DNA of 33,442 nucleotides. Source: a virus. Made by a program: the position numbers and the translations under genes. Of this stretch, positions 1 to 33,442 are shown piece by piece. The stretch's first letter is position 1. Each line of letters starts with the position of its first letter. A model generated the notes under the pieces. That model worked only from the letters and a program-made list of their open reading frames with translations, had not been told where the DNA came from and did not search any database. Where the stretch lies: the IMG/VR virus record IMGVR_UViG_3300044634_001740, positions 1 through 33,442 of that record; one strand, written 5' to 3'.

Positions 1-127
1 CTGCTAAACAAGCAGACCAGCTGAATGTATTACTCAATCAAAACCCTCCCGAAAAGTGGGTTAAAAAGCATCCATTCATTAAAGATTACAACTATCTACC
101 AATTGACAAAGTAGAATTTCTTTTGAA
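1..127. repeat. Direct terminal repeat, left copy (assembly overlap)
   Basis: These 127 bases are identical to 33316-33442. An exact 127-base end overlap is what short-read assemblers produce when a circular or circularly permuted molecule is assembled with k = 127, and an open reading frame runs cleanly across the join. I infer a complete genome with circular topology or circularly permuted ends, not a biological terminal repeat. Confidence 0.9.
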
Positions 128-614
128 AAGAATTTTTAGGTTGTATAAAATTGAAGTTTTAGAAACCAAAACTATTTTAAATACAGTTTCAGTATCAGTA
201 AGGGTTCATTATTTGCATCCAGTGCTTAATGAATGGCTTTACCATGATGGAGTTGGAGCGCAAGAAATTCAAACCACCAAAGATAGTGGATCTTTAAAAC
301 TAGATATGTCCAATATCAACAGGGGTGCTATTATGATGGCTTTGCCGATTGCTAAAACAATCGCAGTCAAAGACGCCTGTGACCACTTTGGCAGGCTGTT
401 TGGTAGCGATTTAAACCGCAAAGATACAGTTGAGCTAATGGCAAACGAAAAGCTACAATTATCAGCTTCTATTGAACTATCAGACCTTATAGAACTGTTT
501 GAGATTAAAAAAGATTCGTTATCAAAAGAGGAATTGACTAATGCCGAGCGGATAATTAACTCAAACGAAAAGAAATCATTTTTAAATTTGCATAAAAAAT
601 TACAAACATTATGA
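1..614 (+). CDS. Rad52/Sak-like single-strand annealing protein, C-terminal part (gene starts at 33261)
   Basis: This reading frame continues from the ATG at 33261 across the closing join, giving 222 residues in all. Visible features are the segment around GVGAQ and the helix KDACDHFGRLFGSDLNRK (about residues 141-158). This resembles the Rad52/Sak-type annealing proteins of Bacteroidota phages, where a (K)DA-x-x-x-FG-x-LFG-x-DLNR motif follows the beta-rich core. Such proteins anneal complementary single strands during phage recombination and repair. The stop overlaps the start of the YqaJ-like exonuclease gene at 611 (ATGA), so the two probably form a coupled exonuclease-annealase pair. The internal TTG at 123 is not the start. 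An ERF-type assignment is the main alternative. Confidence 0.75.
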   Translation, partial: AKQADQLNVLLNQNPPEKWVKKHPFIKDYNYLPIDKVEFLLKRIFRLYKIEVLETKTILNTVSVSVRVHYLHPVLNEWLYHDGVGAQEIQTTKDSGSLKLDMSNINRGAIMMALPIAKTIAVKDACDHFGRLFGSDLNRKDTVELMANEKLQLSASIELSDLIELFEIKKDSLSKEELTNAERIINSNEKKSFLNLHKKLQTL

Positions 615-1342
615 GAATAGGTAACTTAACAAGCTCCGAAATTTATAAAATTATCGGCAAAGGCAAAAGTGGAAATGAATTTAGCGTTGGCGGTTATTCC
701 TATATAGAATCAAAAGTTTTTGAAAGGAAGTTAGGCAAATCACTTGCAACTGAAAGTAATGCAAAACCACTATTATGGGGTCGTATTTGCGAAAAGCATT
801 TTTTTGAAAATAGTGGTCGTATTGAGTACACTCCATTAATGAACGAGCCTATACACCACCCTTCAATAGAATATTATGCTGGCAGTCCAGACGCATATAA
901 AGGTGAAGATGTGGTTTGTGAATTGAAATGCCCATTTACTTTGCTTTCATTTTGTCAATTAGTAGATCCGATTGTGAAAGGGTACACAGGATTAGATGCA
1001 ATAGATATAATAAGAGACACCCATACCGATGGCGAAAAGTACTACTGGCAAATGGTAAGTAACTCCATACTTTCAAATCGTAAACAATGTGAATTTATAA
1101 TTTATTGCCCTTATGAATCGGAGCTTAATTCAATTAGAACTTTAGCTGAAGAACAACCACTAGAAGAATTAAGTAGCTTTTACTTTATTTCCACAGCATC
1201 CGATAAAGCTTTGCCCTGTTTGCCTAATGATGGATTTTATAAAAACGTCTATTCAATAACGTTTACGCCTTCACAAGAAGATATTGATTTATTAACTAAA
1301 AAAATTGAGCTATGCAAAAATTTAATTTTAAAGGAGAGCTAA
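611..1342 (+). CDS. YqaJ/lambda-exonuclease-like recombination nuclease
   Basis: This 243-residue protein shows the PD-(D/E)XK pattern of YqaJ-type exonucleases: LLWGRICEKHF (about 55-64) with an early Glu, GSPDAY with Asp94, CELKCPF with Glu104 and Lys106, and YYWQM with Gln147. Family members resect double-stranded DNA 5' to 3' and hand the single strand to an annealing protein. The preceding gene encodes such a protein and overlaps it by four bases, which supports translational coupling and a two-component recombination system. The length is usual for the family. Confidence 0.88.
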   Translation: MRIGNLTSSEIYKIIGKGKSGNEFSVGGYSYIESKVFERKLGKSLATESNAKPLLWGRICEKHFFENSGRIEYTPLMNEPIHHPSIEYYAGSPDAYKGEDVVCELKCPFTLLSFCQLVDPIVKGYTGLDAIDIIRDTHTDGEKYYWQMVSNSILSNRKQCEFIIYCPYESELNSIRTLAEEQPLEELSSFYFISTASDKALPCLPNDGFYKNVYSITFTPSQEDIDLLTKKIELCKNLILKES

Positions 1343-1602
1343 TAAAGTTAGGATTAGATACCTTCCTAGTTGACCAGTGGATGTTGATTAGGATAAGTCG
1401 AAATAATTCTGAACATGCTTTTAATTTATTTCTAAGCGAGCTTTCAGAATTTGCACCCGAATACTGGAATAAAATTTTAGCTTATATAGTTAAAAAAAAG
1501 TGGATTGGGTTTAGAGCTAAATGGATAATGAAAGCCGAAAAGAAAACTGTTCAAGAGCAAAACGAAGATATTTTTTCTAAAATATTAAATAGTCAAATCT
1601 AA
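1312..1602 (+). CDS. Hypothetical protein following the recombination genes
   Basis: This 96-residue protein is not recognised. It is rich in aromatic and basic residues (repeated Trp and Lys in the second half) and has no membrane segment. It overlaps the exonuclease gene by 31 bases, so it belongs to the same transcript and may act in recombination or replication. An internal ATG at codon 24 (MLIRISRNN) would avoid the overlap. The gene is followed by an AT-rich stretch with a promoter, so it looks like the last gene of this subunit. Confidence 0.65.
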   Translation: MQKFNFKGELIKLGLDTFLVDQWMLIRISRNNSEHAFNLFLSELSEFAPEYWNKILAYIVKKKWIGFRAKWIMKAEKKTVQEQNEDIFSKILNSQI

Positions 1603-1629
1603 TTTAATCAAACATTTTTATTGAATAAA

Positions 1630-1660
1630 TTTGTAATTATGAAAATAGTTTTTAGATTTG
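1630..1660 (+). promoter_or_regulatory. Bacteroidota-type promoter P1 (TTTG-N19-TAGATTTG)
   Basis: TTTG at 1630-1633 and TAGATTTG at 1653-1660 are separated by 19 bases, matching the Bacteroidota -33/-7 promoter (TTTG, TAnnTTTG). Flanking bases are shared with the promoters at 29048 and 32605 (AAATTTGT, TTAT, AATAG, ATTTGCATA). It drives the small genes from 1689. Confidence 0.8.
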
Positions 1661-1688
1661 CATATTATTAATAACTAAAACAAAAAAA

Positions 1689-1934
1689 ATGAATAACGTA
1701 ATTGAAAACCAAAAGTACTTACAAGCAGTACATGATGATCTAGTAGCTAAACTATTTAGCATCTTTAGGAATGAGAATATTAAAGTTAAAATTCAGATTG
1801 ATGAATTGTCTAATTCTGACCTAATAAAGTTTGCTGACTTAGATGATATACTCAAGTGCGATGACTTTAATATTGCAGATATTTTAGACAACAAATATGA
1901 ATTGGTTACCAAATACCACATTAACAAACAATAA
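1689..1934 (+). CDS. Small hypothetical acidic protein
   Basis: This 81-residue protein, rich in Asp and Asn, has no recognised domain. It is the first gene behind promoter P1, with a short A-rich leader typical of Bacteroidota translation starts. It contains no membrane segment or Cys. The position suggests an early-expressed accessory protein; the function is unknown. Confidence 0.65.
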   Translation: MNNVIENQKYLQAVHDDLVAKLFSIFRNENIKVKIQIDELSNSDLIKFADLDDILKCDDFNIADILDNKYELVTKYHINKQ

Positions 1935-1957
1935 TTTTTAACAAAAAACAAAAACCA

Positions 1958-2131
1958 ATGATTTTATTTATTACAATTTCGATTTTAGTAGCCGTTGCAA
2001 TTGCACGCTATACATGGGTATTAATCAATAATGAAGCTGACAAAGCTCCTTACTATTCTAATGAAGATAAACGGCTTAAAATTAGCCATACTGCTGATTA
2101 TAGTGGGAGGAGCATTAGGGTTGTTAAGTAA
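1958..2131 (+). CDS. Small membrane protein
   Basis: This 57-residue frame starts with ATG at 1958 behind an A-rich leader. Residues 2-23 are a hydrophobic helix (ILFITISILVAVAIA), followed by a polar, charged tail, so a single-pass membrane protein with one cytoplasmic or periplasmic tail is likely. It lies 23 bases after the preceding gene and shares its transcript. Its TAA stop is immediately followed by CGG, where a stem-loop element begins. Confidence 0.55.
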   Translation: MILFITISILVAVAIARYTWVLINNEADKAPYYSNEDKRLKISHTADYSGRSIRVVK

Positions 2132-2270
2132 CGGTTTGCAGATATTAGTAGTAAGGGAGCGAGGCAGTGAGCTTTAAAATGGGTAGCGTTGTGTACAGAC
2201 GAAAGTTAATGACTGTTTTTCTACCACCCCTTATTACTTATATCGGTAAACGGCTATGCTTAGTGCCGAT
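2129..2270 (+). repeat. Long imperfect palindrome / structured intergenic element
   Basis: Arms at 2141-2157 and 2228-2244 pair over 17 positions with one mismatch and one G.U, and GTTT (2134-2137) pairs with AAAC (2248-2251). Inside lies a second hairpin, GGTAG (2182-2186) with CTACC (2221-2225), capped by ACAG (2195-2198) with CTGT (2213-2216). A CGGC/GCCG hairpin followed by TTTT (about 2251-2273) could be a weak terminator. The element begins at the stop codon junction TAACGG, as does the element at 29906. Confidence 0.6.
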
Positions 2271-2308
2271 TTTAAAATACTAAGCTAATTATTAAAACAA
2301 AATTTGAT

Positions 2309-2524
2309 ATGGGAAACACAGGATTATTTAACGAAGAAGGTAAGGCATTGAGTATAGCCGATGTTATGGCTATTTTGCCTCCAATAACTTTTTTAGAAAA
2401 AGTAAATAGAGTAGAAGTGATTGACCAAAATGGAAGAAGCTATGTTAATTGGAAGCCTAGTAACAGAACAGAACTTAGTTTTCAGGACGATGGTAAGACA
2501 TTGAAAGTGTTTATTAGCAATTAG
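2309..2524 (+). CDS. Small hypothetical protein
   Basis: This 71-residue protein begins MGNTGLFNEEGKALSIADV and is not assigned to a family. It is mixed hydrophilic with short beta-like stretches and no membrane segment. A short A-rich leader precedes the ATG. It is probably an early accessory protein. The reverse-strand frame over it is a shadow. Confidence 0.6.
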   Translation: MGNTGLFNEEGKALSIADVMAILPPITFLEKVNRVEVIDQNGRSYVNWKPSNRTELSFQDDGKTLKVFISN

Positions 2525-2562
2525 CCATAACTTATATATATAAGCAACAAACACAAACTGCA

Positions 2563-2790
2563 ATGCAAACAATATCAATACAATATAGTTTGAAGTGGGA
2601 ATTTAAATATTACCCAAATTACAAAATTACATCTTGTAAAAAAGTTGTAAATTGCAAAACTGGTAAAATAAAAAAGCAATGTTTAAATGGAGGTAGTATT
2701 GGTTATTGGATTTCTAAGACTTTTATTCCTAAGTCAAAACTTAATGATCATATCGAATTAATAAAACAATGCCTTGAACTTCCATTTTAA
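2563..2790 (+). CDS. Small basic hypothetical protein
   Basis: This 75-residue Lys-rich protein has three Cys residues in its middle and end (SCKK, NCKTG, QCLNGG) plus a C-terminal QCLELPF. The Cys spacing does not form a clear zinc finger. It lies in the early rightward arm just upstream of the phosphoesterase gene, with an AT-rich gap between them. The function is unknown. Confidence 0.6.
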   Translation: MQTISIQYSLKWEFKYYPNYKITSCKKVVNCKTGKIKKQCLNGGSIGYWISKTFIPKSKLNDHIELIKQCLELPF

Positions 2791-2829
2791 TTAAAAAAGT
2801 TTTATAGTTTTACATAACCAAAAAAAATT

Positions 2830-4089
2830 ATGAAAATTACTGATTATGTTAATAAGTATCCAAAATTAGATACCGAATCAATATGTGCTTATTCTCGCAG
2901 AATTTCGGAGATAGCATTTGTTGATGGTGTATCAATTTTGCCATCATCAATTCGACAAAATTTTTATAGAAACAAAACAAAATGGCAAGCAACTCAAAGA
3001 AAAATTGGTAGGAATGGCGAAGTTATTTCAACTGTTGAAAAAAATATTTCAGAAATAATTCCATTTCCAGAAAACTTTGAAATTAAAAGAATATCAACCA
3101 ACCTCAACACTCACCAACAATGGGTAATTGCAGAACCTGATAAAAATCGTGAGATCAGTATTGATGAAATTAAACAATGTTTAAATGAGTTAGATTATGA
3201 TAAGATAAATAAGGTTTACAGTAAACCAATAAATGTAAACTCTGACAATATATTAAGAATAATTATTACAGATATTCACGTTGGGATGGAGACTAATGAA
3301 GATGGGAACGGATTATATGGTGAAATTTGGAATGAAAATGTTTTAAGCGATAGAGTAGATGTTATTTTAAAAAAAGTATCGTTATTTGTCAAATTTAAAA
3401 AATATAAAGAAATACATTTAATTAATTTAGGTGATTTTATGGATGGGTGGGATGGTCAAACGGTTCGCAAAGGTCATAACCTCCCACAAAATATGGACAA
3501 TAAAAAAGCATTTAAAGTAGGTTTAAACTTCTTTGTTGATATTTATTCGAGGTTATCAGCATTCAATATAAAAGTAGTTATCCACTCTATTACTAATTCT
3601 AATCACTCAAATGATTTTGATTATATAGTCAATTATTCAGCTAAAGAAATTTTAAAAGCTAAATATCTCAATATTGAATATAACATTTACCAACGCTTTA
3701 TAGGTCATTATATTGCTGGAAAACATTGTTTTATAATTTCGCATGGCAAAGATGCTAAAAACCTAAAATTTGGCTTTAAACCAATATTAGATTCAAAACA
3801 AAAAGACAAAATAAAAGAGTACATTAAACATCATAATCTCGAAAATTATTATTGTACTTTTGAAAAAGGTGATACTCACTTACAATTAATAGACTCGATG
3901 TCTATGGATGGTTGCGATTATAATAACTATTTAGCATTTTCGCCAGCGAGCGAATGGGTACAAACTAATTTTTCAAAAGGTCGTTCAGGATTCAATATAA
4001 TGGATGTGAATCTAAATGAAAACGAAAAAGGATTAACTACATTTTACTTTGACTGGCAAAAACCAAAAGACTATGACTACGGAATGTAA
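2830..4089 (+). CDS. Calcineurin-like metallophosphoesterase
   Basis: This 419-residue protein has an N-terminal region of about 130 residues of unknown type, followed by a metallophosphoesterase core with motifs in order: TDIHVG (Asp148, His150), NLGDFMDGWD (Gly201-Asp202), TNSNH (Asn258, His259), SHGKD (His305) and KGDTH (His350). These match the D-x-H / G-D / N-H / H / G-x-H metal ligands of calcineurin-like enzymes such as Mre11/SbcD nucleases. The phage protein could process DNA ends or hydrolyse nucleotides; the sequence does not decide. The neighbouring recombination genes favour a DNA role. Confidence 0.75.
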   Translation: MKITDYVNKYPKLDTESICAYSRRISEIAFVDGVSILPSSIRQNFYRNKTKWQATQRKIGRNGEVISTVEKNISEIIPFPENFEIKRISTNLNTHQQWVIAEPDKNREISIDEIKQCLNELDYDKINKVYSKPINVNSDNILRIIITDIHVGMETNEDGNGLYGEIWNENVLSDRVDVILKKVSLFVKFKKYKEIHLINLGDFMDGWDGQTVRKGHNLPQNMDNKKAFKVGLNFFVDIYSRLSAFNIKVVIHSITNSNHSNDFDYIVNYSAKEILKAKYLNIEYNIYQRFIGHYIAGKHCFIISHGKDAKNLKFGFKPILDSKQKDKIKEYIKHHNLENYYCTFEKGDTHLQLIDSMSMDGCDYNNYLAFSPASEWVQTNFSKGRSGFNIMDVNLNENEKGLTTFYFDWQKPKDYDYGM

Positions 4090-4291
4090 TTATGTGTGGA
4101 TATTTTATGTTGAAGACGATAGTGGAGAAAGGATAAACATAACAGTTATGAGCGATAACTATGTGAATGCGGTAAATAAAATTAAAGCAATGGGCATTCC
4201 ATATTTAAAAACGTGGACTAATATAAATGACGCTCTTAAATTAGCTGAAATTTACGAAACCGAAACCGATGAAGAGTTTTTATCAGATTAA
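4073..4291 (+). CDS. Small hypothetical protein, end of rightward arm
   Basis: Starting at the ATG at 4073, which overlaps the end of the phosphoesterase gene, gives 72 residues with a WIFYVEDDSGERI beta-like N-terminus and an acidic tail (ETETDEEFLSD). A start at 4049 would add eight residues inside the upstream gene. It is the last gene of the rightward arm and meets the leftward lysis genes tail to tail, overlapping by four bases at 4288-4291. The function is unknown. Confidence 0.6.
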   Translation: MTTECNYVWIFYVEDDSGERINITVMSDNYVNAVNKIKAMGIPYLKTWTNINDALKLAEIYETETDEEFLSD

Positions 4292-4698
4292 TACAAAAAC
4301 TTACCAATAACAAAACCAACAACAAAGCCACCAACTGCTGAAGCCGGTGCTATAATCCATGTTTTAATCTTTGATTTCCTAAGTTCTTTTTTAGCTGATT
4401 TTTGAAGGCTTTTATAATCTGTAGCCTGTTTGTCTACTATGGACTGCATCGCTTGTTTTTGGGCATCTAATTCGATTATTTGACGTTCTAATATTCCTAT
4501 GTATGTTCTGTGCTCAATAACATTAGCACTATCTAATAAAGATAGGTCTTTAGCTTGTTTTAGTTCATGCTGTAAACTATCATGCAGAAATACACAATTG
4601 TCAAATGCCCTACCTAAAGAATCTATTGACGTTGCTTTGACGTGCGGAGTCAGTAACAATAACACGCTCCATAGGCTTATAAGAATTAATTTTTTCAT
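4288..4698 (-). CDS. Spanin-like lysis accessory protein with signal sequence
   Basis: This 136-residue protein has an N-terminal hydrophobic signal (about residues 3-17, LILISLWSVLLLLTP) with a likely cleavage region near VKATS, a long helical middle with coiled-coil character, a basic patch, and a C-terminal membrane segment (IIAPASAVGGFVVGFVIG). It overlaps the preceding gene by 89 bases in another frame, the arrangement typical of Rz/Rz1 pairs. It lacks a visible lipobox, so calling it an outer-membrane spanin would overreach. The lysozyme two genes upstream supports a role in the last step of lysis. Confidence 0.6.
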   Translation of the reverse strand: MKKLILISLWSVLLLLTPHVKATSIDSLGRAFDNCVFLHDSLQHELKQAKDLSLLDSANVIEHRTYIGILERQIIELDAQKQAMQSIVDKQATDYKSLQKSAKKELRKSKIKTWIIAPASAVGGFVVGFVIGKFLY

Positions 4699-4915
4699 AT
4701 TTCTTTTTTTCTAGTTCTTTTATTTTGCTATCGATTTTTTTAAGTTCTATTTCCAGACTATCAAACTTTTTTTCACTTTCTTTTATGATGTACTTTTCAA
4801 CTTCAATTATTTGAGGCTCTGGAGTTGGTTTAGGTTGCAATCCGATTAACATTAAGCCTATTAAGGCGAAGAAAACCACTAAACCTACACCAATATACTT
4901 ATACTTTAAATTCAT
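4610..4915 (-). CDS. Rz-like inner-membrane spanin candidate
   Basis: This 101-residue protein has a short basic N-terminus, one membrane helix at about residues 8-26, a Pro-rich hinge (PKPTPEP) and then a Lys/Glu-rich coiled coil. That is the layout of inner-membrane spanins, which span the periplasm and fuse the membranes after the cell wall is cut. It lies directly downstream of the lysozyme and overlaps the next gene out of frame. Confidence 0.65.
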   Translation of the reverse strand: MNLKYKYIGVGLVVFFALIGLMLIGLQPKPTPEPQIIEVEKYIIKESEKKFDSLEIELKKIDSKIKELEKKKYEKINSYKPMERVIVTDSARQSNVNRFFR

Positions 4916-4918
4916 AGC

Positions 4919-5449
4919 TTAAATGGCTTTAAATTCGCCAGTCAAAAAATAATGCTGTTCCGATTTTCTTCTACGTTCTAAACCCTTTAAAACTATCATT
5001 TCGCCTGTCTTTGGATTGCGAGCCTTGCACCATTTCATAAATTCTAATGAAGCCCCAGCCCTATCGCCTTTATTGAATAGTCTTAATAAAGTTGATTTGG
5101 TAAAATTGCCAACGCCCACGTTATAAGCAAACGATGCCATTGAATCTATTTCTCTAGGTAGTGGATTTATGTTTTTATTGACATTGCCTAATACATGACT
5201 TTTGAATTTAGTGAAATCTATATCCAATAAAGCAAGTGCCTCCGCTTCATTTTTTAGTGAATAAGGTTTAACATCATTAGCCGTTGATGTATGTGTAAAA
5301 GGGCGGTTATTTACTGGATTAATAATTACGTGACCATATCCAATAGTCCAGAAGCCAGCCGGGCATAGTTTAGGCTGCAATCCTATTTCTTTTAAATTTC
5401 CATCGTGAAGGCTTTCAAAGTGCTTTACTAATTGTAATATGCTACTCAT
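4919..5449 (-). CDS. Phage lysozyme (glycoside hydrolase family 24)
   Basis: This 176-residue enzyme carries the GH24 pattern: catalytic Glu12 in HFESLHDG, then GFWTIGYGH (about 32-40), and the helical core SFAYNVGVGNF. The family cuts the beta-1,4 bond between N-acetylmuramic acid and N-acetylglucosamine in peptidoglycan. No signal sequence is visible, so a holin should release it. Upstream genes encode small membrane proteins that could do this. The start overlaps the previous stop by four bases. Confidence 0.9.
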   Translation of the reverse strand: MSSILQLVKHFESLHDGNLKEIGLQPKLCPAGFWTIGYGHVIINPVNNRPFTHTSTANDVKPYSLKNEAEALALLDIDFTKFKSHVLGNVNKNINPLPREIDSMASFAYNVGVGNFTKSTLLRLFNKGDRAGASLEFMKWCKARNPKTGEMIVLKGLERRRKSEQHYFLTGEFKAI

Positions 5450-5799
5450 CTTTTATTTTTTTTCTTTATAAATATACTTTTAATCCATTCAATACTCTTT
5501 GGTGGATTTTTTAAAAACTTAGTAAAGTAAAAAGTAATTAACACAGTTAACAATGCTTTTATAATTGTTATTAAAAGTGAGGTCACCATCAAAAAAAAAA
5601 GCCCTGTCAAATCACTTTGATAGGTATTGAAGATTTCACTTATGCCGACTGCTGAGCCTGCAATAAATGCAAATACACTTTCTACGTTATTATCAAAGTC
5701 AAGGCTATAATTATTAAATCCATTAAGTCCGTATCGCCAGCAAAGAAAAACAAAGCCAATAACTTTAATAAACCAAAAAAATTTTCCTACAATCTCCAT
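5446..5799 (-). CDS. Small membrane protein of the lysis cassette
   Basis: This 117-residue protein has about three hydrophobic segments (about 9-22, 40-55 and 66-95) and a very basic C-terminus (IKKKNKR). The layout resembles holins, but no family was recognised. Translation crosses a T10 run (complement of 5591-5600) with the in-phase sequence U_UUU_UUG; the full frame beyond it stays hydrophobic and ends normally, so no shift is needed here. It overlaps the lysozyme start by four bases. Confidence 0.65.
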   Translation of the reverse strand: MEIVGKFFWFIKVIGFVFLCWRYGLNGFNNYSLDFDNNVESVFAFIAGSAVGISEIFNTYQSDLTGLFFLMVTSLLITIIKALLTVLITFYFTKFLKNPPKSIEWIKSIFIKKKNKR

Positions 5800-6158
5800 C
5801 CTTGTTTATGTTTTAAATATATAAATAGTATTACTGTTAATGCCATTGGGAACTCGTACCATTGCAATAAAGCTCCAAAGCCCATAATTTCATCGCACAA
5901 ATTATAAATTGATATTGCAAAAAAACTTTCTGTGACCCAAGTTTTATTTCTAAATGGAATTGAAAAGCAAATTAATGCAATATCGAAGCTAAACCAAAAT
6001 GCTCTTTCGGCTAAATATTGATTCAAAAAATAAGCTACTGAATTTGTGATTACAAATATAAATAGGCAAACCCATACACCAAGTTGAAATATATTAAATG
6101 CCATTGCATCTGTTAGCTTTGCATCTAATTCACTATATTTATCCCTCCACCACTTCAT
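5787..6158 (-). CDS. Multi-pass membrane protein of the lysis cassette
   Basis: With the ATG at 6158 (MKWWRDKYSEL) the protein has 123 residues and about four hydrophobic segments. A start at 6206 would add 16 residues but overlap the previous gene by 68 bases, so the downstream ATG, which overlaps by 20, is preferred. The function is unknown. The position before the lysozyme makes it a holin or antiholin candidate. Confidence 0.6.
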   Translation of the reverse strand: MKWWRDKYSELDAKLTDAMAFNIFQLGVWVCLFIFVITNSVAYFLNQYLAERAFWFSFDIALICFSIPFRNKTWVTESFFAISIYNLCDEIMGFGALLQWYEFPMALTVILFIYLKHKQGWRL

Positions 6159-6417
6159 TATCTGTTTTTTTGTCTTTAGCAATTTGAAAGGTATTAAACC
6201 CTCCATAAGTGAATAACAAACCCGATAATATTAGCACGTCATTTACATCAATTTCTGCGCTACATTTCCAGCAAAATTGACGACCTATGTAGTAAAAGAA
6301 AACCATGCCAACCCCAAGCGAAAAGGATATGAAACGCTCTATTTTCTTTGATGAAAAATAGCTTTTTTGAGTGCTAAAAGTTAGCAAGGTTTGATTTATA
6401 AATTCTTTGAATGTCAC
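6139..6417 (-). CDS. Small membrane protein, holin candidate
   Basis: This 92-residue protein has a basic N-terminal region, two hydrophobic segments (about 31-46 and 60-76) and a charged tail (IAKDKKTDNEVVEG). Two membrane helices and a charged C-terminus are typical of class II holins, but no family motif was recognised. It is the first of three membrane-protein genes leading to the lysozyme. Confidence 0.6.
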   Translation of the reverse strand: MTFKEFINQTLLTFSTQKSYFSSKKIERFISFSLGVGMVFFYYIGRQFCWKCSAEIDVNDVLILSGLLFTYGGFNTFQIAKDKKTDNEVVEG

Positions 6418-6422
6418 TATTG

Positions 6423-6737
6423 TTATTTTAAATTTATTTGAACTTCATAACCTAACTGCTCGTATGCTTGTTTACCATATTCTAAAGATGTTTCAATACT
6501 TTGTAACTCTCCTTTTTGCAATTCTACAGTAAAGCTACCTTGCTGAACATTTGTAGACAATGCACTTGCTTTACTTTCAAATGCTGATTTACTAGCATAG
6601 GTTGCAACTGCAATTTCTAATGTTTTACCATCTGCTCTTCCAGCAAATTCAATTCTTCCGTAAACACTTGGCACTTCAATTTCTGTTCCTGTAATTGTGA
6701 TTTTGTTTTCTTCTGTTGCTTTAATAACTAATCCCAT
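6423..6737 (-). CDS. Small protein downstream of the tail fibre
   Basis: This 104-residue soluble protein is rich in beta-forming residues (TITGTEIEVPSVYGRIEFAGR). It sits between the fibre gene and the lysis cassette. It could be a virion component or a fibre-associated protein; no family was recognised. Confidence 0.6.
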   Translation of the reverse strand: MGLVIKATEENKITITGTEIEVPSVYGRIEFAGRADGKTLEIAVATYASKSAFESKASALSTNVQQGSFTVELQKGELQSIETSLEYGKQAYEQLGYEVQINLK

Positions 6738-6768
6738 AATTTTGATTTTTATTTTTTATTAATATTTT

Positions 6769-8757
6769 TTATGCTAATAATCCTTGTGCTTTTAATGCCG
6801 CCACCACTTGTCCCATTGTGTAACCTCCATAGGTTGCTGAATCGTCAACTATTAGTGAAGTGTTTGAAACAAATGCCGCTGCAACAACTGCTGTTGTTTC
6901 TTGATATACTTTTACTATTGCTCCATTCTCTGTTCTAAAATGTGGTGCTGCATTTCCTGCTGTGATGTCGGCTGAGTATTGTTTATATCCATCCGTTATT
7001 GATGCTGTTGGTGCAGTTCCATTAGGGATGTAAATAGTATGGCTGTCAGCTACATTTTCCGTTGGTGTACCTATTAGAATATTAGACTTTCCTGTGATTG
7101 ATGCCCTTGTTGTTGGAGCAGAATTATTATAATTTAAGTCAAAGTCAAATTGACAATTTTGTAACACGCCACTTCCGCCAAGATGCGTATGTTTCATTTT
7201 TAATACACCTCCAATATTTCCGAAAGAACTTCCAGTCCATGTATTTGTAAATGCCATACCAGTACTTCCATTAAGCTGTGAATTAACTGTATCTAATCTT
7301 AAAGCAATTCCATTAATAGGGGCTCCGTTTGTTTGTATATCTAATCTATATGATGCAGTTGATTTTCCTAATGCAAGTTTTGAATCAGAGCCATTAGCCA
7401 TCCAAGAAGTTCCTTGAATAACACCCGTTAAATTCCATTGATTCCCAAAATTATTACCTACATATAATCCATTAGCTGGGTCAAATTCAGTATAATATAT
7501 AGAACCCTGCATTCTTGTCTTGCCATCACCTGTTGATTGAATGGTATTAAGTGTATCCGCACTATTCCTAACTCTAAATGCTATATCAGTAGACAAAGCA
7601 CCTTGCGCTCTTACATCAAGTCTTACTGTAGTCGCTGGCGTTGCTCCTACTCCTAACCGCTTATTGGTATTGTCCCAAAATAAATTTGAATCAGCTCCAA
7701 ACGCCCCTCCATTGTTAAATTGAATTTGGCCAGTTAAGCCAGATGGTGATGCACTTATTACTAAATCTGTGCTTCCTAATAATGTATTGCCATTAACAGT
7801 TCTAATATTAGAGCCACTTACTAAAGTATTTTGTTTGCCATTAAAAGCAGTCCAATCGGCTGAACTCAAAGCCCCTCTGTTTGCTGCGCTTGCAGTTGGT
7901 AAATTAAATGTATGCGTTCCCGTTGCTGAATTAATTGCAAAATCAGTCCCGCTTGTACCTACTGATAAATTTTGCACTTGGTCAGTTAATCCATTTAAAG
8001 CTGTTATACCAGTTGAAAATGTAGTAATAACTTGGCATAAGTGATTATTTTCTGTGTGCAAAGTAATCGTGCGACCGCTATTGTTTACGTATATCCTAAC
8101 TGCTAACCTATCGGTTGCTAATAATGCTGTTTGTGGAACTGCTAAAGCACTTATATATAAGTCTATTGCTGTACCTCCAGTGATGCCTTCAGGGGTTGCT
8201 GAATTAGACGCAATTAAAGATAATGTCGTTCCGTTCCATTTGTATAATTCAAGATAAAATGAAGGCGAACCGCCTCCACTTGATGCGCTAAAATAAGTTT
8301 CAAAGTTCCAATTACCCGCCGGTATCTCTAATAAATTTGGGACATTTGCATCCGTAATAAAAGATTGAATATATCCGTTTGTGTTTATAGTAAAATCAGT
8401 TCCTGCGCCTAAAATTGGTACTCTATCCATTTCTTTAAATGCAACTCCGCCAAATGTACCCTGACTTACCGAGCCATTCAAATAAAATGATTGGGAAGCC
8501 CCTCCACCTGTTGACGCTGGGAAGTTAGCAAGGCTACCATCACCTCTTACATATTGACTAACTAATCCTGCACCCGTTACAGCTATATCGCCACTTGAAG
8601 TTATAGGACTATTTGCAACCGTAAACGCACTTGGCATAGTCAATCCTACTGATTCTACACCTCCGCCTGCGCCACCGCCTCCAGTACCCAAAGTTAAATC
8701 ATTAGTAGTAGTTGCACTTATTTGCTTAGTCGTAAAGTCTATATCTATAACTATCAT
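6769..8757 (-). CDS. Tail fibre / receptor-binding protein
   Basis: This 662-residue protein has a Gly-rich N-terminus, then a repeat-type fibre segment. The stretch QIQFNNGGAFGADSNLFWDN (about 345-364) is a recurrent phage fibre motif, and the C-terminal TYGGYTMGQVVAALK is also seen at fibre ends in Bacteroidota phages. I infer a trimeric receptor-binding fibre. No peptidase S74 chaperone Ser-Lys pair was seen. The start overlaps the upstream stop (8754-8757). Plus-strand frames within it are shadows. Confidence 0.8.
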   Translation of the reverse strand: MIVIDIDFTTKQISATTTNDLTLGTGGGGAGGGVESVGLTMPSAFTVANSPITSSGDIAVTGAGLVSQYVRGDGSLANFPASTGGGASQSFYLNGSVSQGTFGGVAFKEMDRVPILGAGTDFTINTNGYIQSFITDANVPNLLEIPAGNWNFETYFSASSGGGSPSFYLELYKWNGTTLSLIASNSATPEGITGGTAIDLYISALAVPQTALLATDRLAVRIYVNNSGRTITLHTENNHLCQVITTFSTGITALNGLTDQVQNLSVGTSGTDFAINSATGTHTFNLPTASAANRGALSSADWTAFNGKQNTLVSGSNIRTVNGNTLLGSTDLVISASPSGLTGQIQFNNGGAFGADSNLFWDNTNKRLGVGATPATTVRLDVRAQGALSTDIAFRVRNSADTLNTIQSTGDGKTRMQGSIYYTEFDPANGLYVGNNFGNQWNLTGVIQGTSWMANGSDSKLALGKSTASYRLDIQTNGAPINGIALRLDTVNSQLNGSTGMAFTNTWTGSSFGNIGGVLKMKHTHLGGSGVLQNCQFDFDLNYNNSAPTTRASITGKSNILIGTPTENVADSHTIYIPNGTAPTASITDGYKQYSADITAGNAAPHFRTENGAIVKVYQETTAVVAAAFVSNTSLIVDDSATYGGYTMGQVVAALKAQGLLA

Positions 8758-9095
8758 GCTACGTCTATTAATTCGCCAATTAAAATATCAGTCATAGTTA
8801 ATTTTTTACCATCTATAAAGTCAGGGTTTGTTAGGTAAACATCAACTTGACAATATAAACGACCATTAGGAACTTTGTTAATGGACTGCCTATTCAAAGT
8901 TGTAACGGCTTGCGTTGGTGGGCTCCCTACAAAATCAACTTCATTGTTTACAAAACTTTTAAAGCTCAAAACATCGTCTTTTTTTTGGTAAAATATAACT
9001 TGCAAATCTATTACGTCTGAATAGTCAATTACAACTCCATCTATGTTTAGATTAAGTGTAACTAATTGGTCTGTATTTTTAGGTATTTTATCCAT
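8754..9095 (-). CDS. Hypothetical virion protein upstream of the fibre
   Basis: This 113-residue protein, predicted mostly beta (LVTLNLNIDGVVIDYSDVIDLQVIFYQ), overlaps the connector gene by eight bases and the fibre gene by four. The tight coupling implies a structural role, perhaps an adaptor or fibre-associated domain. No family was recognised. Confidence 0.65.
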   Translation of the reverse strand: MDKIPKNTDQLVTLNLNIDGVVIDYSDVIDLQVIFYQKKDDVLSFKSFVNNEVDFVGSPPTQAVTTLNRQSINKVPNGRLYCQVDVYLTNPDFIDGKKLTMTDILIGELIDVA

Positions 9096-9726
9096 TTGCT
9101 CCTATTATTCTAAAGTTTAAACCACGCTTTAATTTTGGTGTGTTGCATTCAGTTGAACATTCGTATTTTATTCCATCAAAAGTCCACTCAACTGATTTTC
9201 CATATACTAATAATTTATTCAAATATCGACCGCAGTCCGAAGTCACTGCATTCAATAATTGAGCTCTTGATTTATCAGTAACTTGACCGAAGCCCTCTTG
9301 ATTATATTGCTCTAATCCCCATTGTGTAGCGTGCATTCCTAAGTATGGAAAATAATTTTTTACACTTGAACTAATTAAAAATTTCTTAGCATAATGATGC
9401 CAAAAATTCATAAGCTCAAATAGCTCCCATTTGTTTGTTGGCGGTGCCTCATTTGTACTTACTGCAGTTGCTATATAATAACTATTATCAAAAAAAACTT
9501 TATCTCCTATTGCATACGTTTTAGTGGCACTCCACTGCTTTATATTTAGTTTTAGTTGCACTTCTATTGCATCTACTAAATTAGGGCATAAATTAGCCTC
9601 TAAATCGGTTTCTTGAGCTTTTAAAACCTGTGGTATTATTTGACTCGATGCTGTGTTTGGTGATATAATCCCATAAATAGGAGTAATATCAGTTAAGCTA
9701 ATAAATGGATAATCATTATTGCGCAT
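9088..9726 (-). CDS. Head-tail connector-like protein with a carbohydrate-binding-like insert
   Basis: This 212-residue protein directly follows the portal gene. Residues about 63-103 (KQWSATKTYAIGDKVFFDNS, then YYIA and a Trp) resemble the small aromatic carbohydrate-binding module (CBM5/12 type) found in chitinases and in some phage connector or tail proteins. The flanking helical parts resemble connector proteins of the DUF6712 kind, but that is by memory only. The start overlaps the portal stop by 11 bases. Confidence 0.6.
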   Translation of the reverse strand: MRNNDYPFISLTDITPIYGIISPNTASSQIIPQVLKAQETDLEANLCPNLVDAIEVQLKLNIKQWSATKTYAIGDKVFFDNSYYIATAVSTNEAPPTNKWELFELMNFWHHYAKKFLISSSVKNYFPYLGMHATQWGLEQYNQEGFGQVTDKSRAQLLNAVTSDCGRYLNKLLVYGKSVEWTFDGIKYECSTECNTPKLKRGLNFRIIGANG

Positions 9727-10867
9727 TGTCAGTAGTTGTATTTATGATTAATTTTTTAGCTCCAAACTCGCTTATAGTCCAGTCAATAGAATTTCCATAA
9801 AAGTCAACAAACATTTGAGTAATTATTCGTTGAATAGGATTAACAGATTGTTTTAAGATGTCCATTGCTTGTTGAATGGCTTTATCATTGCCTAATACAG
9901 ACGCTTCTGAATATCCTAATAGCACAGGATGTACGCTCCATAGCTTACAAACTGCACGTTCTATAATATCTCTCTTAGCATTGCTAGCCTCCAATATTGG
10001 TTTAGGGTCAAAGCCTGTATAAGTAGGCACTTGCTCAGCTGTCTTTACAAAGTTTACAAGCAAACCAAATCTTGAGCTTAATCCATCTGAATTTTTCTTT
10101 AATCCAGTAAATGAAGTTAATCCATCCGAAATTCTATCTTCTTCGGTTTGCCCTGTTTCATCTTCGCTAGTATTATCAACACCTACGAAGGTCATAACAC
10201 CACCCAAAACAAAGCCATTTAAAACGGCTTCATAATCCATCTTGGATATTTCTGCTGATGTTTTTATATCTTCTATTGAACTCAAATAATCTGGCAAAGA
10301 ATAAATAGAACTATCAAATATGTTACCATCATTACAGTAATATATTTCACCATTACCATCATATTCAATTATATTATCTTGTAAGTCTTCTAGGGTTGCT
10401 TGGTACCCTACAAAGTTTTGATATTTTACCCATGTGTTTTTTTCTACTTTATCAGTTCCGATAGTTGGATTATATAACCAGCTTTTACCATCTAAACCAC
10501 GTCTTATTTTTTGATTTGGGAATAATGTAATAGCCTCAACTAATCCTAATCCATTTCTTTTTATGTGCAAAAAAGCACCATTAAAATAGGCAAATGCTAA
10601 AGCAATTTTTCTAAGTATTAAATCTGCGGTTTCTTTGGTTTCATTATTCACAATTTTACTTGAAGCTATTGGACTTACGAACCCATCCGCCTGTACATAG
10701 TCGCTATATTTTTTTAGTGATTTTTTAGCTACACCACTATTGTTGATCGCTTCTATTAATTCAAGTGGTAAATTATCATTATGCCCAAATTTATAATAGC
10801 TATTTCCACCATTATTATTTTCCTTTGTTTTCGGTAAAAGATTTCTAAAAACTTTTGCTAAATTCAT
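9716..10867 (-). CDS. Portal protein
   Basis: This 383-residue protein shows the features of phage portals of Bacteroidota: an N-terminal YYKFGHNDNLP segment, a long mixed core, and the clip/stem-like region KLWSVHPVLLGYSEASVLGN followed by a helix with QQAMDILKQSVNPIQ. Portals form the dodecameric DNA entry ring of the capsid. The terminase lies about 14 kb away, which is unusual. The start overlaps the upstream glycosyltransferase stop by four bases. Confidence 0.8.
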   Translation of the reverse strand: MNLAKVFRNLLPKTKENNNGGNSYYKFGHNDNLPLELIEAINNSGVAKKSLKKYSDYVQADGFVSPIASSKIVNNETKETADLILRKIALAFAYFNGAFLHIKRNGLGLVEAITLFPNQKIRRGLDGKSWLYNPTIGTDKVEKNTWVKYQNFVGYQATLEDLQDNIIEYDGNGEIYYCNDGNIFDSSIYSLPDYLSSIEDIKTSAEISKMDYEAVLNGFVLGGVMTFVGVDNTSEDETGQTEEDRISDGLTSFTGLKKNSDGLSSRFGLLVNFVKTAEQVPTYTGFDPKPILEASNAKRDIIERAVCKLWSVHPVLLGYSEASVLGNDKAIQQAMDILKQSVNPIQRIITQMFVDFYGNSIDWTISEFGAKKLIINTTTDNAQ

Positions 10868-11696
10868 GTTATATGCTTATAATCTACGTCTTTGTTTTTT
10901 ATAGTGCTAAACCCTTTAGGATGCGTAACTAATTTCTTTATCGGCTTGATGCAAACATACTTATTTTGAAAGTCAATATATACAGCATCTGTTATTTTTT
11001 TAGCCATAGAAATTGAATTAATTAATTCATCTACATAATCGCAATTTACAATGTAAGCAAAAGCCCCCCAAGTCATAACTTGTTTTGTAAAATCTAAGTT
11101 CATCGGTTGTGGTTTACGACCAAAGGAACCGCCTAGATACATGATGCAAAAATTATCAGGTGCTTGTTTTAAATAGTAGTCTAATTTATGTGCAAATCCA
11201 TTATCAAATAAAATGTCATCTTCAAATATAGCTACATGTTTTGCTCCAGTGCTTTTAGCCCATTTCAAAGCTTTTAAATGACTTTGCAAACAGGCGTACT
11301 CGAAGTTAGTAACTCCATGTATAGGACTTGTTAAGTTAAGTCCATCAACGGCTTCTATTCTTTTGATTTGGCTGGTCTGCCCTTTTTCTTTTTCTCCACT
11401 TGTAAAGAGTCTACCCGCTTGTTCTCTACAGCTGGTAATGAATCGCTCTCTTCGGTCGGCACTTCGTTTAAGGTTGATGTAACAGGCGTGTATTGGTGTT
11501 GAAATTGCTTTTTTTTTAACTCAACTATTTTACGCTCAACAAAGCAGTGACCTTTTCCTTTATCGGTAGCCATCTTCACTAGCTCGTCATTAATGTTATC
11601 TTCATTAATTAACAGGCGTGTGCCTTTGTCATTTTTAAAAACAATTTCAGAAAGTCCATCTTTTAGTTGCCATTTGCATAATTTAAAATCACTCAT
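10864..11696 (-). CDS. GT25-type glycosyltransferase, expressed by -1 frameshift from the upstream gene
   Basis: The glycosyltransferase frame has no ATG, GTG or TTG between its upstream stop and its conserved N-terminus. It opens with KAISTPIHACYINLKRSADR, then RIEAVDG and IFEDD, all typical of family 25 (LPS biosynthesis) glycosyltransferases with an EDD metal motif. Reading the 113-residue gene and slipping -1 at the in-phase A_AAA_AAG within the A9 run (complement of 11509-11517) gives a continuous protein of 277 residues: 63 residues of the upstream protein, then YINLKRS at about 73-79, RIEAVDG at 113-119 and EDD at 159-161. Alternatives are an ATT start at about 11504, a shifted base in the assembly, or phase variation. 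The enzyme could modify virion or host-surface sugars. Confidence 0.65.
11355..11696 (-). CDS. Hypothetical protein that also supplies the frameshift N-terminus
   Basis: This 113-residue protein has an N-terminal domain (FKLCKWQLKDGLSEIVFKND) and a charged, Pro/Glu/Lys-rich tail ending GRPAKSKE. It resembles small proteins in Bacteroidota phage head modules, but the family is uncertain. From codon 63 on, its 3' part is overprinted in the -1 frame by the GT25 N-terminus for about 150 bases, so both frames appear to encode protein. Confidence 0.6.
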   Translation of the reverse strand: MSDFKLCKWQLKDGLSEIVFKNDKGTRLLINEDNINDELVKMATDKGKGHCFVERKIVELKKKQFQHQYTPVTSTLNEVPTEESDSLPAVENKRVDSLQVEKKKKGRPAKSKE

Positions 11697-11712
11697 ATAA
11701 TTATTATTTTGG

Positions 11713-12324
11713 TTATAAATTTACTTTAATTTTTTGAATATTATCTGATATGTTTTGCAGTTCTATAATTTCGTATCGCATCGAATTTAAACCGCTTTTT
11801 TGCCATAGTTTATCTGTTTGCTTAAGTATGTTCTTATTTGAATCATACATGGCTGTAATGGGCTGTTTCTCGTGATTTAAAGATTTATATCTGTTTAGTT
11901 GCATATCTACTTTTACGTTTGCTAATATAGTGCGTTTGTAGAGGTCATCATCTTCACCTCCCCATCCCCAATAGCTATTGCTAAATCCGTTACAAGCTAA
12001 AAATGAAAGAGCATCAAACATAACCACACCTCCAAATAAATCTGCATAAGGTTTTTTATAGTTAAATTGACTACATAAACCACTTAAATGGATTGCGCCC
12101 TCAACATATTGATTGTAGATATTTTTATTTTCAGCAATTAAATCCACATCGTGAAAGCAAACTATATCATCTTTACACTCATTAAATCCAATGTTCATAA
12201 GTTTTCCACGATTAAATAACTTTCTTTCCTCTTGTTCTACAATAAGTATATCAAATTCTGAATATTCTTTTAAAAATACTTCTAAATTTTCGGGTCTGTT
12301 TCTGTATGGTACTATTATTTTCAT
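11713..12324 (-). CDS. GT7-type (beta-1,4-galactosyltransferase-like) glycosyltransferase
   Basis: Starting at the ATG at 12324 (MKIIVPYRNRPENL), which overlaps the previous stop as ATGA, gives 203 residues. Motifs of the GT7 family are in order: FNRGKLMNIGF (37-47), CFHDVD (57-61, the DxD metal site), and FSNSYWGWGGEDDDLYKR (114-131), the WGWGGEDDD acceptor/metal signature of beta-1,4-galactosyltransferases. The upstream ATG at 12351 is less likely. It forms a cluster with two other glycosyltransferases and probably decorates virion or host surface structures. Confidence 0.85.
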   Translation of the reverse strand: MKIIVPYRNRPENLEVFLKEYSEFDILIVEQEERKLFNRGKLMNIGFNECKDDIVCFHDVDLIAENKNIYNQYVEGAIHLSGLCSQFNYKKPYADLFGGVVMFDALSFLACNGFSNSYWGWGGEDDDLYKRTILANVKVDMQLNRYKSLNHEKQPITAMYDSNKNILKQTDKLWQKSGLNSMRYEIIELQNISDNIQKIKVNL

Positions 12325-12968
12325 GGCTGCATTTTTTGAATTATAGCCCACTCAATACATTTATTAATTCTTTCAGTTTGGTCTACATCCTTATCGTACA
12401 TTCTACTATACCAACTGTGAATCAACATAGGCTTTTTGTTTACATTTATTATTGTAGACGTTCCATCGGTGCTATCAATATCAGAAAATTCAGCTGATGA
12501 AAAGTTTTTAAACATCCAATAAAAAAGCCATGCAAAAGGCTCATCAAGATTATAGTTAGCTTCTATTTCTTTAATCAGATCAAAGTCTATAATATCATTA
12601 AAACTATTATACTTTTCTTTGATTGCATCCACATTAAATATATTGAAAAAAGGGTTTGCTGTGTACTTAGATTTGTTTCGATGTGGGATTAACCCACCTC
12701 CATCTGGAACGCCTGCATACACCCACCCATTGCGCTTCATTTGATTAATACAAACGTCTATTAGGTTTTCATTTATTATAAAACAATCTTCATCTACATT
12801 AACAACCCATCCGCTTTGTGTTTCAAAAATCCATTTCAAATAATTAACAGCACCTTCAAATCCTTTGAACTGCTTACATTGGATAAATTCGTTTTCGCTA
12901 CTCAAAAATGATTTAGCAATTTTATACAGCTTTTCATTTTGTGACCTGGTTACTATTGTTTTTTTCAT
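12321..12968 (-). CDS. Putative GT-A fold glycosyltransferase
   Basis: This 215-residue protein has WVVNVDEDCFIIN (about 54-66), a DxD-like motif at the end of a beta strand as in GT-A glycosyltransferases, and a C-terminal IHSWYSRMYDKDVDQTERIN that resembles acceptor-side motifs. No specific family was recognised. It overlaps the upstream gene by four bases and the GT7 gene by four, so the three glycosyltransferases may work in sequence. Confidence 0.6.
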   Translation of the reverse strand: MKKTIVTRSQNEKLYKIAKSFLSSENEFIQCKQFKGFEGAVNYLKWIFETQSGWVVNVDEDCFIINENLIDVCINQMKRNGWVYAGVPDGGGLIPHRNKSKYTANPFFNIFNVDAIKEKYNSFNDIIDFDLIKEIEANYNLDEPFAWLFYWMFKNFSSAEFSDIDSTDGTSTIINVNKKPMLIHSWYSRMYDKDVDQTERINKCIEWAIIQKMQP

Positions 12969-13243
12969 AAACGTTTTTTTATAAAATCACACAATTCATA
13001 GTTTTGCTCTTTCTCAAATTCCACTAATGCAAGTTTCAATAAACTAACTCTTTTATATTCATCTCCATTAATGTGCTTACGATAATACTTTGAAATTCTG
13101 AAGTAAGCCTCCGTTATGCACATAGAGCATTTAATATCTATTCCTTGATTATAAACTAATTCATGATATTTATTAAGTTGTTTAATATCAACTTTATCAA
13201 TTGAATAATTTAAAACATTTTCTTTTATTTCATCTAATAGCAT
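12965..13243 (-). CDS. Hypothetical protein at the head of the glycosyltransferase cluster
   Basis: This 92-residue, mostly helical protein has two Cys in CSMC (about 39-42) and a third near the end. It has no membrane segment. It is the first gene after a strong terminator, with ATG only four bases after a TATTTTTG box, so transcription may begin here with almost no leader. The function is unknown. Confidence 0.6.
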   Translation of the reverse strand: MLLDEIKENVLNYSIDKVDIKQLNKYHELVYNQGIDIKCSMCITEAYFRISKYYRKHINGDEYKRVSLLKLALVEFEKEQNYELCDFIKKRL

Positions 13244-13246
13244 AAC

Positions 13247-13283
13247 GCAAAAATAAAAAAGCCCACCAAATTAATGGTAGGCT
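13247..13283 (-). terminator. Rho-independent terminator after the tail-tube gene
   Basis: On the minus strand a 9-bp stem (13275-13283 with 13260-13268, one G.U) with a 6-nt loop is followed by an almost pure T tract. It separates the tail-tube gene from the glycosyltransferase cluster. Confidence 0.85.
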
Positions 13284-13304
13284 CTTTCAAGTATTTATTC
13301 ACAT

Positions 13305-13877
13305 TTATTCTGTGATTACGTCTAAGTATGCAATTGTTGCCGTTAAAGAGCCACCAACTAGCATCATATCTGGCAAAGATGATTGATCTCCGCTGAATGT
13401 AGCTGTGATACCGAAGTCATCTTGTAGTGCAGTTCCTGTACTTCCACTTAATGCTGACATTTCAAGACCTTTTTCAAGTCCATAAATTTCAACATTGCCA
13501 GCTTCCGTTTCATAAATTACAACTACATCGTCTTCATTTAATAGATTTTTAACTAAATCTCTTTTTTCAGGTGTATCACAAAACATCTTTACCGTTGCAT
13601 TGTGTTTGATAAGGTTTACATTATCACCAAATACGCCTTCAAAAGCTCCATTGTGAGTGTATGCTTTTCCAGTTATTGTGATTAGCTTATAATCTTGTGA
13701 TGAAGAATCTTCGCCTAATACAAGTGTATTAACATAACCATTTGAATCTTTAGTAGTGCTATCAATTCTACTTAGTGTTGTTAACCAAAGTCTTTTATTA
13801 ACGCCTGCTGTGGCATTTTTCGCCTCACAGGATAACCCTATACTTCTCAGGGTTGGGATGCAATTTTCTGCGCTCAT
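13305..13877 (-). CDS. Putative major tail tube protein
   Basis: This 190-residue protein begins MSAENCIPTLRSIGLSCEAK and is mostly beta and Thr/Ser/Gly rich, ending LVGGSLTATIAYLDVITE. The size, composition and position one gene after the capsid protein fit a tail tube protein of Bacteroidota siphoviruses; a capsid decoration protein is the alternative. It is flanked by terminator-like hairpins on both sides, so its expression may be set separately from its neighbours. Confidence 0.5.
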   Translation of the reverse strand: MSAENCIPTLRSIGLSCEAKNATAGVNKRLWLTTLSRIDSTTKDSNGYVNTLVLGEDSSSQDYKLITITGKAYTHNGAFEGVFGDNVNLIKHNATVKMFCDTPEKRDLVKNLLNEDDVVVIYETEAGNVEIYGLEKGLEMSALSGSTGTALQDDFGITATFSGDQSSLPDMMLVGGSLTATIAYLDVITE

Positions 13878-13902
13878 TGTTTTTTATTTTTTTATTGTTT
13901 AG

Positions 13903-13923
13903 AAAAAGGGGTGTCGCCACCCC
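13903..13923 (-). terminator. GNRA-capped hairpin with T tract between capsid and tail-tube genes
   Basis: On the minus strand GGGGTG-GCGA-CACCCC is followed by TTTTTCT. The 6-bp GC stem with a GCGA tetraloop is very stable. It could be a partial terminator that lowers readthrough after the capsid gene, or an mRNA-stabilising hairpin. Confidence 0.75.
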
Positions 13924-13938
13924 CCTAACCATAAATGT

Positions 13939-14946
13939 TTAGAACCCTGCAATTACGTTCAAGTCACCAAACGCATAAGTGTAATCTATCATTGCTGATA
14001 AATTAGATTTCAATAAATCTGCATCTGCATCATATCTAGGCTCAATTTCCATAAACCCTTCGCCATCCAAAACAACAGCATGGTTAGATGGTATTGTCAA
14101 GATTGCTCTATGTGGATTTACTGTTGACGCTGGCGAACCAGTTGAATCATAAGTTGCTATTGCGCTATCAAGTAAAGAAAGTTCTATAATAGGGATGCCA
14201 TTATAAGATAAATCAGAAACTCCATTTAAAATTGAAGCTCTATCAGGCGTACCGTTTTGTAAACCTGTACCAATTTGCAAGTAACGTCTCCAAGCTCTAC
14301 CTATTGAAGCTGTTACAATAAATGCTTTTGCCGAATCAGGTTGTCTAAACAATAATTCACTTTGCGCTTGGTAAATTGTATTCATAGTATCTTCGATATT
14401 AGCTGGCAATAGGTCTGTGCTTGTAATAGAACCAGCATCAACTGTCCCATCTACATTAGCCACACCTGCAGAAAGTTTTGCAAACACTCCATCAATTCCA
14501 CTTAACCAAGTTGTTGTTGAAGTTTTATCCGACATAAACAAAGCAGTCAACATTTGAGTATTAGCGTTGTTCAATTGCTCTCTAGTTATAAAATCCAAAA
14601 CTTCTGGAACTTGAGTCAAGTCACCTTTTTTAGCTCCATTTGGTAAAGCATCTCCATAAATAGATTTCAACAAAACTGAATAACATTGTGAAAGTGAAAA
14701 GTCAAGTTCTGCAGGGTTTAGGTTTTTCTTTACAAAACCATTTCCAGTTGCATAAGTCCATCCGCAAGTTGTTTTTAGCGTCGGCTCATATACGGCTGGC
14801 GATTTGAGATAAATATCTCTGCCTATTTTTCCAACATAATAGTTGAAAGGTAAAGCGTTTACTTTGATTTCTTCAATTAACGGCTCGAACATTACTTCAT
14901 AAGCAAGTGAGTTGTTAGTTGGCATTGTGGTGATTATATTTCCCAT
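13939..14946 (-). CDS. Major capsid protein (HK97-like)
   Basis: This 335-residue protein lies directly downstream of the protease/scaffold gene, the standard place for the HK97-fold capsid protein. It has the long-helix region QLNNANTQMLTALFMSDK, a central IYQAQSELLFRQPDSAKAFI typical of capsid proteins in this phage group, and a C-terminal IEPRYDADADLLKSNLSAM. It lacks an obvious long N-terminal delta domain, in line with the separate scaffold. The assignment rests on context and resemblance. Confidence 0.8.
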   Translation of the reverse strand: MGNIITTMPTNNSLAYEVMFEPLIEEIKVNALPFNYYVGKIGRDIYLKSPAVYEPTLKTTCGWTYATGNGFVKKNLNPAELDFSLSQCYSVLLKSIYGDALPNGAKKGDLTQVPEVLDFITREQLNNANTQMLTALFMSDKTSTTTWLSGIDGVFAKLSAGVANVDGTVDAGSITSTDLLPANIEDTMNTIYQAQSELLFRQPDSAKAFIVTASIGRAWRRYLQIGTGLQNGTPDRASILNGVSDLSYNGIPIIELSLLDSAIATYDSTGSPASTVNPHRAILTIPSNHAVVLDGEGFMEIEPRYDADADLLKSNLSAMIDYTYAFGDLNVIAGF

Positions 14947-14980
14947 TTTTCTTTTTTTTTAAATTTTATTTTTTAATTAT

Positions 14981-15523
14981 TTATTTTACTTTTTTATCTC
15001 TAAATGCTTTTAGTGCTGACATTGCATCTTTTGGAGCTTCTACGTTTGAGTTGTGGTTTGCTTGGGTTCCTGTTACTTTTGTATTTTTCCCAGTCACTAC
15101 CATATTTTCAAATGCTTTTACTTTTGATGCCAAAACTTCGACATTACTTTTAGTTTCATTTAGGATTGTTTCTTGTTTTGCTACTAAAGCATCTTTCTCT
15201 TCTAATTGAGATTTTAATGCCTCAACTTCAGCTTTCAAAGCATCAACTTCGGTAGTATCTTCAACTGATTTAATTTCAGTTATAACACCATCAACAGTAA
15301 CAGCAATAGATCCGTCTGATAATATGTGTTCTGCATCTGGCACTTTCTCAACCATTGCCTCATCTAAGTAAAGCACAATCCCTACGCTAACTTCATCTTC
15401 AGCAAAGTATATTACTGTGCCATCTTGTAATTCAGCTGTTTTGTTTTTGAACAAACGGCTTTTAATTTGAGCTAGTATTTTATTGATACCAGTCAATTCG
15501 GTTTCTAATTTTTGATTTTCCAT
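14981..15523 (-). CDS. Possible internally started scaffold protein (in frame with the protease)
   Basis: The ATG at 15523 (MENQKLETELTG, residue 193 of the protease) is preceded by an A-rich AACAATAAACAATAAA leader, the same kind seen before real starts in this genome. A product of 180 residues would consist of the scaffold domain without the protease, as in lambda C/Nu3. The start is in frame, so the sequence alone cannot prove its use. Confidence 0.5.
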   Translation of the reverse strand: MENQKLETELTGINKILAQIKSRLFKNKTAELQDGTVIYFAEDEVSVGIVLYLDEAMVEKVPDAEHILSDGSIAVTVDGVITEIKSVEDTTEVDALKAEVEALKSQLEEKDALVAKQETILNETKSNVEVLASKVKAFENMVVTGKNTKVTGTQANHNSNVEAPKDAMSALKAFRDKKVK

Positions 15524-16099
15524 TTTATTGTTTATTGTTTTTTTATCAAAGTAAGCTACTAATTTGTAGCGTGTGTAGGCTTCTATTTCTTTGCCTACTA
15601 TTTCATCAACAAAGCCCCATTCTATCGCTTCATTTGCAGTTAGTGTAGTTTGCCTATCTAATATCGGTGTAAGCTCTTCAATTGATTTGCTAGTGATTTC
15701 AGAATAAAAGTTTTTTATTTTGTTTTCCGCATTTTTTAAATCTTGTGCTAATGCCTCCAAATCTTTCGCCTCCATAGCTTCGGGATAATTTGGCATCCAA
15801 AAGGGATTATGAACAAAAAACTCTGCATTTTTGTACATCCTCCTTTTCCCTTTTTTCCCAGCTTGGAATATTACAGTGGCTATTGAACCACACATCCCAT
15901 TTACGATTGTATTAACCGTATATGGCAGAGTCATTAGCTTATCATATATAGCAAACCCTTCCGTAACCGAACCACCGCCACTATTGATATAAATATCCAA
16001 TTCAACAACTTCTGAATCCAAAGCGTTTAAAGCCCCGTTCAAAGTTTCTAAGGTGTAGTTATAACCAATTTCTCCGCTTATGTGAATTTCTTTTTTCAT
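14981..16099 (-). CDS. ClpP-like head maturation protease with C-terminal scaffold
   Basis: This 372-residue protein begins with a ClpP-type serine protease: INSGGGSVTEGFAIYD (about 38-53), GMCGSIATV with Ser72, FFVHNP with His97 and LDRQT with Asp148. The catalytic triad is complete. After about residue 190 comes a domain ending in a Glu/Lys-rich coiled coil (about 285-345), as expected of a scaffold. The protease would mature the prohead and digest the scaffold. Met193 may be an internal start for the scaffold alone. Confidence 0.88.
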   Translation of the reverse strand: MKKEIHISGEIGYNYTLETLNGALNALDSEVVELDIYINSGGGSVTEGFAIYDKLMTLPYTVNTIVNGMCGSIATVIFQAGKKGKRRMYKNAEFFVHNPFWMPNYPEAMEAKDLEALAQDLKNAENKIKNFYSEITSKSIEELTPILDRQTTLTANEAIEWGFVDEIVGKEIEAYTRYKLVAYFDKKTINNKMENQKLETELTGINKILAQIKSRLFKNKTAELQDGTVIYFAEDEVSVGIVLYLDEAMVEKVPDAEHILSDGSIAVTVDGVITEIKSVEDTTEVDALKAEVEALKSQLEEKDALVAKQETILNETKSNVEVLASKVKAFENMVVTGKNTKVTGTQANHNSNVEAPKDAMSALKAFRDKKVK

Positions 16100-16165
16100 C
16101 TCTAGTGCAAAAATCTATATATATTTACAATTATTATTTTTAATGGCTAAAAACAATTATTAATT

Positions 16166-16378
16166 ATGGCTAAAAAAAGATTTCAAATAAGTAAACGAGA
16201 ATTTATAAACCTATCAATAAACGTGGCTGTGATGATTGCAGTTGTTATTGTTGTGTACTTTTGTACATCGCTAATTGAATGGAGTTTAAAACTTTCTGAT
16301 TGGTCAGCTGTTGGTAAGTACTTTGTAATCGTAGCGTCTTATTCAATAATTAAATCTTTACACAACTATGGGAGATAA
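16166..16378 (+). CDS. Small membrane protein of a plus-strand cassette
   Basis: This 70-residue protein has a basic N-terminus (MAKKRFQISKREF), a membrane helix at about 15-34 (INVAVMIAVVIVVYFCTS) and a second weaker one at about 49-62. It is encoded on the strand opposite to all surrounding head and tail genes. Its stop overlaps the start of a ribbon-helix-helix gene. A moron-type function such as superinfection exclusion is possible; no family was recognised. Confidence 0.6.
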   Translation: MAKKRFQISKREFINLSINVAVMIAVVIVVYFCTSLIEWSLKLSDWSAVGKYFVIVASYSIIKSLHNYGR

Positions 16379-16544
16379 AGGCGCACCAAAAAAAAATGAA
16401 AAAGAAAAGCTATATAAACAGGAGCGCACTGTTTTAAATAAATATTGGACTCACCAACTTGAAGCTATGGTAAAGATTAAAGGTACTGACAAATCAAAGT
16501 TTATTCGGGAGGCTATTATTGAGAAGTTGAAAAGTGAAGATTAA
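16368..16544 (+). CDS. Ribbon-helix-helix DNA-binding protein
   Basis: This 58-residue frame starts with ATG at 16368, overlapping the membrane protein gene by 11 bases. After a Lys-rich start it has LEAMVKIKGTDKSKFIREAI, the strand-helix-helix pattern of CopG/Arc-like repressors (short strand, turn with Thr-Asp-Lys-Ser, then a helix with IREAI). It probably regulates its own cassette or a phage promoter. It ends three bases before the tape-measure gene end on the other strand. Confidence 0.6.
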   Translation: MGDKGAPKKNEKEKLYKQERTVLNKYWTHQLEAMVKIKGTDKSKFIREAIIEKLKSED

Positions 16545-16546
16545 TC

Positions 16547-19123
16547 CTAAAGCTCACTAACTTGAACCGACTTATTAACTCCATTCGTAAATCTTGTAAA
16601 TTCTGAATATTCAAGTACTGGCGGTGGTATTGATCTAACTGCACTAATAACAGTTTCAGCCATTGCAACGCTATTCAAAGAGCTTTGAGCAGTTTGCCTT
16701 GCACTAAATCCGCCATCTGTTGTAGGTATAAACCCTGTGGCAAATCTACCCTTCCCAAATTGATAGTTTGGTTTATTGCCAACTGCTAACTCCATCATAG
16801 CTAATTGGTCTGAAAATGCCTCGGTAGCCTTCGCAGTCATTACACTTTCACCTCTTGATAACTTAGCATCTATATTGTCGCTTGTTGAAGTTCCAGGACC
16901 TCGTAAACCAATAACACCCTTTGCGAACTTTGGTGGCGGTGGTGGTTTTTGACTAGATATAATTCCAATTTGAGCCGCTGTTGTAGCAGCAACTGCAATC
17001 GCTGCAATAGCACCAGCAATAGGTCCAAGTTGTGATATTGCATTTATAACTCCTAAAGCACCACCTATAATAGCCTGCACTATTTGAACGGCTTTATTGA
17101 CTTCAAATTGCTCTTTCTGAATCTTATACTGCTCCATTGCATATTTCTTATTCAGCTCTGCTATTTTAGCTTTCTTTTGTTCTTCATTAAGGGCGGAGGC
17201 ATTCACAGCATCTATCTCGGAGTTTTTTTGATTTTCTATTGTTTGCAATCTTAATTCATAAATACTATTAATTGCCGACCCTATTTGAGATGCAACTTGA
17301 CCAAATTGTTCTAATCCTTTTTTAGCTCCTTCTAATGAATCTGGATCTACCCCTAAAGCCTCTGCAACTGTTTTGTCTGTTGGTGTGCTTGCTTCTTTTC
17401 TAAGTTTAGCTAAAGCATTCTCAATAGCTTTTATGCCAGCTTCTTCTTCTTTAGTTATAACTCCATCAGCGCCAAAAAAAGCACGTGTTAAAGCAAGTTG
17501 TTCTTCAAGGTATTTTATTTGAATTTCTTGTTTTCGTTTATTTTTGTTTTCTTCGCTATCAACTGACAAATCAACTAAATCTAAATCGTTTTTTAGTAGC
17601 TTATCATTTAGTGCAACTTGTTTATTGAAAGTTTCTGCATCAATTGCTATTTGTTGGTCATTTACTTTTTTCCTAGCATCCTCAACTTGCTTTGCCCTTT
17701 CTTCATCAAACTTTTTCAAGGCTTGAATTTGTTGTTGACCTATTGATATTCTTAAAGCGATTTCAGCTTCAGTATTTCCCTTTACTAAATCTTGTTTCTT
17801 TTGAAAACTATCTTCCAATCTATCTCTTTCACTCTTTTGAAATTCATCTTCTAAAGCTAGTATTTGAGCGTTGTACTGCTTTAATTCCTGCGCTTCTTTT
17901 TCTCTTTGTTGTTTTAATAATTCAGCATTCTTTTTTGCCAATTCTTCTTGTTCACCATAAAGAATTTTATAGTTTTCTATTTCAGCCTTACGAATGCTAC
18001 CTACTCCATCTGCCCTTGCTTTTTCAATTTTAGCCTCTAATAAACCCAATCTTTGCACCTCTTCGCCAGATAGCTGCTTATTTTTAAGTTTTAATTTTTC
18101 AGCATTAAATTCAGCTGTCGCATTTGCAACTCGTTTTTCAGTATTTTCATTTTCTAATCTTATAATTTCTTGAGCGGCTTTTTTCCTTGCATCAATATCC
18201 ATTTTGGTATTTCTCAAAATAGTTGTATTTTTTTCAATAGCTAAACCATTTTTTTCAATTGCAACAGTAGAAGCCCCAATACTTCCCGTTAATTCATCTA
18301 ATTGCTTAGAAGCTTCAAAACCATCTTTGCCAGCTTGTAATGCACCTTTTCCTAATTTCCCAAAGAATGCAAAAGGATTAGATATTGCAGTCGTTAGTTT
18401 ATCGAAGTTAGTAACTGTATCAACTATTACATCTATGACAAATTGGAAGGCTTTATTAATCCCATCCAAAGCAAATGTAAGCTGGTCGGCAACCATTGCA
18501 TTTGAACTAAAAATTTCTTTTAAAGCAAACAGTAAAGTAATAACACCGCCAATAGGATTTGCTGACAATACCATATTAACTCCTTGTTGAGCCGCTCCAA
18601 AACCTTTTGTAGCTGGGATTGCACTTGTAAGACCTCCAATAACAGATTGTAAACTTTCAGCATAATTACCAACGTTTCGCCTTGTATCTCCTAATGCTTT
18701 TTCTTGTTCTTTAAGCCTGTCATTTACTTTTTTTGCAACTTCAATTTTTTTATCAAGTGCTTTTCTTTCTGCATCCGTTGCAGCGGTTGTGTTTACTATT
18801 TCACCATAGAGAGCATTATAAAGTTTTCGATTTGTGGCTATTGAATTACTTTCTAAATCCATTAAATCGGTATTGGACTTAGTTGCTTTGCTAAGCTCAT
18901 TAACTGCGCTTTTTTGGTTAGTCACAACCGTACTTAAACTATTATACTCTTTTTGCTGTGCTTTTAAAGTTGTTGTTAAAGCTATACCCTCATCGGTATT
19001 CTTTTTTTCTTCATCGGTTAGCAACGCCAACTGATCTTTTGTTTGACCAATAGCCACGCCCAAAACTTTCATTTGGTCAACTATCGGCTGTACGTTTATG
19101 GTGAATATTTCTGCTTGTGCCAT
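16547..19123 (-). CDS. Tail tape measure protein
   Basis: This 858-residue protein is dominated by long coiled-coil stretches (about 30-150 and 330-660) with a hydrophobic segment at about 165-205 and another late (IIGGALGVINAISQLGPIAG and the Ala-rich stretch after it, about 700-735), followed by a Pro-rich linker PPPPP and a Gly-rich end. This is the usual layout of tape measure proteins, which set tail length and may help DNA pass the membrane. The plus-strand frames within it are shadows. Confidence 0.85.
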   Translation of the reverse strand: MAQAEIFTINVQPIVDQMKVLGVAIGQTKDQLALLTDEEKKNTDEGIALTTTLKAQQKEYNSLSTVVTNQKSAVNELSKATKSNTDLMDLESNSIATNRKLYNALYGEIVNTTAATDAERKALDKKIEVAKKVNDRLKEQEKALGDTRRNVGNYAESLQSVIGGLTSAIPATKGFGAAQQGVNMVLSANPIGGVITLLFALKEIFSSNAMVADQLTFALDGINKAFQFVIDVIVDTVTNFDKLTTAISNPFAFFGKLGKGALQAGKDGFEASKQLDELTGSIGASTVAIEKNGLAIEKNTTILRNTKMDIDARKKAAQEIIRLENENTEKRVANATAEFNAEKLKLKNKQLSGEEVQRLGLLEAKIEKARADGVGSIRKAEIENYKILYGEQEELAKKNAELLKQQREKEAQELKQYNAQILALEDEFQKSERDRLEDSFQKKQDLVKGNTEAEIALRISIGQQQIQALKKFDEERAKQVEDARKKVNDQQIAIDAETFNKQVALNDKLLKNDLDLVDLSVDSEENKNKRKQEIQIKYLEEQLALTRAFFGADGVITKEEEAGIKAIENALAKLRKEASTPTDKTVAEALGVDPDSLEGAKKGLEQFGQVASQIGSAINSIYELRLQTIENQKNSEIDAVNASALNEEQKKAKIAELNKKYAMEQYKIQKEQFEVNKAVQIVQAIIGGALGVINAISQLGPIAGAIAAIAVAATTAAQIGIISSQKPPPPPKFAKGVIGLRGPGTSTSDNIDAKLSRGESVMTAKATEAFSDQLAMMELAVGNKPNYQFGKGRFATGFIPTTDGGFSARQTAQSSLNSVAMAETVISAVRSIPPPVLEYSEFTRFTNGVNKSVQVSEL

Positions 19124-21210
19124 TACAATTTAATTTTAATTAGTTCAACCTCCGCGCTATCATTAGTATTTAAGGAAGTCACTATTTTGTTAACAATATA
19201 ATACCCATCTAATTCTTTTATGTACACAGGATTTTCGCCACTGAAATTAGCTATCTTATCAATTCCTAATCTCATGAAACACTTTATTATTATTGGTTTG
19301 TCATTAATTGCTTTCGAAATACTTGCATAAAAAATATTAAACAAATCATTGTCAAATCCTAAGTTAAAAACGTTTGCACTTTCAATAAAGTAGGTTGTAA
19401 AGTGCCTATTGTCTATCGTCGTGTATTCAGCAGATGGGAACTGCGTAACGCTATACCTAAAGTCGCCTGTATCCTGTCGCATCATAAGACATGGCATTTT
19501 TTCAGTCCGCACATATTCGTAATCTTTAAAGCAACCTATCCAAGCAACCTCAATTCCATTCGACCTTACTTGAGTTATGCTTGCATCGTATTTAAGTTCT
19601 ATTTTCTTTTGCTTAAAAACTTCTGGCAACTCAATTTTTAAATCTGTTCCAACTGGCTTTGGGTATTGCATCCCATTTTCTCCATACTTTTCCATTTTTT
19701 CACCATACGAATACTCCCCTATTATATTATCAACTTGATAAAGTATTTGAGGCTTTTCTGTATAGTCCACACGACCACTCCAATCATCTGAATAAGCTAC
19801 ATTTGTGAAGTCCTTATATGGCTTTATTTTTACCTTATTTCTAAACTCATCAACTAATATAACACATCCGTATTTTAAACAATATTGTTTGATAAATTCA
19901 GCTTGTGTTATATCAGCTAATTGATTAGCTATTGTTCTATATGACAATCCTAAAGATTGCTCGGCCGTGCTTGTATATGTAGTTTCGTAAGTGCCACCAA
20001 TTACAGCTAATTGCTCACAGCTAATTATCTCAATAGTAGCGTTTCTATTTTCTACGGCATCGGTAGCTGGCAAAGAGCCTAATCTTGTTTGAATCCATAG
20101 ATAAAATCCAGTTAACTCTGTTTGCATTAAACCTGCCGTTGTTCTTTCTTTACATTCAAACTCAAATATTTCATCAACTGATTTCCATGTATTGTTAGCA
20201 TCTAAATCTAAGTGATAAGGCGAAAATATTCCATTACCTGCTGTAATACCTAATGGAGTTGGCAAAACATTAAATCTAAATTGAACAGGATTATTTCCAC
20301 TTACTCTACGATATTCAAATTTTACTCTAACCTTTACTTTGCAATATTCAGGAATTTTAAAGTAAGACTTACTATTAGTTGGTCCTTTTGGGTAGTTTGT
20401 TAATGTGCCATCGGTTCGGTAATATCTTTCATTTTGGCTTATTACAGAATCGATATAAACAAAAGACCCTCCAATAATAGAGCCTCCAATACTACTGATA
20501 CTACCAAATTGAGACATTTTAAATAAAGCATTGTATCTTGAAAAGTCATCACTTCTTAAATTATTATTTGCGCCAACTGGAACTACTGGAACTCTATCGT
20601 TAAAATAATTTTCATTTAATATTACATTTTCTAAAGTATAGCCACTTTCGGTTATTATTTTGTCAACAAGATAATTCTCATTAATCATAGGCAAAAGCAC
20701 ACCCAAAAAAATAAGGTTATCGTTGTTAGGGAACCCAGCATTAGGGCTGTCCACTTGGCAATCAGTAACAGGATAAAGCAAAGGACTATTTATGTCATCA
20801 TAAGTTGCAAGCTCAAATGTTCTCCAATGGTGGTTAAGGTGCTTTAAATTTAAGTCCTTTAATTCTTTTTTTTTAATCAAATCAAAAAATGAAGCAGATG
20901 TGTCAAATAAAGTAACCTTAAATCCGTAGTCACCACTTGAATTTAATATCAACTTTGAAAACTTCATGTCGATTCCGTCTGAAATCAACTGGCATGGTAT
21001 CATAATGTAAGGTAAACCCGTATTACTCAAAGTTTGATTTGCATTCTCAAAGATAGCTTGGTTGTTTGCCGTTGGCGGTAAAGTGAACTGATTAGTTTTC
21101 GAGCCTAAGCGTTTACTTAAATCACCGACATTAGCAAGGTTATATTCTCCTTTCAAGTCTTGAGGCTCTATATCAGCAAGCTGACCTAATATATATAAGC
21201 TGACATTCAT
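19123..21210 (-). CDS. Large tail / baseplate protein
   Basis: This 695-residue protein begins MNVSLYILGQLADIEPQDLK and has the pattern of large tail-tip proteins of Bacteroidota siphoviruses, with a beta-rich N-terminus and LSKRLGSKTNQFTLPPTANN. It is immediately upstream of the tape measure gene, with start and stop overlapping at one base. An A9 run at 20866-20874 (complement) is read in frame as three Lys codons. It probably forms the tail tip or distal tail region. Confidence 0.65.
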   Translation of the reverse strand: MNVSLYILGQLADIEPQDLKGEYNLANVGDLSKRLGSKTNQFTLPPTANNQAIFENANQTLSNTGLPYIMIPCQLISDGIDMKFSKLILNSSGDYGFKVTLFDTSASFFDLIKKKELKDLNLKHLNHHWRTFELATYDDINSPLLYPVTDCQVDSPNAGFPNNDNLIFLGVLLPMINENYLVDKIITESGYTLENVILNENYFNDRVPVVPVGANNNLRSDDFSRYNALFKMSQFGSISSIGGSIIGGSFVYIDSVISQNERYYRTDGTLTNYPKGPTNSKSYFKIPEYCKVKVRVKFEYRRVSGNNPVQFRFNVLPTPLGITAGNGIFSPYHLDLDANNTWKSVDEIFEFECKERTTAGLMQTELTGFYLWIQTRLGSLPATDAVENRNATIEIISCEQLAVIGGTYETTYTSTAEQSLGLSYRTIANQLADITQAEFIKQYCLKYGCVILVDEFRNKVKIKPYKDFTNVAYSDDWSGRVDYTEKPQILYQVDNIIGEYSYGEKMEKYGENGMQYPKPVGTDLKIELPEVFKQKKIELKYDASITQVRSNGIEVAWIGCFKDYEYVRTEKMPCLMMRQDTGDFRYSVTQFPSAEYTTIDNRHFTTYFIESANVFNLGFDNDLFNIFYASISKAINDKPIIIKCFMRLGIDKIANFSGENPVYIKELDGYYIVNKIVTSLNTNDSAEVELIKIKL

Positions 21211-21992
21211 TACTGACTTTGAATGTTTACGCTTTGAGCAATTCTAAACCTGAACAGCCTAGTTAAATTCCTTTCATTAGAATCTAATACTATAAGGTCA
21301 TTAGAATCGAATATAATAGGCGTAAATCGTGCGTTCCATCCATAATAGAATGGAATATCCTCATCATAATAAAACGCTTGTATTGCCGTCATTAAAGACT
21401 CTAATTTTTTGTTTTGATTTAAGTCAATAACTCCAGTGCTAACTGTCACTCCTTTATAAGTAGTGCCATTCTCAAACTTTCTTTGAATCCTATTTGAATC
21501 AATAAATGTTTTGTTAGCTTCGCTTTCTGTATCGTAAATATATCTTTTGCCAGTAAAGTAAAAGTTATCCCACCCCCCTTGTTTAGTTAGCCAAACAATA
21601 TTAATACCTTTAAAGTTCGTACCACAATTATTGACGATTTCAGCCTGTGGATAATATTCATCTGACCCAAAAAATGAAAATTCAGAAACCCTAAGTCTAA
21701 TTAAGTACTCATTACCGTCTGCATCTAATAGGCTAATCACATAAAATCCAAGTGGGCAAAAAAGAGAAACTAAAACATTTACTACGCTTCCAGTTATATC
21801 AGTTTGCAAAACTACACCGCTGGGTAAAGTACCATAAGTATTCACATCGGTTAAAGTTCCATTATCTGTTAACACCTTACCAAATCCGTAATTAATAGGG
21901 ATTGCGTACACTATTGCCAAGCCTTGTGGCAAATCCCATGCGTACTCTATATCGAGTATTACAGGTGCATTATTAAGGTGTGTAATTGGCAT
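21210..21992 (-). CDS. Tail protein, family unknown
   Basis: This 260-residue, mostly beta protein ends FRFRIAQSVNIQSQ and has an aromatic-rich segment (EDIPFYYGWNARFTP). It is coupled to both neighbours by one-base overlaps. The position suggests a distal tail or baseplate component; no family was recognised. Confidence 0.6.
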   Translation of the reverse strand: MPITHLNNAPVILDIEYAWDLPQGLAIVYAIPINYGFGKVLTDNGTLTDVNTYGTLPSGVVLQTDITGSVVNVLVSLFCPLGFYVISLLDADGNEYLIRLRVSEFSFFGSDEYYPQAEIVNNCGTNFKGINIVWLTKQGGWDNFYFTGKRYIYDTESEANKTFIDSNRIQRKFENGTTYKGVTVSTGVIDLNQNKKLESLMTAIQAFYYDEDIPFYYGWNARFTPIIFDSNDLIVLDSNERNLTRLFRFRIAQSVNIQSQ

Positions 21993-22618
21993 TAAATTGA
22001 AATTACTCTATAATAAATTGTTACCGTTAAAGTTCCATCTCCATCCACCGGATTGGCTGTACTATTTTTTATAATTAACTCCTGGTTATCTATTAGTGTC
22101 ACCGCTCCAATTGCCGATGTGCCGATTAAATCAGATGCACTTTCTAAAACTGTATCTGCAATAGTAGTTATTACAGCCTCCCCTAATTTTATTTCAATGT
22201 CATTGCCATCGGTATCATATTCTTCATCCACAAACGTATATTGATAAATAAGTTGAATGGGAACTATTACTCTATTAAGTCCTTGACTCGGTATTAATTC
22301 AATTGAAGTTGTAAACAAATCTAATATTTCAGCACTTGTAAGGGTTCTAGTTACGCTCATTATTGCATCGCTTGTACTAGCTAATGATTGCCATTGTGAT
22401 CCATCATAATATTGAAGCTGTCCTAAGTCGGTATTAAATACAATTTGACTAACAATAGGAGTTAAAGCATTCACCTGTGATTGAGTTAGGCTAGCAATAA
22501 AATCCTCATAGCTATCCACTACATTATGGAGTTGAGTGATTACATCGGTATTGACCACACTGGTGGCAAATGCTGATGTTATTGCTGATTTAAGGGCGGT
22601 TTTTGTTAATACTGACAT
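21992..22618 (-). CDS. Hypothetical structural protein
   Basis: This 208-residue protein has a helical N-terminal region and a beta-rich remainder. The motif VFNTDLGQLQYYDGSQWQSL (about 80-99) is a fibre-type sequence often seen in phage fibre and tail-spike proteins. I infer a minor tail or fibre-like subunit. It ends by overlapping the next gene by one base. Confidence 0.6.
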   Translation of the reverse strand: MSVLTKTALKSAITSAFATSVVNTDVITQLHNVVDSYEDFIASLTQSQVNALTPIVSQIVFNTDLGQLQYYDGSQWQSLASTSDAIMSVTRTLTSAEILDLFTTSIELIPSQGLNRVIVPIQLIYQYTFVDEEYDTDGNDIEIKLGEAVITTIADTVLESASDLIGTSAIGAVTLIDNQELIIKNSTANPVDGDGTLTVTIYYRVISI

Positions 22619-22620
22619 GT

Positions 22621-23427
22621 TTATTTATTTATGTTTATAAAGTCTGATTTGAAAGAATCGCTATCAAGTGAAGTGTCCACAATTGGTTTCACATAATAAG
22701 TTTTTAATTCATTAAATGGAGTGAAGATGCTTGCAAAATTCATAGCATTTGAATATATAACGTTATCCACCTCTTTTAAAGCTTTATACTGACCTATGAA
22801 TTTAGCGTTTAATTCTTCACTTGTTATGGCACTATTTAAAGCATATCCAATAAAGTCGTAAGCTGTAGGTCTGCATAGTCGATAAGCATTTATTAAATTA
22901 TAAGATAGATCACTTTGCAAATCTATTGAATCGAGCATAGGAGTTGGCAAATCAAAACTAGAGGCTACAAATTTAGCAACGTCAATTGTCATAAATCCAT
23001 CGACACCGCAAACCATATTAAGCACTCCACTAAGTTTATAATCGTATTCTCTACCATCAAACTTTTCAGCTGTGGTTAAACCAGTGTATAAAAACCACTC
23101 CTGTGTAGTTGCAAATTTTGCTTTGCCAGTTAAAGTAATTGTACTTATATATTTTGTTTCTAAAATGTAAAATGGTAATCCAGTTGGATCTACTTCCTTA
23201 ACCACATGAACTCCAATGTATGGAGCTGTGTCAATATAAATCAAATCACCTGCACTTAGGACGTTTGAGGTTCCCATAAAGTGACCTGCTAATAAAATTC
23301 CTGCATATCCATCCGTATCACCAACGAATATGATATTTTCGGTAGGCAAATCAAATACATAACGAATCGAATCATGTGCACTGCTCCAATTAGCTGGTCT
23401 TTCTTTTAGTGTATATACTTTACTCAT
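22621..23427 (-). CDS. Hypothetical structural protein
   Basis: This 268-residue protein of mixed beta content begins MSKVYTLKERPANWSSAHDS and has no recognised domain. The first part looks like a beta-sandwich (ENIIFVGDTDGYAG...). It overlaps the HK97 gp10-like gene by one base and precedes the fibre-like gene by two bases. Probably a tail component. Confidence 0.6.
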   Translation of the reverse strand: MSKVYTLKERPANWSSAHDSIRYVFDLPTENIIFVGDTDGYAGILLAGHFMGTSNVLSAGDLIYIDTAPYIGVHVVKEVDPTGLPFYILETKYISTITLTGKAKFATTQEWFLYTGLTTAEKFDGREYDYKLSGVLNMVCGVDGFMTIDVAKFVASSFDLPTPMLDSIDLQSDLSYNLINAYRLCRPTAYDFIGYALNSAITSEELNAKFIGQYKALKEVDNVIYSNAMNFASIFTPFNELKTYYVKPIVDTSLDSDSFKSDFININK

Positions 23428-23915
23428 TATGCAACTAATTTTAAAATCTCGCTTTCAATCTCCACTGTTAATAAATTCATAAATTCAGATTGCAAGCTGT
23501 CAACAAATTGGTCATTAAATATTCCACTTACTAAATCAGAACCGCCTGCTTTGTAAATTGTCGAACCTTCTTCGCCCATCTTTCTAGCTATTAGATAAGC
23601 TAAACTATCTTTACTAATATTATCACGTGGAACTATGCCCTTATCATCAATCCATTTTCTTATTACATCTTTTGGTGGTCTTTTACCGGGTTTTCTACCG
23701 TTTTCTAAATAATAAATATAGTCATTTCCTCTTATGGTTAATCTTGAACCGGTCACCACATAATCAATTGAATCAGCTAAATTTCCACTTGCATTTACCA
23801 CGCTTCTAAAGCTACCGCTTGCGCCCTGCCTTTCGATTAGCTTAGTCTTTATCGCATTAACCAACGCTTCAGTTGCTGTGATGCCAAACTTTTCTAATAT
23901 ATCTTCTATAAACAT
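23427..23915 (-). CDS. HK97 gp10-like neck / tail-completion protein
   Basis: This 162-residue protein contains IYYLENGRKPGKRPPKDVIR and AYLIARKMGEEGSTIYK, a combination seen in gp10-type head-tail joining proteins. It begins inside the end of the preceding gene (overlap of 10 bases). It probably acts at the head-tail junction or in tail completion. Confidence 0.6.
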   Translation of the reverse strand: MFIEDILEKFGITATEALVNAIKTKLIERQGASGSFRSVVNASGNLADSIDYVVTGSRLTIRGNDYIYYLENGRKPGKRPPKDVIRKWIDDKGIVPRDNISKDSLAYLIARKMGEEGSTIYKAGGSDLVSGIFNDQFVDSLQSEFMNLLTVEIESEILKLVA

Positions 23916-24319
23916 ACTTTACTAGATTTATAGTTAATGGTAAATGAAACGTTCACGCCACTTGTAACGGCTGAAAACAATTGAATAAACGGCTCAACTC
24001 TAAAGTTAGTGAGTTCGTAATTCTTTTGCTCTAAATTGTTTTTAAAACGCCTTGCTAAAGTATCAGCATTGTAGAGTATTTCTTCACGACCTTCAGTATC
24101 TTCATGCGGTGAATCTTGGAATATAAATGAAAGTAAGCAGTTAGGCACATTATCCACACCGCCATTAACAATCATAGTAACAGGATATAATCTAATTTGA
24201 GGAAGTGAAAGCATAGGACTATTCAGATTAACGTCTGAAACCCTGCCATGATAAAATGAGCCTTCTGGGTTAACCTCATTGGAGGCTGTCCTAATTATAT
24301 CTACTAAATCGCTATACAT
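23906..24319 (-). CDS. Minor head-tail or tail-completion protein
   Basis: This 137-residue protein begins MYSDLVDIIRTASNEVNPEG and has an alpha/beta composition like tail-terminator proteins. It lies directly after the terminase and before the gp10-like gene, where tail-completion genes usually lie. The family was not recognised with confidence. Confidence 0.55.
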   Translation of the reverse strand: MYSDLVDIIRTASNEVNPEGSFYHGRVSDVNLNSPMLSLPQIRLYPVTMIVNGGVDNVPNCLLSFIFQDSPHEDTEGREEILYNADTLARRFKNNLEQKNYELTNFRVEPFIQLFSAVTSGVNVSFTINYKSSKVCL

Positions 24320-24367
24320 AATGCAAATGTAAATCTAATTTAGGTTTGTTTATTTTATATGGCTAAA

Positions 24368-25521
24368 TTAAATTAAACTCTTTTTTGAAACTTTGTTATA
24401 TTTTTTTTCTTGATGAAAGAAAGCCAAAGCATATAATAAGCCTGCAATAGCATGGTCAAAGGCATCAACTGGAATACCAGCCTTTTTATCATTCCAAACA
24501 AAATTACTAAATTCTTTTCGGAGGTTATGGCTAGTCGATGTAATTATAATTTGATAGTCAGTTGCGGTTGGTATCATTTCGCTTGCCCCCTTGCAATAGT
24601 TATTACTTTCTTGGATGTTTAATCCTTTGCGCCTTAAATCCTCGACTAACCTATTTTGCTGGCCATGACTATCACCAATGATTAAATCGGTTTGTTTGGC
24701 TATCAATTGTTTGTTTCTGGTATATATGTCATCCGTTCCTAATTTACCAACTTCATAAAGTTCCTCATGTGCATAAATCTTTTTGTTCACTTTGTCAACT
24801 GCTACTTTGATTAATGTAGTAGGGTCAATTGCAAATCCATAATCTTGACCATAAACATAAGGTAGGCTATTATCAAAGTCTCCTGTGGTCCAGTTGGTGA
24901 AGATTGCGCCCTGTCTTGTTGCTCTTTCACCATTACCGTATATTTTCCACCAATACTCATTAGTTTGCCTACTTTCAATATCTTCAATTTGCGATTGGGT
25001 TAAAAATGGATTGTTTTTGTAGGTTGTGATTAACGGAGGGTATTTTTCGATGTACTGGTCGAGCCAATGTTCTAAACCTAATGCTGGATTATAATCGCAA
25101 ATGATACGATGTCTAGTTCTTGGAAATAGCTGGTCAATTGTTTCTTGTGGGAACTGGTGCGCCTCGTTTATCCAAATAAAGTCACGTGACCTACCATGTA
25201 TTTTTGCTGGAGTGTCCGCTCCATAGTAGCTGATCGTATTGCCATGCAAATTATAAGTGTGTTCGCTTTTATTGTGGTGCAAATCATTATACAAACCACA
25301 TTCTAATAAAACATCCTTAAAGTCCTTCCAAGCTGTGGCTCTTAAAGCAGTAAAGGTATCACGAACTATATCAATATCTAATCCTGTGTAATTTTCACAT
25401 AGCCAAATTAGGTAATAGATTACTGAATATGATTTTCCAGAACGAGTGCCACCTTGTAAAAGGGTTATCCGTTGGGACTTAACTTTTTTTTTAGAAACCG
25501 AAAGTTTGGATTACTTTTCAT
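24368..25521 (-). CDS. Terminase large subunit, apparently made by -1 frameshift
   Basis: The ATPase-nuclease frame is open from just after the stop of the upstream gene (25511) but has no ATG, GTG or TTG before the Walker A motif. An ATG at 25521 in the neighbouring frame encodes MKSNPNFRFLKKK, a typical terminase N-terminus, and reaches an A9 run (complement of 25484-25492) with A_AAA_AAG in phase. A -1 slip there yields a continuous 384-residue protein with Walker A GGTRSGKS (24-31), Walker B WINEA (about 117-121), and nuclease acidic residues in DYGFAIDPT (Asp227), IIGDSHGQ (Asp284) and DAFDHA (Asp353, Asp356). Without the shift the product stops after 18 residues. The alternative is a one-base error or real indel in the run. 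The TTG at 25294 would lack Walker A. Confidence 0.85.
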
Positions 25522-25822
25522 TGTCTTCTTCATTTAACCATTCTGGCAAATTCTTTTTACTCACCGAAACATCCATTGTTTGCCTTGCTTTCCCATAAGC
25601 CCTATCCAATAGCACTTCTGCAGCTCTTACATCGCCTTTAGCAGCTTTTGCTCGTAATGCCTTTAGTATTACTTCACCCGCTGTTATGCCGTCCTTTTCT
25701 TCGCCTAATACGTCAGCCAATAGCTTATCTAATTCGGGTAGTTTTTTAGGTCTGCCGTTTGGGTTTCCGCTTTCGCCTTTTTTGAAAGGTTTTAGGTTTT
25801 CTTTGTTCGGGTTCTTATTCAT
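25511..25822 (-). CDS. DUF5681-like protein, small terminase candidate
   Basis: This 103-residue protein has KPFKKGESGNPNGRPKKLPE (about 12-31), the Gly-rich basic signature of DUF5681, then helices including GDVRAAEVLLDRAYGKARQT. It lies between the methyltransferase and the large terminase, overlapping the latter start. Small terminase function is inferred from position; the DNA-recognition role is not visible. Confidence 0.7.
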   Translation of the reverse strand: MNKNPNKENLKPFKKGESGNPNGRPKKLPELDKLLADVLGEEKDGITAGEVILKALRAKAAKGDVRAAEVLLDRAYGKARQTMDVSVSKKNLPEWLNEEDNEK

Positions 25823-25824
25823 TG

Positions 25825-27327
25825 TTAATTCTCTGTTTTAACCCACTCCTTTGTAACGTCCTTTCCGTTCAATTTAATAGTCAGTTTCGGGTCAAGTTTA
25901 ATCATTCGCTTTACTATTACATCTGCATACTTTGGGTCTAATTCCATTCCATAACATTTGCGGTTTAGTTGGTGGGCGGCTACCATTGTTGAACCACTAC
26001 CTAAAAACATATCTAATACTAAGCCATTATCGGGGCAACTTGATTTTATTGCTCTTTCACATAATGGAATTGGTTTAGGTGTTGCATGACCTCCTTCGTC
26101 TCCTTGTCTTAAATGCCTTTCAAATTTCCAAACATTGTTAAAGTTATCGTGAACATTATTAAAATATGCACGAGTACTATAATATTCTTTTTTAAGTTCT
26201 TCGTATTCTTTTTTGAATCCTTCGTATCCTTTTGTTTTACTGTATTCTTTTAATGCTTCATAGTTTTCTTTTGTTGGAAAATTCCATTGCGATTTACTCC
26301 ACCAATGGTTTACAGTCCTACCATCTTTATAACCTAAAGCAGTAGCAATTTTACCATCTGACTCATTAATTTTTTTTATTTCTTGTTCTAAATAAATTCT
26401 TATTGGCTCCCATTTATCAAAGTAATTATCTTGATTGTTATTAAAGCCTTGAACTCCACACATTACAAATAAGCACTTTTCATCTGCTATTGCATAGCTT
26501 CTTGTATTTTCTGAATTTTGACCTTGACCGTGTCCTTTATCCCAAGTTATTAAATTTCTAAACGTTGCCTTTTGGTCTGCAATATATGGCTTTAATATTT
26601 CGCTATAAATATCCATAAGCGGTTCATCAATACCCCAACAATACCAGCTTCCATTTTCTTTTAGGTGCATAAATTGTAAAGCAATCCATTCACGATTAAA
26701 ATTTAATAAATCTGAATAATTTAAGTTATCATTTAAAACTCCTTCGTTTTCTTTTTTCATTCCATAAGGCGGGTCGTTGTGAGCCATATCAGCTTTACTC
26801 CCATCCATTAACTTTGCCACTTGGTCGCTATCTGTACTATCCCCACAAAGCAAACGATGCTCTCCTATTTCGTAAAGGTCGCCTAAAACGGTTATAGGTG
26901 TTTCTGGTGGTGTTGCATCAAAATCATCTTCTTCGGCTTCGATTTCTTCGGCTGTAAAGTCGGGAACGTCTAATCCCCAAGCGTCTAACTGCTCTGTATC
27001 CCATTCATTAGCCAAAGTGTCCCAGTCCCACTCTCCAAAACCAACATTATCTTTAATCGTAAATTCTTTTTTCTGCTCAATATTCCAATCGTCTGCCATT
27101 GTTATCCAAGTGTCTGGAATATCTTTAAATTTCAATTCTTGTAGGGCTTTTAGTCGCATATTGCCTCCAAGTGGATATAACATACCATCTGTATCTGTTA
27201 CGCAAACAATAGGGCGTTTTTCAAGCATTTCGGGAAAGTCTTTAATAGACTGCACCAACTTTTTAAACTTATCGGTATTAATTAAACGAGGGTTGTTTGG
27301 ATTTGATTTTAATTGACTTAGCTTCAT
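25825..27327 (-). CDS. ParB-like nuclease domain fused to a DNA adenine/cytosine-N4 methyltransferase
   Basis: This 500-residue protein has an N-terminal ParB/sulfiredoxin-like domain (about 1-120; KLSQLKSNPNNPRLI, PLGGNMRLKAL) and a methyltransferase with motif IV NDPPYGM (184-190) before motif I DMFLGSGST (439-447), the beta-class order of N6-adenine or N4-cytosine enzymes. No paired restriction enzyme lies nearby, so it probably protects phage DNA or marks it for regulation or packaging. It is the first gene after the late promoter candidate at 27340-27369. Confidence 0.85.
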   Translation of the reverse strand: MKLSQLKSNPNNPRLINTDKFKKLVQSIKDFPEMLEKRPIVCVTDTDGMLYPLGGNMRLKALQELKFKDIPDTWITMADDWNIEQKKEFTIKDNVGFGEWDWDTLANEWDTEQLDAWGLDVPDFTAEEIEAEEDDFDATPPETPITVLGDLYEIGEHRLLCGDSTDSDQVAKLMDGSKADMAHNDPPYGMKKENEGVLNDNLNYSDLLNFNREWIALQFMHLKENGSWYCWGIDEPLMDIYSEILKPYIADQKATFRNLITWDKGHGQGQNSENTRSYAIADEKCLFVMCGVQGFNNNQDNYFDKWEPIRIYLEQEIKKINESDGKIATALGYKDGRTVNHWWSKSQWNFPTKENYEALKEYSKTKGYEGFKKEYEELKKEYYSTRAYFNNVHDNFNNVWKFERHLRQGDEGGHATPKPIPLCERAIKSSCPDNGLVLDMFLGSGSTMVAAHQLNRKCYGMELDPKYADVIVKRMIKLDPKLTIKLNGKDVTKEWVKTEN

Positions 27328-27339
27328 AATTTTATTTTA

Positions 27340-27369
27340 CAAAAATAACCTTTTTTTTTAATATTCAAA
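27340..27369 (-). promoter_or_regulatory. Candidate late promoter (TTTG-N18-TATTTTTG)
   Basis: On the minus strand TTTG (27366-27369) and TATTTTTG (27340-27347) are 18 bases apart, matching the Bacteroidota consensus. It lies 13 bases before the ParB-methyltransferase start and could drive packaging and structural genes. Confidence 0.55.
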
Positions 27370-27405
27370 CTTTTTTTTAGTTTAGATTAAAGTTGTTTGT
27401 GATGT

Positions 27406-27831
27406 TTATTCGCCATAAAGTCTTTCACGCTGTAAAATTACTTTTTGCCAGTTCCAATTTAGTAATTTAAATTCCTTTGATTTTGAAGTTAATGACCTTA
27501 GATACTCTTTTGTAATTAAACCGACTTTTTGAGTACTCTTTGACTTAATTTTATAGGTTGCAACCTCTGAGTTATGTATTCTTATGACCTTATATCCTTT
27601 TTGAGTTAAAAATTTATCCCTTTCTGCATCATACTCTTCACGTCCTATATGACTATCACCATCTATTTCATAAATAGTATTTCCGACTAAAAAGTCTACT
27701 ATATATTTACCTATTACCCATTGATTTTTATACTTAATTTTTTTTGAGTCTAATTTATTTCTAAACTCTTTTTCAGCCTTTGTTGGGTTGAATCTCATGT
27801 TTTCGGCTCTTTGTAAAAGTATATCCCTCAT
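27406..27831 (-). CDS. DUF559 (Vsr-like fold) endonuclease-like protein
   Basis: This 141-residue protein has the DUF559 pattern: AEKEFRNKLDSKK, then YIVDFLVGNT (Asp46), YEIDGDSHIGREEYDAERDK (Glu55, Asp57, His61) and LTQKGYKVIRIHNSEV. The Asp, Glu-x-Asp-Gly and His residues match the predicted metal-binding nuclease core, related to Vsr mismatch endonucleases. It may nick or cleave DNA, perhaps as a homing-type or packaging-associated nuclease. It stands alone between the structured RNA candidate and the late promoter. Confidence 0.8.
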   Translation of the reverse strand: MRDILLQRAENMRFNPTKAEKEFRNKLDSKKIKYKNQWVIGKYIVDFLVGNTIYEIDGDSHIGREEYDAERDKFLTQKGYKVIRIHNSEVATYKIKSKSTQKVGLITKEYLRSLTSKSKEFKLLNWNWQKVILQRERLYGE

Positions 27832-27949
27832 TTTTACTTTTTTTCGACTTTTTTTATTTTCTTATTAGTTATTTAAGTATTAAAGTAGTTATTTGAATAC
27901 TAAGATTAAATACTAGATTAATTGATTAGCTTAGAAGTTAGACCTTGAG

Positions 27950-28180
27950 TTTGACAATAGCCCCCCTTACCCAAACCTATAAAAAGTTTGTGTTTGAGGG
28001 CTGTCGTGATTAGCTTGTCAGTTGAGCCTTTCATTCGACAATTGATATAGCTCTGGTGCCTATCAACTTGGTGTGCTTTACGTGGTATCCAGACCACCCC
28101 TTGCCATACTTCCCCCACACCGTTCGCCCCGGGGATTGTGCTTGTGACGCTTAGTAGCACTTACGATGTTAGCCCCTAGG
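27950..28180 (-). ncRNA. Candidate structured noncoding RNA (about 230 nt)
   Basis: This GC-rich island sits in a 500-base stretch without a convincing gene (27832-28331). Minus-strand helices visible by eye: GTGCT (28160-28156) with AGCAC (28142-28138), enclosed by GGGG (28176-28173) with CCCC (28134-28131); GGTGTG (28121-28116) with CACACC (28075-28070), containing GTGGT (28097-28093) with ACCAC (28086-28082); TTGATA (28066-28061) with TATCAA (28047-28042); TTGTC (28041-28037) with GACAA (28019-28015); and GACAGCCC (28005-27998) with GGGCT...GTC (27963-27953), containing CAAAC (27990-27986) with GTTTG (27976-27972). It matches no RNA family I recognise. The 80-codon frame inside is judged a shadow. 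Confidence 0.6.
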
Positions 28181-28209
28181 TATCTAGCCATAAACCAACT
28201 AACAAAGGT

Positions 28210-28246
28210 TATAAAAAACAAAAGCCCACACAGGGTCGGTGCAGGC
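28210..28246 (-). terminator. Rho-independent terminator or attenuator
   Basis: On the minus strand GCCTGCAC (28246-28239) pairs with GTGTGGGC (28231-28224) through eight pairs (two G.U), with loop CGACCCT, followed by TTTTGTTTTTT. It lies 80-100 bases downstream of a promoter at 28314-28343, and part of its loop and 3' arm is complementary to the start of that transcript. Confidence 0.8.
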
Positions 28247-28313
28247 AATCGTTTTTATTAACTAAAATAAAACAAAACTTCTTTGATTTACTATTGACCC
28301 TGTAAATCTTATG

Positions 28314-28343
28314 CAAAGATAAAAACTATTTCTAAAATTCAAA
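28314..28343 (-). promoter_or_regulatory. Bacteroidota-type promoter upstream of the structured RNA
   Basis: On the minus strand TTTG (28343-28340) and TATCTTTG (28321-28314) are 18 bases apart. It lies at the 3' end of the 88-residue gene and would start a transcript just before the terminator at 28210-28246 and the RNA candidate. Confidence 0.65.
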
Positions 28344-28598
28344 ATCATTTTGATTATTTTTTTTATCCACATTCTGTTTAGGTTCAAATTTATTTACTTG
28401 TAATCCTTTTTCAGTTATGGTTAATTTCAGCTGATTGCCGTATTTATCAGACTTCATTAACTGATCAGCATTATCACCAACCCAATCGAATAGCATAGTC
28501 GGTGTAATAATAAGCTCACCAATGACCCAAGATGGGGCGGTGTCTTTCTTTTTAAAAAATAGTATGCCTTTTGGGTACACGTTTGTCTTTTCACTCAT
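28332..28598 (-). CDS. Hypothetical phage protein
   Basis: This 88-residue protein contains KGILFFKKKDTAPSWVIGEL, a pattern I associate with small conserved phage proteins near nuclease genes, and an Asn/Lys/Asp-rich tail. No function is assigned; a small DNA-binding protein is conceivable. Its ATG overlaps the stop of the VRR-NUC gene by four bases. Confidence 0.65.
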   Translation of the reverse strand: MSEKTNVYPKGILFFKKKDTAPSWVIGELIITPTMLFDWVGDNADQLMKSDKYGNQLKLTITEKGLQVNKFEPKQNVDKKNNQNDFEF

Positions 28599-28978
28599 AA
28601 ATTGTTTTTAAAATAATTATCAATAATTTGTTTGGCTTGTTCAAAACCGATTGCAAATGTAGCATAATAATTTGACTTTAATAACTGTTTGTGAACCTTA
28701 TTCTGTTGCTCAAGATGTTCAGACTTAAATGTGATACCATCTTTTTTAAATAGCTTTTCACCTGTTTTCTTTAATTCAATTAGTAAAGCATGATATTTAT
28801 CATTAGCGTGGAAAATTGTAATATCTGGAAAACCTTTACAGGATTGGAGCTGTTGATGTGCGACCGCCTGGCCTATTCTAAGTTTAATGCCAGCGGAATA
28901 GTCAGTCCGAAAAATAACATTTGGATATTGCGCTTTAATGTAAGCTACTATTTGTTTATGTTCTATTTTTTCACTCAT
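28595..28978 (-). CDS. VRR-NUC domain nuclease
   Basis: This 127-residue protein is a stand-alone VRR-NUC module: GFPDITIF (Asp52), LLIELKK (Glu68, Lys70) and a following Gln (about 91) form the PD-(D/E)XK-type active site. Relatives in phages process recombination or replication intermediates, including Holliday-junction-like structures. It is the first gene of the leftward arm. A TACCTTTG box lies only four bases before the ATG. Confidence 0.85.
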   Translation of the reverse strand: MSEKIEHKQIVAYIKAQYPNVIFRTDYSAGIKLRIGQAVAHQQLQSCKGFPDITIFHANDKYHALLIELKKTGEKLFKKDGITFKSEHLEQQNKVHKQLLKSNYYATFAIGFEQAKQIIDNYFKNNL

Positions 28979-28982
28979 TAGG

Positions 28983-28990
28983 CAAAGGTA
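28983..28990 (-). promoter_or_regulatory. TACCTTTG -7 box directly before the VRR-NUC gene
   Basis: The minus-strand TACCTTTG matches TAnnTTTG and ends four bases from the ATG, implying a leaderless or nearly leaderless mRNA. The nearest TTTG is only 14 bases further upstream, so the -33 box is uncertain. Confidence 0.45.
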
Positions 28991-29047
28991 CTAAAATACC
29001 TAAACAAAACTATTTTACTCTTTTTAACAATTAATTTATGAAACAAA

Positions 29048-29078
29048 TTTGTTTTTATCAAAATAGGGTTTATATTTG
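29048..29078 (+). promoter_or_regulatory. Promoter P2 of the replication arm (TTTG-N19-TATATTTG)
   Basis: TTTG (29048-29051) and TATATTTG (29071-29078), 19 bases apart, match the Bacteroidota consensus. The surrounding bases are almost identical to those at 32605-32635, and it lies 38 bases before the first gene of the rightward arm. Confidence 0.85.
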
Positions 29079-29116
29079 CATATCGTTATTAACTAAACAA
29101 CTAAAAACAAAAATTA

Positions 29117-29908
29117 ATGAGTAATTTAGCAATTAAAACACAAATATCACCCTTATTAGGAGTTGTAGGTCGGTCAATAATCGAAAGCATCCAAAGCGAA
29201 AAGATAACCGATTTGTTTGAACAGGATAAGGACCGTTTAAAAAAAGAGGTTGCTGAAATATTATTGAAGGCATACAACGACCTCAATAAAACATTTACAC
29301 AAAAAGAGGCTCAAACCTTATTGGATGGAGTTATTTTGAATTGTATCAATACTTATGGGCAATTAAAGATTGGTGAGCTTAAATATGCAGTTGAACATGG
29401 CATAAGAGGCGAATATGGTGAGTATTATGGATTCAGTGTGGTCACTATCCATAAGTTCATTAAAGCCTACAAGGAGAGCGAAGATAGGGCGGAGGCATTG
29501 CGTAAACAGATCCAGTATGAAGATTCCATAAAAATCAAACCAGTGACTGAAATTGACAAGGCTGAAATTGAAAAAGAGTTTTGGGAAAATGAAAAGATTA
29601 AGATTGCTGAATATCAAAAGACAAAAAAATTATATATTGAGCTTCCAATATTTCATTTTAAAATGTACGAAGAGTCTGGATTAATTCAACTTGAAAAAGG
29701 CATGAAGGCACAATACTTTGACAAAGCTAAAAACGTCTTTCTTAAGACAACTGATTTTGAGAATAAAGAAAATAGAATACTTAGAAACAAAATTTATGAA
29801 GGTATTGAATTGACACTTGATGAAAAGAGAAGGCTGTCTACAATCGCCTGCAAGCTGATACTTGAAGATGAATTTTTGAGAAATGATTTATTAACTAAAA
29901 TAAAATAA
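29117..29908 (+). CDS. Probable replication-associated protein
   Basis: This 263-residue, mostly helical protein has EHGIRGEYGEYYGFSVVTIH (about 88-107), a pattern seen in replication-region proteins of flavobacterial phages and prophages, followed by a long charged helix. No catalytic motif is visible. It is the first gene behind promoter P2 at the divergence point, where an initiator or primosome protein would be expected. Its stop TAA is followed by CGG, where a stem-loop element begins. Confidence 0.5.
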   Translation: MSNLAIKTQISPLLGVVGRSIIESIQSEKITDLFEQDKDRLKKEVAEILLKAYNDLNKTFTQKEAQTLLDGVILNCINTYGQLKIGELKYAVEHGIRGEYGEYYGFSVVTIHKFIKAYKESEDRAEALRKQIQYEDSIKIKPVTEIDKAEIEKEFWENEKIKIAEYQKTKKLYIELPIFHFKMYEESGLIQLEKGMKAQYFDKAKNVFLKTTDFENKENRILRNKIYEGIELTLDEKRRLSTIACKLILEDEFLRNDLLTKIK

Positions 29909-30031
29909 CGGCATCTGCTTTGCGAAGTGGCGGTTTTGGAACACGTCAGCTTCAATTTAGCACTACCGTTCAATAGAATTACAAGGGTTCAACTTAGCAC
30001 TTCACCCGCCATTTTGCAAAGCAAGTGTTAT
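29906..30031 (+). repeat. Long stem-loop element (about 125 bp)
   Basis: Arms at 29916-29933 and 30006-30023 form an 18-bp stem of Watson-Crick pairs with two G.U when read as RNA, extended by ATAAC (29905-29909) with GTTAT (30027-30031). The loop holds a 14-bp near-repeat TTCAAyTTAGCACT at 29951-29964 and 29988-30001. It lies between the replication gene and the next gene and is richer in GC than its flanks. Confidence 0.8.
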
Positions 30032-30045
30032 AAACTGTTTTTAAT

Positions 30046-30243
30046 ATGCAAGATAAAAAGCAAAAATTAATGAATCAAATTGATAGACTTGACCGCTGTA
30101 TTTCAGAACTTGAAATAACAGCAAATAACTTTTATGAACCACAAGGTGAACTGCTTAAGGGGTGGAATTTACTTCTATCAATGAGAGATAAGTTAACCAA
30201 GTTTAGAGATAAACATTGGCAAATGTACGATAAGCTAAAATAG
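30046..30243 (+). CDS. Small coiled-coil hypothetical protein
   Basis: This 65-residue Lys/Leu-rich helical protein begins MQDKKQKLMNQIDRLDRCIS, likely a short coiled coil. It has no recognised family. It is the first gene after the stem-loop element. Confidence 0.6.
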   Translation: MQDKKQKLMNQIDRLDRCISELEITANNFYEPQGELLKGWNLLLSMRDKLTKFRDKHWQMYDKLK

Positions 30244-30334
30244 TTTATAACTCTTATATACACGCAACTACTACAATGTATAAACAATAATTATCAAACA
30301 TATAACCTTTTAAAACAAAATAAAATAAAACAAA

Positions 30335-30628
30335 ATGAACAAAGAAAAATCAATCAAACAAGCACAGGAGGCTAAAAGGAATCACTATTTAAACTGCTTT
30401 AATTTTGCGGTTAAATGGATTAAAAAAACTAATCTAAGTAAGTTTAGCAGTGAAGATATTATAGAGGCTTATGATGCCACAAATGAGCCGAAGCCAGCCG
30501 AAAAAAGGGTATGGGGTTCTGTTATACGAGAACTTGCAAAAGCCAATGTAATTCGATTCAAAGAATACGGAATTTATAAAAAACTATCTGGACACGCTAA
30601 ACCTATTTATATCTGGCAAAAGTTTTGA
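30335..30628 (+). CDS. Hypothetical early protein
   Basis: This 97-residue basic protein includes KRVWGSVIRELAKANVIRFK and ends YIWQKF, a layout like a small winged-helix fold found in early-arm proteins of Bacteroidota phages. DNA binding is possible but not shown. An A-rich leader (AAAACAAAATAAAATAAAAC) precedes the ATG. Confidence 0.6.
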   Translation: MNKEKSIKQAQEAKRNHYLNCFNFAVKWIKKTNLSKFSSEDIIEAYDATNEPKPAEKRVWGSVIRELAKANVIRFKEYGIYKKLSGHAKPIYIWQKF

Positions 30629-30653
30629 TAATTAAAAAACTTTAATAAATTTG
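30624..30653 (+). promoter_or_regulatory. Promoter P4 (TTTG-N18-TAAATTTG)
   Basis: TTTG (30624-30627) and TAAATTTG (30646-30653), 18 bases apart, fit the Bacteroidota consensus. It lies 17 bases before the ATG of the Cro/CI-like gene and overlaps the end of the preceding gene. Confidence 0.65.
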
Positions 30654-30670
30654 CAAAATAAAATAATAAG

Positions 30671-30895
30671 ATGGTAAAGCAATTGATACTAAAAACGGAG
30701 GTCAAAGAAAAATTAAAAAATGATGAATCCTTAATGTTGGCTATTGCTAGTTTAACGGATGGTAAGATCTCGACAGTGATTAGGCAAATTAAAGATAATC
30801 ACATTAACATACTTAGATACCCTGCTCTATTGACTATTTCAGAAAGATTGGATATTCCAGTTAGTGAGTTAGTAGAGGAAGTGGATGGGGAGTAA
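30671..30895 (+). CDS. Cro/CI-like helix-turn-helix protein
   Basis: This 74-residue protein has the pattern of a small helix-turn-helix domain: LAIASLTDGKISTVIRQIKD, then YPALLTISERLDIPVSEL, which resembles the last helix of XRE-family regulators. It sits directly behind its own promoter and may control early genes. Reverse-strand frames over it and the next gene are shadows. Confidence 0.55.
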   Translation: MVKQLILKTEVKEKLKNDESLMLAIASLTDGKISTVIRQIKDNHINILRYPALLTISERLDIPVSELVEEVDGE

Positions 30896-30938
30896 GGGAA
30901 AGGTATATAAGCAGTATCGGAGTGAGTAGCACAGCAAT

Positions 30939-31427
30939 ATGAGTAAAAAATTAGAAATATTAAAAAATTCACTTGCAAAAAAAGAGCAAGAGTTACAACG
31001 CAGATTTGATGTGCATTTTGCAACCGTAAAACAAGCCAATGGACAACCGTTAAATGATAAAAGAAACGGACAAGCCACTTTAAATAAATGGGAACGACAA
31101 AACGATGCAATACGAACAGCAAAAGAAAATATTGAAAAAACAAAACGAGCCATAGAATTTGAGGAAGGAAAAATAAAAGGTGTTGAACTCTTAAACGGAT
31201 ATATTCCAAAAGAAATATTGGCACTTGTAGAAAGTGGCGAACTAATCCAATGGCGAAAACATCCACATACTTTTTTTGTCGCTGGTGTTGATAAGGCTCG
31301 TATTGTTTGGCTTGAAAAAACTAAAAATGTTGGACACAAATTTTTCAGCGAAATAAAAGAACAAGAACAAAAAACAAAATTTGTCAGGGTGTTCAATCCG
31401 TTGGGTGCTGTTTTAAATGGTAGGTAA
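30939..31427 (+). CDS. Hypothetical protein with coiled-coil N-terminus
   Basis: This 162-residue protein has a Lys/Glu/Gln-rich helical N-terminal half (about 1-80), then a compact C-terminal part with LVESGELIQWRKHPHTFFVA and VDKARIVWLEKTKNVGHKFF. No family was recognised. It follows the Cro/CI-like gene with a 43-base gap. Confidence 0.65.
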   Translation: MSKKLEILKNSLAKKEQELQRRFDVHFATVKQANGQPLNDKRNGQATLNKWERQNDAIRTAKENIEKTKRAIEFEEGKIKGVELLNGYIPKEILALVESGELIQWRKHPHTFFVAGVDKARIVWLEKTKNVGHKFFSEIKEQEQKTKFVRVFNPLGAVLNGR

Positions 31428-31507
31428 CTGTTCAATACACGCACTTTCTTGTCTAATAACAGACTGATAATTAATAACAATTTTGACAACTAAAACAAAA
31501 CAAAAGT

Positions 31508-31903
31508 ATGAATCAAAAACAAACAATGGCAAACTTGCATTTAGCGGTTTGTGTACGAGGCAACGCTACAAGTGAAGTCTACATCAGCGACCAGATAGCC
31601 TCTCTTATTAAGTCATTCTTAGGAATTGAAAAACAAGATTTATTTTCCAAAAATCGAAAACGTGAAATTGCATTAGGTCGGCATCTATACCGATACCTTT
31701 TAAGAATTTATTTGCCAGTTGAAAAAAATAGTTTAAATCTAATTGGTCAGCTTTCAAATTCAGATCACAGCACGGTAATCCACAGCATTAGGCAAATTAG
31801 GAATCTGTTTAGTTGCACAGATGATTTTTCATTAGCATATTCAGAAAAATTCACTAATATTGAAAACAAACTAAAAGATATGCTAACTTATGCTAGAAGC
31901 TAA
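31508..31903 (+). CDS. Stand-alone DnaA domain IV-like protein
   Basis: This 131-residue protein aligns by eye with the C-terminal DNA-binding domain of DnaA: KREIALGRHLYRYLLR (about 51-66) and SLNLIGQLSNSDHSTVIHSI (about 75-94), the counterpart of the DHTTV signature that contacts the DnaA box. The AAA+ domain is missing. It could mark the phage origin for the host DnaA, compete with it, or regulate transcription. It overlaps the next gene by 14 bases. Confidence 0.8.
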   Translation: MNQKQTMANLHLAVCVRGNATSEVYISDQIASLIKSFLGIEKQDLFSKNRKREIALGRHLYRYLLRIYLPVEKNSLNLIGQLSNSDHSTVIHSIRQIRNLFSCTDDFSLAYSEKFTNIENKLKDMLTYARS

Positions 31904-32569
31904 TTTAAGGGGTGTAATAATTCAAATCCCTACATCTTGGAGTGACGTTCCTTTTAAAAATTACATAAAGTTTTTAGATTGTGATTTCACACCGAAGTCA
32001 GTAGTTATGGCTTTAACGTCTATAAACTCAAACGACTATGATAGGCTTACTATTGCAGACTTAGGAGCTATCAATATTGCTTTATCATTTACAACCGATT
32101 TGCCAAATGCCTTTATTTCAGATGAAGATATAAAAAAAATAGATATCGGCTTTGAAACTTATGGCAAAATTGAACTATGCAAGGCTAAACTAATTGAAGT
32201 TGATAAACCATTCAAATCATTAATAACTATCTGTTCGACTTATCTTGAACGTGATATAAGCAACGAGCCAACCTCCACTATTTATCCCATCGGATGTTTT
32301 TTTTTGACCAAATTAATAGCTTTTTCGAGAAATACCAACGCCTTAATGACTATAAGCCATCGGCATTAGAAGAACTGGCAGATGTTGACCAGTTGAAAAA
32401 GTATGGCGCGAAAATTACTATTAAAAGTTTGTGCGATAAATTCCATAAAACAATGGGAGAAGTTCTGGCCATGAGAGCTGAAGAGGTGTATGAATACTTG
32501 CTTATAGACTTTGAAGAGCATCAATATGCTAAGAGATTAGACCAAGCTTCTAAACACATAAATAAATAA
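31890..32569 (+). CDS. Tail assembly chaperone-like protein read through a -1 frameshift
   Basis: Frame one (31890-32369, 159 residues) and an overlapping frame (to 32569) join at a T9 run (32297-32305) with U_UUU_UUG in phase. A -1 slip replaces the out-of-frame tail and gives 226 residues: an N-terminal domain (IPTSWSDVPFKNYIKFL) and a C-terminal helical domain (TIKSLCDKFHKTMGEVLAMR...EEVYEYLLIDFEEHQ). The two-part layout and -1 shift resemble siphovirus tail assembly chaperones (lambda gpG/gpGT). The location in the early plus-strand arm, far from the tape measure gene, is odd. A base missing from the run is the alternative. Confidence 0.5.
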
Positions 32570-32604
32570 TTTAACATTTTTTAAGAATATTTTTATCAAA
32601 TAAA

Positions 32605-32635
32605 TTTGTTTTTATGGGAATAGCTTGTATATTTG
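32605..32635 (+). promoter_or_regulatory. Promoter P3 (TTTG-N19-TATATTTG)
   Basis: TTTG (32605-32608) and TATATTTG (32628-32635), 19 bases apart. The sequence from AAATTTGTTTTTAT through ATTTGCATATCG repeats the promoter at 29048 nearly base for base. It drives the small genes from 32678 and probably the recombination genes across the join. Confidence 0.85.
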
Positions 32636-32677
32636 CATATCGAAATTAATTAACAAACAATTTAAAAAATAGAAATT

Positions 32678-32839
32678 ATGATAACTTTAAAAGTAACAAG
32701 ACACAAAGGAACAGAAGTTGAAGAAATTATGTTTGAATTTACTGCTAAAACTAAAAAAGAAGTTAATGCAGAATTTGTAAAAAAACAAGGTTGGATGTAT
32801 AAAGATAAAAACAGAACTTATGAATATATTAAAAACTAA
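32678..32839 (+). CDS. Small basic hypothetical protein
   Basis: This 53-residue protein (begins MITLKVTRHKGTEVEEI) is rich in Lys and Glu and has no recognised family. It is the first frame after promoter P3, with a leader of about 40 bases. The length and composition suggest an early-expressed regulator or inhibitor, but nothing shows this. Confidence 0.6.
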   Translation: MITLKVTRHKGTEVEEIMFEFTAKTKKEVNAEFVKKQGWMYKDKNRTYEYIKN

Positions 32840-32927
32840 AAAGAAAAAAGAAACGAGAGGGGGCAAACGCTCCTTCTCTGGTCGTAAAAAAGCAGACTAC
32901 GAAACAAAAACAATTGCCTTTAGATAA
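32820..32927 (+). CDS. Very small basic protein, RHH-type N-terminus only
   Basis: This 35-residue frame overlaps the preceding gene by 20 bases and contains TRGGKRSFSGRKKADYETKT, the Arg/Gly/Lys lead-in found at the start of many Bacteroidota ribbon-helix-helix proteins, then stops at TIAFR. The expected fold is absent. It is either a genuine short basic peptide or the remnant of a longer gene. Confidence 0.45.
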   Translation: MNILKTKKKKETRGGKRSFSGRKKADYETKTIAFR

Positions 32928-32955
32928 TTAATTAACAAACAAAAACAAAACAAAA

Positions 32956-33234
32956 ATGGAAACTTTAGAAAACTACGAAGTAAAGATGCAAGGCATTAGT
33001 TACTTTATTGATTGCACTATCTTTGAAAATTCAGATGGCACAATGGGCGAAATAGAATTTAAAAAAGTAGAAGTTGAGGACTTGAATGGGGATGAAGGGT
33101 TTATTGAAATAACAGACCCTATGACGTTGCAAGTTTTAAAAGAAATTATAAAAATTGATTTTGATGACAAGTTCCGAGATTTAGAACAGGAAAGTCACAT
33201 TCGATTTTTAGACAAATTATGGAACGAAAGATAA
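32956..33234 (+). CDS. Small acidic hypothetical protein
   Basis: This 92-residue Asp/Glu-rich protein (EIEFKKVEVEDLNGDEGFIE) lies just upstream of the annealing-protein gene, behind an A-rich leader. The acidic nature could suit a DNA mimic or a partner of the annealing protein, but no family was recognised. Confidence 0.6.
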   Translation: METLENYEVKMQGISYFIDCTIFENSDGTMGEIEFKKVEVEDLNGDEGFIEITDPMTLQVLKEIIKIDFDDKFRDLEQESHIRFLDKLWNER

Positions 33235-33260
33235 TTATTAACAAAACAAAATAAAACAAA

Positions 33261-33442
33261 ATGAAACAACTTGCAACCCTCCCCAGCTATGAAGATTTAA
33301 TTAGCGATTTGAGCACTGCTAAACAAGCAGACCAGCTGAATGTATTACTCAATCAAAACCCTCCCGAAAAGTGGGTTAAAAAGCATCCATTCATTAAAGA
33401 TTACAACTATCTACCAATTGACAAAGTAGAATTTCTTTTGAA
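33261..33442 (+). CDS. Rad52/Sak-like annealing protein, N-terminal part (continues at base 1)
   Basis: The ATG at 33261 follows an A-rich leader (AAAACAAAATAAAACAAA). The frame runs to the end of the window and, after the 127-base overlap, continues at base 1, ending at 614. This part contributes MKQLATLPSYEDLISDLSTA and the segment EKWVKKHPFIKDYNYLPIDK, which are conserved in the related phage proteins. Confidence 0.75.
   Translation, partial: MKQLATLPSYEDLISDLSTAKQADQLNVLLNQNPPEKWVKKHPFIKDYNYLPIDKVEFLL
33316..33442. repeat. Direct terminal repeat, right copy (assembly overlap)
   Basis: Identical to bases 1-127. See the left copy: this is read as the overlap of a closed circular assembly. 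Confidence 0.9.

Follow-up and report, generated by a model that had tools for sequence, protein, structure and literature searches.

In the dnaX gene of Thermus thermophilus, RNA polymerase slips in a length-dependent manner on nine A's of the sense strand, and the length of the run joins or parts the reading frames; the long product comes from faithful A9 transcripts and the short one from slipped transcripts, and both are functional (PMC1088944). In mxiE of Shigella flexneri, a bacterial regulator gene with a run of U's, insertion of one nucleotide joins two ORFs, and slippage is needed for the full-length protein (PMC1088944). Criteria for transcriptional slippage include a run of at least nine nucleotides, its conservation with the same ORF layout, and avoidance of such runs in the genes of the organism (Baranov 2005, PMC1088944). 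RNA polymerase of Escherichia coli shows less slippage on A runs than on T runs (PMC6260861). A ribosomal -1 shift, on the other hand, takes place in E. coli dnaX on an in-phase A_AAA_AAG, stimulated by a Shine-Dalgarno (SD)-like element upstream and a hairpin downstream. In tailed phages a conserved -1 recoding is described for the tail assembly chaperone, whose two products are needed at a set ratio (Xu et al. 2004, cited in PMC3711429). Streptomyces phage Hau3 has a terminase gene that possibly needs recoding, for which ribosomal bypass at a UUA codon is proposed (cited in PMC5009743). This possible bypass is the sole terminase case in the literature searched (subscription journals lying outside the search), which contained no homopolymer-recoded large terminase; the initial annotation of the locus described below was right to call recoding in a large terminase unusual.

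Here we describe a large terminase (TerL) gene that is almost certainly expressed through recoding. The DNA analysed (referred to as the window) is the IMG/VR record IMGVR_UViG_3300044634_001740 of 33,442 nt from an uncultured phage, in which no tRNA genes were found. All coordinates of its TerL gene refer to the minus strand. The features of the locus are:

24368..25521, minus strand: complete recoded TerL gene, predicted product of 384 aa after a -1 shift, matching the length of the in-frame relative L005 (384 aa)
25465..25521, minus strand: zero-frame start ORF of TerL, MKSNPNFRFLKKKLSPNG, 18 aa followed by TAA, providing the first 13 residues of TerL
25484..25492, minus strand: A9 slip site, CTA_AAA_AAA_AAG in the zero frame, with the heptamer A_AAA_AAG in phase; invariant in all A9 relatives
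24368..25483, minus strand: ATPase-nuclease frame of TerL, with 371 aa and a stop codon following the slip and Walker A GGTRSGKS
25511..25822, minus strand: DUF5681 gene, an ORF of 103 aa (Pfam DUF5681, 2e-17), upstream neighbour of TerL in the usual position of the small terminase

Directly upstream of the packaging genes, a 500-aa fusion of a ParB-like protein with an N6/N4 DNA methyltransferase is encoded at 25825-27327 (minus strand).

Translation of TerL starts at the ATG at 25521-25519 (minus strand), from which the zero frame reads ATG AAA AGT AAT CCA AAC TTT CGG TTT CTA AAA AAA AAG TTA AGT CCC AAC GGA TAA. The codons CTA AAA AAA AAG are numbers 10-13 of this frame and contain exactly nine A's (25492-25484), a run located 29 nt downstream of the start codon. 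Past the run, the -1 frame continues with GTT AAG TCC CAA CGG, read as VKSQRITLLQGGTRSGKS... and over a longer stretch as VKSQRITLLQGGTRSGKSYS..., for 371 residues up to the stop codon at 24370-24368, where the gene ends (24368). Seven codons above the A9 run, the -1 frame is closed by a TAA. From that TAA to Walker A it holds no ATG, GTG or TTG, in agreement with the earlier claim that the ATPase-nuclease frame has no usable start above this motif, and the first listed start, a TTG at 25294, is already past Walker A. The DUF5681 gene and the TerL body share one frame, with one or more stop codons between them.

The identity of the protein is clear from its Walker A ATPase and nuclease domains and from its matches to terminase models (Pfam Terminase_3, 7e-18; PHROG terminase large subunit, 3e-36); its profile also matches the solved terminases 2wbn, 5oe8 and 4idh. 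Relatives that encode TerL in frame start with M-(K)-(A/S)-N-P-N-(F/Y)-x-x-L, followed by R-x-x-L-L-Q-G-G-T-R-S-G-K. The motif (A/S)NPN(F/Y)..L lies in one frame in 78 relatives, which have one base more than the shifted genes. After a -1 slip, the shifted TerLs give the same N-terminus residue for residue and without a gap, as seen when MKSNPNFRFLKKK joined to VKSQRITLLQGG is set against MKANPNFDYLHDK joined to INEQRIILLQGG of an in-frame relative. The proposals of the initial annotation that the ATG of the neighbouring frame encodes a terminase-like N-terminus, and that a -1 slip joins the two frames exactly, are both borne out by these alignments. Since the 78 relatives have this N-terminus in one frame with one extra base, the -1 shift restores a normal TerL of 384 aa.

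The TerL of L005 (1806-2957) is 91% identical to that of the window; its N-terminal part resembles that of L010 and has a whole frame without a run. It appears to be a natural recombinant, with an N-terminal part of the L010 kind and a C-terminal part nearly identical to that of the window. In a structure model of L005, the first 13 residues hold a short helix ahead of the Walker A strand, with a pLDDT of only 55-63 in this region. The TerL of another relative (L274, around 2501) displays an apparent intein ending right before the SGKT of Walker A (...YHNYFVTNQKIITHN, followed by SGKTYS).

A protein search of IMG/VR gave 80 relatives and further scans gave more, with 97 readable junctions after removal of copies; the junction of L067, cut by the contig end, was left out. 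Eighteen junctions need a -1 shift (17 with A9-G, and one with A10-T in L043, where the ten A's also require the shift) and 78 start in frame. All 18 shifted junctions have a run of at least nine A's, but among the 78 unshifted junctions only 5 do (Fisher p = 2e-15, calculated on sequences that are related and not independent). Searched for as a DNA pattern, the A9-G junction was present in 23 contigs from 23 different metagenome records with differing flanks, whereas the same pattern with ten A's, corresponding to the in-frame A10-G form, gave 0 matches. The initial annotation was right that TerL has to slip by -1 on the nine A's, and the split recurs in 23 contigs and 18 distinct junctions. 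The main conditions under which that annotation would have failed do not apply, as A9 is kept in the close relatives and the A10-G form did not turn up. In a 69-codon stretch of DUF5681 next to the junction, 51 of the 54 conserved columns other than Met and Trp vary synonymously among the shifted relatives. The dS of the tested shifted pairs ranges from about 1.3 to saturated or beyond calculation, with the exception of the close L004, and the nine A's are unchanged throughout.

We consider it fairly probable that full TerL is made by slippage of RNA polymerase at the A9 run; the step in transcription, its efficiency and the benefit of limiting TerL are what we infer from the sequences. RNA polymerase would slip on the nine A's, and some of the transcripts would thereby gain a tenth A. 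Such A10 transcripts would be read straight through as MKSNPNFRFLKKK-VKSQR..., yielding the normal 384-aa TerL, and faithful A9 transcripts would yield the 18-residue dead-end peptide, so that the level of TerL would be reduced. Ribosome slippage on A_AAA_AAG possibly adds to the yield.

With regard to the criteria for transcriptional slippage, relatives that are not identical share both a run of at least nine A's and the ORF layout (18 distinct A9 or A10 junctions; 23 contigs). Avoidance of such runs was measured in 300 clustered ORFs of the phage group against 200 shuffles, in which synonymous codons were permuted inside each gene. Runs of at least nine A's occur 6 times against 22.5 expected, and 0 of 200 shuffles were as low. 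Runs of seven or eight A's are found at the expected frequency overall, and those with an in-phase A_AAA_AAA (66 versus 70.9 expected) or A_AAA_AAG (9 versus 11.4) are not depleted either. Long runs are thus avoided in the phage group, to which the measurement applies; scans of GTDB genomes for a host showed no relative. As the threshold of depletion lies between eight and nine A's and in-phase heptamers in shorter runs are ignored, the pattern fits slippage of the polymerase better than slippage on the heptamer. However, avoidance of runs of at least nine A's could also be explained by slippage during DNA replication, and the weaker slippage of E. coli RNA polymerase on A than on T runs likewise speaks against a transcriptional mechanism. 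Furthermore, only the wobble position of Leu is free to vary among the three A's beyond the heptamer, so the extra length alone is weak evidence.

In every A9-G case, an A_AAA_AAG is in phase, and ribosomes could slip on the same sequence. A programmed -1 shift of the ribosome as in dnaX or IS elements, in which a tandem slip on this heptamer would join the frames in translation, has to be weighed against transcriptional slippage; we regard it as possible but unlikely as the mechanism at this site. In L043 the phased heptamer is A_AAA_AAA. A terminase is needed in few copies, so that a few percent of shifting without stimulators could suffice. Against this stands the absence of both an SD-like stretch and a downstream structure. 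Inspection of the 8-16 nt that precede the run revealed no SD-like stretch in any of the members, although the host may not use such elements. The downstream fold of the window is no stronger than that of shuffled sequences (z = +0.67 and +0.22, in a search limited to stem-loops), and no pairs are specific to the shifted class, all being equally present in the in-frame relatives. A candidate conserved hairpin, a small pairing around LLQGG, was rejected because it is equal in the in-frame relatives and follows from codon constraints. In-phase A_AAA_AAG is also not avoided in the genes of the group (38 observed versus 38.1 expected). The dnaX-type slip of the initial annotation thus holds for the phased heptamer, an X_XXY_YYZ site, but not for the accompanying elements, and the conserved length of the run and the codon shuffles favour slippage that depends on run length. 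Ribosomal and transcriptional slippage may both contribute.

Whichever of the two mechanisms operates, the gene may have suffered a tolerated single-base deletion that accidental slippage rescues, with nothing programmed. This explanation appears rather improbable. Some in-frame relatives (L070, L073, L075 and L079) have eight or nine A's at the corresponding position, which places the shifted state one deletion away, and the close relative L005 has a whole frame. However, insertions of a single A are among the commonest mutations in long A runs, and one such insertion in A9 would restore the frame. The absence of in-frame A10-G copies (0 versus 23), despite saturated synonymous divergence, points to selection, or at least to the lack of a cost. 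The same count bears on phase variation at the DNA level, in which the run would flip between an off state (A9) and an on state (A10): runs of a single base are typical of contingency loci, but no A10-G contig was found and a packaging enzyme is an unlikely switch, which makes this reading exceedingly improbable. Error in sequencing or assembly of the homopolymer could not be excluded from one contig by itself. With 23 separate metagenome records of differing flanks, all A9, sequencing error is ruled out for the clade, and T10 and A10 runs elsewhere in the same data were assembled as ten, so A9 is not a homopolymer collapse; an error of either kind is practically out of the question. It is also very unlikely that the TerL body is translated without a shift, be it from a non-standard start codon of its own frame or through stop readthrough from the DUF5681 gene. 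The DUF5681 gene does share its frame with the TerL body, but three stops lie between them in L004 and two in L007, and such multiple stops rule out readthrough. An alternative start was rejected too, as no start codon above Walker A is conserved in the shifted set, and the NPNF motif is retained in the zero frame as in the in-frame relatives. An apparent defect of DUF5681 in some relatives proved to be merely a GTG start.

The tree built from the TerL body does not separate shifted from unshifted sequences, and a single clade of all shifted TerLs is rejected (AU p = 5e-6). For the N-terminal 105 residues, 16 shifted sequences of the DUF5681 type form one group, whose branch is unsupported; the shift label needs 3 changes here and 10 on the C-terminal part. 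The DUF5681 tree agrees with the N-terminal grouping, the DUF5681 allele travelling with the shifted TerL start. Taken together, the trees of both TerL parts and of the upstream gene suggest exchange of a 5' module between phages, and the shifted start looks like one such module spread by recombination. Two further relatives have upstream genes unrelated to the DUF5681 type and still need the -1 shift:

L043, 301-310: A10-T, single contig with unrelated upstream genes
L227, 532-540, minus strand: A9-G, single contig with unrelated upstream genes

These look like separate origins of the shift, with one contig each.

The window contains another potential slip site, conserved in these phages: a T9 run at 32297-32305 (plus strand). 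Slipping by -1 on this run would fuse the overlapping ORFs 31890-32369 and 32294-32569. The gene at this site is homologous to a gene split at T9 or T10 in many relatives (e.g. L010 4511, L070 3300), which in most of them lies about 1.5 kb below the Walker A of TerL. It has no PHROG match, and the site is probably a frameshift like that of the tail assembly chaperone. In the 300 clustered ORFs, T7-T8 runs are under-represented relative to the codon shuffles, and runs of at least nine T's are over-represented, almost wholly due to this second site.

The faithful TerL transcript gives only an 18-residue peptide, which leaves the shifted product as the sole possible terminase; any effect of the run on the amount of TerL must be a decrease. 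Judging from the genes alone, such a fall may be harmless or useful. We tentatively hypothesize a programmed throttle on packaging, a possible scenario about which we have some doubt: selection would hold the TerL run at A9, polymerase slippage would set a low and fixed supply of the motor, and the 5' module (DUF5681 gene, slip site and N-terminal ATPase part) would be exchanged as a unit; the trait would have more than one origin. Should the slip prove regulatory, TerL would be a first clear example of a packaging motor recoded at a homopolymer, and the idea that phages adjust packaging through a limited supply of TerL could be tested. Closely related terminases with and without the shift constitute a natural experiment. 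There is also a practical side, in that TerL is the standard marker by which tailed phages are found and classified, and at this locus gene callers would either omit the first residues or report a broken gene.

Both homopolymer recoding and recoding in phages are well known; what appears to be new here is the gene and its use. A study by Wernegreen from 2010, to go by its title, reportedly deals with homopolymer frameshifts maintained by selection, in bacterial genomes and not in phages. The tail assembly chaperone (cited in PMC3711429) shares with TerL a conserved -1 recoding in phages, but only the shifted product of TerL has a known use. Phage Hau3 offers a terminase gene as well, yet the bypass proposed for it (cited in PMC5009743) concerns an unrelated site and no homopolymer slip. 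The TerL site has the heptamer of E. coli dnaX in phase, without the SD-like stimulator or a shift-specific hairpin, and its zero-frame product is an 18-aa dead end instead of a second subunit. Like mxiE of Shigella flexneri, TerL would depend on a one-nucleotide insertion for the full-length protein, in a phage packaging enzyme and on a run of A's (PMC1088944). With Thermus thermophilus dnaX it has the sense-strand A9 in common; in contrast to that gene, the phage TerL would be functional only after slippage (PMC1088944).
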